This document shows, piece by piece, positions 1-64,000 of a stretch of 64,000 nucleotides of DNA. The notes beneath the pieces were generated by a model. That model was not told the origin of the DNA, searched no databases, and was given only the letters and a program-made list of their open reading frames with translations. Every line of letters starts with the position of its first letter. The stretch's first letter is position 1. The DNA is from Saccharothrix longispora (GTDB lineage Bacteria > Actinomycetota > Actinomycetes > Mycobacteriales > Pseudonocardiaceae). Location: positions 248,001 through 312,000 of the forward strand of contig NZ_NSDM01000004.1 of NCBI RefSeq assembly GCF_030852425.1, read 5' to 3'. The position numbers and the translations under genes are program-made.

Positions 1-1
1 C

Positions 2-1882
<1,881 letters not shown>

Positions 1883-1907
1883 CGGGCGTCGTGAGAAGGT
1901 ACCGGTC

Positions 1908-2846
1908 GTGAGGACTGCACAGAGGCGCTCCACCCTGATCGCTGCGGCCGTCGCACTGCTGGTCGCGGGCTGCGGAACCGGCCCGGCCAAGGTCGGCTCG
2001 GCCGCGATCGTCGGCGACACCGTGCTGCCGCTGCAGACGGTGCAGCAGCGGCTGGAGGTCGTGCTCGACAAGGAGCCCGAGGCCCGGAAGCTGCACGACC
2101 AGCGCAAGCTGGACCAGGTCGCCCGCCAGCTGGTCACGCTCGGCGTGCAGCACGAGCTGATCGGCCTGGCCGCCCAGCGCGAGGGCATCACCGTGTCCGA
2201 GGAGGACGTGGCCGAGTCCGTCGAGCAGGCGGGCGGCGCCGACCTGGCCTCGCAGAACACCGTCTACGACGCGACGACGTTCCGGGAGCGCGCCAAGGAC
2301 CAACTGCTGCTGGTCGAGCTGGCGCGCAAGTACGTCGACCGGATGGAAGTCACGTTCGACTACTTCTTCACCAAGGACAACACCGAGGCGGTCGAGAAGG
2401 CCAAGCAGGTCGCGGCCGACCCGGCGAAGATGGCCGAGTTCATCGCCGCCGCGCCGCGCAGCGAGCAGGGCCAGTCCCTCGGTCGCGAGAACCAGGTCGT
2501 GCGCTCGGCGGAGTCGCCGCAGTCGGCCCAGTCGCCGCTGTTCGGCGTCGAGCCCGGCACGGTCGTGGCGTTCCCGCCGGACCCGGGCAGCGCCCAGTGG
2601 ATCGTCGCGCACGTCAAGGAGCGGCGCACCGACGTGCGGCCGTCGTCCGAGGAGTCGTCCACCGAGCAGCTCACGCCGCAGCTGCTGGAGCAGATCGGCC
2701 TGCGGCTGGTGCAGCAGCTGGCCGGCGACCCGTCGATCCGGGTGAACCCGCGCTACGGCGTGTGGGACACCACCGCGATCTCCCTGGCGCCGAGCGAGGG
2801 CGAGCTGTCCGGCTACCAGGCCACCGCCCGCCAGATCGCCCCGTGA
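1908..2846 (+). CDS. SurA N-terminal domain-like lipoprotein
   Basis: A probable membrane-anchored chaperone-like lipoprotein of 312 residues. It has a short basic N-terminus, a hydrophobic stretch, and a lipobox VAGC with the modified Cys at about residue 22. Residues about 30-150 are helical and charged, in the pattern of SurA/trigger-factor N-terminal chaperone domains (SurA_N). I see no clear parvulin prolyl isomerase domain after it, so isomerase activity should not be assumed. The start is GTG, 25 bases after the mfd stop. Its TGA overlaps the GTG of mazG (GTGA), so the two are probably translationally coupled. A role in folding exported proteins is inference from the domain and the lipid anchor. 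Confidence 0.85.
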   Translation: MRTAQRRSTLIAAAVALLVAGCGTGPAKVGSAAIVGDTVLPLQTVQQRLEVVLDKEPEARKLHDQRKLDQVARQLVTLGVQHELIGLAAQREGITVSEEDVAESVEQAGGADLASQNTVYDATTFRERAKDQLLLVELARKYVDRMEVTFDYFFTKDNTEAVEKAKQVAADPAKMAEFIAAAPRSEQGQSLGRENQVVRSAESPQSAQSPLFGVEPGTVVAFPPDPGSAQWIVAHVKERRTDVRPSSEESSTEQLTPQLLEQIGLRLVQQLAGDPSIRVNPRYGVWDTTAISLAPSEGELSGYQATARQIAP

Positions 2847-3754
2847 CGGTCGTCCACCTCGGTCGCGCACCGGTCCTGCCCGCCGCCGCGCTCCCCGCCG
2901 TGAGGAGCGCGGCGGTGGTGTACGCGGGGGTCGGCGTGGACGCCTCGCTGTGGGGCGCGGTGCCGGTGCCGGACGTGCTGAAGCCGGGCGCGGTGCTGCT
3001 GACGACCGACCCGTCCGAACCGGCCGCGCTGTGGATGGCCACGACGGGGTCGGAGGTGATCGGCCCCCCGTCGCCGCTGCTGGACGCGGTCGCGGTGATG
3101 GACCGGCTGCGCTCGCCCGGCGGGTGCCCGTGGGACGCCGAGCAGGACCACGAGTCGCTGCGGCAGTACCTCGTGGAGGAGACCTACGAGCTGCTGGAGG
3201 CCATCGAGGACGGTGACCGGGCCGCGTTGCGCGAGGAGCTGGGCGACGTGCTGCTCCAGGTCCTCTTCCACGCCCGGATCGCCGCCGAGGACCCGTCGGA
3301 GCCGTTCGGGATCGACGAGGTGGCCGGCGACCTGGTGGCCAAGCTGGTCGGACGTCACCCGCACGTGTTCTCCGGTGGCGACCCGAAGGTGACCGACGCG
3401 TCCTCCCAGCAGCACCGGTGGGAGGAGCTGAAGCAGGTCGAGAAGCAGCGGACGTCCAGCCTGGACGGCGTCGCGACCGGTCAGCCCGCGGTGGCGCTGG
3501 CGGGGAAGCTCGCGCAGCGGGTGGCGCGGGCCGGGTTCCCGGTGGACCTGCTGCCCGAGGGCGACGACACGGGGACGACGCTGTTCGCGGTGGCGGCCCT
3601 GGCCAAGTTGGCCGGCGAGGACCCGGAGACGGAGCTGCGCGCGGTGGCGCGGCGGTTCGCCTCGTCGGTGCGGGCGGCCGAGGCGTCGGCGCGCGCGGCG
3701 GGCGTGACGGGTGCCCTGACGGCCGAGGACTGGCGCGCCCACTGGCTCGCGTAA
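2843..3754 (+). CDS. mazG: nucleoside triphosphate pyrophosphohydrolase MazG
   Basis: Hydrolyses NTPs/dNTPs to the monophosphate plus pyrophosphate, a housecleaning enzyme against damaged nucleotides. The 303-residue product carries the MazG signature: PGGCPWDAEQ, the metal-binding EETYELLEA and, about 20 residues later, EELGDVLLQ. Roughly 85 N-terminal residues before the MazG domain are less conserved, as in other actinobacterial homologues. The frame stays open upstream into the lipoprotein gene, but the GTG overlapping that gene's stop (GTGA) is the sensible start. In M. tuberculosis mazG likewise follows mfd. Confidence 0.95.
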   Translation: MTVVHLGRAPVLPAAALPAVRSAAVVYAGVGVDASLWGAVPVPDVLKPGAVLLTTDPSEPAALWMATTGSEVIGPPSPLLDAVAVMDRLRSPGGCPWDAEQDHESLRQYLVEETYELLEAIEDGDRAALREELGDVLLQVLFHARIAAEDPSEPFGIDEVAGDLVAKLVGRHPHVFSGGDPKVTDASSQQHRWEELKQVEKQRTSSLDGVATGQPAVALAGKLAQRVARAGFPVDLLPEGDDTGTTLFAVAALAKLAGEDPETELRAVARRFASSVRAAEASARAAGVTGALTAEDWRAHWLA

Positions 3755-3793
3755 GTTCCTGGGCTTCGGGGCCGGTGACGCTACGACGAGGTC

Positions 3794-4214
3794 ATGAGTT
3801 CCCCGGCGGCGCGCACTCCCGAGCCTGCCCGGCGCGGACCCGCCTCGTCGGACTCCGACGAGTTGGAGCCCGCGCCGGAGTGGGTTCGCGACGACGAGGC
3901 GGCCACTCGGTCCGGCACACCTGAGGCCATCCGCGCGGGACTGCTGCCCGAACAGGCCGCAGAGTTCGACGCCGCCTTCGACGCCGCGCTCACGGCCGCT
4001 CGGCGAACGCTGCGCCCGGACCAACCGCGCGGCACGCTCCAGGCGTGGCGGCGGGTGGCCCTGATGACCCAGGACGACCCCGACTCGGCTCGCGAACCGG
4101 CCGCTGCCATCACGGGGGGTCCGACGTACCGGTGCTCCTCGTCCGGGCAGTGTGAGCTGGGCGGACCTTCGATCCGAACTCGGGCTCCGATCGCTTTCGA
4201 CGGGACTCCTCGAC
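3794..4214 (+). pseudogene. DUF6247-like antitoxin-type gene, frameshifted
   Basis: From ATG 3794 the first ~100 residues resemble the DUF6247 family, with the core IRAGLLPEQAAEFDAAF and LQAWRRVALMTQDDPD. The expected C-terminal part (RRTGAP...GSVSWADLRSELGL) is not in this frame but in the +1 frame, from about base 4119 on. The switch falls at a run of six G (about 4113-4118); removing one G joins the two halves. Left unrepaired, the reading frame continues with unrelated residues to a stop at 4231. DUF6247 genes usually precede a short RelE/ParE-like gene, as here. The frame change is seen in the sequence. Whether it is a real mutation or a sequencing error in the G run cannot be told from one sequence. 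Confidence 0.65.
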
Positions 4215-4220
4215 CGGCAC

Positions 4221-4480
4221 GTGGCTCATGAACTCGACATCGGTCCCCGGGCCCGGGATCGGATCAACGCGCTGCCACCTGAAGCCCTCGCCGCTCTGGT
4301 CGAGGCGTTCGAGGTCCTTGCGATCGTGCCGGAACGAGGCCGTCCGTTGAACGCCGACAACCCCGGCGGAGGGCTGTTCACCCTGGACTTCGGTGCCGGC
4401 AGAGGTTGATCACGCACCTTCTGCTCATTGATCACGATCGGGTCGACGTGCTCGTCGTAACCTGGATTTCGTTCTGCTGA
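4221..4480 (+). pseudogene. RelE/ParE-like toxin-type gene, frameshifted near its 3' end
   Basis: Starting at GTG 4221 the reading gives VAHELDIGPRARDRINALPP and then an LNADNP...FTLDFG segment typical of the short RelE-like proteins encoded after DUF6247. The frame stops at TGA 4407-4409 just before the usual last strands. The missing end (LITHLLLIDHDRVDVLVVTW) is present one frame back, from base 4406 to a TGA at 4478-4480, so a single missing base near 4400-4406 explains it. The frame also reads upstream without a stop into the DUF6247 tail, meaning the stop between partners is lost as well. Toxin activity is only inferred from family resemblance, and this copy is probably inactive. Confidence 0.6.
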
Positions 4481-4481
4481 C

Positions 4482-5048
4482 TCACCTGAGGACCAGGCCG
4501 AAGCGCTCGTGCAGGGCCCGCGCCTGCTCGGGCGTGGCGAGGGCGATGACGGTTTCGTGGACGTGGCCCGGGTCGCGGTCGAAGCCGACGTCGTGAAACC
4601 TGCGCGGGTCGTCGGGGGAGAGGTGGTCCACGGCCTCGGCGGCCGCCAGGTGGTCGAGGTACTCGTCCGAGAAGTGCTCGGCGCGGACGGTCACGACCTC
4701 GCCGTTGCGCGTGAACCCCAGCACGTCGTCGCGCGGGCCCTCGGCGACGTCGCCCTCGCCCCGGTGCAGCCGGACGGCGGTGACGGTGACCGCGCCGCCG
4801 GTCAGCTCGGCCGCCCGCGCCAGCAGGTGCTCGTAGGACTCCTCCAGGAAGTCGACGTCGTCGGCGTGGACGCTGACCGCCAGGTCGAACGACTCCAGTG
4901 CCGACGCGACGCCGTACGGGTCCAGTGGGTCCCGCGCGTACTCGGCGAGGTCGTCCAGGACCGCTCGCGCCTTGTCCGCGGAGATCATGCCGATCTCCAG
5001 CAGGACGGCGGCCACGCGCTCGTAGGTCATCGGGGGATCGTTCGACAC
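4482..5048 (-). CDS. hypothetical protein, 188 aa
   Basis: Not recognised. The predicted product is acidic, soluble, without signal peptide or membrane segment. An N-terminal helical segment is followed by a mixed region with a strand-like VSVHADDVDFLEE and a C-terminal DPGHVHETVIALATPEQ segment. GTG 5048 is used here; ATG 5030 is an alternative start. It lies 12 bases downstream of another small minus-strand gene (5061-5300), so the two form an operon facing away from the XRE/DUF397 pair and converging on the decayed DUF6247/RelE pair. Third positions are GC-rich, which supports real coding. Confidence 0.7.
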   Translation of the reverse strand: MSNDPPMTYERVAAVLLEIGMISADKARAVLDDLAEYARDPLDPYGVASALESFDLAVSVHADDVDFLEESYEHLLARAAELTGGAVTVTAVRLHRGEGDVAEGPRDDVLGFTRNGEVVTVRAEHFSDEYLDHLAAAEAVDHLSPDDPRRFHDVGFDRDPGHVHETVIALATPEQARALHERFGLVLR

Positions 5049-5060
5049 GGGGCGATCCTG

Positions 5061-5300
5061 TCAGGCCGGCGGGTCCGGGGCGGTCGCGTTCGGGAAGGTC
5101 TCCAGCGCGGCGAGCGCGGCCGAGCCGGTGGCGACCAGGTTGCGGAGGCCGGCGGCGGTGACCAGGAGTTCGAGGCCGTGCCGGCCGCCGATGGTGAACC
5201 CGACCTCGTCGGGGCCGGCCTCCCACTCGATCGCCGTGTCGTCGCGGATGCGCGCCCAGGCCCGTACGTCGGTGCCGCCCTTGATCATCGCGTAGCTCAT
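5061..5300 (-). CDS. hypothetical protein, 79 aa
   Basis: A small predicted soluble protein I do not recognise. Its N-terminal half (RAWARIRDDTAIEWEAGPDE) reads as beta strands, followed by a helical GLELLVTAAGLRNLV segment. It is divergent from the XRE/DUF5753 regulator at 5369 and shares a 68-bp intergenic region that contains a perfect CTACAC-N6-GTGTAG inverted repeat. Control of this gene by that regulator is therefore plausible. The short proteins divergent from Scr1-type regulators are often accessory or regulatory, but no function can be assigned here. Confidence 0.65.
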   Translation of the reverse strand: MSYAMIKGGTDVRAWARIRDDTAIEWEAGPDEVGFTIGGRHGLELLVTAAGLRNLVATGSAALAALETFPNATAPDPPA

Positions 5301-5335
5301 GAGATGAGTGTGGTGCGTCTTGGGAATTCCCGAAA

Positions 5336-5362
5336 CTACACGTTTGGGTGTAGCCCTAGGCT
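5336..5362 (+). promoter_or_regulatory. operator-like inverted repeat and -10 of a leaderless XRE gene
   Basis: CTACAC (5336-5341) and GTGTAG (5348-5353) form a perfect inverted repeat with a 6-bp spacer. It lies just upstream of a TAGGCT -10-like hexamer (5357-5362), which sits 6 bases before the ATG at 5369. That spacing predicts a leaderless transcript. The repeat would overlap the polymerase site, so autoregulation by the XRE protein, and co-control of the divergent gene at 5300, is a reasonable inference. Confidence 0.5.
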
Positions 5363-5368
5363 GACCTC

Positions 5369-6193
5369 ATGGAGAGCAACGCGCGGGCGCGGACACTCGG
5401 CGCGGAACTGCGGGACCTGCGCAAGGCGCGGGGGATGAGCATCGTCCAGCTCGGCGAGCGGGTCGGGTCGAGCAAGAGCATGCTCAGCCGCATCGAGCGC
5501 GGCGAGCGGTTCCTGACGGAGACCGAGCTGGCCTCGGTGCTGGGTGCGATGGGCGTGGTCGGCGCGAAGCGCCGGGAACTGCTCGCCCTCACCCGCGACG
5601 CGTCCCGGTCCAACTGGCTCGCCACGGGCGCGGACCTGCCCCGCCAGCTCAAGGCCCTGGTCGAGTACGAGCAGGTCGCCACCGCCATCACCGACGCCAC
5701 CGCCCTCCTGGTGCCGGGACTGCTCCAGATCCGGGAGTACACCCGCGCGATCATGGTCGAGAGCGGTCTGGCCCGCGCCGACGCCGAGGCCCGGGTGAAG
5801 GTCCGCCTCGACCGCCAACGGGTCCTCACGCGCGTGCACTACCTGGCGATCCTCGACGAATCCGTGCTGCGGAGGCCGATCGGAGGGCGGGCGGTCCTGG
5901 CGGCCCAGGCGCGGCACCTGCTGGAGGTGGCCGACCTCCCCAACGTCACCCTGCGGGTGGTCCGGGAGGAGAGGGGCTGGTACCCGGGCCTGTTCGGCTC
6001 CTTCGCCCTGCTGGAGTTCGACCGGACCGCGCCGGTGGTGCACCTGGAGCACCTGCGGCCCACCGTGTTCCTGGACAAGCCCGAGGACGTTCAGGCATAC
6101 ATGGACATCAAGCCCACCCTGCTGGCCGCCGCCGCCAGTGCCGAGGACTCGGTGGGGGTGATCGCCGGGTACGCGAAGGAGTACGAGCGATGA
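5369..6193 (+). CDS. XRE-family regulator with DUF5753 (Scr1/DUF397-associated)
   Basis: A DNA-binding regulator of 274 residues. Residues about 10-65 form an XRE helix-turn-helix (LRDLRKARGMSIVQLGERVG, then SKSMLSRIERGER). From about residue 95 to the end is the DUF5753 domain, with the conserved LLQIREYTRAIM-type and LDESVLRRPIGG segments. This is the antitoxin-like regulator family paired with small DUF397 proteins. Its TGA overlaps the ATG of the DUF397 gene (ATGA). No Shine-Dalgarno precedes ATG 5369, but a -10-like TAGGCT lies 6 bases upstream, so the mRNA is probably leaderless. Streptomyces homologues act in development and antibiotic control; the target here is unknown. Confidence 0.93.
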   Translation: MESNARARTLGAELRDLRKARGMSIVQLGERVGSSKSMLSRIERGERFLTETELASVLGAMGVVGAKRRELLALTRDASRSNWLATGADLPRQLKALVEYEQVATAITDATALLVPGLLQIREYTRAIMVESGLARADAEARVKVRLDRQRVLTRVHYLAILDESVLRRPIGGRAVLAAQARHLLEVADLPNVTLRVVREERGWYPGLFGSFALLEFDRTAPVVHLEHLRPTVFLDKPEDVQAYMDIKPTLLAAAASAEDSVGVIAGYAKEYER

Positions 6194-6360
6194 GCGAGTG
6201 GCGCAAGTCCAGCCGGAGCGCGACCGAGACCAACTGCGTGGAGGTCGCGCACGTGGACCGGCGGGTGGCGGTGCGGGATTCGAAGAACCAGGCCGGGCCC
6301 GTGCTGACGTTCGGCCCCGGCGCCGCGACGAGCTTCCTGGGGTGGATCAAGAGGGCGTGA
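6190..6360 (+). CDS. DUF397 domain protein (partner of the XRE/DUF5753 regulator)
   Basis: A 56-residue protein of the DUF397 family, which is often little more than this single domain. Family hallmarks are visible: WRKSSRSATETNCVEVA at the N-terminus, then VAVRDSKNQ and a final FLGWIK. The ATG overlaps the regulator's stop codon, so the pair is coupled. In the family the DUF397 protein is thought to bind the DUF5753 regulator and modulate it, in a toxin-antitoxin-like manner. That role is family knowledge and is not shown by this sequence. Confidence 0.92.
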   Translation: MSEWRKSSRSATETNCVEVAHVDRRVAVRDSKNQAGPVLTFGPGAATSFLGWIKRA

Positions 6361-6382
6361 CCGGCGCGCTAACGTCGGGAGG

Positions 6383-9300
6383 GTGACCGAACCGGCCTAC
6401 CTCCGCTTCCCGCACCTGCACGGCGACCTCGTCACGTTCGTGGCCGAGGACGACGTGTGGCTGGCACCCCTCGACGGGGGCCGGGCCTGGCGGGTGACCG
6501 CCGACCAGGTCCCGGTGTCCCACCCGCGCTTCGACCCGACCGGCACGCACCTCGCCTGGACCAGCCGCCGGGACGGCGCGCCCGAGGTCCACCTGGCGCC
6601 GGTCGACGGCGGCCCGGCGACCCGCCTGACCCACTGGGGCGACTACTCGACCGGTGTGCGCGGCTGGACGCCGGGCGGCGAGGTCGTCGCCGTCACGGCC
6701 GCCGGGCAGGCGTCGGGCAACCGCAAGTGGGCGCACGCCGTGCCGACCGACGGCGGCCCCGCCGACCGGCTGCCGTTCGGGTGGGTCGACGACGTGTCGT
6801 TCGGCCCCGCCGGCCAGGTGGTCGTGACCTCCGTCTACGGCCGCGACCCCGCGTGGTGGAAGCGGTACCGGGGCGGGGCGGCGGGCAAGCTCTGGGTGGA
6901 CGTCGAGGGCGCCGGCGAGTTCGACCGCATCCTGCCGGAGCTGACGTCGTCGCTCACCTCGCCGGTGTGGGTGGGCGACCGCATCGCGTTCCTGTCCGAC
7001 CACGAGGGCGTCGGCAGCCTGTACTCGGTGCTCCCGGACGGCTCCGACCTGCGCCGGCACACCGAGCAGGAGTTCTACGCGCGCGTCGCGTCCACCGACG
7101 GCACGCGGGTCGTCTGGCAGCACGCGGGCGAGCTGTGGGTCCTCGACGGGCTGGACGCCGAGCCGCGCCGGGTCGACGTCGCGCTGGGCGGTCCCCGCAC
7201 GGCGCGCCGGCCGCGACCGGTCGGCTCGCGCCCCGACGACTTCCACCCGGACCGCACCGGCCGCGCGAGCGTCGTGGAGGTGCGCGGCACCGTGCACTGG
7301 GTGACGCACAGGGACGGGCCGGTGCGGGCGCTGGCCGAGCAGCCGGGCGTGCGGGCCCGCCTGCCGCGCGTGGTGGGCGACGCCGTGGTGTGGGTGACCG
7401 ACGCCGACGGCGAGGAGGGCCTGGAGTTCTCGCCGGTCGGCGGGGTCGAGCCGGGCAACGAGCCGCGCCGGGTCGCGGTCGGCAGGCTGGGCCGGGTGCT
7501 GGAGCTGGTCCCCTCGCCGGACGGGCGGCGGCTCGCGGTGGCCACCCACGACGGGCGGCTGCTGCTGGTGGAGGTCGAGTCGGGCGAGGTCCGCGAGGTG
7601 CTGGCCGGGGCGAACCCGCACGTGGACGACCTGGCGTTCTCCCCGGACTCGAACTGGCTGGCCTGGGCGCACCCGGGTCCGCGCCCGCTCCAGCACATCC
7701 GGATGACGAACACGACCGACCTGTCCGTGGTGGACGTGACGCCGCTGCGGTTCTCCGACTTCTCGCCGACGTTCACCGAGGACGGCCGGCACCTGGCGTT
7801 CCTGTCGGTGCGCAGCTTCGACCCGGTGTACGACGCGCACGTGTTCGACCTGGCGTTCCCCACCGGCTGCCGCCCGTACCTGGTGCCGCTGGCGGCGACC
7901 ACGCCGTCGCCGTTCGACCCGATGCGGCTGGGCCGGCCGGTCGGCGACGACCCGTCCGACAAGGACAAGGACAAGGACGACGAGAACCCGATCACCGTGG
8001 TCGACCTGGACGGCCTGGCCGACCGGGTGGTCGCGGTGCCGGTCGGCGCGGCCAGCTACGCGGGGCTGACCGCGGTCAAGGGCGGCCTGCTGTGGCTGCG
8101 CTCGCCGCTGCGCGGGGTGCTCGGCGACGACCTGCCGAGCGGCGCCCGCCCGCCGCGCGCGGTGCTGGAGCGGTTCGACCTGGCCAAGTCGCGCACCGAG
8201 GTGCTGGTGGACGGCCTGGACGCGTTCGACGTGACCGGGGACGGGCAGCGGGTCGTCGTGCGGGACGGCGGCGACCTGCGGGTCGTGCCCGCCGACCGCA
8301 AGGTCGACCCGGACGACGGCGACTCCGTCGAGGTGGACCTGTCCCGCGTGCGGGTCGTGGTGGACCGGGCCGCCGAGTGGCGGCAGGCGTACGCCGAGGC
8401 GGGCCGGCTGATGCGGGACAACTTCTGGCGCACCGACATGGGCGGCGTGGACTGGGAGGGCGTGCTGGAGCGCTACCGGCCGCTGGTGGACCGGCTGGGC
8501 AGTTACAGCGACCTCCTCGACCTGCTGTGGGAGGTGCAGGGCGAGCTGGGCACGTCGCACGCCTACGTGATCCCGGCGCACGGCACGCGCGGTCGCGCGG
8601 TGGGGCTGCTCGGCGCGGACCTGGCGCGCGACGAGTCGGGCGCGTGGCGGGTGACCAGGGTGATCCCGGGGGAGACCTCGGACCCGGCGGCCCGCTCGCC
8701 GCTGGCCGCGCCGGGTGTCGCGGTGCGCGCCGGCGATTCGATCGTCGCCGTGGACGGGCGGCAGGTGGACCCGCGCACCGGTCCCGCGCCGCTGCTCGTG
8801 GGCACGGCGGGCAAGCCGGTGGAGCTGACGGTGCGCCCCGGCGGCGGCGGCGAGCCCCGCCGGGTCGTGGTGGTGCCGCTGGAGGACGAGGAGCCGCTGC
8901 GCTACCACGCGTGGGTGGCCGACCGGCGTGCGCGCGTGCGGGAGCTGTCCGACGGGCGGGTGGGCTACCTGCACGTGCCGGACATGATGGGCGCGGGCTG
9001 GGCGCAGCTGCACCGCGACCTGCGGGTCGAGCTGGCGCGCGAGGCGGTGGTGCTCGACGTGCGGGAGAACGGCGGCGGGCACACGTCCGAGCTGGTCGTC
9101 GAGAAGCTCGGGCGCAGGATCATCGGCTGGTCCGTGGCGCGCGGCTACACCACCGCGGACAGCTACCCGGGCGACGCGCCGCGCGGGCCGGTGGTGGCCA
9201 TCGCGGACGAGTTCGCCGGGTCCGACGGCGACATCGTCAACGTGGCCATCAAGGAGATGGGCATCGGGCCGGTCGTCGGCACCCGCACGTGGGGCGGGGT

Positions 9301-9553
9301 GATCGGCATCGACATGCGGTACCACCTGGTCGACGGCACGCTGGTCACGCAGCCCCGCTACGCCACCTGGTTCGCCGGTCCCGGGTGGGGCGTGGAGAAC
9401 CACGGCGTGGACCCGGACGTGGAGGTCGTGATCACGCCGCAGGACCGGGTGGCCGGTCGTGACCCGCAGCTCGACACGGCCGTGCGGCTGGCGCTGGAGG
9501 CGCTGGAGACCCGACCGGCCGCCACTCCGCCGCAGCTCCCGCCGCTCGGTTGA
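6383..9553 (+). CDS. tricorn protease homologue
   Basis: A large cytoplasmic serine protease that trims oligopeptides released by the proteasome or other proteases. The 1,056 residues match the usual tricorn length. The N-terminal two thirds are beta-propeller repeats (LPFGWVDDVSF, LSDHEGVGSLYSV, FSPDSNWLAWA). A PDZ-like segment follows around residues 750-850, then a C-terminal S41-type core. The catalytic set is visible: Ser-His in GTSHAY (about residue 724), the nucleophile in EFAGSDGD (about 945) and Glu in GVENHGVD (about 1003). A Lys/Asp-rich KDKDKDD insert lies near residue 530. The start is GTG with GGGAGG directly upstream. No signal peptide is seen. Confidence 0.95.
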   Translation: MTEPAYLRFPHLHGDLVTFVAEDDVWLAPLDGGRAWRVTADQVPVSHPRFDPTGTHLAWTSRRDGAPEVHLAPVDGGPATRLTHWGDYSTGVRGWTPGGEVVAVTAAGQASGNRKWAHAVPTDGGPADRLPFGWVDDVSFGPAGQVVVTSVYGRDPAWWKRYRGGAAGKLWVDVEGAGEFDRILPELTSSLTSPVWVGDRIAFLSDHEGVGSLYSVLPDGSDLRRHTEQEFYARVASTDGTRVVWQHAGELWVLDGLDAEPRRVDVALGGPRTARRPRPVGSRPDDFHPDRTGRASVVEVRGTVHWVTHRDGPVRALAEQPGVRARLPRVVGDAVVWVTDADGEEGLEFSPVGGVEPGNEPRRVAVGRLGRVLELVPSPDGRRLAVATHDGRLLLVEVESGEVREVLAGANPHVDDLAFSPDSNWLAWAHPGPRPLQHIRMTNTTDLSVVDVTPLRFSDFSPTFTEDGRHLAFLSVRSFDPVYDAHVFDLAFPTGCRPYLVPLAATTPSPFDPMRLGRPVGDDPSDKDKDKDDENPITVVDLDGLADRVVAVPVGAASYAGLTAVKGGLLWLRSPLRGVLGDDLPSGARPPRAVLERFDLAKSRTEVLVDGLDAFDVTGDGQRVVVRDGGDLRVVPADRKVDPDDGDSVEVDLSRVRVVVDRAAEWRQAYAEAGRLMRDNFWRTDMGGVDWEGVLERYRPLVDRLGSYSDLLDLLWEVQGELGTSHAYVIPAHGTRGRAVGLLGADLARDESGAWRVTRVIPGETSDPAARSPLAAPGVAVRAGDSIVAVDGRQVDPRTGPAPLLVGTAGKPVELTVRPGGGGEPRRVVVVPLEDEEPLRYHAWVADRRARVRELSDGRVGYLHVPDMMGAGWAQLHRDLRVELAREAVVLDVRENGGGHTSELVVEKLGRRIIGWSVARGYTTADSYPGDAPRGPVVAIADEFAGSDGDIVNVAIKEMGIGPVVGTRTWGGVIGIDMRYHLVDGTLVTQPRYATWFAGPGWGVENHGVDPDVEVVITPQDRVAGRDPQLDTAVRLALEALETRPAATPPQLPPLG

Positions 9554-9613
9554 TCGAAACCACCCGGGCGCGTGATCCCGTGGTGGTTGCGGCCACCGGT
9601 CCCGGACCGACCA

Positions 9614-10555
9614 ATGGACAGCACGTGGGTTCGTCGTCGGGGGGTCGGGTTGAGTCATCGGTCGTTGCCGCGCTCGGGGCGCGGGTGCTTCGCGGCGGTG
9701 GTGCTGCTGCCGCTGGCGGCGGCGGGCGGGTTGGCGGCGCTGCTGGCGACCGTCGACCGGCCCGCCCCGCCCGCGGGTGACGTGGTCGGCGCGGTGCCGG
9801 CGAGCGGCCGGCACGCGCCGGTGAGCACGCGGCCCGGCGTGCCGCCCGCGCCGTGGGAAGAGGTGACGGGCGCGCCCGCGGACCGGCGGGAGGTCCAGCG
9901 GGGCAGGCCCGAGCCGACCGCGTGGCCGCGGCCCGACGAGCCGCGGCGCACGGACGAGCCGCGGCCGGGGCGGCCACCGGACCCGGCGGCGCCGTGGACG
10001 GTGGTGCTGCCGACGTTCCCGTCGCCGCCGTCCCCGCCGACGGGGGCCGGACCGACGAGCACGACGTCGGTCCCGCCGAGGCCGTCGTTGCCGGGCCTCT
10101 CGCCGGACCACCCGACGAGCGCGCCGGGCACGACCGAGCCGACGCCCCCGGGCACGACCGGGCCGGACCCCGGCGCGCCGACGACGGAACCGGGTACGCC
10201 CGAGCCGGGTACGCCCGAGCCGGGTACGCCCGAGCCGGGTACGCCCGAGCCGGGTACGCCCGAGCCGGGTACGCCCGAGCCGGGTACGCCCGAGCCGGGT
10301 ACGCCCGAATCGGGTACGCCCGAGCCGGGTACGCCCGAATCGGGTACGCCCGAGCCGGGTACGCCCGAATCGGGTACGCCCGAGCCGGGTACGCCCGAAT
10401 CGGGTACGCCCGAGCCGGGTACGCCCGAATCGGGTACGCCCGAGCCGGGTACGCCCGAATCGGGTACGCCCGAGCCGGGGCCGACCGAGCCGGGGCCGAC
10501 CGAGCCGGGGCCGACCGAGCCGGTCTCTCCGGGAGCGGGGCGGCGGATCGGGTGA
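9614..10555 (+). CDS. proline-rich membrane-anchored protein with (E-P/S-G-T-P)n repeat
   Basis: Predicted single-pass or secreted protein of 301-313 residues. A transmembrane stretch (FAAVVLLPLAAAGGLAALLA) is followed by a long Pro/Thr/Arg-rich extracellular region and, at 10187-10471, 19 tandem 15-bp units encoding E(P/S)GTP, then three EPGPT units. The first eight units are EPGTP; after that ESGTP and EPGTP alternate, a 30-bp higher-order repeat. ATG 9614 lacks a ribosome site, whereas TTG 9650 has a G-rich one and codon bias is clean only after it. The opposite strand is open through the whole gene with the same third codon positions, so GC3 cannot decide between strands. The membrane segment favours this one. 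Function unknown. Confidence 0.55.
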   Translation: MDSTWVRRRGVGLSHRSLPRSGRGCFAAVVLLPLAAAGGLAALLATVDRPAPPAGDVVGAVPASGRHAPVSTRPGVPPAPWEEVTGAPADRREVQRGRPEPTAWPRPDEPRRTDEPRPGRPPDPAAPWTVVLPTFPSPPSPPTGAGPTSTTSVPPRPSLPGLSPDHPTSAPGTTEPTPPGTTGPDPGAPTTEPGTPEPGTPEPGTPEPGTPEPGTPEPGTPEPGTPEPGTPESGTPEPGTPESGTPEPGTPESGTPEPGTPESGTPEPGTPESGTPEPGTPESGTPEPGPTEPGPTEPGPTEPVSPGAGRRIG

Positions 10556-10800
10556 CGCGGTGGAGGCGGCCGGTCGGGGCGGGGGCAGGGGGTCGCCCCG
10601 CGCACGCCCGGCGCGCCGGTGACGAAGGCCACGGCGAGCGGCGACGTGCCGCCGGCGAACGCCTCCCGCCGCTCGAACGTCCTCGTTGTGGTGGTGGAGC
10701 GCACCACCGCGACGACGACCGGGAAGGCCACCAGGATGCCGACGACCAGAGCCGCCTCCGACCACGCGCGCGGTCCGACGAGCCCGTCGGCGGGGTGCAC
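9655..10800 (-). CDS. membrane protein with Gly/Val/Pro repeat tail, antisense to the proline-rich gene
   Basis: Between 10556 and 10800 no plausible plus-strand gene exists, but this minus frame has almost pure G/C third positions and a clear membrane helix (AALVVGILVAFPVVVAVV) after a GTG start at 10800. A GAGGGG ribosome site lies 6 bases upstream. After RTFERREAFAGGTSPLAVAF the frame runs without a stop through the 15-bp repeat, where it reads G-S/D-GVP units, to a stop at 9655. The N-terminal ~80 residues look genuine. The low-complexity remainder may be coding or may be a shadow of the facing gene. The true 3' end is uncertain; function unknown. Confidence 0.45.
   Translation of the reverse strand: MHPADGLVGPRAWSEAALVVGILVAFPVVVAVVRSTTTTRTFERREAFAGGTSPLAVAFVTGAPGVRGATPCPRPDRPPPPRHPIRRPAPGETGSVGPGSVGPGSVGPGSGVPDSGVPGSGVPDSGVPGSGVPDSGVPGSGVPDSGVPGSGVPDSGVPGSGVPDSGVPGSGVPGSGVPGSGVPGSGVPGSGVPGSGVPGSGVPGSVVGAPGSGPVVPGGVGSVVPGALVGWSGERPGNDGLGGTDVVLVGPAPVGGDGGDGNVGSTTVHGAAGSGGRPGRGSSVRRGSSGRGHAVGSGLPRWTSRRSAGAPVTSSHGAGGTPGRVLTGACRPLAGTAPTTSPAGGAGRSTVASSAANPPAAASGSSTTAAKHPRPERGNDR
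10187..10516. repeat. 15-bp tandem repeat (19 units plus 3 variant units)
   Basis: Nineteen head-to-tail copies of GAGCCGGGTACGCCC or its GAATCG variant run from 10187 to 10471, followed by three GAGCCGGGGCCGACC units to 10516. From unit 9 the variants alternate strictly, so the later array is a 30-bp repeat expanded as a block. Since 15 is a multiple of three and no unit contains a stop in any frame, the array is open in all six frames. Copy number is likely to vary between strains by slippage or unequal recombination. Confidence 0.95.
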
Positions 10801-10965
10801 GGCGGTCCCCTCACGGAGCGTTGACGGGGGCTTACCGGGATCGGGCGGGCCCGCGCTGCCCCGTCCAACGGGCGAAGGGGCCTTGACCAGGCATTCCGGT
10901 CGTTCGACGCAGACCGCCACGTGATGTCCGCCGAAAAGGGTGAACGAGCACGTAGCCTGGGTGCC

Positions 10966-11814
10966 GTGGTCGTCCCGCCGCCCTCGAAGCCGAAGCCGGA
11001 ACCGCGTCCGCGCGGTCACGTCGGCAACCTCGTCGGGCGCCTGTCGCTGGTGCTGCTGCTGATCGCCGTCGTGGCGGGCGGCGCGTGGGCGCTCGGCGCG
11101 CTGAACCGCTCCGCCCCGCGCCCCGGCGCCGAACCGCCGTTCCCGGTGCCGTTCCTGGAGGTGGAGCCGGGCGCGTCCGCGCCGGGCACCGGCGGTCAGG
11201 TCCCCGTCACCGGCCAGGCGTCACCCGCGGAGACCGGCACCGTCGAGCCGCTGACCGCGTGGGCGTCGTCGCTGTCGGGGAAGATCGACGTCCCGGCCCG
11301 CGCCCTGCGCGCCTACGCCATCGCCGACCTGGTGATGCGCGCCCAGAACCCGTCGTGCCGCATCTCGTGGGCGACCCTGGCGGGCATCGGCCGCATCGAG
11401 TCGCACCACGGCACCATCGGCGGCCTGAAGCTCGGCGAGGACGGCAGGCCGTCGCAGCCGATCATCGGCATCCCGCTCGACGGCTCGCCGGGCGTCAAGG
11501 CCATCGCCGACTCGGACGGCGGCACGCTCGACGGCGACACCACGTGGGACCGCGCGGTCGGCCCGATGCAGTTCATCCCCACGACCTGGGCCCGCTACGC
11601 GATCCGCGCCAACGGCGACGGCGCGTCGCCCGACCCGCAGAACATCGACGACGCGGCCCTCGCCGCCGCCCGCTACCTCTGCTCGGGCGGTCGCGACCTC
11701 GGCACCGGCTCGGGCTGGTGGGCGGCCGTGCTCGACTACAACAACTCGACCGAGTACGGGCAGAACGTGTTCAGCGGGGCTGAGGCGTACGCCAGGGCCA
11801 GCACCGGCACCTGA
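10966..11814 (+). CDS. lytic transglycosylase, LpqU-like
   Basis: Membrane-anchored murein lytic transglycosylase cleaving glycan strands between MurNAc and GlcNAc. After a basic N-terminus and a membrane segment (LSLVLLLIAVVAGGAWALGA) comes a Pro/Gly linker. The catalytic SLT-type domain has ISWATLAGIGRIESHHG with the catalytic Glu in RIESHHG, then WDRAVGPMQFIPTTWARYA and AALAAARYLC. GTG 10966 follows a TAGCCT -10-like hexamer by 8 bases, suggesting a leaderless start; GTG 10921 in the same frame would add 15 residues. The position before eno matches lpqU (Rv1022) of M. tuberculosis. No lipobox is seen, so it appears to be held by a helix. A longer paralogue lies at 15660. Confidence 0.9.
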   Translation: MVVPPPSKPKPEPRPRGHVGNLVGRLSLVLLLIAVVAGGAWALGALNRSAPRPGAEPPFPVPFLEVEPGASAPGTGGQVPVTGQASPAETGTVEPLTAWASSLSGKIDVPARALRAYAIADLVMRAQNPSCRISWATLAGIGRIESHHGTIGGLKLGEDGRPSQPIIGIPLDGSPGVKAIADSDGGTLDGDTTWDRAVGPMQFIPTTWARYAIRANGDGASPDPQNIDDAALAAARYLCSGGRDLGTGSGWWAAVLDYNNSTEYGQNVFSGAEAYARASTGT

Positions 11815-11842
11815 GACCGCCCGGCCGGCGGTCGCGGGCGGG

Positions 11843-12220
11843 CTAGCGGTCGCGCTCGACCGCGAGGCGGGCGCTCACCTCGCCCAGCGCCTCCTGGTAC
11901 TCGGGCGTCGGGTTCATCGCCGCCGCCATCCGCAGCTGCGTCAACGCCTCCGGCAGGCGGCTCTGCCGTTGCAGGGTCCGGCCGAGGGCGAAGCGCGCGT
12001 AGTGGTCGCTGGGGTCGATCTCCAGGACCTTGCGGAACGCCTCCTCGGCGCGCGCGAACTGGGCCGACCCGAGGTAGGCCCGACCGGCGAGCAGTTGCAC
12101 GCCCGCTTGCTCCGGCGCCGCTTCGAGCACGATGCGGAGCTCGCGCAGCGCCTCCAGGGGTCGGCGCTCCGCGAGCAGCGCCTCGGCTCGGCGGAACGCC
12201 TCGAAGGTGCTGTCCGTCAT
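11843..12220 (-). CDS. tetratricopeptide repeat protein
   Basis: A 125-residue cytoplasmic helical protein with about three TPR units: AFRRAEALLAERRPLEALRE, then AGRAYLGSAQFARAEEAFRK, then ALGRTLQRQSRLPEALTQLR. Each has the expected small residues at positions 8 and 20. TPRs serve as protein-protein scaffolds; the partner is unknown. It forms a minus-strand pair with the alpha/beta hydrolase upstream, inserted between the transglycosylase and eno. That insertion is not part of the mycobacterial gene order I recall. Confidence 0.9.
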   Translation of the reverse strand: MTDSTFEAFRRAEALLAERRPLEALRELRIVLEAAPEQAGVQLLAGRAYLGSAQFARAEEAFRKVLEIDPSDHYARFALGRTLQRQSRLPEALTQLRMAAAMNPTPEYQEALGEVSARLAVERDR

Positions 12221-12301
12221 GGTCCGATCAACGCTACCCGCGCATCCGGTCGCGGTACGACAGCCGACCGGATGACGGGACGGCGTGTCACGCGAGCCGC
12301 G

Positions 12302-13015
12302 TCACGCGAGCAGGGCGTCGTGCAGCCAGGACAGCACCGGGGTGATCGACGCGGGCCGCTCCACGTGGGCGTTGTGGCCCACCCCCGGCAGCACCAGCCC
12401 ATCCGGCTGGGCGGCGCGCAGGTGGTCCGGCGGGCACATCGGGTCGTCCTCGCCGGCGGCCAGCAGCACCGGGCAGCGGGCCGCGCCGAGCAGCCCGTCG
12501 ACGTCCGGCGCGCCGACCCCGAACGCGGCCGGGTCCAGCGCCGCGCGCCACCCGCCGGCCACCTCGACCACGCCGTCGTCCAGCGGCACGCCCGCGAGCC
12601 TCGACGCCCAGTCGGCCGCCTCCTCGCGGGTCGGGAGCACGCGGGGCGGCCTCGCGGCCAGCGACGCGGCGCGCGCCAGCTCGTCGTCGGTCCACCGCAG
12701 CTTGACCCCGAGCCCGGCGGCGGCCCGCACGTCCACGCCGAACCACCCGCTCGCCAGCGCCAGCGCCACCACGCCGCCCAGCGAGTGCCCCAGCACGGCG
12801 ACCGGGCCCGGCGGGACCGCGGCCGCCACCGCCGCGGCGAACGACCCGAACGAGCAGCGGGCCGGCGGTGCCGAGCGGCCGTGCCCCGGCAGGTCCACCG
12901 CCAGCCACGACCCGGGCCACGTTTCCGCAGCTGAGCGCCATACCGAGCCCGTGGCGCCCAGCCCGTGCAGCAGCACCAGCAGCGGTCCCGAACCGCCCCG
13001 TGAGACGTGAACCAA
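12302..13015 (-). CDS. alpha/beta hydrolase
   Basis: A 237-residue soluble alpha/beta-hydrolase fold protein. The oxyanion motif LVLLHGLGATGS, a DLPGHGRS loop, the nucleophile elbow LGHSLGG (Ser) and the C-terminal His in LPGVGHNAHVE are visible; AGEDDPMCP supplies the acidic residue. The TTG at 13013-13015 is chosen as start because GGGAGG sits 7 bases before it; the frame stays open further upstream across that ribosome site. The substrate cannot be deduced. It is divergent from eno, with 109 bp between the two starts. Confidence 0.88.
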   Translation of the reverse strand: MVHVSRGGSGPLLVLLHGLGATGSVWRSAAETWPGSWLAVDLPGHGRSAPPARCSFGSFAAAVAAAVPPGPVAVLGHSLGGVVALALASGWFGVDVRAAAGLGVKLRWTDDELARAASLAARPPRVLPTREEAADWASRLAGVPLDDGVVEVAGGWRAALDPAAFGVGAPDVDGLLGAARCPVLLAAGEDDPMCPPDHLRAAQPDGLVLPGVGHNAHVERPASITPVLSWLHDALLA

Positions 13016-13022
13016 GACGTAA

Positions 13023-14410
<1,388 letters not shown>

Positions 14411-14411
<1 letters not shown>

Positions 14412-15067
14412 TGTCGGCACGGGAGCGCGACCCCCGCCGCGGCCCTGACGCCGTGCGGGGGTCGCGCCCTGCCCGCGCGCGCCGCGCCGGGGACGGCACG
14501 ACCGGCAAGGCGGCGTCCGGCAAGGGCACGGGCGGCGCGTCCGCGGCGTCCGGCAAGGGCGCGGGGCGCTCGGCCACCGGTCGGGGGAAGGCCGGCGCCG
14601 CGAAGGCCGGTCCCGCGAAGGCAGGGGGCAGGCCGGCGGCCCGCAGGCCGCAGTCGAGGGCCCGCAGCCGGGCCGGCGCGGGCACGGGCGGCGCGTTCGG
14701 CATGACCGGCACCCGCCGGGCCGCCCTGCTGGCCATGGTGGTGTGCGCGCTGGCGCTGAGCATCGCCGTGCCGCTGCGCACCTACCTCGCCCAGCGCGAG
14801 GAGCTGCGGGAGGTCACCGCCTCGCAGGAGACCCTGCGCGCCGAGGTCGCCCAGCTGGAGCAGCGCAAGCAGGAACTGGCCGACCCCGCGCACGTCGAGG
14901 CCGAGGCGCGGCGCCGGCTGCACTACGTGCGACCGGGGGAGACGCCCTACGTGGTGCAGCTCCCCGGCGACGCGGAGCGCGAACTGGAAGAACGGCGCCC
15001 GGCGACCGAGCCGGCCGAGGACAAGGCGTGGTACGAGCAGTTGTGGGATTCGGCGGCGGCACGATGA
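14411..15067 (+). CDS. septum formation initiator (FtsB/DivIC-like)
   Basis: A bitopic cell-division protein of 218 residues, probably the FtsB/DivIC partner of FtsL and FtsQ in the divisome. A long, disordered Ala/Gly/Lys/Arg-rich cytoplasmic tail (about 95 residues) precedes one membrane helix (AALLAMVVCALALSIAVPL), a short coiled coil (REELREVTASQETLRAEVAQ) and the family motif ARRRLHYVRPGETPYVV. The ATG overlaps the eno stop. The stop overlaps the DUF501 start, so all three genes are coupled. The tail is much longer than in E. coli FtsB but usual in actinobacteria. Confidence 0.92.
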
Positions 15068-15561
15068 CGGTGGGCGACGAGGACCGGGCGGCGGTCGCGG
15101 CCCAGCTGGGGCGCGCGCCGCGCGGCATGCGGGAGATCGCCGCGCGCTGCCCGAGCGGGCACCCGGCGGTCGTGCAGACCAGCCCCAGGCTGGAGGACGG
15201 CACCCCGTTCCCCACGCTGTACTACCTGACCTGCTCCCGGTTGAACTCCTACGTCAGCAGGCTCGAAGGGGCCGGCCTGATGAAGGAGATGACGGACCGG
15301 CTGGCGACCGACGGGGACCTGGCGCGGCGCTACCGGCGCGCGCACGAGCTGTACCTGGCCGAACGGGACGCGATCGAGCCGCTCGGCACCACCGTCACGG
15401 CCGGCGGCATGCCGGACCGGGTCAAGTGCCTGCACGTGCACGTCGCGCACGCCCTGGCCGCCGGGCCGGGGGTCAACCCGTTCGGCGACGAGGCCCTGGA
15501 GCGGCTGGCCGAGTGGTGGCCGAGCGGGGATTGCTCGTCAACGGTGAAAAACCGCCCCTAA
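15064..15561 (+). CDS. DUF501 domain protein
   Basis: A 165-residue protein of the DUF501 family (Rv1025 equivalent), of unknown function. Recognisable segments are CPSGHPAVVQTSPRLEDGTPFPTLYYLTC, split here by its conserved Cys residues, then SRLEGAGLM, GGMPDRVKCLHVHVAHALA and a terminal GDEALERL. The Cys/His content (conserved Cys near each half and a HVHVAH segment) suggests metal binding, but this is inference. ATG 15064 overlaps the preceding stop (ATGA). The eno-FtsB-DUF501-ppx order is widespread in actinobacteria; here a second transglycosylase separates it from ppx. Confidence 0.93.
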   Translation: MTVGDEDRAAVAAQLGRAPRGMREIAARCPSGHPAVVQTSPRLEDGTPFPTLYYLTCSRLNSYVSRLEGAGLMKEMTDRLATDGDLARRYRRAHELYLAERDAIEPLGTTVTAGGMPDRVKCLHVHVAHALAAGPGVNPFGDEALERLAEWWPSGDCSSTVKNRP

Positions 15562-15659
15562 GGGCAGCTGCCGGGCACAAAGCCGGTGCTCACCCGTGAC
15601 ACCGCCGTTCGGATCAGGCAGGCTGGGTCGTGGCCGGGTGACGAGGCGATGGGGAGTTC

Positions 15660-17063
15660 GTGGCTGTGCCGAAATCGAGGCGACGCGCGCGCAAGCGGAC
15701 GGGGGTCCGGCGGGGCACGCTGACACCACGTCAGTGGGGCTTCGCGTCGGCGGCGGTCGGGGCGATGCTCGTGCCCACGCTCCTGCACGGGATGAACCCC
15801 GTGGACTGGGTGGCCCTGTCCGGCGGGTCCGACATCGAGGCCATCCCGCCCGGCCCCGGTGACGTCCTGGGCACCCTCGCCCTGGACCGCGGCTCGCTGG
15901 GCGCCGGCGGTCGCCTCCCGGAGGCCGACGAGCTGTCCGCGTCGCTGCTCGCGGACGCCGACGACCCGTCCGAGTTCGAGGACGACCTGCCCCCGCTGGA
16001 GGGCGGCTTCCTCCGCGAGGGCCAGCACGGCATCCCCGGCGTCATGCTCGACGCGTACATGCGCGCCGCCGACCGCCTCGCCGAGACCACGCCGGGCTGC
16101 AACCTCGACTGGTCGCTGCTGGCGGGCATCGGCCGCATCGAGTCGGGCCACGCCCGCGGCGGCCGGGTGAACGAGAACGGCGACACGGTCAACCCGATCC
16201 TCGGCCCCGTCCTCGACGGCGGCCCCGGCATCGCGGCGATCCGGGACACCGACGGCGGCCGGTACGACGGCGACCGCACGTGGGACCGGGCCGTCGGCCC
16301 GATGCAGTTCATCCCGTCGACGTGGGCGGGGTACGCCGCCGACGGCAACGAGGACGGCAAGAGCGACCCGAACAACATCTACGACGCGACCATCGGCGCC
16401 GGCAACTACCTGTGCGCGGACGGCGCGGACGTGGGCGACCCGGAGCAGCGGGCCCGGTCCGTGTTCCGCTACAACCACTCCAACGAGTACGTCGCCACCG
16501 TCCTGTACTGGGCGGACCTGTACGCCAACGGCGTCACGCCGCTGCCCGACCTGGTCGGTTCGGACGAGGACTACCTCCCGGACGACGACGAGGGCTCCAC
16601 CACCAGCCCCGGCGGCGGCTCCACGACCCGGCCGGGCACGTCGAACCCGCCGGGCACGTCGAACCCGCCGGCCACGTCCACCACCACGGCGCCCGGCACG
16701 ACCACGAACCCGGGCACCACGATCACGATCACGCCGACGGGCACGACGACCACGACGACCACGACGACCTCGCCGACCTGCCCGACCACGCCCACCAGCA
16801 CGACGACCACCACGAGCACGACGACGACCGCCCCGACGACGACCACCGCGGTCCCGCCGGACTGCCCGACCCCCACGACGACCACCACGACGACCACCGC
16901 CGCGAGCACGCCGGGCACCACGACCGGTCCGGCCGGTTCGTCGGACGCGGCGCCGGGTTCCTCGTCGGTCGGCTCCTCCCCGGCGGGGTCGTCCTCGGCC
17001 GGTTCCTCGTCGGCGGGGTCGAACTCCGCGCCGTCGGTCACGTCCTCGATGAAGCCCGCCTGA
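15660..17063 (+). CDS. lytic transglycosylase with Thr/Ser-rich C-terminal tail
   Basis: A 467-residue secreted or membrane-anchored murein transglycosylase. A basic N-terminus and a membrane segment (GFASAAVGAMLVPTLLHGM) precede an SLT domain. The catalytic Glu lies in LLAGIGRIESGHA, followed by WDRAVGPMQFIPSTWAGYA and GNYLC. From about residue 320 the protein is a low-complexity tail of Thr runs, Pro-Gly-Thr and then Ser-Ala-Gly-Ser, a likely wall-spanning or O-glycosylated stalk. It is clearly a paralogue of the enzyme at 10966; the shared core differs mainly in the tail. GTG 15660 is the start used. Confidence 0.9.
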   Translation: MAVPKSRRRARKRTGVRRGTLTPRQWGFASAAVGAMLVPTLLHGMNPVDWVALSGGSDIEAIPPGPGDVLGTLALDRGSLGAGGRLPEADELSASLLADADDPSEFEDDLPPLEGGFLREGQHGIPGVMLDAYMRAADRLAETTPGCNLDWSLLAGIGRIESGHARGGRVNENGDTVNPILGPVLDGGPGIAAIRDTDGGRYDGDRTWDRAVGPMQFIPSTWAGYAADGNEDGKSDPNNIYDATIGAGNYLCADGADVGDPEQRARSVFRYNHSNEYVATVLYWADLYANGVTPLPDLVGSDEDYLPDDDEGSTTSPGGGSTTRPGTSNPPGTSNPPATSTTTAPGTTTNPGTTITITPTGTTTTTTTTTSPTCPTTPTSTTTTTSTTTTAPTTTTAVPPDCPTPTTTTTTTTAASTPGTTTGPAGSSDAAPGSSSVGSSPAGSSSAGSSSAGSNSAPSVTSSMKPA

Positions 17064-17128
17064 CGACCGTCGCCGTGCCCGCGCACTAGGCTTGCCGGTC
17101 GAGCACCGAGTGCGTGGAGGTAGCCGGC

Positions 17129-18079
17129 ATGGCGCGTGTGGCCGCGATCGACTGCGGGACGAACTCGATCCGCCTGCTGGTGGCCGATGTGACCACTTCG
17201 GACGGTGGCGGGCGGTGGTTGCGGGACGTGCACCGGGAGATGCGCGTCGTGCGGCTGGGCCAGGGCGTCGACGCCACCGGTGAGCTGCACCCGGACGCGA
17301 TCGCCCGCACCCGGGCCGCGCTGGTCGACTACACGGCCGTGCTGCGGCGCAAGGGGACCGAGCGGGTGCGGATGGTGGCGACCTCCGCGACCCGGGACGC
17401 GCGCAACCGCGACGCCTTCTTCGACATGGTGCGCGAGGTGCTGGGCGCCGAGGCCGAGGTGATCACCGGTGACGAGGAGGCGCGGCTCTCGTTCACCGGC
17501 GCGGTGTCGGACCTGGACCCCGACGAGGGCCCGTTCCTGGTCTCCGACGTCGGCGGCGGCTCGACGGAACTGGTGCTGGGCACGTGGGACGGGGTGGCGG
17601 GGTCGGTCGCCGCGGCGCGGTCGGTGGACATCGGGTGCGTCCGGCTCACCGAGCGGTGCCTGCGCGACGACCCGCCCACCGAGCGGCAGGTCGAGGACGC
17701 GGTGCGGGTGGTGCGGGACGTGCTGGGCGAGGCGTTCGACGCCGTGCCGACCGGTGACGCCCGCACGTGGATCGGCGTCGCGGGCACCGTCACCACGCTC
17801 GTCGCGCTGGCGAAGGAGCTGCCGGAGTACGACCCGGAGGCGATCCACCTGGCCCGGCTCACCGTCGACCAGATCCGGGAGACGACGGCGCGGCTGCTCG
17901 CGATGGACCACGACCGGCGCGCCGCGCTCGGGCCGATGCACCCCGGCCGGGTGGACGTCGTCAACGGCGGCGCGCTGATCGTGCGGGCCCTCGCCGACCA
18001 CCTCGCCGGGCACGGCGTGACCGAGCTGGTGGCGAGCGAGCACGACATCCTCGACGGGATCGCGTTCTCGGTGTCCTGA
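17129..18079 (+). CDS. ppx: exopolyphosphatase / guanosine pentaphosphate phosphohydrolase (Ppx/GppA)
   Basis: Removes terminal phosphate from polyphosphate and/or pppGpp. The 316 residues give the short actinobacterial form, a two-domain ASKHA fold without the C-terminal HD extension of E. coli Ppx. Visible motifs are the N-terminal phosphate loop AIDCGTNSIRLLV, the catalytic Glu in ITGDEEARLSF, the second phosphate loop SDVGGGSTEL and IGVAGTVTTLVAL. ATG 17129 has GGAGGT upstream; GTG 17114 in frame is less likely. The position corresponds to Rv1026. Which substrate dominates cannot be told from sequence. Confidence 0.94.
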   Translation: MARVAAIDCGTNSIRLLVADVTTSDGGGRWLRDVHREMRVVRLGQGVDATGELHPDAIARTRAALVDYTAVLRRKGTERVRMVATSATRDARNRDAFFDMVREVLGAEAEVITGDEEARLSFTGAVSDLDPDEGPFLVSDVGGGSTELVLGTWDGVAGSVAAARSVDIGCVRLTERCLRDDPPTERQVEDAVRVVRDVLGEAFDAVPTGDARTWIGVAGTVTTLVALAKELPEYDPEAIHLARLTVDQIRETTARLLAMDHDRRAALGPMHPGRVDVVNGGALIVRALADHLAGHGVTELVASEHDILDGIAFSVS

Positions 18080-18401
18080 GCGACCCCGGCGGGCACCGCC
18101 CGCGCACCGGTCGTCCGGGTGCCGGCGGCCGGTGCCGGACGTTGTCCGGTGTCGACGGACCGGCCTGACAGTGGTCACGTCCCCGCTGGTCGAGACCGTG
18201 ATCATCGATCAAGGCCGACGCCTTCGGGTTGTCCGCTGATCGACTTCGGCGCCCGCCGGGACAACTGTCAACTGGGATCGGCCGTGATCAGGTCGTGACC
18301 CGGTCACCCATGTGACCCCGACCACGGCGCGAATACCGTCCCTCCCACGCTGTGGAAGCGGTCGACTCTGCTCGGTCACACCCGAACAGGTGGGAGGACC
18401 C
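18080..18401. promoter_or_regulatory. intergenic region upstream of the peptide ABC operon
   Basis: About 320 bases without a credible gene. It must carry the promoter of the transporter operon that starts at 18402. Visible symmetrical elements are GTGAC-CCG-GTCAC (18295-18307), followed closely by a further CATGTGACC, and an AT-richer TGATCATCGATCA around 18198-18210. These are candidate operator sites only; I see no strong -35/-10 pair. A G-rich ribosome site GGGAGG sits 6 bases before the ATG. Confidence 0.4.
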
Positions 18402-20027
18402 ATGTCACGTGCACGCTTAGTCCCCGCAGCACTCGCGGTCGCCGTCGTGGCGGCCGGCTGCGGCGCCGCCGAGGAGAGCCCGACGGGCTCGAACACCGAG
18501 GCCGGCATCACGATCTTCAACACCGAGCCGGAGAACCCGCTCGTGCCCGGCAACACCACCGAGGTGGGCGGCAGCCGGGCGCTCGACCCGATGTTCACCG
18601 GCCTGGTCGAGTACCGGTCCGAGGACGCGCAGCCCGCGAACGCGATGGCCGAGTCCATCGAGACGACGGACTCCAAGGTCTTCACCGTGAAGATCAAGCA
18701 GGGCTGGACGTTCCACGACGGCACGCCGGTCACCGCGAAGAGCTTCGTGGACGCCTGGAACTGGACCGCCTACGGCCCCAACGCCACCCAGGGCGCCAGC
18801 TTCTTCTCCCAGATCGAGGGCTACGGCGAGGTCCACCCGAAGGACCCGGACGGCGCGGACGGGCCGCAGGAGGCGCCCACGCCGACCGTCAAGGAGATGT
18901 CCGGGCTCAAGGTGGACGGCGACCACCAGTTCACCATCACCCTGTCCGAGCCGTTCTCCGTCTTCCCGGTGACCATCGGCTACGAGGTGTTCGCGCCGCT
19001 GCCCGAGGCGTTCTTCGAGGACCGGAAGGCGTTCGAGGCCAACCCGATCGGCAACGGCCCGTTCAAGTTCGTCTCCCGCACGGTCGGCACCGACATCAAG
19101 CTGACCCGCTACGACGACTACAAGGGCGACGACAAGCCGAAGTTCCGCGACCTGACGCTGAAGGTCTACCAGAGCCGCGAGTCGGCCTACGCGGACCTCG
19201 TGTCGAACAACCTGGACTTCATGGAGGAACTGCCGCCGAACGCCCTGGCCGGCAAGAAGTACGAGACGGACCTGGGCGACCGGGTCGTGCAGCGCGAGAC
19301 GCTGAACATGCAGACCATCGCGTTCCCGTTCTACCAGCCGCCCTACGACAACGTGGAGCTGCGGCGCGCGATCTCCATGGCCATCAACCGGGAGGAGATC
19401 ACGCAGCGGATCTTCGAGGGCACCCGGAAGCCGGCCGACGGCTGGGTGCACCCGCTGATGAAGGGCTACAAGCCCGGGCAGTGCGGCGACTACTGCGCGT
19501 TCGACGAGGCGAAGGCCAAGGAGGCGTTCGCGAAGTCCGGCTACACCGGGGAGATCGTCCTGCTGTCCAACACGGACGGCGGGCACCAGGAGTGGGCCGA
19601 GGCGGTGGCGAACAGCATCAAGAACACGCTCGGCGTGGAGGCGCGGTTCGTGCCGTCGACGAGCTTCGGCGAGTTCCGGCAGAAGGTCAACGCGCACGAG
19701 ATGACCGGCATGTACCGGGCGGGCTGGATCGCCGACTACCCGTCCATCGAGAACTGGCTGACGCCGCTCTACCGCACCGGCTCGTCCTCCAACGACGGGC
19801 TCTACAGCAACCCGGCGTTCGACGCGAAGCTCGCCGAGGCCGACAAGGCCCCCAGCGAGGAGGAGGCCATCGACCTCTACCTGGAGGCCGAGCGGATCAT
19901 GGCGCCGGACATGCCCGTCATCCCGCTGTGGACGCAGTTCACCGTCGGCGGCAAGTCCGACCGGCTGAAGGTCGCGAACCTCGACCCGTTCCGCGCCCTC
20001 GACCTCGAATCCGTGGAAGTGGCGTAG
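18402..20027 (+). CDS. peptide ABC transporter substrate-binding lipoprotein (SBP_bac_5)
   Basis: The extracytoplasmic binding component of a di/oligopeptide (DppA/OppA family) importer, 541 residues. It has a signal peptide with lipobox VAAGC (Cys about residue 23) and a mature SBP_bac_5 domain. Recognisable are the family segment TWTFHDGTPVTAKSFVDAWN (visible as WTFHDGTPVTA), IGNGPFKFVSR, VELRRAISMAINREEI and a C-terminal MPVIPLWTQF. It heads a five-gene operon with two permeases and two ATPases. A TTLS-type or nickel-specific motif is not evident, so peptide import is the best guess. Confidence 0.94.
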   Translation: MSRARLVPAALAVAVVAAGCGAAEESPTGSNTEAGITIFNTEPENPLVPGNTTEVGGSRALDPMFTGLVEYRSEDAQPANAMAESIETTDSKVFTVKIKQGWTFHDGTPVTAKSFVDAWNWTAYGPNATQGASFFSQIEGYGEVHPKDPDGADGPQEAPTPTVKEMSGLKVDGDHQFTITLSEPFSVFPVTIGYEVFAPLPEAFFEDRKAFEANPIGNGPFKFVSRTVGTDIKLTRYDDYKGDDKPKFRDLTLKVYQSRESAYADLVSNNLDFMEELPPNALAGKKYETDLGDRVVQRETLNMQTIAFPFYQPPYDNVELRRAISMAINREEITQRIFEGTRKPADGWVHPLMKGYKPGQCGDYCAFDEAKAKEAFAKSGYTGEIVLLSNTDGGHQEWAEAVANSIKNTLGVEARFVPSTSFGEFRQKVNAHEMTGMYRAGWIADYPSIENWLTPLYRTGSSSNDGLYSNPAFDAKLAEADKAPSEEEAIDLYLEAERIMAPDMPVIPLWTQFTVGGKSDRLKVANLDPFRALDLESVEVA

Positions 20028-20103
20028 CGCTCGGTGTGATCGGGCCGGTCCGCCGCCCCCCGCGGGGTGGCGGCGGACCGGCCCCCGGCGGTGGGAGGCT
20101 CCG

Positions 20104-21027
20104 TTGGGGCGCTACGTGCTGCGCAGGCTGCTCCAGATGGTCCCGGTGTTCCTCGGGACGACGTTCCTGATCTACGTGATGGTGTGGGCGGTCCCCGGCG
20201 ACCCGTTCGAGGGCAAGTGCGGCGAGCGCGACTGCCCCGAGTCGTACGTGTCGGCGATGCGGGACCGGTTCAACCTCGACGACCCGCTGCTCGTGCAGTA
20301 CGGCAAGTACCTGCTGAACCTGCTCCAGGGCGACTTCGGGCTCACCTCGTCGGGTCTCCAGGTCGCCGACCGGATCGCGGCCACGTTCCCCGTCACGCTC
20401 AAGCTCGCCCTGGTGGCGCTGGTGGTCGAGGCCGTCATCGGCATCACCGCCGGCGTGGTCTCCGGCCTGCGCAACCGCGGCTTCCTGGACAGCCTCGTGC
20501 TGGTGTCGACGCTGTTCCTGATCTCCATCCCGGTGTTCGTCACCGGGTACGTGGTGCAGCTCGTGTTCGGCCTCCAGCTCGGCTGGATCTCGCCGACCGT
20601 GACGTCGCCGACGGTCGGCAACCTGATCGTGCCCGGCTTCGTGCTGGCGTCGCTGTCCATGGCGTACGTGGCGCGGCTGTCGCGGGCGAGCATCTCGGAG
20701 AACCGGCGCGCGGACTACGTGCGCACGGCGCTGGCCAAGGGACTGCCGCCGCGCCGGGTGGTGGGCGTGCACCTGCTGCGCAACTCGCTGATCCCGGTGA
20801 TCACGTTCCTGGGCACGGACCTGGGCGCGTTCCTCGGCGGCGCGATCGTCACCGAGGGAATCTTCAACGTGCCCGGCGTCGGCGGCCTGGTGTTCCGGTC
20901 GATCCTCACCAAGGACGGCGCGATGGTGACCGGCGTGGTGACCGTCCTGGTGCTCGTGTACCTGCTGATGACGCTGCTGGTGGACCTCCTCTACGCCGTC
21001 CTGGACCCGAGGATTCGCTATGACTGA
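20104..21027 (+). CDS. peptide ABC transporter permease, DppB family
   Basis: Inner-membrane permease of 307 residues with about six transmembrane segments, starting LRRLLQMVPVFLGTTFLIYV, the usual first helix of DppB/OppB proteins. The coupling loop that contacts the ATPases is visible as DYVRTALAKGLPPRRVV (EAA motif). The start is TTG at 20104, with GGGAGG 6 bases upstream. The gene follows the binding protein by 76 bases and overlaps the next permease by 8 bases, so the subunits are translationally linked. Confidence 0.94.
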   Translation: MGRYVLRRLLQMVPVFLGTTFLIYVMVWAVPGDPFEGKCGERDCPESYVSAMRDRFNLDDPLLVQYGKYLLNLLQGDFGLTSSGLQVADRIAATFPVTLKLALVALVVEAVIGITAGVVSGLRNRGFLDSLVLVSTLFLISIPVFVTGYVVQLVFGLQLGWISPTVTSPTVGNLIVPGFVLASLSMAYVARLSRASISENRRADYVRTALAKGLPPRRVVGVHLLRNSLIPVITFLGTDLGAFLGGAIVTEGIFNVPGVGGLVFRSILTKDGAMVTGVVTVLVLVYLLMTLLVDLLYAVLDPRIRYD

Positions 21028-21919
21028 GCAGATCGCCTCACTGGTCGAGGAACGCCCGCGCGGGCTGTTCGGCGACGCCTGGCACACCCTGCGCCACCGC
21101 GCGCTGTTCTGGGTGGCCGTGTCGATCATCCTGCTGGTCGTGCTGATGGCCGTGTTCCCGGGGCTGTTCGCGTCCGGCGACCCGAACCTGGCGCAGCTGT
21201 CCCGCTCGCGCGGCGCGCCGTCGTCGGAGGCGTGGTTCGGCTACGACAACCAGGGCTACGACATCTACACGCGGGTCGTGCACGGCGCGCGGGCGTCCAT
21301 CGTGGTCGGTCTGCTGTCCACGGTGGGCGTCGTGCTGGTCGGCGCGTCGATCGGCATGCTGGCCGGGTTCTACGGCGGCTGGCTCGACGCGGTGGTGTCG
21401 CGGATCGCCGACGTCTTCGTGGGCGTGCCGTTCGTGCTCGGCGCGATCGTCATCCTCACCACCCTCAACGCGGGCGGTGACGCCGGGCCGGTGCGGATCG
21501 TCGCGCAGGTCGTGCTGTCGATCTCGGCGCTGTCCTGGCCGGTGGCCATGCGGATCATGCGGTCCACCGCCATCGCCGCCAAGCAGCAGGACTACGTGAA
21601 GGCGGCGCGGGCGCTGGGCGCGCCGTCGTCCCGGATCATCGCCAAGCACATGCTGCCCAACTGCGTCGCGCCCGTGCTCGTGTACTCCACGATCGCGCTG
21701 GGCGCGTTCATCGGGGCCGAGGCGACCCTGTCCTACCTGGGCATCGGGTTGCGGCAACCCGTCGTGTCGTGGGGTGTGATGATCAACAGCGCCAAGGACT
21801 ACCTGCGGGTGGCGCCGCACGCCCTGCTGTTCCCGGCCGGGTTCCTGACCGCGACCGTGCTGGCGTTCGTGATGCTGGGCGACGCCGTGCGCGAAGCCCT
21901 CGACCCCAAGTTGCGGTGA
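21020..21919 (+). CDS. peptide ABC transporter permease, DppC family
   Basis: Second permease subunit, 299 residues with about six membrane helices. It has the DppC/OppC N-terminal extension, a first helix (FWVAVSIILLVVLMAVFPGL), the GYDNQGYDIYTRVVHGAR segment typical of this family, and the EAA loop DYVKAARALGAPSSRIIAKHMLPN. ATG 21020 lies inside the end of the preceding gene. It pairs with the DppB-like subunit to form the channel. Confidence 0.94.
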   Translation: MTEQIASLVEERPRGLFGDAWHTLRHRALFWVAVSIILLVVLMAVFPGLFASGDPNLAQLSRSRGAPSSEAWFGYDNQGYDIYTRVVHGARASIVVGLLSTVGVVLVGASIGMLAGFYGGWLDAVVSRIADVFVGVPFVLGAIVILTTLNAGGDAGPVRIVAQVVLSISALSWPVAMRIMRSTAIAAKQQDYVKAARALGAPSSRIIAKHMLPNCVAPVLVYSTIALGAFIGAEATLSYLGIGLRQPVVSWGVMINSAKDYLRVAPHALLFPAGFLTATVLAFVMLGDAVREALDPKLR

Positions 21920-21927
21920 GGTGGGCT

Positions 21928-22914
21928 GTGCTGGAAGTCGAAGACCTGCACGTGGAGTTCCGCACCCGCGACGGCGTGGCGCGGGTCCTCAACGGCGTGA
22001 CCTACCGCGTGCACGCGGGCGAGACGCTGGCCGTGCTCGGCGAGTCCGGGTCCGGCAAGAGCGTCACCGCGCAGGCCGTCATGGGCATCCTGGACACGCC
22101 GCCCGCGTTCGTCACCCGCGGTTCCGTGCGGTTCCACGGCGAGGAGCTGCTGACCGCCTCGCCGGAGCGGCGGCGCGCGGTGCGGGCCTCCGGCGTGGCG
22201 ATGATCTTCCAGGACGCGCTGTCCGCGCTGAACCCGGTGTTCACCGTGGGGTTCCAGATCGAGGAGCAGCTGCGGCTGCGGCGCGGGATGACCCGCAAGG
22301 AGGCGCGGGCGCGGGCGGTCGAGCTGCTGGACCTGGTGCGCATCCCGTCGGCGAAGCAGCGGGTGCGCGAGTACCCGCACCAGTTCTCCGGCGGCATGCG
22401 GCAGCGGGCGATGATCGCGATGGCGCTCGCCCTCGACCCCGAGGTGCTGATCGCCGACGAGCCGACGACGGCGCTGGACGTGACCGTGCAGGCGCAGATC
22501 ATGGACCTGCTGCGGGAGATCCAGCGCGAGCGGTCGATGGGGCTGGTGCTGATCACGCACGACCTGGGCGTGGTCGCGGAGGTCGCCGACCGGATCGCGG
22601 TGATGTACGCGGGGCGGATCGTGGAGGAGGCCGACGCGGTGTCGCTGTTCCGCTCGCCCGGCCACCCGTACACGGCGGCGCTGATGCGGTCGCTGCCGAG
22701 GCTGGACTCGTCGAAGCACTCGGCGCTGGAGACCATCCGAGGGCTGCCGCCGAGCCTGCTGCGCATCCCGCCGGGGTGCCCGTTCCACCCGCGCTGCCCG
22801 CGCGCCGAGGCCGTGTGCGCGGTGGACGTGCCCGCGTTCGTGCCGCTGGGGTCGGTGCCCGGCGTCGGGCGGGGCAGTGCGTGCCACTTCGCGGAGGAGG
22901 TCGTCCGTGGCTGA
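21928..22914 (+). CDS. peptide ABC transporter ATP-binding protein, DppD family
   Basis: ATPase subunit of 328 residues. It shows Walker A GESGSGKS, the ABC signature FSGGMRQR, Walker B VLIADEPT and the switch His in LITHDLG. The C-terminal oligopeptide-transporter extension has clustered Cys ([15 protein letters not shown]), which in this family can bind an iron-sulfur cluster. The start is taken as GTG 21928, 9 bases after the permease stop. The stop overlaps the start of the second ATPase. It acts as a heterodimer with the next gene product. Confidence 0.93.
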
Positions 22915-23902
22915 GCTGCTGGAGGTCAGGGACCTGGTCAAGCACTTCCCGGTGACGCGCGGGGTGCTGTTCCGGCGGACGGTCGGGCGCGTGCGGGCCG
23001 TGGACGGCGTGTCGTTCTCGCTGCGGGCGGGGGAGACCCTGGGCGTGGTGGGCGAGTCGGGGTGCGGCAAGTCGACGCTCGCGCAGGTGCTGATGCGCCT
23101 GGAGCCGCCCACGTCCGGGACGGCGCTGTTCGAGGGCGCGCCGGTGTTCCCGCTGCGCGGTCCGGCCCTGAAGGCGTGGCGGCGCGACATGCAGATCGTG
23201 CTCCAGGACCCGTACACGTCGCTGAACCCGAGGATGACGGTCGGCGACATCGTCGGCGAGCCGTTCGACATCCACCCCGAGGTGGCGCCGCGCGGGTCGC
23301 GGGCCGGGCGGGTGCGCGAGCTGCTCGACGTGGTGGGCCTGAACCCGGAGCACCTCAACCGCTACCCGCACCAGTTCTCCGGCGGCCAGCGGCAGCGCAT
23401 CGGCATCGCGCGGGCGCTGGCGCTGCGCCCGAAGGTGATCGTGTGCGACGAGCCGGTGTCCGCGCTGGACGTGTCCATCCAGGCGCAGGTGATGAACCTG
23501 CTGGCGTCGTTGCAGGCCGAGTTCGGGCTGTCCTACGTGTTCATCGCGCACGACCTGTCCGTGGTGCGGCACCTGTCCGACCGCGTGGCCGTGATGTACC
23601 TCGGGAAGATCGTGGAGATCGGCACCGAGCGGGAGATCTACGAGCACCCCACGCACCCGTACACGCAGGCGCTGCTGTCGGCCGTGCCGGTGCCGGACCC
23701 GTCGCTGCGCGGGCGGCGGGACGTGATCAGGCTGACCGGCGACGTGCCGTCCCCGATCGACCCGCCGTCGGGCTGCCGGTTCCGCACGCGGTGCTGGAAG
23801 GCGCGGGACGTGTGCGCGGCGGAGGAGCCGGCGCTGATCACCCGGGTCGGCGACCACCCGAGCGCGTGCCACTTCGCCGAGGAACGCCACGTGGTGCCGT
23901 GA
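22907..23902 (+). CDS. peptide ABC transporter ATP-binding protein, DppF family
   Basis: Second ATPase, 331 residues, with Walker [10 protein letters not shown], signature [15 protein letters not shown], Walker [13 protein letters not shown] and switch His in IAHDLSVV. The DppF/OppF C-terminal extension with [15 protein letters not shown] is present. GTG 22907 overlaps the DppD stop by 8 bases. A GC-rich hairpin 12 bases after its stop probably ends the operon. Confidence 0.93.
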
Positions 23903-23913
23903 CGCGGCGCGGC

Positions 23914-23943
23914 GCGGGCCGACCCCTCGGGAGGTCGGCCCGC
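23914..23943 (+). terminator. hairpin after the peptide ABC operon
   Basis: GCGGGCCGACC and GGTCGGCCCGC form a perfect 11-bp stem with an 8-nt loop. There is no T tract, as is common in high-GC actinobacteria. It lies between the converging DppF and lectin genes and may serve both. Confidence 0.7.
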
Positions 23944-23957
23944 ACCCGTCGGCCGGA

Positions 23958-24512
23958 TCAGATGAAGAAGAGCCAGTACTGGTCGGCGAGGTCGGTACAG
24001 GTGTACTGGAAGGCGCCTGCCCCGTTGGCGCCGCCCTGCACCACCAGGCACTTCCCGCTGTTGACGTTGCGCAGCTGGACGTAGCCACCGCCCTTGTTGA
24101 CGGCTGTCCAGTACTGGTCGGCGAGGTTGGCGCAGGTGTACTGGAAGGCGCCTGCCCCGTCGGCGCCGCCCTGCACCACCAGGCACTTGTTGCTGTTCAG
24201 GTTGCGCAGCTGGAAGGTGCCGCCGCCCTTGTCGTCGACCGCCCAGTACTGGTCGGCGAGGTAGGTGCAGGTGTACTGGAAGGCGCCTGCCCCGTTGGCG
24301 CCGCCCTGCACCACCAGGCACTTCCCGCTGTTGCCGTTGTACATGAACCACGGGCCGTCGGCGGTGGCCTCGGCCGGCGAGGCCACCGCCGACGCCGCGG
24401 ACGGGGTGGCCGGCGTGCCGTCGGCGGGCGCGGCCGTGGCGGTCGAGGACGTGGCGACGAGCGCCAGGACGCTGAGCAGGGTGAGAACTAAACTGGCGAA
24501 GAGCTTGCGCAT
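23958..24512 (-). CDS. secreted ricin-type beta-trefoil lectin domain protein
   Basis: A 184-residue secreted carbohydrate-binding-type protein with a signal peptide (MRKLFASLVLTLLSVLALVA, then an Ala/Thr-rich cleavage region) and a short linker. It is almost entirely one beta-trefoil built from three 45-residue repeats, each with GKCLVVQGGA, AGAFQYTC and the ricin QxW motif as LADQYW. There is no attached enzyme domain, unlike most actinobacterial ricin-lectin proteins. GAGGGGGA lies before ATG 24512. It is divergent from the EspR-like regulator at 24640, and the intergenic region has a long-spaced inverted repeat and a CRP-like site. Ligand unknown. Confidence 0.9.
   Translation of the reverse strand: MRKLFASLVLTLLSVLALVATSSTATAAPADGTPATPSAASAVASPAEATADGPWFMYNGNSGKCLVVQGGANGAGAFQYTCTYLADQYWAVDDKGGGTFQLRNLNSNKCLVVQGGADGAGAFQYTCANLADQYWTAVNKGGGYVQLRNVNSGKCLVVQGGANGAGAFQYTCTDLADQYWLFFI
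23974..24378 (-). repeat. three 135-bp tandem repeats in the lectin gene
   Basis: The CAGTACTGGTCGGCGAGG block recurs at 23974, 24109 and 24244, an exact 135-bp (45-codon) period. The first ~90 bp of each unit are nearly identical at the DNA level. Beta-trefoil repeats normally diverge strongly, so this points to recent duplication or gene conversion within the gene. Confidence 0.88.
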
Positions 24513-24540
24513 GACTTCCCCCTCGTATCGGAGTGAGCAC

Positions 24541-24611
24541 ACTCAACGTAGCGAAGGTGCAGCTCAAGACGTTGAGTAAAGTTTAATGAACAAGATGTGA
24601 TCTGTGTCACG
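24541..24611. promoter_or_regulatory. divergent regulatory region: long inverted repeat and CRP-like site
   Basis: ACTCAACGT (24541-24549) and ACGTTGAGT (24569-24577) form a perfect 9-bp inverted repeat with a 19-bp spacer. TGTGA-N6-TCACG (24596-24611) fits the actinobacterial CRP/Cmr consensus. The stretch is unusually AT-rich for this genome (TAAAGTTTAATGAACAAG). It lies between the divergent lectin and EspR-like genes. Binding by the regulator and by a CRP-family protein is inference. Confidence 0.5.
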
Positions 24612-24639
24612 TGCTGTTGGGGTACGACGAGGAGGTCCT

Positions 24640-25101
24640 GTGCCACCTTCGGGAGCGCGGCGCACCCTGGCGCAGGCGCTGAGCAGGTTGATCGACGAGA
24701 AGGCGAAGTGCGACGGCGAGGCGTCCGTCGCGGACCAGGTGATCGGCGAGGCCATCGGCAAGTCGCGGACGACGGTGTGGAAGCTGCGGACCGGGCAGGA
24801 GGTCAACCCGAAGGTCGAGACGCTGGAGGCCCTGGCCCGTTACTTCGGCGTCCGGGTCGCCTACTTCCTCGACGAGGACGACGTCGCCGACGACCAACTC
24901 GCCGCCCTCGCCGCCGCCCGGCGGCTCCGGGAGGCGGGGGAGAAGTACGGCGTGCCGGACGTCAACGCCCGCCTGGCCGGCCTCTCGCCGGTGGCCCTGG
25001 CCGCGGTCGCCCGGCTCATCGAGCGACTCGGCGACCCCGAGCGGTCGGGTGACCCCGGGCGGTCCGGCCCCGAGGGGCAGGTTTCGTCCGACGTGGACTG
25101 A
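24640..25101 (+). CDS. XRE-family regulator, EspR-like
   Basis: A 153-residue DNA-binding protein. Residues about 5-75 form an extended XRE-type helix-turn-helix (IGEAIGKSRTTVWKLRTGQE, VNPKVETLEALARYFGV) followed by VAYFLDED. This matches the layout of mycobacterial EspR, where the same YF-D/E segment follows the HTH. The C-terminal helices (LAALAAARRLREAGEKYGV, LAAVARLIERLGD) would be a dimerisation domain. GTG 24640 is preceded by GAGGAGG with good spacing. It is divergent from the secreted lectin, its most likely nearby target. EspR controls secretion and cell-wall genes in mycobacteria; the role here is not known. Confidence 0.85.
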   Translation: MPPSGARRTLAQALSRLIDEKAKCDGEASVADQVIGEAIGKSRTTVWKLRTGQEVNPKVETLEALARYFGVRVAYFLDEDDVADDQLAALAAARRLREAGEKYGVPDVNARLAGLSPVALAAVARLIERLGDPERSGDPGRSGPEGQVSSDVD

Positions 25102-25104
25102 CGC

Positions 25105-25142
25105 GTCCCGGCGCGGTGGTGACGCGACCACCGCGCCGGGAC
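25105..25142. terminator. bidirectional hairpin between EspR-like gene and S10-like peptidase
   Basis: A perfect 16-bp inverted repeat (GTCCCGGCGCGGTGGT with its complement) and a 6-nt loop, placed between two converging genes. Suitable to end transcription from both sides. Confidence 0.75.
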
Positions 25143-25146
25143 GGGA

Positions 25147-26631
25147 TCAGCGGTTCGAGGCGGACTGGACGAAGGCGGCCAGGTCCTTCGACTGCTGCAC
25201 GCGGCTGGGCTCGTGGACGTACATCATGTGCCCGGCGGGGTAGTAGGCGTGCTCGATGTTGGCGTGCAGCGCGGCGGGGACGCGGAGGTGCGCCACCACG
25301 TGCTCGGCCGCGTAGTACGGGGTCGCGCCGTCGAGGTGCCCGTAGGCGATGTGGACCTTCAGGTGCGGGTTGGCGCGCATCGCCGCCGCCAGCTTGTCGG
25401 CCACCGTGACGTGCTTGCCCTCGAACTCCTTGTACGACCACGGACGCACGTTGCCGGTCAGGATCTCGTACGGCAGGTCGTTCTCGTACCCCAGCTCGGC
25501 GCGCACGTAGTGGTTCAGCGCCGCCGTGTACGGCCCGAGGATCGCCGAGTACGACGGGTCCTGGCTGAAGTGCTCGCGGCCGTAGTCGTCCTCCGGGCCG
25601 GTGAAGCGCGAGTCCAGCCGGCCGACGACCTGGCGCCGGTCGCGCAGCAGCTCGGTGAAGAACCGGACGTGCTCGATCCGCAGGTCCACGCGGTCCACGT
25701 AGTCGACCGACAGGCCGGTGAGGGACGCGAGCCTGGTCACGGTGGCCTCGCGCTCCTCGGCGGTCAGCCGGTTGCCGCGCGCCAGCGCCCACGGGTAGTC
25801 GCGGGAGGCGAAGTCCTCGGCGTCGGCCAGCACCTCCTCCAGCGGGCGGTCGCCGTGCAGGCCGTGGTAGTGCGCGATCGCCGCGTACGTGGGCAGGAAC
25901 AGGGTGTGCGGCAGGTCGTTGCCCTCGCTGAAGTCCAGCGTGGTGAAGTCCAGGACGGACGAGATGAGCATCAGCCCGTTGAGGTACATGCCGTAGCGGG
26001 TCTGGAGGTAGTCGGCGAGCCCGGCGGCGCGGGTCGTGCCGTACGACTCGCCCGCGAGGAACTTCGGCGACATCCACCGGCCGTTGCGCGACGTCCACAG
26101 GCGGACCACCTCGCCGACGGACTCCAGGTCGCCCTGGAAGCCGTGGTACTGGCCCGGCTTCTCGCCCTTCACGGCCCGCGAGTAGCCGGTGGACACCGGG
26201 TCGATGAACACCAGGTCGCTGTGCGCGAGGAGCGTCTCGGCGTTGTCGACCAGGTCGTACGGCGGGGGCGCCAGGTCGCCCACGTCACCGGAGACCACCC
26301 GGCGCGGCCCGAGCAGGCCCAGGTGGAGCCACACGCTGGAGGACCCGGGGCCGCCGTTGAACGCGAACGTCACCGGCCGCCGCGCGGGGTCGGCGCCGTC
26401 CAGGGTGTACGCGGTGACGAAGACCTCGGCCTTCGGCTGGTGCCCGTCGAACGTGCCCTCGGTCAGCACCTCCTGGCGCAGCACCACCCGACCGGTGGTC
26501 GTGGTGTAGTTCAGCTTGCGCCGCTTGACGGTGATGCTGTGCCGGGTGGTGACCAGGTCGTCGGTGGGGAGGTCCTGCGCGGAGTCCTTCCCGGCGTCCT
26601 CGGGCTGCTCGTCGGTGGTCTTGTCCGTCAT
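25147..26631 (-). CDS. serine carboxypeptidase-like (S10 family) protein
   Basis: A 494-residue alpha/beta-hydrolase of the S10 carboxypeptidase family. The catalytic Ser is in [15 protein letters not shown], the Asp in [13 protein letters not shown] and the His in [15 protein letters not shown]. The N-terminal oxyanion region reads [18 protein letters not shown], close to the WNGGPGCSS motif of the family. No signal peptide is seen; the N-terminus is acidic (about 25 residues), so a cytoplasmic location is likely, unlike classical secreted S10 enzymes. Start ATG 26631. Divergent from the UDG gene, 30 bases apart. Substrate unknown. Confidence 0.92.
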
Positions 26632-26661
26632 GGTCGAACTCTACGATCGGAGCCGAGGTCC

Positions 26662-27366
26662 GTGCTCGACCTTTCCGCCCTGGACGAACGCGTTACCAGT
26701 TGCCGCGCCTGCCCCCGCCTGGTGGCGTGGCGCGAGGAGGTCGCGCGGGTCAAGCGGGCCGCGTTCCGCGACCAGGTCTACTGGGGGCGGCCGGTGCCCG
26801 GGTTCGGCCCGGCGGACGCGCGGTTGGCGATCGTGGGCCTCGCCCCGGCCGCGCACGGCGCCAACCGCACGGGCCGCATGTTCACCGGCGACCGCTCGGG
26901 CGACTTCCTGTACGAGGCGATGCACGCCGTGGGCCTGGCCACCCAGCCGACCGCCACGCACCCCGGTGACGGCCTGGAGCTGATCGGCACCCGCATCACG
27001 GCCCCGGTCAAGTGCGCCCCGCCGGAGAACAAGCCGACCCCTGAGGAGCGCGACAACTGCCGTCCGTGGCTGGTCAGGGAGCTGGAGCTGCTGCGGCCGA
27101 CGCTGCGGGCGGTGCTCGTGCTCGGCGGGTTCGGCTGGCAGGCCCTGCTGCCGGTGCTGGCGTCGTGCTGGGCGGTCCCCCGCCCGCGCCCGGTGTTCGG
27201 CCACGGCGCGCACGTGGTGCTGGAGGCGCACGACGACGGCGAGCCGCTGCACCTGTTCGGCTGCTTCCACGTCAGCCAGCAGAACACCTTCACGGGTCGC
27301 CTGACCCAGTCGATGGCGCGCGACGTCCTGCGCGCCGCGAAAGAGGCGGCCGGAGTAGGTTCTTGA
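26662..27366 (+). CDS. uracil-DNA glycosylase, family 5 (UDGb-like)
   Basis: Excises uracil and other deaminated bases from DNA. The 234-residue product begins with CRACPRL and carries further Cys in [11 protein letters not shown] and RDNC, matching the 4Fe-4S cluster ligands of family 4/5 glycosylases. The motif-1 segment is [18 protein letters not shown], the AxxGxNR(T)G form typical of family 5 (UDGb), and the motif-2-like segment is [17 protein letters not shown] 26662 is the plausible start; the frame is open far upstream only as a shadow of the peptidase. Family 5 enzymes lack the polar residue in motif 1 and are common in high-GC actinobacteria, where cytosine deamination matters. Confidence 0.93.
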
Positions 27367-27454
27367 CCGAACCGGCGTGCGGTGAGTTGCCCGTTCTCAT
27401 ACTCGGTGATCGTTGACAGAGCGCCGTCCTGTTGGCAGGATTGGGAAATCGTAG

Positions 27455-27486
27455 AAGCCCCCCACGGGTGTACCCGTGGGGGGCTT
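27455..27486 (+). terminator. strong hairpin after the UDG gene
   Basis: AAGCCCCCCACGGGT and its exact complement form a 15-bp stem with a 2-nt nominal loop, followed by T-rich TTGCTGTTT. It lies 88 bases after the UDG stop and upstream of the small membrane protein gene. Either a terminator or a leader structure for the latter. Confidence 0.7.
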
Positions 27487-27522
27487 TGCTGTTTCAAGGG
27501 TTTTCACCATCGGAGGTTCGCT

Positions 27523-27780
27523 TTGTGGATGGCCGTCGCCACGTTCGCAGCAGCGCTGATGGGGCTGGCGGGGCACGCGCTCAGGCTCCGCTTCTTCCGC
27601 CACGTCTACGACAAGGGAGGACGAGAGGACCTGAGGGCCGCCGCCGACGCCGTGTGGAACTCCGGGTCAGCCGACTCCCGGACCGCTCAGGAAGCCGTCA
27701 CGCCGAACGCCGCTGAAGGGGTGCGGGCCTCTCTCGGCGAGGTGCTCGCCCCGGGGGACAGGGTCACCGAGGCGGCTTGA
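27523..27780 (+). CDS. small membrane protein, 85 aa
   Basis: Not recognised. One hydrophobic helix near the N-terminus (AVATFAAALMGLAGHALRL) is followed by a basic stretch and a polar Ala/Glu-rich tail. TTG 27523 is preferred because GGAGG lies 6 bases upstream; ATG 27529 is the alternative. GC bias is less extreme than in neighbouring genes. It follows a strong hairpin that could end upstream transcription. Coding status is moderately supported by the ribosome site and the membrane helix. Confidence 0.5.
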   Translation: MWMAVATFAAALMGLAGHALRLRFFRHVYDKGGREDLRAAADAVWNSGSADSRTAQEAVTPNAAEGVRASLGEVLAPGDRVTEAA

Positions 27781-27952
27781 CGGGTGGCGGGTGTGGAGGT
27801 GCTCGACTGCTTCGCGGGAGAAGGCGGAACACGTCCACGAACACGCGATCCCGCCGAGAACTCCGCGCCGCCAGGATCGCTGCCGGGATTCACTCGTAGG
27901 GGTTCTGCCGAATGCCGGGCGGGTGATGTGGGGCGCACGGCATCCTGGGACC

Positions 27953-28612
27953 ATGAAGCCCCGGCTCGCGATCGTGCTCCTCACCGGGGCGGCCCTCGTC
28001 CTGGTGGCGTTGGCCGCGCGCGGCTCGTCGCCGGTCCGGTACGCGGACCTGCCCGGCGGCGCGGTCGACGCCCCGCCGCCGCCCGCGCCCACCACCGACG
28101 AGCCGGACACCGGCATGGCCGGCTCGGTGGTCGGCGGGTCGTTCGCCGCGCTGCTGATCGTGCTGGTCGCGGTGACGCTGATCGTCGTGGTGGGGCTGCT
28201 GCTCTCGCTCGGCCTGCACCGCCGCCGCCGTCGCGCGGGACGCGGCGGGGTGGTCGACGCGCCGGTGCTCGACCCCGGCCGCGCGGAGGCGTCCGCGATC
28301 CTGCTGCGCCGCGCCGCCGAGGCGCTGGCCGACCTGCGGGACAACCGGGGCGGGCCGCCGGGGGACGCGGTGGTCGCCGCCTGGCTCGCGCTGGAACGCG
28401 CCGCCGAGGACAGCGGGGTCCCCCGGAAGGGGCACCAGACGCCCACCGAGTTCACCGGGGAGCTGCTCACCCGCCACCGGGTCGACGAGGACGCGGCGGG
28501 CACGCTGCGGCGCGTCTACCAGCGCGCCCGGTTCGGCACCGCCGAGGTGACCGAGGAGGACGCCCGCACGGCCGCCTCGGCCCTGGAGCGCGTCGTGCGG
28601 GACCTCGGGTGA
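27953..28612 (+). CDS. DUF4129 domain membrane protein
   Basis: First gene of a five-gene overlapping operon (DUF4129 - membrane protein - MoxR - DUF58 - membrane protein). The 219 residues include an N-terminal hydrophobic segment (IVLLTGAALVLVALAA), a second helix (AALLIVLVAVTLIVVVGLLL) and a cytoplasmic DUF4129 domain with VAAWLALERAAEDSGVPRK and PTEFTGELL. DUF4129 proteins often accompany MoxR/DUF58 modules and transglutaminase-like proteins; their role is not settled. Its stop overlaps the next start (GTGA). Confidence 0.85.
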   Translation: MKPRLAIVLLTGAALVLVALAARGSSPVRYADLPGGAVDAPPPPAPTTDEPDTGMAGSVVGGSFAALLIVLVAVTLIVVVGLLLSLGLHRRRRRAGRGGVVDAPVLDPGRAEASAILLRRAAEALADLRDNRGGPPGDAVVAAWLALERAAEDSGVPRKGHQTPTEFTGELLTRHRVDEDAAGTLRRVYQRARFGTAEVTEEDARTAASALERVVRDLG

Positions 28613-29069
28613 CGCCCCTCGCCGGGCTCGGCCGGGCCTGCGTGCTGGCCGCCGCCGCCGCCGCGGTCACCGCCTTCGCGCTGACCAGGTTCGGGGCGCC
28701 GGTGCACTGGGCGGTGCTGTGCGCGCTGCCCGCGGGCGGGGTGGCGCTGCTCGTCGCACGCCTGCCGCGCGCCACCGACGTCGTCTGGTCGCCGCCGCCC
28801 GCGCACGTCGCCGGGGCCACCACCACGCAGGCGAGCGCGCTCGCCGGGCGGCTCGCCGAGGCCGCCGTCGACCAGGACCGCTTCGCCACCCGCGTCCAGC
28901 CGCGCCTGCGCCGCCTCGCCGAGGCCCGGTTGCGGCAGCGGCACGGCATCCCGGACGTGCACGACCCGAGGGCGGCCGGCGTCCTCGGCCCCGAGCTGCA
29001 CCGCCTGCTCACCGACCCGACCGCGCCGCTGCCCGAGCCCGCGAGGCTCGTCGACCTCCTGGAGGAGCT

Positions 29070-29073
<4 letters not shown>
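28609..29073 (+). CDS. membrane protein of the MoxR operon
   Basis: A 154-residue protein with two adjacent N-terminal membrane segments (CVLAAAAAAVTAFAL and VLCALPAGGVALLVARL) and a cytoplasmic Arg/Leu-rich region (VQPRLRRLAEARLRQRHGI). The genes at this place in actinobacterial MoxR operons are conserved but unnamed. GTG 28609 overlaps the DUF4129 stop, and its own stop overlaps the moxR start, so it is surely part of the operon. Function unknown. Confidence 0.82.
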
Positions 29074-30043
<970 letters not shown>

Positions 30044-30047
<4 letters not shown>

Positions 30048-31399
30048 ACCGGCCCCAGCGGCTCCGGGAGGCGTTCACCGGCGGCCGGGGCGCGCACTGG
30101 CACGCCACCGACGCCCTGGTGCGGGGCCTCGCGCTGGGGGTCGGCCTGGTCGTCGTCGGAGGGCTGCTGCACCGGGTCGAGCTGGTGCTGATCGGCGCGC
30201 CGCTGCTGGTGTCGACGCTGCTCGCGCTGACCGCGCCGGTCGGCGGCACGCCCGAGGTCGCGGTCCGCGGCCTGCCCCGCACGGGCGAGGTCGGCGCGGC
30301 GACGTCCGCCGTCGTGGTCGACCCCGGCCGGGGCGCCGAGCTGCTGGCGATCCGGCTGCCCGCCGCGGGCGAGGGCATCGGCCCGGTGCACCTGCTGGCC
30401 GCCGGGCCGCGCGAGATCGAGGTCGTGCTGCGGCGCGGCGCGTGGGGCGAGGGCGTCGACCTGCGGCCCGACCACCTGGTCGCGGGACCGGACGCGCTGC
30501 TCGTGCACGGTCCCGTCACGGCGCCCGAGCGTGGCCGGGTGATCCTGCCGCCGGTGGAGGCGCTGCCCGCCGGCCTGCTGCCCGCGCGGGCGGTGGGCCT
30601 GGTCGGCGCGCACCGGTCGCGGAGACCGGGCGACTCGGTGGAGCTGCGCGACATCCGGCTGTTCCAGCCGGGTGACCGGCTGCGGCGCGTCGACTGGCGG
30701 GTGTCGCTGCGCAGCGGCGCGATGGCCGGGTCGCCCGCGGGGGCGAACCTGCACGTCCGCGAGCACCACGCGGAGGCCGACGCGGACGTCGTGCTCGCCC
30801 TGGACACCCGCCTGGACGTGGGCGCGGAGCTGGGCGAGTGGTCGGCGGCGGTGCGCGACGCCACGGTGCGGCGCGGCGGCAGCCTCGACCTCGCGGTGCG
30901 CGCGGCGGCGTCGCTGGCCGCCGGCTACCTGCGGCAGGGCGACCGGGTGGGCCTGGCCGACCTGGGCCGGCCGCAGCTCGGCGTGCGGCCCGGCGCGGGG
31001 CGGCGGCAGCTGCTGCGCCTGCGCAACCAGCTCGTGGTGTGCGCTCGGTCCGCCGGGTGGGCGCAGCGGCTCGTGCTGCGGCCCGAGCAGGTGCCGCACG
31101 GCGCGCTGGTGGTGGTGCTGTCGACGTTCCTGGACGCGGACGCGGTGGAGCTGGCCGTGCACGCCGCCCGGCGCGGCAACGTCGTGCTGGCGGTGGACGT
31201 GCTGCCCTCGCCGCTGCGCGCCGACCGGGACTCCCCGTGGGGCGAGGCCGCGGCGGCGGTCGTCGGGCTGGAGCACGAGGTGCGGCTGGAGGCGATGCGG
31301 CGGCACGGCGTGGCCGTCGTCGCGTGGGGCGCGCCGATCGCGGACGTGCTGCGGCAGGCGCGCGGTGCGCGGAGGGTGGCGCGGAGGGTGGCGCGGTGA
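30044..31399 (+). CDS. DUF58 domain protein
   Basis: A 451-residue protein with two membrane segments near the N-terminus (LALGVGLVVVGGLLHRV and VLIGAPLLVSTLLALTA), a beta-rich region, and the DUF58 core with GDRLRRVDWRVSLRSG, followed by a vWA-like fold (VVLALDTRLDVG). This is the usual partner of MoxR ATPases. GTG 30044 overlaps the moxR stop. The last residues are a duplicated RRVAR motif from the repeated GCGGAGGGTGGC sequence at the gene end. Confidence 0.92.
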
Positions 31400-31971
31400 G
31401 CGCACGGGAGACGGACCCGGGGGAGACGAGCCCGGGGGAGGGCCGCGGGGCCGACCGGGGGCGACCGGTCGCGCGGCTGGGGCGGGGCCTGCCGGGGTGG
31501 ACCCTGCGGGCGGCCGTCGTCGCGGTCTGCGCCGCCGTGGCCGGGGTGCTCGCCGCGAACGGCGTCGAGGGGCTCGCGCTCGTCCTCTACCTGGTGCTGG
31601 CCGCCGCCGCGGCGGCGATCCCGGCGTCCGCGGCGGTCGCGCTGCTGATCGCCTACCCGGCGGCGGCGATCGTGTTCGTGTCCGACGAGCCGCGCTGGCC
31701 GGCGGTGTTCGCGCTGGTCGTGCTGCTGCACCTGCTGCACCTGCTGGCGGCCTACGCGGCGCTCGTGCCGGTCCGGTCCCGCGTTCACCCGGAAGCGTTG
31801 AGGGCGCCGGCGAGGAGGTTCGCCGGCGTGCAGCTGGGGGTGTTCGCCCTCGGCGGCGTGGTGCTCCTGTCGCCGGGCGGCCGGACGGACGCGCCGGTCG
31901 AGGTGATCGGGCTGCTGTGCGCCGTCGGCCTCGCCGTCGGGGTGGTCCTCCTGCTGCGCCGGAGGGGCTGA
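31396..31971 (+). CDS. polytopic membrane protein, last gene of the MoxR operon
   Basis: A 191-residue protein with a hydrophilic Gly/Glu/Arg-rich N-terminus (about 40 residues) and about five hydrophobic helices, among them VVAVCAAVAGVLAANGV, LVLYLVLAAAAAAIPASA and a final GLLCAVGLAVGVVLLLRRR. GTG 31396 overlaps the DUF58 stop, so it is coupled to the operon. I know no function for it. Confidence 0.82.
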   Translation: MSARETDPGETSPGEGRGADRGRPVARLGRGLPGWTLRAAVVAVCAAVAGVLAANGVEGLALVLYLVLAAAAAAIPASAAVALLIAYPAAAIVFVSDEPRWPAVFALVVLLHLLHLLAAYAALVPVRSRVHPEALRAPARRFAGVQLGVFALGGVVLLSPGGRTDAPVEVIGLLCAVGLAVGVVLLLRRRG

Positions 31972-32141
31972 GGAAAAGGGCTCCCGGGCTCAGCGCGAGC
32001 TGGTCGTCTGGATCGTTCCTCTCAGCGGGTTCGCCTCTCCGCCCTGGTCAGCGGCGGGGTGGTCACCGTCACCCGGCGACAGTGGTCACAACGGGCCTCG
32101 TCGATGCGCGCCGGTGCCCCTCCCGGTGGGACCATGTGTGT

Positions 32142-33467
32142 ATGGCTGCTGTGAAGTCGCAACCCACACGGATCGTGATCGTCGGCGGTGGGTACGTCGG
32201 TATGTACACCGCGCTGGGTCTGCAGAGGAAGCTGCGCTCCGGCGAGGCGTCCGTGACGGTGATCGACCCCCAGCCGCACATGACCTACCAGCCGTTCCTC
32301 CCCGAGGCGGCGGCCGGCTCCATCGAGCCGCGCCACGTCGTGGTGCCGCTGCGCAAGGTGCTCAACCGCTGCCACGTCGTCACCGGCCGCGCGACGAAGA
32401 TCGAGCACTCGCGCAAGACCGTCACGGTCTCGCTCGCCGACGGCCACGTCGAGGAGTTCGAGTACGACGTGCTGGTCTCGGCCCTGGGCGCCATCTCGCG
32501 CACCCTGCCGATCCCCGGCCTGCCCGAGGTCGGCATCGGCATGAAGACCATCGGTGAGGCCATCTACCTGCGCAACCACGTGCTGTCGCGGCTGGACCAG
32601 GCGGCCAGCACGAACGACCCGGAGCTGCGCAAGCGCCTGCTGAGCTTCGTGGTCATCGGCGGCGGCTTCGCGGGCATCGAGACGCTGGCGGAGCTGGAGG
32701 ACATGGCCCGCTACGCGCTGCGCTACTACGAGGGCCTCGAGCACTCGGACATGCACTGGGTGCTGGTCGAGGCGACCAACCGGATCATGCCCGAGGTGAG
32801 CGCCCGGCTCGGCGTCTACACGGTCGAGCAGCTGGAGAAGCGCGGCATCACGTGCTACCTCGACACCCGGGTGAAGTCGATGGAGGGCGGCCGCGTCGTC
32901 CTCGACGACGGCACCGAGTTCGACTCGGACACCATCATCTGGACGGCCGGCATGAAGGCCAACCCGATGCTGCGCGACACCGACCTGCCGCTGGACCCGC
33001 GCGGTCGCGTGCAGTGCACCGCCGCCATGCAGGTCGTGGGCCTGCCGGGCGTGTGGGCCGCCGGCGACTGCTCGGCCGTGCCGGACCTGTCGCGCACCGA
33101 GGAGGACCCGACGGCGACCTGCGTGCCCAACGCGCAGCACGCCATCCGCCAGTCGAAGCTGCTCGCGAAGAACATCGTGGCGAGCCTGCGCGGCGGCAAG
33201 CCGAAGGACTACCACCACAAGTACGTGGGCTCGGTGGCCGGGCTCGGCCTCTACAAGGGCGTCGCGGACGTGTACGGCATCCGCCTCAAGGGCGTCGTCG
33301 CGTGGTTCATGCACCGCTCCTACCACGTGATGTTCATGCCCACGGTCAACCGGAAGTTCCGGGTGTTCGTGGACTGGACGCAGGCGCTGTTCTCGGGGCG
33401 CGAGGTCGTCGCGCTCGGTCAGATCCACGAGCCGAAGGCCGAGTTCGACCGCGCGACCAAGAGCTGA
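32142..33467 (+). CDS. ndh: type II NADH dehydrogenase
   Basis: Non-proton-pumping NADH:quinone oxidoreductase (NDH-2), a peripheral membrane flavoenzyme of the respiratory chain, 441 residues. Two dinucleotide-binding sites are present: FAD at IVIVGGGYVGMYTALGL and NADH at FVVIGGGFAGIETLAEL. The FAD-contacting GVWAAGDCSAVPD and the C-terminal amphipathic membrane-anchoring region (VAWFMHRSYHVMFMPTVNRK) are also visible. ATG 32142 was chosen; the frame upstream is a shadow. The second site has the acidic/neutral pattern of NADH use. It stands alone, upstream of the peptide-modification locus. Confidence 0.94.
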   Translation: MAAVKSQPTRIVIVGGGYVGMYTALGLQRKLRSGEASVTVIDPQPHMTYQPFLPEAAAGSIEPRHVVVPLRKVLNRCHVVTGRATKIEHSRKTVTVSLADGHVEEFEYDVLVSALGAISRTLPIPGLPEVGIGMKTIGEAIYLRNHVLSRLDQAASTNDPELRKRLLSFVVIGGGFAGIETLAELEDMARYALRYYEGLEHSDMHWVLVEATNRIMPEVSARLGVYTVEQLEKRGITCYLDTRVKSMEGGRVVLDDGTEFDSDTIIWTAGMKANPMLRDTDLPLDPRGRVQCTAAMQVVGLPGVWAAGDCSAVPDLSRTEEDPTATCVPNAQHAIRQSKLLAKNIVASLRGGKPKDYHHKYVGSVAGLGLYKGVADVYGIRLKGVVAWFMHRSYHVMFMPTVNRKFRVFVDWTQALFSGREVVALGQIHEPKAEFDRATKS

Positions 33468-33578
33468 AATGCGAACGGTCCTCGTGACGCTCCGCCGTTC
33501 GGGCGCGGTGATGCGGGAGCCGTCTGGCTCAGCGTCTCAACTTGAGCGCCCGATCGGGCTAATGTCCACGCTGTTGTC

Positions 33579-33607
33579 TTGACATTGCGTAACGTGAACC
33601 CGAGAAT
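33579..33607 (+). promoter_or_regulatory. consensus-like promoter of the peptide-modification locus
   Basis: TTGACA (33579-33584), a 17-bp spacer and GAGAAT (33602-33607) form a near-consensus sigma-70/HrdB promoter, rare in this GC-rich DNA. The ~100 bp around it are notably AT-rich. Transcription would start near 33614, about 40-48 bases before the peptide gene. Confidence 0.7.
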
Positions 33608-33661
33608 ACGGCTGGTGTATCGCCTGAATGCGTGATGCACAGTGGGAGAGAGGTGACCGCG

Positions 33662-33784
33662 ATGTCTCTCGAGGAGCTGGCCGCACAGCTTCGCCGCGGT
33701 GAGATCGAGGATCGCGCGCTGGCAGAGTACTCCGCGGAGTACGCCACCGCGGAAAAGCGTTTCAACAGCAAGAAAGACGACTGA
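33662..33784 (+). CDS. 40-residue putative precursor or scaffold peptide
   Basis: A short gene under a consensus-like promoter and directly upstream of two modifying-enzyme genes. The N-terminal half (MSLEELAAQLRRGEIEDRAL) is an amphipathic helical leader-like segment. The C-terminal half is rich in Glu, Tyr, Ala, Ser, Thr and Lys and ends FNSKKDD. There is no Cys and no Trp. ATG 33662 is used; GTG 33653, in frame, has the better spacing to GGGAGAG and would add three residues. Only 2 bases separate its stop from the ATP-grasp start, so the two are co-translated. About 78 percent of third positions are G/C, lower than in neighbouring genes. The precursor role is inferred from context. Confidence 0.7.
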   Translation: MSLEELAAQLRRGEIEDRALAEYSAEYATAEKRFNSKKDD

Positions 33785-33786
33785 GC

Positions 33787-34914
33787 ATGACCGCTGCCGG
33801 CCGGGGGGACGAACCAGTCCCCCCGGCCGACGCCGTCAGAGCCGTGCCCCCGGTCAGGCCCACCCCGCTGCTGCTGCAAGGCCAGGACTACCTCTTCCGC
33901 TCCCAGCCGAAGAACCTGGACTTCCAGGAGCAGGTGCACAAGCTCGGGATGGTCGACGAGGGCGACGGCAGTCCCGTGCCCTGCGTGCTCGTCCTGGCCC
34001 GCGCCGCCGACATGGAGATGAACGAGCTCTCCATCGCGCTCGCCGAGCGCGGCATCCGGATGGCCCGCATCGACGCCGACCGCTCGACGGACCTCCCCCT
34101 CACCGTCTACACCGACCAGCCGCTGCTGGAGCTGGACCGCTGGCTGCTGCGCCCGCTGCTGGTCTGGCGCAGGCACTTCGAGCTGGCGTCCATCCCGGTC
34201 GAACCCGGCACGCTGGCCGGCGCGTACGCCGTGGACCAGTGGGGCGCGGTGGCGAACTGGCTGGCCAGCCGGGGCGACTGGGCGCACGTCAACCCCAGCC
34301 GGGCGACCGCCCACCTCGACCGGCTCACCCAGCTGTCGGACGCCGCCGCGTTCGGGCTGCGCGTGCCGCGCACCGCGGTGACCACCAGGCCCGGTCGCAC
34401 CCGGCCCGGCGGCGCGCGGTGCATCGTCAAGACCTCCGGCCGCCACCTGCTCGAACCGCGCCCCGGCATGCAGCACGGTCTGTTCCCGCGCCCGCTGGAG
34501 ACCAGCCGCGCCGGTGACGTGCCCGAGTCCGCGCCGGTCATCGTGCAGGAGTACGTGCCGTCCGAGACCGAGCTGCGGGTGTTCGTGGTCGGGGAGGAGT
34601 GCCTGGCCTTCCAGGTGGACAAGCTGGACCCGGCGCAGCTGTGGGTGGACCCCGGCGCGGTCCGGGTGAGCCCGGTCGACGTGTCGCGCGGGCTGGCCGA
34701 CCGGCTGCTGGCGCTGGCGCGGCACTGGCGGCTCCAGGTGGCCGCGTTCGACCTGCTCGTCGCGGGCGGCGACCACGTGTTCCTGGAGGTCAACGTCAAC
34801 TGCGACTGGCGCTGGTTCGAGCACCGCGCCGGTGACGACCGGGTGTCGCAGGCCGTGCACGGGTGGGTGGCGGCGCGGTTCAAGGAGCTCCTGGGTGCGG
34901 GCAAAGGTCGCTGA
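33787..34914 (+). CDS. ATP-grasp enzyme, MvdD/graspetide-ligase-like
   Basis: A 375-residue ATP-grasp ligase. The N-terminal third (PVPCVLVLARAADMEMNELS...ERGIRMARIDADR) is a pre-ATP-grasp domain like those of ribosomal peptide ligases MvdC/MvdD/TgmB. The ATP-binding lobes follow: CIVKTSGRHLLEPRPG supplies the Lys, VIVQEYVPSETELRVFVVGE the adenine-binding strand, and VAAFDLLVAGG with VFLEVNVNCDWRWFE the metal-binding Asp/Glu/Asn set. Such enzymes activate side-chain or C-terminal carboxylates of a peptide to make esters, amides or amino-acid adducts. It follows the peptide gene by 2 bases and overlaps the SagB-like gene by 20, so the three act together. The exact product is unknown. Confidence 0.85.
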   Translation: MTAAGRGDEPVPPADAVRAVPPVRPTPLLLQGQDYLFRSQPKNLDFQEQVHKLGMVDEGDGSPVPCVLVLARAADMEMNELSIALAERGIRMARIDADRSTDLPLTVYTDQPLLELDRWLLRPLLVWRRHFELASIPVEPGTLAGAYAVDQWGAVANWLASRGDWAHVNPSRATAHLDRLTQLSDAAAFGLRVPRTAVTTRPGRTRPGGARCIVKTSGRHLLEPRPGMQHGLFPRPLETSRAGDVPESAPVIVQEYVPSETELRVFVVGEECLAFQVDKLDPAQLWVDPGAVRVSPVDVSRGLADRLLALARHWRLQVAAFDLLVAGGDHVFLEVNVNCDWRWFEHRAGDDRVSQAVHGWVAARFKELLGAGKGR

Positions 34915-35965
34915 GCACGCGACGCTGTTCTACCAGGACGGCGCCGTGGTCTGGGACGACTACCTCCACCACCGGCAGTTCGCGATCAGCGAGACCGCGG
35001 AGCTGCTGTGCCGCAAGTTCACCGGGTTCACCGACGTCGACGAGCTGCTGGCCCCGCTGGAGGAGGCGGACCGGGTCGCGCTGCGCAAGGTGGTCGACGA
35101 GCTGGTCGAGGCGGGCGTGCTGGTCGTGGAGGGCTCGCCGCGCCACGAGGAGGAGCGCCGCCTGATCGCCGGCTGGCGCGGGTGGGGGCCGTCGGCCCGG
35201 CACTTCCACTTCGCCAGCCGCACCCTGGCCGACGCCCCGTACCAGGGCTCCGACGAGCACGACGCCGCGCTGGAGGCGAAGCTCGCCGTGGAGCCGCCGC
35301 CCCCGCCGTTCCGCAGCACCGGCGGCCCCGCCGTGCCGCTGCCACCGCTGCCGGAGGAGCCCGACTGGGGCGGGCGGGGCCTGCTGGACGTGCTGCTGGC
35401 CCGTCGCACGACGCGCGAGTTCGGCGACGCCCCCGTCACCGCGGCGCGGTTGGGCGAGCTGCTGGCCGTGCTCGGCGGCCCGTCCCCCGCCCGGTCGCGC
35501 ATCGGGCGCACCGGGACGGTGTTCAAGACCAGCCCGTCCGGCGGCGGGCGGCACCCGGTGGAGCTGTACCTGCACGCGCGCGGCGTCGTCGGGCTGGACG
35601 ACGGGTGGCACCACTACGACGGGCTCGCGCACGCGCTGGAGCCGATCGGGGTGTGCTGGGGGCCGGCGGAGATGGCCGCGGCGGCGGGGGACCAGGACTG
35701 GGTCGGGGGCGCGCCGGTGGTGATCGCGTACACCGGACTGCTCGAACGGACTAGATGGCGTTACGACACGTCACGGGCTTACCGTGTTGTCCAAATGGAC
35801 GTCGGCCATCTGTCGCAAACCGCATATCTGGTTGCTTCTGCTCTGGGTTTTGGTATCGGCTTCACCGCAGCATTGCGGGATGAGCTGCTGGAACAGGCAC
35901 TCGGCTGTGACGCTTATCACGAAGTCGTACTCGGGATGAGCGCGCTGGGGCCATTACCCGAATGA
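34895..35965 (+). CDS. SagB-type flavin oxidoreductase with N-terminal PqqD/RRE-like domain
   Basis: A 356-residue protein of the SagB/ThcOx nitroreductase family. Residues about 8-80 (FYQDGAVVWDDYLHHRQFAI...ELVEAGVLVV) look like a winged-helix PqqD/RRE-type peptide-recognition domain. From about residue 155 comes the FMN domain, with LLARRTTREFGDAPVTAARL, KTSPSGGGRHPVELYLHAR and the C-terminal MDVGHLSQTAYLVASALGFG. GTG 34895 has AAGGAG 7 bases upstream and overlaps the ATP-grasp gene. The last 71 codons (35750-35962) abruptly use A/T third positions (32 of 71) and include a TTA, while the preceding stretch is almost pure G/C. Family members oxidise azolines or other peptide groups; the substrate here is presumably the 40-residue peptide. 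Confidence 0.88.
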   Translation: MRAKVAEHATLFYQDGAVVWDDYLHHRQFAISETAELLCRKFTGFTDVDELLAPLEEADRVALRKVVDELVEAGVLVVEGSPRHEEERRLIAGWRGWGPSARHFHFASRTLADAPYQGSDEHDAALEAKLAVEPPPPPFRSTGGPAVPLPPLPEEPDWGGRGLLDVLLARRTTREFGDAPVTAARLGELLAVLGGPSPARSRIGRTGTVFKTSPSGGGRHPVELYLHARGVVGLDDGWHHYDGLAHALEPIGVCWGPAEMAAAAGDQDWVGGAPVVIAYTGLLERTRWRYDTSRAYRVVQMDVGHLSQTAYLVASALGFGIGFTAALRDELLEQALGCDAYHEVVLGMSALGPLPE

Positions 35966-36052
35966 GCGCAATAGCGGTTGGCATTGAGCCGTGCGGGCGA
36001 CTTGTTGTGAACCCGCCCCACGAACGCTGGGTAACGGCTTAAGCTCCCGGCT

Positions 36053-36126
36053 GCCCCCGTAGCCCAATGGGCAGAGGCAGGCTCCTTAAAAGAGTCACAG
36101 TACGGGTTCGAATCCCGTCGGGGGCA
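36053..36126 (+). tRNA. tRNA with anticodon UAA, short variable loop (Leu-like)
   Basis: A 74-nt cloverleaf: acceptor GCCCCCG/CGGGGGC, discriminator A36126, anticodon stem GGCTC/GAGTC (one G-U), loop CTTAAAA with anticodon TAA at 36087-36089, five-nt variable loop, T arm ACGGG-TTCGAAT-CCCGT. The anticodon reads UUA, a Leu codon. The D arm (3-bp GCC/GGC stem, AAT-GG-GCAGA loop) and A73 also resemble Leu tRNAs. Normal Leu tRNAs have a long variable arm, which is absent here. No CCA is encoded. It lies 87 bases after the SagB-like gene, which itself contains a TTA codon. It may be a non-standard or specialised tRNA. Confidence 0.85.
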
Positions 36127-36221
36127 CGTCAAGCGTGCTTCGAGTTCACCCATCCGCCTGGTGGCCGAACACGGCACCCATACGACGTGCCGGTTTCACC
36201 CGCACCGGTATCGGCGTGCCG

Positions 36222-36252
36222 CGTGGGGGACCCCGTTCCGGGGTCCCCCACG
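36222..36252. terminator. hairpin between tRNA and DUF885 gene
   Basis: CGTGGGGGACCCC and GGGGTCCCCCACG form a perfect 13-bp stem with loop GTTCC. It sits between the plus-strand tRNA and the converging DUF885 gene and probably ends both transcripts. Confidence 0.75.
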
Positions 36253-36257
36253 TGCCG

Positions 36258-37889
36258 TCACCCGCGGGCGCGCACCCAGTCGGCGACGACCTCGCCGAGC
36301 ACGGACAGCGGCAGGGCGCCGCCGCCGATCAGCACGTCGTGGAACGCCCGGATGTCGAACCGGTCGCCCAGCGCCCGCTCGGCCTCCTCGCGGATGCGCA
36401 GGATCTCCAGCCTGCCCACCATGTACGCCAGCGCCTGGCCGGGCGCGGCGAGGTAGCGGTCGACCTCGTTCTCGATCTCCACGAGCGCCAGCGGCGTGTT
36501 CTCGCGCAGGTAGTCCACGCCCCGCTGCCTGCTCCAGCCGTGCGCGTGCAGGCCGGTGTCCACGACGAGCCGCCCGGCGCGCATCGAGTCCAGCGCCAGC
36601 ATCCCCAGCCGGGCCACGTCCGAGGAGTACAGGCCCATCTCGTCGGCCAGCCGCTCGGTGTAGAGGCCCCAGCCCTCCGAGTAGGCCGTGAAGCCGGCGA
36701 CGCGGCGCAGCAGCGGCAGGTCGGTGAGCTGCTGGGCGAGCGTGATCTGGAAGTGGTGCCCCGGCACGGCCTCGTGGAACGCGATGGCCTCGGCCTGGTA
36801 GCGGAACCGCTCCTCGACGCGGTGGGTGTTCGCGAAGTAGGTGCCCTGCCGCGTCCCGTCCAGCGACGGCGGCATGTAGTACGCGGTGGGCGCGCCCGGC
36901 GCGTCGGCGGCGGGCACCGCCTCGACCTGGCAGCGCTGCTCCGGCAGCCTGCCGAACCAGCGCGGCGCGGCCTCCTCCGCCCTGGTCACGGCCTCGCGGG
37001 CGGCGCCGAGCAGCTCCTCCTCGGAGGCCCAGCGCAGCTCCGGGTCGGTGCGCATCCGCTCGAAGACCTCGGCCGGGTCGGACGTGCCGAACACGCGGGC
37101 GCCCAGCTCGGCGTACTCGTCGCGGAGCTTCGCCATCACGTCCAGGCCGGTCCGGTGCAGCTCCTCCGGCGTGCGGTCGGTCGTCGTCCGCACGCGGGCC
37201 AGCGCCGCGTACGTCGCGTCGCCGCCGGGCAGCCAGCTCAGGCCCGCGCGGTCCTCGGGCCGGGCGTCGAGGCCGGCGACGACGTCGCGGTACTCGGCGA
37301 ACGCGGGCCGCACGACCTCGGCGAGCAGTCGGTCCCGCTGCGTGGTGAACGCCTCGCCGCCCGCGGGCCGGGCCAGGGGGTCCTCGTCGGCGGCCAGGTA
37401 GCGGTCCAGGTGCGCGACGGCCGCGTCCACCAGGTGCCGCACGGGCGTGCGGCCCGCCGTCGCGCCGTCCAGGTGCCGCTCCGCCACCCGGCGCAGGAAC
37501 TCCGGCACCGCGGCCAGCCGGTCCAGGTAGGCCCGCTCGGACTCCTCGCCGGACAGCGCGGTCATCGGCAGCACGGTCAGCACCTCGCCCGCCGGGGCGA
37601 AGAACGAGTCGGTGATGGTGTACTCCACGCCGCGCGCGTCGAGGTGGTCCACCAGCGCCTCGGCCTGCCGCACGACCACGGACGCGGTCACCGGGTCGTC
37701 GTCGGCGGGCAGCGCGCGGGCGCGGGCGGCGATGTCCAGGGCCCGCGCCCGGATCGCCTCCTCGGTCCCGGCCCGGTGGTCGGGCAGGAGGTGGTCGTAG
37801 CCCGGCACGCCGTTCACCGTCGCGCCCAGCGGCGAGTGGGACAACACCAGGTCGAGCAGTTCGTCGGCCAACTCGGCGGTCGTAGCCAT
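36258..37889 (-). CDS. DUF885 family protein (metallopeptidase-like)
   Basis: A 543-residue predicted cytoplasmic protein of the DUF885 family, with a gluzincin-like active site: AIAFHEAVPGHHFQ contains an HExxxHH-type metal motif, followed by a downstream Glu in YSEGWGLYTERLADEMG. The segments TAYYMPPSLDGTRQGTYFAN and ALAYMVGRLEILRIREEA are family hallmarks. These proteins are thought to be carboxypeptidase-like, but no substrate is established. Start ATG 37889. Divergent from nothing nearby; 55 bases of AT-rich DNA separate it from the response regulator's stop. Confidence 0.9.
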   Translation of the reverse strand: MATTAELADELLDLVLSHSPLGATVNGVPGYDHLLPDHRAGTEEAIRARALDIAARARALPADDDPVTASVVVRQAEALVDHLDARGVEYTITDSFFAPAGEVLTVLPMTALSGEESERAYLDRLAAVPEFLRRVAERHLDGATAGRTPVRHLVDAAVAHLDRYLAADEDPLARPAGGEAFTTQRDRLLAEVVRPAFAEYRDVVAGLDARPEDRAGLSWLPGGDATYAALARVRTTTDRTPEELHRTGLDVMAKLRDEYAELGARVFGTSDPAEVFERMRTDPELRWASEEELLGAAREAVTRAEEAAPRWFGRLPEQRCQVEAVPAADAPGAPTAYYMPPSLDGTRQGTYFANTHRVEERFRYQAEAIAFHEAVPGHHFQITLAQQLTDLPLLRRVAGFTAYSEGWGLYTERLADEMGLYSSDVARLGMLALDSMRAGRLVVDTGLHAHGWSRQRGVDYLRENTPLALVEIENEVDRYLAAPGQALAYMVGRLEILRIREEAERALGDRFDIRAFHDVLIGGGALPLSVLGEVVADWVRARG

Positions 37890-37944
37890 GCGCTCCCCTT
37901 GGTCCGTGGTGGGAAACCGAATGGTACTTAGCCTAAGAAACGAT

Positions 37945-38592
37945 TTACACCCCGTCCAAATAGGCGAGGACCGCGAGCACCCGCCGGTTGTCGTCCTCGG
38001 ACATCGGCAGCCCGAGCTTCCCGAAGATGTTCGCGATGTGTTTGCCGACCGCTTTCTCCGTCACGAACAGGCGCGTCGCGATCGCCCCGTTCGAACGGCC
38101 CTCCGCCATCAGCGAGAGGACTTCCCGCTCCCGCGGGGTCAACGTGGTCAGCGGGCGGTCGCGCGCGCCCCGCGCGAGCAGTTGCGTGATGACTTCCGGG
38201 TCCATCGCGGTGCCGCCCGCGGCGACCCGGCGGATCGCGCCCACGAACTGCCGCACGTCCGACACCCGGTCCTTGAGCAGGTAGCCGACCGCGCCGCCCC
38301 GGTCGGACAGCAGCTCCCGCGCGTACAGCTGCTCGACGTACTGGGAGAGCACCAGCACGGGCAGGCCGGGCACCTGCTTGCGCGCCTCGATCGCCGCGCG
38401 CAGGCCCTCGTCGGTGAACGTCGGCGGCAGGCGCACGTCGACCACCGCCACGTCCGGGCGGTGGTCGAGGAGGGCGTCGAGGAGCGCGGGACCGGAGCCG
38501 ACCGCCTCGACGACGTCGAAGTCGTAGGCCCGCAGCAGCCGGATCAGGCCGTCCCGGAGGAGGACGAGGTCTTCACCGAGGACAACTCGCAC
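37945..38592 (-). CDS. NarL/LuxR-family response regulator
   Basis: A 215-residue two-component response regulator. The receiver domain has acidic residues in VVLGEDLVLLRDG, the phosphoacceptor Asp in VAVVDVRLPPTFTDEG and the conserved Lys in GYLLKDRV. The C-terminal LuxR HTH is LTPREREVLSLMAEGRSNG, then ATRLFVTEKAVGKHIANIFG. GTG 38592 is chosen: GGAG lies 5 bases before it and the frame upstream is only a shadow of the kinase gene. It overlaps the 3' end of the kinase by 49 bases, so the pair is co-expressed. Confidence 0.93.
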   Translation of the reverse strand: MRVVLGEDLVLLRDGLIRLLRAYDFDVVEAVGSGPALLDALLDHRPDVAVVDVRLPPTFTDEGLRAAIEARKQVPGLPVLVLSQYVEQLYARELLSDRGGAVGYLLKDRVSDVRQFVGAIRRVAAGGTAMDPEVITQLLARGARDRPLTTLTPREREVLSLMAEGRSNGAIATRLFVTEKAVGKHIANIFGKLGLPMSEDDNRRVLAVLAYLDGV

Positions 38593-39824
38593 GGCAGCTC
38601 CATGGTCACGATGGTCGGCCCGCCCACCGGGCTCGCGACCCCGAGTGTGCCGTCGAACGCGGCGAGCCGGCGCTCGATCCCGCGCAGACCGCCGCCCTCG
38701 GCCGGTTCCGCCCCACCGCGCCCGTTGTCGCCGATCATCAGGGCCAGCCTGCCGCCCTCGTGCCGGACGCGGACCCACGCGCCGGTCGCGCCGCTGTGCT
38801 TGGCCACGTTCGTCAGGCTCTCGGCGACCGCGAAGTAGGCGGCCGACTCGACCGGCGCCTCGGGGCGGCCGTCCAGCTCCAGGTCCACCTCCACCGGCAG
38901 CGGGTGCGCCAGGGCCAGGGCGCGCACCGCGCCGTCGAGGCCCCGGTCGGCGAGCACCGGCGGGTGGATGCCGCGCACGAGGTCGCGCAGCTCGGCCAGC
39001 GCCAGCGACGACGACTGCCGGGCCTCGACGAGCAGCTCGCGGGCCGCCCGCGGGTCGCGGGCCAGCAGCTCCTCGGCCATGCCCAGGCTCATGCCGAGGG
39101 CGACGAGGCGGGCCTGCGCGCCGTCGTGCAGGTCGCGCTCGATGCGGCGCAGCTCGGCGGCCTGGGCGTCGACCGTGTCGGCGCGCGAGTCGGACAGCGC
39201 GCGGACCCGGTCGGTGAGCGCGGCGGTCGCGCTCGGCGCGAGCAGCAGCTTCACCACGCGGGCGTGCAGCACGGCGGCGCGCGGCGTGGCCCACCAGGCC
39301 GCCGCCAGGTAGGCCGCGCCCAGGAACGGGGCCACCACGAAACCGCCGGGGGTGTCGGCGTCGACGAGGTTGAACTCGACCTCCCGCGCGCCCGCCAGCC
39401 ACAGCAGCGGCACCAGGAACCCGAAGGCGCCGCCCAGCCACAGGGCCGGGGGCAGCACGCCGAAGAACACGCCCGCGACCGCGTTCGCCGGCAGGAACGC
39501 CAGGTCGCGCCACGTCGCCGGGTCGGTGGCGATCGTGCGGACCCGGGTCATCGGGCCCCGGTTGGCGGGCAGCCGGTAGGGCGGCGGGACCTCGGTGTCG
39601 AGCACCCTCCCCGCCCAGGCGCGGAAGAACCCGGCGTAGCGCCGGACCAGGGCGGTCACCAGGAGCAGCAGCGGCACCCCCACGGTCACCAGGATCATCG
39701 GGTAGGTGACCAGTTGGAGCGGGACGAGCGGCAGCCCCACCAGGCACAGCGGTGTCCGCACGAGCCCCCGTGCGGCCTGGGCGATCCGGGCGCGGGCGTC
39801 GCGCACGAGGTCGTGGTCCGTCAT
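38544..39824 (-). CDS. sensor histidine kinase (HisKA_3 type)
   Basis: A 426-residue membrane sensor kinase pairing with the NarL-type regulator. The N-terminal ~210 residues contain about four membrane segments (PLVPLQLVTYPMILVTVGVPLLLLVTALV as two, VFFGVLPPALWLGGAFGF, PFLGAAYLAAAWWA) with no large extracellular domain, so it likely senses membrane or envelope state. The phosphoacceptor His is in RRIERDLHDGAQARLVAL; the ATPase lobe has ESLTNVAKHS, IGDNGRGG and GLRGIERRLAAFDG. Start ATG 39824. The sensor resembles those near cell-envelope stress or antibiotic-resistance systems. Confidence 0.92.
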   Translation of the reverse strand: MTDHDLVRDARARIAQAARGLVRTPLCLVGLPLVPLQLVTYPMILVTVGVPLLLLVTALVRRYAGFFRAWAGRVLDTEVPPPYRLPANRGPMTRVRTIATDPATWRDLAFLPANAVAGVFFGVLPPALWLGGAFGFLVPLLWLAGAREVEFNLVDADTPGGFVVAPFLGAAYLAAAWWATPRAAVLHARVVKLLLAPSATAALTDRVRALSDSRADTVDAQAAELRRIERDLHDGAQARLVALGMSLGMAEELLARDPRAARELLVEARQSSSLALAELRDLVRGIHPPVLADRGLDGAVRALALAHPLPVEVDLELDGRPEAPVESAAYFAVAESLTNVAKHSGATGAWVRVRHEGGRLALMIGDNGRGGAEPAEGGGLRGIERRLAAFDGTLGVASPVGGPTIVTMELPCELSSVKTSSSSGTA

Positions 39825-39900
39825 GCCCCGGATTCTTCCGGTCCGACCCCGCCGGCGCGGTGGGGCCAACCCCCCGACTCGCGTCCCCGCGGACCCCGGG

Positions 39901-41058
39901 TCAGTTGATCGCGGCCGGGATGCGGCGCAGGTGGTCGAGCACCACCGGGTCCTGCAACTGCATCCACTGCACGACCTCGGTGTAGGTCGCGCACACCGTC
40001 TCGGGCTTCGCGCACACCTCGCCGAGGAACCCCTCCACCGCACCGCTGAACGCCCCGCCGGCCCACTCGTTGAAGTGGTTGCCGATCACGATCGGCGCGC
40101 GGTTGCCGTTGAACGCCGCCTGGTGCACCGAGCGGTACGTGTCCAGCACGACCTGCGTGAAGTCCGCGGCCCGGTGCGGCTCCTCCTTCGCGCCGTTGAG
40201 CGCGAACCAGAGGTTGTAGTCCATCATCACGACCTGCTTGCCCAGGGCGGGCACGCGGACCTCGGGCATCGGGAACTCCCACACGCCGTCGCGCACGTAG
40301 GGCCACACCACGCCCAGGCTCACGTGGCTGGTGTCGTAGACCAGGCCGTGGCCCCGCATCGCCGGGAACGCCTGGTCCCAGTCGCCCTCCAGGCAGGGCG
40401 TGCGCCCGCCCCGGACGTTCGCCGGGTCGAGCGCGAAGCCCCGCTGCCGCGCCTGCTCCACGATCGCGAAGAACCGGTCCAGCTCGTCGTTCCACTGCGC
40501 GGTGTCCCAGCTGCCGACGTTCGGCTCGTCGCCCGTGCAGTAGTGGCCGTTGTAGTGGGTGCCGATCTCGTGGCCGGCGGCGATCGCGGCGTTGAGGTAG
40601 CCGATGCGCAGCTCCACGTCGGCGCGGGACCCGCCGAACCCGATCGACGAGTAGCCCGGCCGGTGACCGGGGCCGGTGTAGGTCGCGGCGTCGTCGTCCG
40701 GGATCAGGTAGACGCCCGACAGCAGGCCGGTGACGTGCGCGCCCACGCCGGCGGCGAGCGGCATGATCCGGTCCCAGTGCGGCTTGGACGCCGCGCCGTC
40801 GAAGGAGAACAGCACGAACTGGGGCGGCTTCTCGCCGGGCTGCATCCGGCGCATCCAGGACGGCGGGGTGGCGGGCATCGGGACGGTCGGCGCGGCGGCC
40901 GCGGACGTGCCGCCGGTGGGGCGCGGCGCCATCGGGAGGGGGGCGGCGAGGTCGCCGGCGTCGGTGGTCGGCCCCGGGTCGCGGGCGCCCAGCACGGCCA
41001 GCACCACGAGGGTGAGCGCCAGCGCGACGCCCGTCGACAACCAGCCCCATCGCTTCAC
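39901..41058 (-). CDS. membrane-anchored polysaccharide deacetylase-like protein
   Basis: A 385-residue extracytoplasmic protein with an N-terminal signal anchor (STGVALALTLVVLAVLGA) and a Pro/Ala-rich linker. The NodB-like fold is suggested by LFSFDGAAS, where the canonical DD is altered to FDG, by the zinc-type HxxxH in GTHYNGHYC and by VRGGRTPCLEGDW. GTG 41058 and GTG 41064 are both possible starts. It would act on cell-wall or capsular glycans, but the missing second Asp of the TFDD motif makes activity uncertain. It shares its strand with the sortase and the pilin-like gene upstream, 40 bases after the sortase stop. Confidence 0.8.
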   Translation of the reverse strand: MKRWGWLSTGVALALTLVVLAVLGARDPGPTTDAGDLAAPLPMAPRPTGGTSAAAAPTVPMPATPPSWMRRMQPGEKPPQFVLFSFDGAASKPHWDRIMPLAAGVGAHVTGLLSGVYLIPDDDAATYTGPGHRPGYSSIGFGGSRADVELRIGYLNAAIAAGHEIGTHYNGHYCTGDEPNVGSWDTAQWNDELDRFFAIVEQARQRGFALDPANVRGGRTPCLEGDWDQAFPAMRGHGLVYDTSHVSLGVVWPYVRDGVWEFPMPEVRVPALGKQVVMMDYNLWFALNGAKEEPHRAADFTQVVLDTYRSVHQAAFNGNRAPIVIGNHFNEWAGGAFSGAVEGFLGEVCAKPETVCATYTEVVQWMQLQDPVVLDHLRRIPAAIN

Positions 41059-41098
41059 AACCACAGGACGACCCGGTGCCGTCGGAGGTTGCCTCGCG

Positions 41099-41809
41099 TC
41101 ACGCCGGCGTCGCGATCACCACGCGGTTCTCCTCGTAACCGGTGCCGCCGCCGACCCACCGGCCGCCGCACGTCACCAGCACCAGCCGGTGCGGCCCGCG
41201 CGGCCCGAACAGCTCGACGGCCCGGTTCGGCAGGTCGTCCTTGCGGACCGCCTCGACCTGCGTGACGGTGAAGGCGAAGGACTTCCCCGCGGTGTCGACC
41301 ACGGTGACCCGCTGCCCCGCGGCCGAGCGCCACAGCTCGTCGAACGGGCCGGTCATGCCCTTCCAGTTCACGTGCCCGGCCAGGACCGTGGCGCCCTCGG
41401 CCGCGCCCAGGTCCACGCCCCACCACGTCGCCTCGCCCACGCCCTCCGGCACCGGCAGCACGCCGTCGGCGGTGACCTCCTCGCGGACCAGCGTCGCCAG
41501 CCCGCCCTGCGGGAGCCGGACCGTGCCGGGCCGCTGCTGCGCCGGCTGCTGTTGCTGCTGTTGTTGCTCCTGCTGGGCGGGCGGCTGCGCGGACGGCGGC
41601 GGGGGCGACGCGGGCGCGTTCGCCCCGACCGGCAGCCCGGCCAGGTCCGCGCCCCGGCCCGAGCGGGCGCTGTCGCCCAGCGGGTGCGGCACGACCGCGT
41701 CCGCCGGGACGGGTGCCCCGGCGGGCACGACCTCGGCGGAACGGGTGACGACCAGCGCGGCGGAGGCGAGCAGGGCCGCCACCGCCACGCCGGTCACCAG
41801 TGCTCTCAC
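41099..41809 (-). CDS. class F-type sortase
   Basis: A membrane-anchored transpeptidase of 236 residues. After a signal anchor (ALVTGVAVAALLASAALVV) and a disordered Pro/Gln linker with a near-pure glutamine run, the sortase barrel has the catalytic His in VLAGHVNW, Cys in LVLVTCGGRW and Arg in YEENRVVIA. The short sequence without LPxTG-specific loops fits class F/E enzymes of actinobacteria. GTG 41809 is the start; it lies 17 bases downstream of the pilin-like surface protein stop, so that protein is the likely substrate or partner. Confidence 0.9.
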   Translation of the reverse strand: MRALVTGVAVAALLASAALVVTRSAEVVPAGAPVPADAVVPHPLGDSARSGRGADLAGLPVGANAPASPPPPSAQPPAQQEQQQQQQQPAQQRPGTVRLPQGGLATLVREEVTADGVLPVPEGVGEATWWGVDLGAAEGATVLAGHVNWKGMTGPFDELWRSAAGQRVTVVDTAGKSFAFTVTQVEAVRKDDLPNRAVELFGPRGPHRLVLVTCGGRWVGGGTGYEENRVVIATPA

Positions 41810-41826
41810 GTGCGCGTCATCCGGTC

Positions 41827-43254
41827 TCAGGCCCGCTCGGCGGCCCGACGCCGGGCCAGCAGGCCCAGCAGCGCGACGCCGACCAGCAGCACGCCGCCGA
41901 AGCCGACCAGGCCGCCGGTGCGCACCTCGGACGTGAACGACGCCGTGGCCACGACGCCCGCGCCGTCCGCGCCGGCCGGGATCGTGATGGGCACGATCGG
42001 CTTGTCCGGCTTGTTCTTCAGCGCCACGGACAGGGTCTGCCCGGGTTCCACCCGGCCGCACGCCTTCGGCGGGGCGTTCGGGTCGAAGTGCTCCTGGTAG
42101 CCCTTGGCCGCGGCGACCTCGATGACGCAGATCTCCTGCGGGGTGCGCAGGTCCGGCACCGTCGCCAGGCCGTCCGCGCCGCTCTGGAGCACGATCGGCT
42201 GGCCCTCGGGGCCGGTCAGGTCCGTGTCGTCCTGCCGCTTGGCCGGCGTCGTGCCGTCGGCGGCGGTGACCTTCAGCGCCACGCCCGCGATGGCCTTGCC
42301 GGTCTCCTCGTCGGTCTTGGCGACCTGGACGACGCCGGGCGCGGTCTTCGCGGTGGTCGACGCGTTCGCCGCCAGCGGCTTCTCGCCGCCGGTGGTGACG
42401 ATCCGCTGCATGTCCGCGTTGTTCGCGGGGACCTGCACGCGCGGCCGGTCGGCCGGGCCGTTGAGCGAGACGCTGAACGACGGGTTCGGGCCGGTCGGCA
42501 CGACCTTCACGGCGAGCGCCTCGCCGTCGGTCGGCGTGGTGAGCTGCCCCGTGGTCGAGCCGTCCTCCAGGGTGGCGTCGGTCAGCTCGACGGTCACCGG
42601 CAGGCCGGTGACCTGGCCGCCACCGGTCTTGGTGACGTCCACCACCCACGTGTCGGGGCTGCCGATGACCTGGTCCTCCTCCGGCGCGCTGACCTTGGCC
42701 GCCCACGGCCCGCGGTTGGCCTCGGCGTCGGCCCGCAGCCGGTCCACCGCCTTCTGCGCCTGCCCGAACTCGGGCCTGCCCAGCTGGTCGTAGTGGAACT
42801 GCTCGTTGTAGGCGATGTGCCGGAAGTCGCTCGCCGGGTCCAGTGAGATGCCCCGCGCGGGGTCCGGGGCCGCCGTCCACGTGTGCAGCAGGTGCGCGAG
42901 CGCGGCGGCCTCGTCGGGCGAGGTCGTGTTCGCGTAGCGGAGCAGGAGGTAGGAGATGTTCGCGGCGAGGTCGGCGGGCAGCGGCGCGCCGCCCTTGGTG
43001 AGCAGTTCGTCACCGTCCTTGTAGGGGACGTCGCTGTCCGGGGCGAGCAGCGAGTACTGCACGCACCAGACGCGCTGGCCGTTCCACTCGTAGGAGCCGA
43101 GCCAGTCCCCCCGGCCCGCGGGCTTGCCCTGGTAGCCCTGGGCGGCCACCTCGTACCCGAGGCCCTCCTTCGGATCGGCGTCCGCCGTGGCGGGCAGGGT
43201 GAGCAGGGCCACGCCGGCGGCCAACGCGGCACCGGCGAGTCGTCTCCGCCTCAT
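41827..43254 (-). CDS. surface protein with SpaA/pilin-like domain
   Basis: A 475-residue secreted protein. It has a signal peptide (LAGAALAAGVALLTLPATADA). The N-terminal region includes WCVQYSLLAPDSDVPY, a Cys-Gln-containing segment that may be a thioester-type adhesin domain. A middle beta domain and a SpaA-like Ig fold follow (VVQVAKTDEETGKAIAGVAL), then a C-terminal membrane helix (VGFGGVLLVGVALLGLLARRR). No canonical LPxTG is visible before the helix. The arrangement with the adjacent sortase suggests a wall-anchored or membrane-anchored adhesin. The thioester assignment is tentative. Start ATG 43254; 231 bases separate it from the divergent Bax-inhibitor gene. Confidence 0.82.
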   Translation of the reverse strand: MRRRRLAGAALAAGVALLTLPATADADPKEGLGYEVAAQGYQGKPAGRGDWLGSYEWNGQRVWCVQYSLLAPDSDVPYKDGDELLTKGGAPLPADLAANISYLLLRYANTTSPDEAAALAHLLHTWTAAPDPARGISLDPASDFRHIAYNEQFHYDQLGRPEFGQAQKAVDRLRADAEANRGPWAAKVSAPEEDQVIGSPDTWVVDVTKTGGGQVTGLPVTVELTDATLEDGSTTGQLTTPTDGEALAVKVVPTGPNPSFSVSLNGPADRPRVQVPANNADMQRIVTTGGEKPLAANASTTAKTAPGVVQVAKTDEETGKAIAGVALKVTAADGTTPAKRQDDTDLTGPEGQPIVLQSGADGLATVPDLRTPQEICVIEVAAAKGYQEHFDPNAPPKACGRVEPGQTLSVALKNKPDKPIVPITIPAGADGAGVVATASFTSEVRTGGLVGFGGVLLVGVALLGLLARRRAAERA

Positions 43255-43398
43255 GATTTTCAGTTACCCCTCGGGCGCGTCCGTAAGAGCTGCCGCTGGC
43301 AGCCTTACGGGTGGGTGATCGCCGCGACAAGCCTCCAGGGGGGTGGATCTCCGACTACGCTCCGCCACAGGGGTGTGGATGTGAGATCGACAGCCCGA

Positions 43399-43414
43399 GT
43401 AAAGTCACTTTTAC
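43399..43414. promoter_or_regulatory. GTAAA-N6-TTTAC inverted repeat
   Basis: A small AT-rich perfect inverted repeat between the divergent pilin-like and Bax-inhibitor genes, 72 bases upstream of the latter's start. Candidate operator or part of the promoter; nothing else supports it. Confidence 0.3.
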
Positions 43415-43485
43415 CCGACGGGAACGAATCGACTCGTGTGGTCGTTGGACCCCGTGACGGCGTAAGAACGCCACAGGAGGACGAG

Positions 43486-44310
43486 GTGCGCACCACCAGC
43501 AACCCCGCGTTCCGCAACCTGCCGACAGGCGGCGGACAGCAGGCAGGATTCGGCCAGCCCTACGACCAGCCGTACGGGCAGCAGCAGTACGGGGCCGAGC
43601 AGTACGGCGGCTACCAGGGCGCGCCGCCGGTCGCCGGCGAGCGCCCGATCACCATCGACGACGTGGTGACCAAGACCGCGATGACCCTCGCGCTCACCCT
43701 GGTCACCGGCTTCATCTCGGCGTGGCTGGTGCTGTCCGGCCAGGTCGCGCCCTTCGCGCTGATGCTGCCGGGCCTCATCATCGGCCTGGTCGTGTCGCTG
43801 GTCATCATCTTCAAGCGGAAGCCGAGCGCTCCGCTGGTGCTGACCTACGCGGCGGCCGAGGGCGTGTTCCTCGGTGGCATCACCGGTGTGTTCGAGAGCT
43901 TCTTCCCGGGCATCGCCTGGCAGGCCATCCTCGGCACGTTCGGTGTCTTCGGCGCCATGCTCGTGGTCTACAAGACGGGTGCGATCCGCGTCACGCCGCG
44001 CCTGACCAAGTGGATCATCGGCGCGACCGTCGGCGCCGCGGTGCTGATGCTCGGCAACCTGGTGATGGGCCTGTTCGGCGTCAACATGGGCCTGCGCGAC
44101 GGCGGCACGCTCGCCATCGTGTTCTCGCTCATCGTGATCGGCATCGCCGCGTTCAACTTCCTGCTCGACTTCGAGTCGGCGAACGAGATGATCCGCTCGG
44201 GCGTCCCGTCGAAGTGGGCCTGGTGGGCGGCGTTCGGCCTGATGACCACCCTGGTGTGGCTCTACCTGGAGATCCTGCGCCTGCTCTCCTACCTCCAGAG
44301 CGGCGACTGA
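43486..44310 (+). CDS. Bax inhibitor-1/YccA family membrane protein
   Basis: A 274-residue protein with about seven membrane helices. A Gly/Gln/Tyr-rich cytoplasmic N-terminus (about 55 residues, with QPYGQQQYGAEQYGGYQ) precedes the TMBIM core (FISAWLVLSGQVAPFALM, FLGGITGVFESFFPGIAWQA, FNFLLDFESANEMI), the last with the conserved Asp pair of the family's pH-sensing site. The actinobacterial form often has this tail. GTG 43486 with AGGAGG at good spacing. Family members are proposed calcium leak channels; the role in bacteria is unclear. Confidence 0.92.
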   Translation: MRTTSNPAFRNLPTGGGQQAGFGQPYDQPYGQQQYGAEQYGGYQGAPPVAGERPITIDDVVTKTAMTLALTLVTGFISAWLVLSGQVAPFALMLPGLIIGLVVSLVIIFKRKPSAPLVLTYAAAEGVFLGGITGVFESFFPGIAWQAILGTFGVFGAMLVVYKTGAIRVTPRLTKWIIGATVGAAVLMLGNLVMGLFGVNMGLRDGGTLAIVFSLIVIGIAAFNFLLDFESANEMIRSGVPSKWAWWAAFGLMTTLVWLYLEILRLLSYLQSGD

Positions 44311-44328
44311 CCTCCCGCACCGCGCACA

Positions 44329-44370
44329 CGACGAGGGCGCCCCGGCCGATCGGCCGGGGCGCCCTCGTCG
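44329..44370. terminator. 20-bp-arm hairpin after the Bax-inhibitor gene
   Basis: A perfect inverted repeat with 20-bp arms and a 2-nt nominal loop (AT), centred at 44349-44350, between converging genes. A strong bidirectional terminator by position; no T tract. Confidence 0.75.
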
Positions 44371-44380
44371 TCCACCGAGT

Positions 44381-44446
44381 GTCGTACGTCCAGGCCCCGC
44401 GAGTCGTACGTCCAGGGCCCGTGAGTTCTACGTTCACGACCCCGTG
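44381..44446. repeat. three 22-bp tandem units containing GTCGTACGTCCAGG
   Basis: GTCGTACGTCCAGG occurs at 44381 and 44403, with a third diverged copy (GTTCTACGTTCACG) at 44425: an exact 22-bp period. The array sits between the terminator hairpin and the thiolase stop. Function unknown. Confidence 0.7.
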
Positions 44447-44453
44447 GCACGTC

Positions 44454-45677
44454 CTAGCTGAGCCGCTCGATCACCATCGCCATGCCCTGGCCGCCGCCCA
44501 CGCACATGGTCTCCAGGCCGAACTGCTTGTCGTGGAACCGCAGCGAGTTGATCAACGTCGTGGTGATCCGGGCGCCGGTCATGCCGAACGGGTGGCCCAC
44601 CGCGATCGCGCCGCCGTTGACGTTCAGCCGGTCCAGGTCGATGCCCAGGTCCCGGTAGGACGGGATGACCTGCGCGGCGAACGCCTCGTTGATCTCCACC
44701 AGGTCGATGTCGCCGATGGACAGGCCCGCGAGCTTCAGCGCCCGCTTGGACGCCTCCACCGGGCCGAGCCCCATGATCTCCGGCGACAGCCCGGACACGC
44801 CGGTCGACACGATCCGCGCCAGCGGCGTGATGCCCAGCTCCTTGGCCTTGGTGTCGCTCATGACCACCAGGGCCGCCGCGCCGTCGTTGAGCGGGCAGCA
44901 GTTGCCCGCGGTCACGCGGCCGTCGGGCCGGAACACCGGCTTGAGCCCGGAGACGCCCTCCAGGGTGACGCCGGCGCGCGGGCCGTCGTCGGCGGACACC
45001 GTGCTGCCGTCCGGCAGGGTGATCGGGGTGATCTCGCGGGCCCAGAAGCCGTTGGCGATGGCCTGCTCGGCGAGGTTCTGCGAGCGGACGCCGAACTCGT
45101 CCATCTCCTGGCGGGAGACGCCCTTGAGGCGGGCGAGGTTCTCGGCGGTCTGGCCCATGGCGATGTAGATGTCGGGCAGCGAGCCGTTCTCGCGCGGGTC
45201 CACCCACTCGTCCGCGCCGTCCTGGGCGGTCGTCGCCGTGCGGCCCTCGGCCTCGGCGAACAGCGGGTTGTGCGTGTCGGGCCACGAGTCCGACGAGCCC
45301 CGGGCGAAGCTCGACACGGTCTCGACGCCCGCGCTGACGAACACGTCGCCCTCGCCCGCCTTGATGGCGTGCAGGGCCATGCGGGTCGTCTGCACGCTGG
45401 ACGCGCAGTAGCGGGTGACGGTGGTGCCGGGCAGGTTGTCGTGCCCGGCGAGCACGGCGACGACGCGGGCCATGTTGAAGCCCTGCTCACCGCCGGGCAG
45501 CCCGCAGCCGAGCATGAGGTCGTCGATGTCGGCGGGGTCCAGCTCCGGGACCTTCGCCAGCGCGGCCTCGAGGACCTGCACGGTGAGGTCGTCGGCGCGC
45601 ACGTCCTTGAGCGATCCCTTGCCCGCGCGCCCGATGGGCGACCGGGCGGCGGAGACGATCACGGCTTCCGGCATCAC
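44454..45677 (-). CDS. acetyl-CoA C-acyltransferase (thiolase)
   Basis: Thiolase of 407 residues catalysing thiolytic cleavage or condensation of acyl-CoAs. The nucleophilic Cys is in [16 protein letters not shown], the catalytic His in [12 protein letters not shown] and the second Cys in [15 protein letters not shown]. In M. tuberculosis fadA3 (Rv1074c) precedes the cbs region on the minus strand, as here. ATG 45677 (or the adjacent ATG 45674) is the start. It is divergent from cbs. Confidence 0.94.
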
Positions 45678-45867
45678 GGAACTCCTTTGTTTCGCCGCGG
45701 CGTGTGACGTGCAGCCTAGTTAACGCCTGTTCAGCGCGGCCACCACTCGTGACCAACGACGCCGCGTCCGACCCCCCTCCCACCTCGCCCGTCCATCGTC
45801 CACCGGGCCGGCGGCCGCTGCCGCGATATACGCTCAGCGGGTCGTCTCAAGAAGTGGAAGGGCCGTC

Positions 45868-47238
45868 GTGGAGTACGTCGAGAGCGTCGTCGACCTGGTC
45901 GGCAACACCCCGCTGGTGAGGCTGAACGCGGTGGCCGAAGGGCTCCGGCCCCTCGTGCTGGCCAAGATCGAGTACCTCAACCCCGGCGGCAGCGTGAAGG
46001 ACCGCATCGCGCTGCGCATGGTCGAGGCGGCCGAGCGCAGCGGCGAGCTCAAGCCCGGCGGCACGATCGTCGAGCCCACCTCGGGCAACACCGGCGTCGG
46101 CCTGGCGCTCGTGGCCCAGCGGAAGGGCTACCGGTGCGTCTTCGTCTGCCCGGACAAGGTGTCGGTGGACAAGCGCAACGTGCTCAAGGCGTACGGCGCC
46201 GAGGTCGTGGTGTGCCCCACCGCCGTCGCGCCCGAGCACCCCGACTCCTACTACAACGTCTCCGACCGGCTCGTCGCCGAGATCCCCGGCGCCTGGAAGC
46301 CCAATCAGTACGCCAACCCGGAGAACCCCGCCAGCCACTACCACGGCACCGGCCCCGAGGTGTGGCGGCAGACCGAGGGCCGCATCACCCACTTCGTCGC
46401 GGGCGTCGGCACCGGCGGCACCATCTCCGGCACCGGCCGCTACCTCAAGGAGGCCTCCGGCGGCCGGGTCAAGGTCATCGGCGCGGACCCCGAGGGCTCC
46501 GTCTACTCCGGCGGCACCGGCCGGCCCTACCTCGTCGAGGGGGTCGGCGAGGACTTCTGGCCCGACGCCTACGACCGCTCGGTGTGCGACGACATCGTCC
46601 CGGTGTCCGACGCCGACTCCTTCGAGCTGACCCGCCGGCTCGCCCGGGAAGAAGGGCTCCTCGTCGGCGGCTCGTGCGGCATGGCCGTCGCCGCCGCGCT
46701 GCGCGTCGCCCGGACCGCCGGGCCCGACGACGTGATCGTCGTGCTGCTCCCGGACGGCGGGCGCGGCTACCTGTCGAGCGTCTTCAACGACAAGTGGATG
46801 GCCCAGTACGGCTTCCTGTCGCCCGACACCTCCGGCGCCACGGTCGGCGACGTGCTGCGCCGCAAGGACGGCACCATGCCCGACCTCGTGCACGGCCACC
46901 CCAACGAGACGGTCGCCGAGGCCGTCGCGATCATGCGCGAGTACGGCGTGTCCCAGATGCCCGTCGTCAACGCCGAACCGCCCGTCATGGCCGCCGAGGT
47001 CGCGGGCGCCGTCAACGAGCGCGACCTGCTCGACTCGCTGTTCACCGGCAAGGCGCAGCTGACCGACCGGCTCGACCGCCACATGTCGCCGAAGCTGCCC
47101 ACCATCGGCGCGGGCGAGTCGATCAGCTCCGCGATGACCGCACTGTCCTCAGCGGACGGTGCCCTGGTGCTGGACGACGGCAAGCCCGCCGGCGTGGTCA
47201 CCCGGCAGGACATCCTGGGTTTCCTCGCTGGTCGTTGA
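45868..47238 (+). CDS. cbs: cystathionine beta-synthase
   Basis: PLP enzyme joining serine (or O-acetylserine) and homocysteine to cystathionine in transsulfuration. The 456 residues include the catalytic core with the PLP Lys in [12 protein letters not shown], the phosphate loop [17 protein letters not shown] in [14 protein letters not shown], and a C-terminal pair of CBS domains (from about residue 335: [20 protein letters not shown] and [14 protein letters not shown]). These may bind an adenosyl ligand. There is no haem motif. GTG 45868. It forms a transsulfuration block with metB 1.4 kb downstream, as in M. tuberculosis (Rv1077-Rv1079). Confidence 0.95.
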
Positions 47239-47353
47239 ACCGGCGAGGTGTGGACGCGTTGCCCGGTTGCCCGTGGCCCGGGCGGCGCGATCCGCTAGCG
47301 TTGGCCACCGACTCACTCGCCTACGGCCCGTGCCAAGGGGGTTGGAAACTCCG

Positions 47354-48526
47354 ATGAACGCTCCGCAGCCGCCAGGGAACCAGCAGTTCGGCGGCAACGA
47401 CCAGCAGGAGCAGGGGCAGGGCGCCCAGCCCGCGAACGCCGACGCGACCCAGGTCGTGCCGAGCGGCGGGCAGTCCCCTGCGTTCCCGCCCCCGGAAGCC
47501 ACCCACGTGATGCCCACCGGCCAGCCCACCACCGGCCAGCAGCCCGCGGCCAACCCGGAGGCCACGCAGGTCGTGTCGCCCGGTGCGACGCAGCAGCCCA
47601 CGCCCGGCTTCGGCCAGCAGCCCGGTTCCGGCAGCTTCCCGGCACAGCCGGCGTCGGCGTCCGGCGGCTTCCCGGCGCAGCAGCCGCCGCAGTACGGGCA
47701 GCAGCCGCCGCAGTACGGCCAGCAGCCCTACGGCCAGCCCGGTTACGGTCAGCAGCCCCCGCAGTACGGCCAGCAACCGCCGCAGTACGGGCAGCAGCAG
47801 CCCTACGGCCAGCAGCCGTACGGCCAGCCCGGCTACGGACAGCCCCAGCAGTACGGCCAGCAGCCCTACGGCCAGCCCGGCTACGGACAGCCCGCCGGGT
47901 ACCCGGCGCCCGCCGGCGGCTACGCCGAGTGGGGTTCCCGCGCCATGGGCTTCCTCATCGACGGCCTGGCCCCCGCCGTCGTCGTCGGCCTGGTGGTGCT
48001 CCTCACCCTGGCCATCGGCGACCCGACCGTGACGCTGGTCGTCGGCGGCATCGGGTACCTGGCGGTGATCGCCTTCGCGATCTACAACTCGCTGTACCTC
48101 CAGGGCACCACCGGCCAGTCGTACGGCAAGAAGCTCGCGAAGATCAAGCTGGTCAGCGAGGAGACCGGCCGGCCCGTCGGCTTCGGCAACGCGTTCGTGC
48201 GCCAGTTGTGCCACGTCGTCGACGGCATCCCCTGCTACGCGGGCTACTTCGCGCCGCTGTGGGAGCCGAAGAAGCAGACGTGGGCCGACAAGATCATGAA
48301 GACGGTCGTGGTGAACGCCCCGGAGACGGCGTCGCCCGGCGGGTACGGCCAGCCCGGCGGCCAGCCCGGCCAGTACGGCCAACCGGGGCAGCAGGCGTAC
48401 GGACAGCCGGGCCAGCCGGGGCAGTACGGTCAGCCCGGTCAGCTGCCGGGCCAGCCCGGCCAGTACGGCCAGCAGCCCGGCCAGTACGGCCAGCCCGGCC
48501 AGCAGCAGCCGCCCCAGCAGTGGTGA
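47354..48526 (+). CDS. RDD-family membrane protein with YGQQP repeats (Pra-like)
   Basis: A 390-residue protein with a long disordered Gln/Pro/Gly/Tyr-rich N-terminus containing many QYGQQP and GQPGYGQ units. An RDD domain of three to four helices follows ([60 protein letters not shown]), then another [13 protein letters not shown] tail. Location and composition match the proline-rich antigen pra (Rv1078) of M. tuberculosis. The repeat tails suggest protein-protein or polymer interactions. ATG 47354. It ends in a T-tract terminator. Confidence 0.9.
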
Positions 48527-48545
48527 GGTAGTCCGTTTTTCACCC

Positions 48546-48585
48546 AACCGCCCGTCGGTCGTCAGCCGGCGGGCGGTTGCTTTTT
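48546..48585 (+). terminator. intrinsic terminator with T tract after the RDD gene
   Basis: AACCGCCCG...CGGGCGGTT stem (48546-48554 with 48570-48578) extended by further pairs, followed by GCTTTTT. This is a classical rho-independent terminator, the clearest in the window, 20 bases after the stop. Confidence 0.85.
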
Positions 48586-48608
48586 CCGCGGGTCGTACCC
48601 TTGAGCGC

Positions 48609-49760
48609 ATGACGGACAGCGGTCACCACGGTTTCGCGACCAGGGCCATCCACGCAGGGCAGGCGCCCGACCCGACCACGGGCTCGGTCATCGTGCCGAT
48701 CCACGCCACCTCGACCTACGCGCAGGACGGCGTCGGCGGCCTGCGCGGCGGCTTCGAGTACTCCCGCACGGGCAACCCCACCCGTGCCGCGCTGGAGGAG
48801 TGCCTGGCGGCGCTGGAGGGCGGGCGGCACGGTCGTGCCTTCGCCTCCGGCATGGGCGCGACCGACACGGCGCTGCGCGCGATGTGCCGGCCCGGTGACC
48901 ACGTCGTCATCCCGAACGACGCCTACGGCGGCACGTTCCGGCTCATCGACAAGGTGCTGTCGCAGTGGGGCGTCGAGCACACGCCCGTCGCGCTGTCCGA
49001 CGTCGACGCGGTGCGCGCCGCCGTGCGGCCGAACACCAGGGTGATCTGGGTCGAGACCCCCACCAACCCGCTGCTCAACATCGCCGACATCGCCGTGTTG
49101 GCCGAGGTCGCGCACTCCGCCGGCGCGCGGCTGGTGGTCGACAACACGTTCGCCTCGCCGTACCTCCAGAGCCCGCTGGAGCTGGGCGCGGACGTCGTGC
49201 TGCACTCGACGACCAAGTACGTGGGCGGCCACTCCGACGTCGTCGGCGGCGCCCTGGTGACCTCGGACGACGACCTGGACGCGGCGTTCGGGTTCCTCCA
49301 GAACGGCGCCGGGGCGGTGCCCGGCCCGTTCGACGCGTGGCTGACGCTGCGGGGGATCAAGACCCTCGAGGTGCGCATGGAGAAGCACTCGGACAACGCC
49401 GAGAAGGTCACCGAGGCGCTGCTCAGGCACCCCCGGGTCACGCGCGTCCTCTACCCGGGCCTGCCCGACCACCCGGGGCACGACGTGGCGGCGAAGCAGA
49501 TGCGCCGCTTCGGCGGGATGATCTCGTTCACCGTCGAGGGCGGCGAGGAGGCGGCGCTGCGCGTGTGCTCCCGCACGGAGCTGTTCACGCTGGCCGAGTC
49601 GCTGGGCGGCGTCGAGTCCCTGATCGAGCACCCGGGTCGCATGACGCACGCCAGCACCGCGGGCTCCCTGCTCCAGGTGCCCGCCGACCTGGTCCGCCTC
49701 TCCGTCGGCATCGAGTCGGCCGACGACCTGGTGGCGGACCTGGTCGCCGCGCTCGACTGA
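48609..49760 (+). CDS. metB: cystathionine gamma-synthase
   Basis: PLP-dependent Cys/Met-metabolism enzyme of 383 residues making cystathionine from an activated homoserine and cysteine. Key segments: FEYSRTGNPTRAALEECLAALE, the PLP-contacting SGMGATDTAL, DNTFASPYLQ and the Schiff-base Lys in LHSTTKYVGGHSDVVGG. The C-terminus has the substrate-specific SLGGVESLIEHPGRMTHAS. ATG 48609, a few bases after a T-tract terminator. Synteny with Rv1079. Together with cbs it allows transsulfuration in both directions. Confidence 0.94.
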   Translation: MTDSGHHGFATRAIHAGQAPDPTTGSVIVPIHATSTYAQDGVGGLRGGFEYSRTGNPTRAALEECLAALEGGRHGRAFASGMGATDTALRAMCRPGDHVVIPNDAYGGTFRLIDKVLSQWGVEHTPVALSDVDAVRAAVRPNTRVIWVETPTNPLLNIADIAVLAEVAHSAGARLVVDNTFASPYLQSPLELGADVVLHSTTKYVGGHSDVVGGALVTSDDDLDAAFGFLQNGAGAVPGPFDAWLTLRGIKTLEVRMEKHSDNAEKVTEALLRHPRVTRVLYPGLPDHPGHDVAAKQMRRFGGMISFTVEGGEEAALRVCSRTELFTLAESLGGVESLIEHPGRMTHASTAGSLLQVPADLVRLSVGIESADDLVADLVAALD

Positions 49761-49774
49761 CCCGGTCCGGGTTC

Positions 49775-49812
49775 CCCGCGGCCGACCGGGCGCCCGCCCG
49801 GTCGGCCGCGGG
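49775..49812. terminator. hairpin between metB and DUF2277 gene
   Basis: Perfect inverted repeat with 18-bp arms (CCCGCGGCCGACCGGGCG) and a 2-nt nominal loop between converging genes. Probably terminates both. Confidence 0.75.
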
Positions 49813-49815
49813 CGT

Positions 49816-50088
49816 TCACCGGGGGCCGTAGCGCACGGCCGCGCGTTCCCTGGCCTTCGCGGCCTCCACCTCGCGGTCGCGCGGCGGGGCCTTCGTCACC
49901 AGCGCGTCCAGCAGCACGCGGGTGGCCTCCGCGACGGCCTCGACCGCCGCGTCGAACGCCTCCTGGTTGGCCGAGGAGGGGCGGGTCGCGCCGCTGACCT
50001 TGCGCACGTACTGCACGGCCGCGGCCTGGACCTCGTCGTCGGTGGCGGGTGGTTCGAAGTTGTGGAGCACCCTGATGTTGCGACACAT
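49816..50088 (-). CDS. DUF2277 family protein
   Basis: A 90-residue protein beginning MCRNIRVLHNFEPPATDDEV, the near-invariant N-terminus of the DUF2277 family, with a following VQYVRKVSGATRPSSANQEAF. Function unknown. The ATG 50088 has no ribosome site, but a GATAGT -10-like hexamer lies 6 bases upstream, so a leaderless transcript is likely. The longer frame upstream is a shadow. Confidence 0.93.
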   Translation of the reverse strand: MCRNIRVLHNFEPPATDDEVQAAAVQYVRKVSGATRPSSANQEAFDAAVEAVAEATRVLLDALVTKAPPRDREVEAAKARERAAVRYGPR

Positions 50089-50170
50089 GACACCACTATC
50101 GCGCACACCGGCGCGCGCCACGACGGATTGCCTGCGCCGACCTCCGCGCGTCAGGGGCGGGAGGGCCGGC

Positions 50171-50407
50171 TCACGGCTTGGCGTCGCCGAGCCGCGCGTT
50201 GTCGACGCGGGGCGGGACGGTCGGCAGGTCCTCGGCGTCCACGCACCCGCCGACGAACTCGACCACGCCCCCGCGCTCCACGAAGCGGCCGGTCTCCGCG
50301 CAGCCGGCGTGGGCCACGGAGAAGAAGGCCGCACCGGTCAGCGCCGCGGCCGTGGCCACCACTCCGACGAGCGGGAGCACCGCGGTGACCCGAACCGCGA
50401 GCGCCAT
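50171..50407 (-). CDS. small secreted or membrane-anchored protein, 78 aa
   Basis: A short protein with a hydrophobic N-terminal helix (VLPLVGVVATAAALTGAAFF) and a small exported part with two Cys (VAHAGCAETG and EFVGGCVDAED), which could form a disulfide. GGAGGG precedes ATG 50407. It is not one I recognise. The signal, ribosome site and clean codon bias support coding. It lies between DUF2277 and hpd, all on the minus strand. Confidence 0.7.
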   Translation of the reverse strand: MALAVRVTAVLPLVGVVATAAALTGAAFFSVAHAGCAETGRFVERGGVVEFVGGCVDAEDLPTVPPRVDNARLGDAKP

Positions 50408-50552
50408 GCCACCCTCCAGGTGAATGCTGTGCGAGGTACCACCGAGGGTACCGGTCCCGGAGCACCGGGTAGGGCATCGTCAGCCTTCCTACAGGAAAGG
50501 CCGGCCCGGGGGTACCCGGACCGGCCCGTCGCCTGCCACAACGCGGGGAGCG

Positions 50553-50570
50553 CCGGCGGAGTTCCGCCGG
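50553..50570 (-). terminator. short hairpin after hpd
   Basis: CCGGCGGA-GT-TCCGCCGG, a perfect 8-bp stem, 6 bases downstream of the hpd stop on the minus strand. Likely terminator. Confidence 0.5.
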
Positions 50571-50576
50571 GACCCG

Positions 50577-52326
<1,750 letters not shown>

Positions 52327-52344
52327 ACCGGCGCCCGACGAGCA

Positions 52345-52381
52345 GGAGGGGCGGCCACCTCCGCGTGGTGGCCGCCCCTCC
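52345..52381. terminator. hairpin between AsnC gene and greA
   Basis: GGAGGGGCGGCCACC and GGTGGCCGCCCCTCC, a perfect 15-bp stem with a 7-nt loop, between converging genes. Bidirectional terminator. Confidence 0.8.
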
Positions 52382-52395
52382 CGGTGTCTGTGGGG

Positions 52396-52884
52396 CTAGC
52401 CCGCGTAGGGCACCGCCTTGATGAGCGTCACCTTCATCGTGCTGCCGTTGGGCAGTTCGTACTCCCGCGTCTCGCCGTCCTTCGCGCCGAGCAACGCCTT
52501 GCCCAGCGGGGACGAGGGGGAGTACACCTCCAGCGCGCCGTGCGCGCCCTCCTCGCGGGTGGCGAGCAGGAACTCCTCGGTCTCGTCGTCCCCGGCGTAA
52601 CGCACCGTGAGCACCATGCCGGGTGCGGCGATGCCCGCGACCGTCGGCGCCTCGCCGACCTTCGCGACGCGCAGCAGCTCCTGCAACTGGCGGATGCGGG
52701 CCTCCTGCTTGCCCTGCTCCTCACGGGCGGCGTGGTAACCACCGTTCTCGCGGAGGTCACCCTCTTCCCGACGCGCGTTGATCTCCGCGGCGATGACCGG
52801 GCGGTTCTCGATCATCTCGTCCAGCTCTCCCTTGAGCCGGTCGTAGGCCTCCTGGGTCAACCAGGTCACCTCAGTGTCGCTCAC
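52396..52884 (-). CDS. greA: transcription elongation factor GreA
   Basis: Rescues backtracked RNA polymerase by stimulating transcript cleavage. The 162 residues comprise the N-terminal coiled coil ([40 protein letters not shown] with the acidic tip residues in [10 protein letters not shown]) and the C-terminal FKBP-like domain ([27 protein letters not shown]). GTG 52884 is taken, 9 bases after AAGGAG; an in-frame GTG two codons upstream is too close. Equivalent to Rv1080c. Confidence 0.96.
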
Positions 52885-53075
52885 GGTCACCAACTCCTTG
52901 TCTTGCGCCGGCCCACGGCGTGGGCTGGCTGTTCCCGGGCGCACCAACCCGGAACGGAAAAACACGGCCCGCGTCGGGGCCGTGCTGAAAGGCCAGAGTA
53001 ACACGCACTGAACGTTCGGCGACGGTGTTTTGTTCCCGGATCGGCCGCCGAAAGCGCAGATCACCCGCTTGGCCG

Positions 53076-53486
53076 CTACCTCGTGGACAGGTAGGGCGGG
53101 ACCTGGTACGAGCAGCCGAAGACCTCTCCGGTGACGGGTGGTTTCGACGTCCTGAGCACGGTCTTCTCGCGGACCGTGCGGGCTCCCGGGGGGACGAGGA
53201 CCTCGTGCCGGCCGGACTCGTCGCCGTCTTCGGAGCGCGCCCGGACGATGCACACGACGGCCTGCTCCGGTGTCTCGCGGACGACCTCGAAGGTGATCTC
53301 CACCGCGTTGTCGTCCCGCACCGTGAACGCGGTCTGCTTCGCCTCCACAGGCATGGTGCCGAGGTTGCGGTAGCCCACCCAGGCGATGACGCCGCCGACC
53401 AGCACCGCGATCACGGGGAGTGACCAGCGCGCCCACTTCGGGAGAGGGCGCCGCCGGGCGCCGTACCGACCTTCGGGCAGTGCCAC
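53076..53486 (-). CDS. DUF4307 membrane protein
   Basis: A 136-residue single-pass protein (Rv1081c equivalent). A basic N-terminus, one helix ([19 protein letters not shown]) and an extracytoplasmic Ig-like domain with [22 protein letters not shown] and a C-terminal [12 protein letters not shown]; the two Cys could pair. Function unknown; in the family it always neighbours mca and greA. GTG 53486 start. Confidence 0.92.
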
Positions 53487-53611
53487 GTGCGAACGCCTTC
53501 CTGCCCGTGGGGAACAATGACCGCTTGCGACCGGTTGAGTGTCGCAGGGGGCAGATCGGCCCCGTCCGCCAGGTCCCCGGGACCGGGTAGTGGAGGAGGA
53601 GCACCACCGTC

Positions 53612-54493
53612 ATGGTTGAGAAGCTGCGCCTGATGGCGGTGCACGCGCACCCCGACGACGAGTCCAGCAAGGGCGCCGCCACGATGGCCCGCTACGTCGC
53701 CGAGGGCCACGAGGTCATGGTCGTCACCTGCACGGGCGGTGAGGCGGGCAGCATCCTGAACCCCGCCATGGACCGCCCCGAGGTGCTGGAGAACATGGCG
53801 GAGATCCGCCGCGCCGAGATGGCGCGCGCCGCCGAGATCCTCGGCGTGCGGCACCGCTGGCTGGGCTTCGTCGACTCGGGCCTGCCCGAGGGCGACCCGC
53901 TGCCGCCGCTGCCCGAGGGCTGCTTCGCGCTCGTGCCGCTGGAGGAGTCGACCCCGCCGCTGGTCCAGGTCATCCGCGAGTTCCGCCCGCACGTGATCGT
54001 CACCTACGACGAGAACGGCGGCTACCCGCACCCCGACCACATCCGCTGCCACGAGGTGTCCGTCGCCGCGTTCGACGCGGCGGGCGACCCCGACCGCTAC
54101 CCCGACCTGGGCGAGCCGTGGCAGCCGCTGAAGCTCTACTACAGCCACGGCTTCTCCCGCGCGAAGCTGATGGCGTTCCACGAGGCCCTGCTCGCGGCCG
54201 GCGAGGAGTCGCCGTACGCCGAGTGGCTGGCCGGGTGGGGCGCGGACCGGCCCGACGTCATGGAGCGGGTCACCACGCAGGTCGAGTGCGCGGACTGGTT
54301 CCCGGTCCGCGACGAGGCCCTGAAGGCCCACGCCACCCAGATCGACCCGACGAGCCGCTGGTTCGCCGTGCCGCTGGAGACGCAGCGCGAGGTGTGGCCG
54401 ACGGAGGAGTACGAGCTGGCGAGGTCGCTGGTCGACAGCACCGTGCCGGAGGACGACCTGTTCGCGGGCGTCCGGGAGAAGGTGACCGCGTGA
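53612..54493 (+). CDS. mca: mycothiol S-conjugate amidase
   Basis: Zinc amidase that cleaves mycothiol-S-conjugates to export toxins as mercapturic acids, a marker of mycothiol-making actinobacteria. The 293 residues start [19 protein letters not shown]; the zinc ligands are in HAHPDDE and in [13 protein letters not shown]. The MCA-specific [19 protein letters not shown] separates it from MshB. ATG 53612 with GAGGAG upstream. Synteny with Rv1082. Its stop overlaps the small membrane gene. Confidence 0.96.
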
Positions 54494-54795
54494 CGACCCC
54501 GATCCTTCCGGCCCTGCCCGCCCTCGCCCCGGTCCCCGCGGAGGGGACCACGGCGCTGGTGCTCGCGCAGCAGCCGTCGACCGACAAGGACCCGGGTGGC
54601 CAGCAGGAGGACTTCGGCAAGTCCTCCCCGCTGGGCCTCCTGGTCCTCGTGCTGTTCTTCATCGCCGTGTTCTTCCTGGTGCGCTCGATGAACAAGCACC
54701 TGAAGAAGCTGCCCGCGTCGTTCGACGAGCCGGACGCCGAGGCCGGTACCAGGACCGGCACCGACGCCGGGGCCGGGGTCGCGAAGAAGGACTAG
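54490..54795 (+). CDS. small membrane protein (Rv1083-like)
   Basis: A 101-residue single-pass protein coupled to mca (GTGA overlap). An N-terminal Pro/Ala-rich extracytoplasmic or signal-like part, one helix ([20 protein letters not shown]) and a cytoplasmic tail ([16 protein letters not shown]) followed by a Gly/Thr/Ala-rich end. The helix plus KHLKKLP tail is typical of the conserved small protein after mca. The stop overlaps the converging phosphatase by 4 bases. Function unknown. Confidence 0.88.
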
Positions 54796-55547
54796 GGCCG
54801 CGCCTGCTCGTACCAGGTGCGCCGGGCCGGCACGGAGACCAGCTCGCGCTCCGGGTAGCGCAGCGCGGTCAACCGGCCGCCGAACACGCAGCCGGTGTCC
54901 AGGCACAGCGTCCCGTTGACCCACTCGGGCTCCTCGACCGGCGTGTGTCCGTAGAGGACCATCGCCGCGCCGGAGTACTCGCGCGCCCACGGGTGGCGCA
55001 CGGGGAAGCCGCGTTCGTCGTGCTCGCCGGTCGACTGGCCCCACAGGGCCAGCGCGCGCATCTTCGGCGACCGCACGCCGTGGTAGCGCTCGGGCAGTCC
55101 CGCGTGGGCGACGACGAGCCGGCCGCCGTCGAGGACGTGGTGCGGCTCCAGGGAGTCGCAGAACTCCAGCACGCGGGCGCGGAACGCCGGGGTCTCGCGC
55201 GCCAGTTGGTCCAGCGACTCGCGCAGGCCGTGCGCGACCTGGACGTTGCGTCCCTGCAATGCGCGCACCAGCTTCTCCTCGTGGTTGCCGCGCACCGACA
55301 GCGCGGTGCCCGCCTCCACCATGCCCATGGCCAGCCGCAGCACGCCCGGCGTGTCCGGCCCGCGGTCGACGAGGTCGCCCAGGAACACGACCGTGCGACC
55401 CTCCGGGTGCCCGCCGTCGGGCGAGTGGCCCAGCTCGCGCAGCAGGTGGTCGAGTTCGACCCGGCACCCGTGGACGTCGCCGACCACGTCGAACGGGCCG
55501 GTCAGGTGGCGCAGGTCGTGCGGCTGCCGCGTCGGTTCGTCGATCAC
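54792..55547 (-). CDS. metallophosphoesterase (PrpE/serine-threonine phosphatase-like)
   Basis: A 251-residue phosphoesterase with the full calcineurin-like metal set: [50 protein letters not shown] and [10 protein letters not shown]. It resembles the phosphatase domain of bacterial Pnkp and diadenosine-tetraphosphatase PrpE. The actual substrate (phosphoprotein, RNA end or Ap4A) is undetermined. GTG 55547 is the start, divergent from the YyaL-like gene 53 bases away. Confidence 0.92.
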
Positions 55548-55600
55548 GGGGACAGTCTCGCCGAGCGGTCGGCCCGGCGCGGGGGAATTACCGTGGGTCC

Positions 55601-57568
55601 ATGACGAACCGGCTCGCGTCCTCGACCAGCCCGTACCTGCTCCAGCACGCCGAGAACCCGGTCGACTGGTGGGAGTGGTCGCCCGAGGCGTTCGCCGAGG
55701 CGCGCGAGCGGGACGTACCGGTGCTGCTCAGCGTCGGCTACGCGGCCTGCCACTGGTGCCACGTCATGGCGCACGAGTCGTTCGAGGACGCGGAGACCGC
55801 CGCGTACATGAACGAGCACTTCGTCAACGTCAAGGTCGACCGTGAGGAGCGGCCGGACGTGGACGCCGTCTACATGGCCGTCACGCAGGCCCTGAGCGGG
55901 CACGGCGGGTGGCCCATGACGTGCTTCCTCACCCCCGCCGGCGAGCCGTTCTACGCGGGCACCTACTACCCGCCCGCGCCGCACGCCGGCATGCCGTCGT
56001 TCCGGCAGGTGCTGGAGGCCGTCGAGCACGCCTGGCGCGAACAGGGCGACGAGGTGCGCGAGTCGGCCGCCGGGATCGTCTCCCAGCTGGCGGTCCAGCC
56101 CCTTCCGCAGTCCACTGTGGACGAGGAGGTGCTGTCGGGCGCGGTGGTGTCGCTGCTCGGTCACTTCGACCGGGCCGACGCCGGGTTCGGCGGCGCGCCC
56201 AAGTTCCCGCCGTCGATGGTGCTGGAGTTCCTGCTGCGCCACCACGAGCGCACCGGGTCGGTGCAGGCGCTGTCGATGGCGCGCGCCACGTGCGCCGCGA
56301 TGGCCTCCGGCGGCCTCTACGACCAGCTCGCCGGCGGGTTCGCGCGGTACTCGGTGGACGCGGCGTGGGTCGTGCCGCACTTCGAGAAGATGCTGTACGA
56401 CAACGCCCTGCTGCTGCGCGTCTACACCCACCTGGCCCGCCGCGACGACGACCCGGCGCACGCGCGGGTGGCGCGGGAGACCGCCGAGTTCCTGCTCCGC
56501 GACCTCGGCACGCCCGAGGGCGGGTTCGCCGCGTCGCTCGACGCCGACACCGACGGGGTCGAGGGCGCCACGTACGTGTGGACGCCCGCGCAGCTGGTCC
56601 AGGCGCTCGGCCTGGCCGAGGGCGCCCGCGCCGCCGCGCTGTACGGCGTCACGGACGAGGGCACGTTCGAGCACGGCACGTCCACCCTGCGGCTCCTCGG
56701 CGAGGCCGACCCCGAGCTGGCCGCGAGGCTGCTGGCCGTGCGGTCCCGCCGGCCGCAGCCGGGCCGCGACGACAAGGTCGTGACCGCGTGGAACGGCCTG
56801 GCGGTCGCGGCCCTGGCCGAGGCGGGCGCGGTGTTCGGCGAGCCCCGCTGGGTCGACGCGGCGGTGCGCGCGGCCGACCTGCTCCTCGGCACGCACGTCG
56901 TCGGCGGCCGGCTGCTGCGCACGTCCCGCAACGGTGTCGCGGGCACGGCGGCGGGCGTGCTGGAGGACTACGGCTGCCTCGCCGACGGCCTGCTCGCGCT
57001 GCACCAGGCGACCGGCGACGCGCGGTGGTTCACCGAGGCGTGCGGCCTGCTCGACACGGCGCTGGCCCGGTTCGCGGGCGACGGGCCCGGCGTCCACCAC
57101 GACACCGCCGACGACGCCGAGGCGCTCGTGCAGCGGCCGTCGGACCCGTCGGACAACGCCACGCCGTCGGGCGCGTCGTCGCTGGCGTCCGCGCTGGTCA
57201 CGGCATCCGTGCTGGGCGGGCCGTCGAGCTACCGGGACGCCGCGGAGGCCGCCCTGTCGCGGGCCGGGCTGCTCGTCGCTCGGGAACCGCGCTTCGCCGG
57301 GCACTGGCTGAGCGTCGCCGAGGCCCTCGCGCTGGGACCGGTGCAGGTGGCCGTGGTCGGCCCCGGCGACGACCTGGTCCGGGCGGCGTGGGCCGGGGTG
57401 CACGGCGGCGGCGTGGTCGTCTCCGGCGAACCCGGCGGCGCGCCGCTGCTGGAGGACCGGCCGCTGGTCGACGGCCGCGCGGCGGCCTACGTGTGCCGCG
57501 GCTACGTGTGCGACCGGCCCGTCACCTCGGTCGACGAGCTGCGCGAGGCCCTGTCCGCGCGCCGGTGA
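55601..57568 (+). CDS. thioredoxin-fold DUF255 protein (YyaL/SSP411-like)
   Basis: A 655-residue protein. The N-terminal thioredoxin-like domain has the CxxC motif in [16 protein letters not shown] and the family phrase [21 protein letters not shown]. The remainder is an alpha/alpha toroid related to N-acyl-glucosamine epimerases ([49 protein letters not shown]). In M. tuberculosis Rv1084 sits at this position. Function is not established; redox-linked sugar chemistry is conjectural. ATG 55601. Confidence 0.95.
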
Positions 57569-57642
57569 GCCGCCGGCCCGCGGGCGGGCTGTTCGCCGTC
57601 GGGGAACCGCCTGGACTTCACGCGGTGCGCGCGTAGCGTCGG

Positions 57643-57663
57643 TTACGTCGTAATCATGTAATC
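57643..57663 (+). promoter_or_regulatory. TTACGTCGTAA palindrome and GTAATC direct repeat
   Basis: TTACG-T-CGTAA (57643-57653) overlaps GTAATC-AT-GTAATC (57650-57663), 14 bases upstream of ATG 57677, in an otherwise GC-rich gap. Candidate -10/operator region for the downstream gene. Confidence 0.45.
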
Positions 57664-57676
57664 GAGGTGGTGCCGG

Positions 57677-58234
57677 ATGCGACGTGGATGGGGAAGCAAG
57701 GGCGGTTGGCCGCAGGCCGACCAGCCGCCGGCGGACGACGCGGGGGCCTGGTTCGCGGGCCGTCTGCCCGACGGGTGGTTCACCGGGGCGCCCGAGGTGA
57801 GCGTCGACCGCGAGGAGATCGTGGTGGTGGGCGTCCTGCCGCCGCTGGAGGACGGGTTCGCCGACGACGCCGAGCGCGCCGCCGCCGAGTCCGGCCGGAT
57901 CAGCCGGTTCCGCGAGCAGACCCGCGAGGAGCGGATCGGGATCGCGCGCCAGGCCGAGCACCGCTACCGGCGCAAGGTCGCCTGGGGCGCCCGGCTCGGC
58001 GACACGGAGGAGCTGTTCACCACGCTGTCCGCGCCCGTGATGACGCGGCTGCGGCAGCCCGAGCGCAAGGTGCTGGACACGCTCGTCGCCGCCGGCGTCG
58101 CCCGGTCCCGCTCCGAGGCGCTGGCCTGGGCCGTGCGCCTGGTCGGCGAGCACGCCGACACGTGGCTCACCGAGCTGCGCGACGCCATGACCGCGGTGGA
58201 CGACCTGCGCCGCCGGGGACCCGACCTCGCGTGA
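57677..58234 (+). CDS. conserved hypothetical protein, 185 aa
   Basis: A soluble, acidic-basic mixed protein I recognise only as an actinobacterial type without a name: an N-terminal RRGWGSKGGW, then FAGRLPDGWFTGAPEVSVDREEI and VVVGVLPPLED, a charged helix (ISRFREQTREERIGIARQAE) and a C-terminal RSRSEALAWAVRLVGEHADTWL, reminiscent of ribbon-helix-helix/CopG-like C-termini. ATG 57677, with GAGGTGG at 57664-57670. The palindromic promoter suggests its own regulation. Function unknown. Confidence 0.82.
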   Translation: MRRGWGSKGGWPQADQPPADDAGAWFAGRLPDGWFTGAPEVSVDREEIVVVGVLPPLEDGFADDAERAAAESGRISRFREQTREERIGIARQAEHRYRRKVAWGARLGDTEELFTTLSAPVMTRLRQPERKVLDTLVAAGVARSRSEALAWAVRLVGEHADTWLTELRDAMTAVDDLRRRGPDLA

Positions 58235-58279
58235 CGGGACCCCCGTCCCCCGGCTACTTTGGGGGACGGGGGGATCACC

Positions 58280-59326
58280 GTGTTCTCAGTAGACTCCTAC
58301 GCGCTGACCTGGCACCTCGACCCGGCCGGACCCGAGGTGCGCGGGCGCACCACGGTCCGCTTCCGCGGTGGCCGCGACTACGTCGACCTCGCCGCCGCCG
58401 AGGTGCTCAGCGCCACGCTGAACGGCCGGCCGGTGCGGTGCGACGCCCCGCTGACCGACCTCGGCCCGGCCAACGTGCTGGAGGTCGACGCGCTGTTCCC
58501 GTTCTCCGACCGGGGGTTCCGGCGCGTCACCGACCCCGTCGACGGGTGCGTCTACCTCTACGCCAGCAGCTACCCCAACGCCGCGCCGCGCACCATGTGC
58601 TGCTTCGACGACCAGCGGCTGCGCGCCCCCGTGACGCTGACCGTGACCGCGCCGCCGTCCTGGACGTGCCTGGCCAACGCGCCCCTGCGCGACCGCGCCG
58701 GCGCCGTGCGGGTGTTCGAGCCGACGCACCCCATCCCGCCGCTCGTGGTCACCGCGGCGGCCGGGCCGTTCGCCGCCGTCACGCCCTCGGTGCACGTCCC
58801 GGCGTCCCGCGCGGCGGTGGACGGCGCCGTCGTCACCGAGCTGCTGGCCAGGGCCGTGCAGTTCTTCGAGGACCTGCTCGTGCCGTACCCGTACCCGAAG
58901 TGCGAGGCCGTGTTCGTGCACGAGTTCCCGTCGCTGGCGATGTCCTCGCCGGGGCTGGTGCTGTTCGACCAGGTCGTGCTCGACCGGCTCGACGTGCCGC
59001 GCTACGCGATGACCGTGGTCAGCCACGAGGTGGCGCACGCCTGGGTCGGCAACCTCGTGAGCACGTCGTCGTGGCTCGTCGAAGGGCTCGCGGTGTACCT
59101 GAGCAGGCTGTTCGTCGAGCGGTTCCTGCCCGGCGGCCGGCCGTGGGACGACCTGCCCGGCGAGCCGCTGCCCGACCGCCCCTACGCGCCCCACTTGGAC
59201 CGCGTGCTGGCCGTCGAGGCGCGCGTCGGCCGACCCGCCCTGCTGAGCGGCCTGAGGTCGCTCCTGGGGGAGTTCGCGCACGGCCACGCCACGCCGGCGG
59301 AGTTCGAGGCGCGCTGCGCGGCGTGA
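58280..59326 (+). CDS. compact M1-family-like metallopeptidase
   Basis: A 348-residue protein with an N-terminal beta domain (YALTWHLDPAGPEVRGRTTV, the M1 saddle) and a thermolysin-like core. The zinc site is complete: VVSHEVAHAWVGN (HExxH) and the third ligand Glu in WLVEGLAVYLSR. The exopeptidase GAMEN motif is replaced by EFPSLAMSSPGL. The C-terminal helical domain of normal M1 aminopeptidases (about 850 residues) is missing. GTG 58280 with a G-rich ribosome site; TTG 58259 is an alternative. Whether it is an aminopeptidase or an inactive scaffold is uncertain. Confidence 0.85.
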   Translation: MFSVDSYALTWHLDPAGPEVRGRTTVRFRGGRDYVDLAAAEVLSATLNGRPVRCDAPLTDLGPANVLEVDALFPFSDRGFRRVTDPVDGCVYLYASSYPNAAPRTMCCFDDQRLRAPVTLTVTAPPSWTCLANAPLRDRAGAVRVFEPTHPIPPLVVTAAAGPFAAVTPSVHVPASRAAVDGAVVTELLARAVQFFEDLLVPYPYPKCEAVFVHEFPSLAMSSPGLVLFDQVVLDRLDVPRYAMTVVSHEVAHAWVGNLVSTSSWLVEGLAVYLSRLFVERFLPGGRPWDDLPGEPLPDRPYAPHLDRVLAVEARVGRPALLSGLRSLLGEFAHGHATPAEFEARCAA

Positions 59327-59335
59327 CCGCCGTCC

Positions 59336-59668
59336 CTAGCGGGCCTGGTCGAGGTCCCGGACCTGGTCCACGTCCACCAGGAACTCGGTCCGCCCGTCCG
59401 CGGCCTCGATGCCGAACGGCAGCCGCGTGGACACCGTCAACACCTCCGTGCCGTCCGCCAGCTGCCCGCGGCCCACCACCTCGCACGCCACGTCGACGTC
59501 GACGGGATAGGCAGTGTTCCCCCGCAGCCGCCCCTCGTCGTCGAACGCCGTGGGCTTGTCGAACAGGCTCCACTCCGCCCCGTGCGCGTCGGTCAGCAGC
59601 ACCTCGACCCACCCGGGGAAGGGCTCGTCGCTCACCCACCGCACCGCACGACCGGTCACGAACGCCAC
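59336..59668 (-). CDS. hypothetical protein, 110 aa
   Basis: A small predicted all-beta soluble protein, with WVEVLLTDAHGAEWSLFDKP, YPVDVDVACEVVGRG and TEVLTVSTRLPFGIEAADG. Not recognised. ATG 59668, 12 bases after the hemolysin III gene stop, on the same strand, so it may be its co-transcribed partner. It converges with the M1-like gene with only 9 bases between stops. Confidence 0.75.
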   Translation of the reverse strand: MAFVTGRAVRWVSDEPFPGWVEVLLTDAHGAEWSLFDKPTAFDDEGRLRGNTAYPVDVDVACEVVGRGQLADGTEVLTVSTRLPFGIEAADGRTEFLVDVDQVRDLDQAR

Positions 59669-59680
59669 AGCGGTCCCCTG

Positions 59681-60358
59681 TCAGGAGTAGATCGCGAACC
59701 AGATGGCGATGTAGTGGCAGATCGCCGCCACCACCGTGGCCGCGTGGAAGAACTCGTGGTAGCCGAAGACCTGCGGCCAGGGGTTGGGCCAGCGGGTGGC
59801 GTAGAAGATCGCGCCCGCCGTGTAGAGGAGGCCGCCCACGACGATGAGCACCAGGGCCGCCACGCCCGCGTGGTGCAGGAGGTCGGGCAGGACGAAGACC
59901 GCCACCCAGCCGAGGGCGATGTAGATGGGCACGCCCAGCCAGCGCGGTGCGTGGGGCCAGGCGAGCTTCAGCGTCACGCCGCCCAGGGCGCCGATCCACA
60001 CCACGGCCAGCACGACGTTGCCCGTGGACGGGGGCATCGCCAGCAGGGCGAACGGGGTGTAGGTGCCCGCGATGAACACGAAGATCATCGAGTGGTCGAG
60101 GCGCTTCATCCACGTGCGCGCCCGCACGCTCACCCAGTTGACCCGGTGGTACAGGGCGCTCACGCCGAACAGGCCGAGCACCGTCACCCCGTACACGGAC
60201 GTGGCGAGGGCGGCCTTGGCGGACACGGTGGAGGCGGCCAGCGCGATCAGCACGGCCCCCGTCGCCACCGAGACGACGAAGGACCAGAGGTGCAGCCAGC
60301 CGCGCAGGCGGGGCCGCAGTGAGGGCTCCGGCTGGTTCGAGTGCGTCGACGTGCTCAC
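59681..60358 (-). CDS. hemolysin III / PAQR-family membrane protein
   Basis: A 225-residue seven-helix protein. Hallmarks are [29 protein letters not shown], the metal-binding-type [19 protein letters not shown], and the final [23 protein letters not shown] with the His pair expected to bind zinc. GTG 60358 start. Position corresponds to Rv1085c. The name hemolysin is historical; PAQR members may be ceramidase-like or envelope-stress proteins. Confidence 0.94.
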
Positions 60359-60439
60359 CTGCCCGAGGTTACGGGACCGTAAGTACGCCGGCAGCACGCG
60401 GCGGCGTGACCAGGACCACCCGGCGTACGCTCTGCCAGC

Positions 60440-61222
60440 GTGGGTCTTCGCGAGCGCATCAAGGACGGGTTCCTCCTCCCGATTTACGAGTACCGGCTCA
60501 CCCGGTGGCTCGACGGCAGGCAACGACCTCGCCACGTCGGCGTCGTGCTCGACGGCAACCGCCGCTGGGCCAAGGAGGCCGGTTTCACCGATGTCGCCCA
60601 CGGCCACCGCGCCGGCGCGCGCAAGATCCTGGAACTGCTGACCTGGTGCCGCGAGGCCGAGGTCGAGGTGGTGACGCTGTGGATGCTGTCCACGGACAAC
60701 CTCGACCGCCCGGCCGAGGAGCTGGTGCCGCTGCTCGACATCATCGCCGACATCGTCGACGAGCTGGCCGAACCCGGCAACCCGTGGCGCGTGCGGCACG
60801 TCGGCGCGCTCGACCTGCTGCCCACCGAGACCGCGGCCAGGCTGTCCGCCGCCTCCCTGCGCACGAGGGACCGCACGGGCCTGGAGGTCAACGTCGCGGT
60901 CGGCTACGGCGGTCGCCAGGAGATCGCCGACGCGGTGCGCAAGCTGCTCCAGAAGCACGCCGAGAGCGGCGGCACGATCGAGGAGCTGGCCGAGGTCCTC
61001 GACGTCGACCACATCGCCGAGCACCTCTACACCTCCGGCCAGCCCGACCCCGACCTGCTGATCCGCACGTCGGGGGAGCAGCGGCTGTCCGGGTTCATGC
61101 TGTGGCAGTCGGCGCACTCGGAGTTCTGGTTCTGCGAGGCGTACTGGCCGGAGTTCCGCCGCACCGACTTCCTGCGCGCCCTGCGCGACTACGCCGTCCG
61201 CCACCGCCGCTTCGGCTCCTGA
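60440..61222 (+). CDS. short-chain Z-isoprenyl diphosphate synthase
   Basis: Cis-prenyltransferase of 260 residues. The catalytic Asp is in [18 protein letters not shown], and the family segments [39 protein letters not shown] (as [10 protein letters not shown]) and [20 protein letters not shown] are present. It matches Rv1086, which makes C15 omega,E,Z-farnesyl diphosphate, a precursor for decaprenyl phosphate. Short versus long product cannot be deduced firmly from this reading. GTG 60440, divergent from hemolysin III. Confidence 0.93.
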
Positions 61223-61263
61223 GGAGCGCCACTCCTCCTGAGGTCGGCGGCCCCGGTGCCGAA

Positions 61264-61815
61264 CCGGTCGTGCGGGCCTGGCTGGACGAGGAGTACCCGG
61301 TGATCGAGGCACGGTCGAACGCCGTGGGCGCCGCGGTCGCGCGGATGGACCAGTGCGGGTCGCGCTCGGACAGCGCACCACCCGGCCGCGTCATGGGTGT
61401 CCGAGGTCCGCACGCCGGTCGTCCGGGTGACCGGCAAGCGACTGCGGGTCGACGTCATGTCGGCGGTCGCCTCGCGCGGCGTGTTGCGGTCCGCCGCGTT
61501 CCTCGCCGCGTGGACCGGAAAGTGCACGTCGTCGCCGACCGCCCCGGTGCACCGCAGCAAGGTCGTCCGATCCTGCCTGCGGGCCAACGCCGAGCGTGTC
61601 GAACTGCACCTGGTGCCTGGCTACAGCCCTGAGCCCGACCCCGACGAGTCGCTCGACGTGGACCTGAAGCGCGACGTCAACGCCTCCTGTGCCCACAACG
61701 TCGACCGATTCGCCCGCGGGACCCGACGGTTCCCCGCGCCGCCCAGTCGGCGCCCACCCATCGTTCGCGGCCGGCTACTTCCGGGTTCCACACGTCGCTA
61801 CGCCGTCGTGCGGGC
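61264..61815 (+). pseudogene. IS630-family transposase remnant
   Basis: Pieces of an IS630/DDE transposase occur in different frames. [18 protein letters not shown] is around 61300. VRTPVVRVTGKRLRVDVMSAV is at about 61404-61466 (one frame over), HVVADR around 61528, and HRSKVVRSCLRANAERVELH with PGYSPEPDPDESLDVDLKR around 61553-61680. The expected catalytic Asp in a LDN-type motif is not seen intact, and the central part is deleted. No terminal inverted repeats or TA duplications were identified. It is a dead relic just downstream of the prenyl synthase. Confidence 0.8.
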
Positions 61816-62003
61816 ACCGAACCCCTTCGGTTCGATGAGCCGTATCCAACCTGGTGGTGCAGGCTGCGGCCGTGCTGGAGACGTGACGAAGCTCCTGGTG
61901 GGTGACTCCTCGACCAAGAGCAACGCCATGGCCGACAGCTTGGTGTGCTCGTGTGCTCGACATCAGGAGTCCGCTGTTGCGCCGGCTTCGCGGCTGCCCG
62001 ACA

Positions 62004-62043
62004 CCCGAAGGGCGGCACCCCCGCGGGGGTGCCGCCCTTCGGG
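62004..62043. terminator. 40-bp perfect palindrome (terminator of the small secreted protein gene)
   Basis: CCCGAAGGGCGGCACCCCCG followed immediately by its exact complement, 20-bp arms with no spacer. It lies 32 bases downstream of the small acidic protein's stop (minus strand) and ends the transposase-relic side too. Confidence 0.8.
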
Positions 62044-62074
62044 CTTCATCAGTGCAAGCCCACGGGCCGTCGAC

Positions 62075-62419
62075 TTACTTGTCGCCGTGGACGACGACGT
62101 TCTCTTCGTCGCCGTTGTTGTCGTTGTTGTCGTTGTCCTCGTTGATGCAGTAGGTCTCGTCGTCCGAGAGGATCGGGATCGGGATGATGTCGCAGACGTT
62201 GATGTTGCTCAGGATGGTGATCGACTCCGTCTCGCCCTCTTCGAACTCGTCGTGGTCGGAGAAGTTCACCTCGTCGTACTCGGAGTAGTACTCCAGTTCG
62301 CCGATGGCGGTGCTGCCGCCCCAGCCCTCGTGGTCGTCACCGGCGGTCGCGAAGGCCGGGGAGCCCAGCAACATGAGGCCGGCAGCGGCCATGGCGACGA
62401 CGCCTGCCTTCTTGAACAT
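62075..62419 (-). CDS. small secreted acidic protein, possibly chaplin/rodlin-like
   Basis: A 114-residue secreted protein with signal peptide (FKKAGVVAMAAAGLMLLGSP then AFA). The mature part is very acidic, with an EYYSEYDEVNFSDHDEFEE stretch, two Cys in SNINVCDIIPIPI and ETYCINED, and an Asn/Asp-rich tail. The NVC...YCIN spacing recalls chaplin/rodlin hydrophobic surface proteins of streptomycetes, but the resemblance is weak. ATG 62419 is used; TTG 62425 has the better spacing to GAGGAG. Codon use is less GC-biased than in neighbours. An AACACCATCGTGTG element lies 135 bases upstream. Confidence 0.7.
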   Translation of the reverse strand: MFKKAGVVAMAAAGLMLLGSPAFATAGDDHEGWGGSTAIGELEYYSEYDEVNFSDHDEFEEGETESITILSNINVCDIIPIPILSDDETYCINEDNDNNDNNGDEENVVVHGDK

Positions 62420-62553
62420 GTGCAAACACACTCCTCTGGTGGGAATTGCGATGTCCCCCGTGATCCCTGTCGAGCATTCGGGGAGTCTGGCGGCTCAGGC
62501 GTGATGCCCTCGCATCGGTAATTTACCCGGTACGCGCCCCGGCGCCAGTCCGA

Positions 62554-62568
62554 TAACACCATCGTGTG
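62554..62568. promoter_or_regulatory. 15-bp element TAACACCATCGTGTG, copy 1
   Basis: Exact copy of the element at 63425. The ACAC-CATC-GTGT core is a near-palindrome. It lies upstream of the small secreted acidic protein gene on the minus strand. Regulator-binding site is a guess. Confidence 0.5.
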
Positions 62569-63424
62569 AACTACTTTTCTGTCGGTCTATTGGCTATGTC
62601 CCACAGGGGCGACCTGTGTGCCCGTTCGGGCGCGCACGTATTGGTGAGTGCTTCTTTCTCGACCGTGTTACGCCCTGGTGGGTGATTGGTCGGAAACTTC
62701 GACACGCTCGGTGGCGAGCATTCCCTCGGCCGTCCTGAATCGTGGTAACGTGCGCAGACTTGGGCCCCGATGGGTGCGGTGTGTCGCCGCGAATGACCTC
62801 GGGTGTCGGAGCGTGCCAAAAGCTCGCCGGTTTTGCGCGGTTCGCGTCGGCATCAGATGTGCTTTCAGCCGTGCGGAACTGCGGGCGTCCGGGTGTGGGA
62901 AACGTCTGGTGTCGGCGCGGACACCGACCTGATCGGTGACGAACCGGAACGGTGGCCCGCCGGGCGGGATCGTCGCTCGACGAGGCGGCCGGCACCGCCT
63001 CGGCCCAGTCGTTCTCGGTCCCGTTGTCGTGGGCGACGCGGAGAATTCAGTCGTTCCGCAGGCCCAGTGCCTGAATGGTGTGGCGAATACCGGAGCCGTT
63101 CGACGGTTCCGGACCGTTGCCGGAATCGACGAGGTCCACCAGGAGGTCACCCCGCTCCTCCGGCACCGGAGTGGTGGCGGTTCGAGTTCAGTTCGCGCGG
63201 CGGGTTCGCTGCCCCGACCGGACCCGGAGCCGCGCTCCGGTGGTTCGCCGGCCGAAGCGGGCGGGGGGGCCGACCGCCGTGCCCCCGGTCGGGACCGCGC
63301 CGACAGCGCTTGCCTTCCTCGGCACTTCTGCTCTCCTGTTCGCGGGTTCCCGGTCGGTGCGGTGCCGCCCAAGCTGGATCGTCGCGGGCAAACTACCGAA
63401 CGTCGGTCCACGATCGAATACCTC

Positions 63425-63439
63425 TAACACCATCGTGTG
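63425..63439. promoter_or_regulatory. 15-bp element TAACACCATCGTGTG, copy 2
   Basis: Second exact copy, 109 bases upstream of the GTG of the gene that runs off the window end. Shared control of the two genes flanking the 1.1-kb gap is possible. Confidence 0.5.
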
Positions 63440-63547
63440 GTTGGGTGTGGATGAACTCCCACCTGGCGGGTGTTTTCATCGGTGTGGCTCGCGACGGCTT
63501 GCGGCTCTGTGGTAGATCACGCGCTCTTCTCGTATCGTCTCCTGCCC

Positions 63548-64000
63548 GTGGACGGTGACGGGATCGTGCGGGAGTACCTGCTGCTCGGGTTGAGGCTCGG
63601 GAAGCTGGCACCCGGCCTGGTGGACTCCTTCACCGGCGACCGGGCGCTGCGGCGCCGGGTCGACGACGAGCCGCGCCCGCACCCGGCGACCCTGGCCGAG
63701 CGGGCCGCCCTGCTGCGCCGCGAGCTGCCCGGCACCGACCTCGACCCCGTGCGCAAGCGCTTCCTGGACGCCCAGCTGGTCGCCGCCGCGACCAGCGCCC
63801 GCAGGCTGGCGGGCGCGCGCGTGCCGTTCGTGGAGGAGGTGCGGGCGTACTTCCAGGTCGACGTCGCGCCCGGCCACCCGGACACCTACCGGCGGGCGCA
63901 CGCCGAGCTGGACGAGCTGCTGCCGGGGGCCGGATCGCTGGCCGCGCGGCTGGCCGACCACCGCGTGCTGGACGAGGTGCCGCCGCGCAAGCTCGGACCG
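63548..64000 (+). CDS. conserved hypothetical protein, 5' part (cut by window end)
   Basis: 151 codons are visible from GTG 63548 to the last base. The reading DGIVREYLLLGLRLGKLAPG, VDDEPRPHPATLAERAALLR, PVRKRFLDAQLVAAATSARR and VPFVEEVRAYFQVDV is typical of a conserved actinobacterial protein related to DUF885-type metallohydrolases, whose metal site would lie beyond the window. Third positions are almost all G/C. No strong ribosome site precedes the GTG. The family link is a recollection and moderately sure. Confidence 0.75.
   Translation, partial: MDGDGIVREYLLLGLRLGKLAPGLVDSFTGDRALRRRVDDEPRPHPATLAERAALLRRELPGTDLDPVRKRFLDAQLVAAATSARRLAGARVPFVEEVRAYFQVDVAPGHPDTYRRAHAELDELLPGAGSLAARLADHRVLDEVPPRKLGP

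Follow-up and report, generated by a model that had tools for sequence, protein, structure and literature searches.

The window analysed here, a stretch of 64,000 nucleotides from Saccharothrix longispora, contains three adjoining genes for a 40-residue peptide, an ATP-grasp ligase and a SagB-type flavoprotein, preceded by a near-consensus promoter (Table 1). The layout proposed by the sequence-only reading, with a TTGACA-N17-GAGAAT promoter, a ligase gene starting two bases behind the stop codon of the peptide and a SagB gene overlapping the ligase gene by 20 bases, was confirmed in all of these points. The peptide frame runs from ATG 33662 to TGA 33784, and the ligases of named Saccharothrix show 83-89% identity to that of the window. 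On the opposite strand, a DUF885 protein with an HExxH motif (HEAVPGHH, read by eye) is encoded at 36258-37889, so that the earlier statement that no protease lies nearby has to be corrected. The absence of a cyclodehydratase from the neighbourhood was borne out, the genome's one YcaO match being located on a contig other than that of the window.

Table 1. Features of the locus, with positions counted from the first letter of the window.
Feature	Position	Strand	Evidence
Promoter TTGACA-N17-GAGAAT, conserved spacer	33579..33607	+	Upstream alignment, genus genome scan, shuffles
Imperfect inverted repeat GTGTATCGC / GTGATGCAC, 3' of promoter	33615..33640	.	Read by eye
RBS GAGGTGA of peptide gene	33650..33656	+	Same or close form in upstream alignment
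40-aa peptide MSLEELAAQLRRGEIEDRALAEYSAEYATAEKRFNSKKDD, proposed precursor	33662..33784	+	ORF, conservation, pN/pS
KKDD codons at C-terminus, proposed modification site	33770..33781	+	Tail alignment
ATP-grasp ligase, graspetide-synthetase-like	33787..34914	+	Profiles, sequence and fold comparison
GC-rich hairpin just inside ligase gene	33798..33829	+	Covariation, z-scores
SagB-type FMN oxidoreductase with extra N-terminal domain	34895..35965	+	Profiles, relatives, predicted fold

The promoter is composed of TTGACA (33579-33584) and GAGAAT (33602-33607), separated by 17 nt, and is the single promoter-like site found between 33400 and 36260, the mean in shuffled sequence being 0.1. It is conserved in relatives: of 83 distinct upstream regions, 80 have their best TTGAC site 82-98 nt upstream, and CTTGAC is retained in 23 of 24 aligned ones. 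Allowing up to three mismatches, the 31-nt promoter pattern was found in one copy per genome in all ten genomes of the genus; a regulon sharing a common promoter was therefore rejected. The inverted repeat behind the promoter may be an operator or a 5' hairpin, and its middle, C[A/G]CCTGAA, is present in 18 of the 24 aligned upstream rows.

Conservation was analysed in 103 loci, comprising 73 named loci and 30 loci from a family genome search, the window's own included. This search revealed the ligase (E 1e-20) in 72 of 200 genomes, one of which, G192, has only a relative with 39% identity, and loci were taken from the best 30. Since the two sets possibly overlap in genomes, they are not independent. 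The peptide gene turned out to be real: 102 of the 103 loci have it ahead of the ligase gene, the exception (L103) being cut at a contig edge, and these 102 genes encode 41 distinct sequences of 39 or 40 residues, starting with ATG (84) or TTG (18). Our script demanded a basic-acidic end, so peptides with other ends would have been counted as missing; none was. For the 40-residue type (75 loci, 39 distinct DNAs), a pooled pN/pS of 0.21 was obtained (pN 0.087, pS 0.40), and in the remaining two reading frames over the peptide pN exceeded pS, which together reject a chance frame. The peptide evolves under purifying selection as a protein.

No score near any cut-off was obtained for the peptide against the Pfam and NCBIfam profiles, and when 249 genomes of the order were searched with a peptide profile, nine matched, all of them within the list of ligase-positive genomes. 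The N-terminal half follows the pattern MSxxELA...LAEYxxEYxxA, and no Cys is conserved among the 102 KKDD-type peptides. The tail reads KKDD in 101 of 102 peptides and RKDD in the other one, is always formed by the last residues of the protein and is constant across 12 named genera; an in-frame Ser insertion in the peptide spares it. The only functional groups conserved there are the amines of Lys, the carboxylates of Asp and the C-terminus itself. Aligning the C-termini of homologues, as had been suggested together with the sequence-only reading, yielded a conserved small peptide with an invariant tail, and a leader-like N-terminal half with an end resembling a modified one was likewise supported.

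An identity of the peptide with PqqA was rejected, because the PQQ cluster in locus L066 has a pqqA-like frame of its own (10583-10675) and because no PqqB was seen at E 1e-25 in the genome of the window. PqqB lies no more than 25 kb away in 37 of the 72 ligase-bearing genomes, a proximity that can be explained by shared ancestry of the region. In 17 of the 72, including that of the window, PqqB gave no match at E 1e-25, which argues against a dependence on PQQ.

The codons of the tail deserve attention in their own right, as in most loci AAG-AAG-GAC is spaced from the ligase start as a Shine-Dalgarno sequence would be, and for 101 of the 102 loci our script called a gap of -4 to +6 nt between the two genes. 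Selection for a Shine-Dalgarno sequence of the ligase gene may therefore account for part of the conservation of the KK codons. That KKDD is kept purely as a ribosome-binding site for the ligase gene, with a tail devoid of chemistry, is a far stronger claim, which we consider very improbable and rejected on account of codon usage and distant ligase starts. The two Asp residues are located beyond the purine core and are still invariant, their last codon being GAC in 64 and GAT in 38 cases, and the second Lys is encoded by AAA in 25 of 102 loci. Moreover, KKDD is retained in L075, whose ligase has an AGGAGG of its own and starts 56 nt downstream, and in L076, where the likely start, likewise preceded by its own AGGAGG, is about 70 nt downstream as judged by eye (the start assigned by our script is closer); the two loci are sister branches of the ligase tree, so this is possibly one event. 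The insertion mentioned above, which leaves the tail intact, likewise speaks against a mere binding site.

Just behind the ligase start, a GC-rich hairpin was identified. In an alignment of 22 loci, picked from 79 rows and biased towards those with a clear stem, changes on both sides were found in 8 of 13 pairs, and 90.3% of the cells were paired, compared with 45-59% in slid versions. Over all 79 distinct windows, folding gave a mean z-score of -1.9, with 35 below -2, versus mean values of -0.54 to +0.07 and 0 to 13 windows below -2 at six control offsets. In Saccharopolyspora, among others, the signal is weak or missing. The hairpin probably reduces ligase output relative to that of the peptide.

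By sequence as well as by structural Z of its predicted fold, the ligase is nearest to the graspetide macrocyclases, and the predicted fold is that of a graspetide synthetase; RimK, LysX and ArgX follow among the next structural neighbours. Its profile scores of 82 (TIGR04187), 49 (MvdC) and 47 bits (MvdD) all stay below the respective cut-offs of 350, 425 and 475. The ligase is single-copy in the window genome and gave one match in nearly every genome having it. A spread of the locus by plasmids was rejected: at E 1e-20, 72,556 plasmid records yielded no match.

Although open from 34832 onwards, the SagB frame was given its start at GTG 34895, since all 13 of the relatives examined carry an ATG or GTG at the equivalent spot, 20 nt inside the ligase gene. 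With 104 bits against TIGR03605 (cut-off 78.4), the protein has a SagB-family dehydrogenase domain, as do the azole dehydrogenases SagB, McbC and ThcOx. It differs from these in that no YcaO partner was found nearby, in that the peptide lacks a conserved Cys and in that the Lys of the WKY motif of ThcOx, which presumably has a catalytic role, is replaced by Arg in the window protein and its nearest relatives. A PqqD/RRE-like N-terminal domain had been proposed, and the AlphaFold model, with strands followed by helices over about residues 1-95, and the alignment of ThcOx over the entire protein from residue 1 make such a domain plausible; a Pfam search of the protein gave no PqqD match.

The sequence-only reading had taken ligase and flavoprotein acting on one peptide as the defining unit. 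This did not hold: SagB is adjacent in 22 of the 73 named loci and was not found in 51, three of which are uninformative (L045, L053 and L054 end less than 0.3 kb past the ligase and cannot show its absence), while L082 ends about 1 kb past the ligase. SagB-positive loci belong to Saccharothrix, Umezawaea, Actinosynnema, Solihabitans, Streptoalloteichus, Longimycelium and Actinoalloteichus; no adjacent SagB was seen in the loci of Lentzea, Kutzneria, Saccharopolyspora, Crossiella and Allokutzneria or in L093. Within the genus of the window, L186 and L187 have retained only remnants of SagB, namely roughly 19 N-terminal plus 86 C-terminal residues in L186 and the last 38 residues in L187, next to an intact peptide and ligase. 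Mapped on a ligase tree of 79 rows, with a very long outgroup and an uncertain root, the presence of SagB needs at least seven changes, five of them forced by well-supported branches. Apparent pseudogenes in L007, L010, L011, L038 and L041 were rejected, as their in-frame stops precede the start that relatives use, the query having carried 21 extra residues (start confirmed for L041, inferred for the others). SagB-like matches elsewhere (E 1e-15) were obtained in several genomes with no adjacent SagB, e.g., G142 and G158, and could substitute for it in some genomes, which speaks against SagB being entirely dispensable. Such genes occur in one of ten ligase-bearing genomes of genus g8 and in none of ten of genus g25; given these few substitutes and the absence or loss of SagB, the product of the ligase is probably useful without an adjacent SagB. 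The core unit accordingly consists of peptide and ligase; it has a conserved promoter of its own as well as a covarying hairpin between the coding parts, and is smaller than the trio and more conserved.

Beyond the KKDD family, peptide, ligase and SagB were found together in two genomes, out of 62 searched, from another genus, with identities to the window proteins of 34-36% for the ligase and 42-43% for SagB. These variant loci also carry a gene that we take, from reading its sequence, to encode an MFS transporter. Their peptides end in MICKSCHGG (G192, L136) and PCGKGCH (G693, L185), so Lys is the sole residue type common to the three tails (KKDD, CKSCHGG and CGKGCH), Asp and Glu being missing from the variants. 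Profile comparison between the KKDD peptides and the two variants (probability 12%, E 0.0025) only suggests a homology of the leaders, the N-terminal halves of the peptides being weakly alike. When another 25 ligase relatives not belonging to the KKDD family were examined, a convincing upstream peptide was seen only in L164 (= L185), where it was recognised by eye and not by the script filter. Inspection by eye of SagB relatives that do not adjoin this ligase revealed other short peptides preceding them in 10 of 14 loci (L149-L152, L154-L158 and L162). A distant ligase relative with 37% identity, L131, adjoins a 25-residue peptide; its neighbours are presumably a PGM1-like ATP-grasp protein, an amidinotransferase and a type III PKS, as in a pheganomycin-like cluster. 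The KKDD loci, for their part, have a conserved upstream neighbour in 72 of the 73 named loci, the remaining one beginning inside the ligase, and we take this gene, named by reading, to be NDH-2-like.

With known graspetide systems (MdnB/MdnC, PsnB, CdnC and PruB), the locus shares the fold and sequence relationship of the ligase, the short precursor adjoining it and a Lys/Asp tail that would be able to make an omega-amide and may thus represent a bridgeable core. It departs from them in its low TIGR04187 score, in a candidate core of four residues at the extreme C-terminus, in a three-gene unit without a transporter or protease gene and in a fixed genomic place instead of a mobile cluster. 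The window peptide also lacks a Phhx(1,2)h motif, a GG site and any Pro; some KKDD relatives have one Pro, and Phhx(1,2)h was not recognised in them by eye. According to the portion of PMC8939145 used here, this leader motif and the GG-like cleavage site occur in many, not all, known graspetide precursors. A Lys-Asp linkage has been reported for corallotide (PMC13097080, as far as its main text goes), which means that such bonds made by the graspetide enzyme family are already known. The main text of this 2026 graspetide survey names neither SagB nor nitroreductases and refers to oxidoreductases and dehydrogenases in general.

The nearest published description is ATP-grasp branch 6 of the 2022 study, which, in the sections of PMC8939145 considered, has two related precursor clusters, 367 and 1115, lacking the GG and Phhx(1,2)h motifs, and a SagB-like nitroreductase in most of its loci. 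Further members have adenylate cyclases or pheganomycin-like genes as neighbours, and the products were predicted to be RiPPs "possibly outside of graspetide class" (PMC8939145, same sections). A motif-less precursor, an ATP-grasp protein and a SagB-like nitroreductase are also what we found, and members with adenylate cyclase or pheganomycin-type genes resemble our distant relatives L131-L135, whose genes were named by reading. Branch 6 with clusters 367 and 1115 is therefore likely to be the same wider family, as compared by description; in the sections considered, the main text gives neither an organism nor a sequence for these clusters. KKDD does not occur in the main text of PMC8939145, nor were the invariant tail, the loss of SagB, the promoter, the hairpin or the variant tails seen in those sections, and no earlier publication of the KKDD tail and the SagB loss was found in the literature searched. 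Considering this group, which the sections considered present as predicted and uncharacterised, and the proximity of the ligase to graspetide macrocyclases, the earlier statement that the locus fits no characterised class was too strong.

The interpretation to which we give about an even chance is that of a RiPP-type locus, in which the ligase creates an isopeptide within the KKDD tail or on it, with SagB as an optional tailoring enzyme. The N-terminal half of the peptide would be the recognition part and the invariant KKDD the modified end. Using ATP, the ligase would convert a tail carboxylate into an acyl phosphate and join it to an amine, most likely that of a Lys side chain within this tail, to yield a small Lys-Asp isopeptide ring; where kept, SagB would bind the peptide via its N-terminal domain and oxidise the tail further. 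The tail as substrate, the type of bond and the role of SagB are all what we infer, a Lys-Asp isopeptide being the simplest product of a graspetide-type ligase and a tail in which only Lys, Asp and the C-terminus are conserved. Points against this isopeptide are the TIGR04187 score far under its cut-off, the missing leader motif and GG site, the unusually small ring that KKDD would form, the weak likeness of the variant N-terminal halves and the share of Shine-Dalgarno selection in the KK codons. The variant tails, which contain Lys and no Asp or Glu, further argue against an obligatory Lys-Asp bond throughout the family.

Precisely these acid-free variants, together with the strictly C-terminal tail, make an outside amine or the terminal carboxylate a serious rival. 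The ligase might couple an amine or amino acid from outside the peptide to one of the tail's carboxylates, at the C-terminus or on an Asp side chain, so that the peptide would be a carrier or scaffold and SagB, where present, would oxidise the attached group, which we hold to be possible rather than probable. If the C-terminal carboxylate matters, KKDD or RKDD would be expected to be terminal, with no residue following, as it is in 102 of 102 peptides, and the variant tails do retain a free C-terminus. The structural neighbours RimK, LysX and ArgX and the setting of L131 point in the same direction. In LysX-LysW and the PEARLs, as in the proposed reaction, ATP drives the formation of an amide bond to a carrier that is a small peptide or protein, and LysX is a fold neighbour of the window ligase. 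As described in the portion of PMC11117183 considered, PEARLs show that chemistry on a scaffold peptide through an acyl phosphate exists, although they are a separate family, for which descent from ATP-grasp proteins has been proposed. Against a carrier, the graspetide macrocyclases surpass RimK and LysX both by sequence and by Z, no pathway genes were seen, and among the 12 SagB-less loci listed no common gene for synthesis or release was seen. An improbable alternative is that the peptide acts on the ligase as a small partner, activator or regulator, the true substrate of the enzyme being located elsewhere in the cell. The peptide is indeed conserved over its full length like a functional protein, not at a core alone, and the ligase is single-copy with a conserved place behind the NDH-2-like gene. 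A precursor, however, better fits both the variants, in which roughly similar N-terminal halves bear unrelated tails beside homologous enzymes, and the unrelated short peptides preceding SagB relatives away from this ligase.

RiPP cores usually evolve fast. That this tail is frozen across 12 genera while SagB comes and goes points to a function inside the producer and not to a weapon. Tentatively, the KKDD peptide might be, instead of an antibiotic precursor, a conserved cellular factor in the normal physiology of the Pseudonocardiaceae, a carrier or cofactor precursor like LysW, PQQ or mycofactocin, on whose C-terminus the ligase acts and to which SagB adds a clade-specific extra oxidation; we rate this as a suggestion that could well be wrong. 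Comprising two genes, the system is small enough for reconstitution in one tube. It would reveal the role of the uncharacterised graspetide-like ligases with SagB neighbours and would show whether SagB flavoenzymes work beyond azole chemistry, and its frozen tail suggests a cellular role.

The gene for a DUF885 protein with an HExxH motif adjoins 17 of the 73 named loci, and the SagB-type FMN oxidoreductase gene is present in all 17. It was also found beside two loci with SagB remnants from the genus of the window (L186 and L187), and near two SagB-only loci (L151 and L152) at other genome sites. In the Actinosynnema locus L044, the frame of the ATP-grasp ligase remains open for about 190 residues further upstream, up to the stop codon of the peptide gene, the longer protein being a candidate only. 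The locus L131 carries a 25-aa peptide, MQKEFEDFMRQYEASRARLNKSETE, and a P0002-like ligase, a distant relative of that in the window, within a gene set which we take to be pheganomycin-like, with a PGM1-like ATP-grasp protein, an amidinotransferase and a type III PKS.

Coordinates of features in the window and in compared loci
Feature	Location	Remark
DUF885 protein with HExxH	window 36258-37889	beside SagB-carrying locus
tRNA-Leu (taa)	window 36053-36127	directly 3' of SagB gene
Ligase reading frame with upstream extension	L044 5428-7062	Actinosynnema
Pheganomycin-like gene set	L131 8017-11178 and 11476-13739	names from gene reading
PQQ biosynthesis cluster, example	L066 7532-10675	includes own pqqA-like frame

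About half of the family genomes with the peptide/ligase pair (37 of 72) have a PQQ biosynthesis cluster no more than 25 kb away from it; PqqB gave no match at E 1e-25 in the window genome.

SagB relatives not adjoining the ligase (L149-L152, L154-L158 and L162) show 38-45% identity and are preceded by short, mostly acidic, varied peptides of about 34-41 aa. Near some of them, we read genes as putative AfsR-like regulators and MFS exporters. Together with their short peptides, these relatives possibly form a separate, SagB-only RiPP group.
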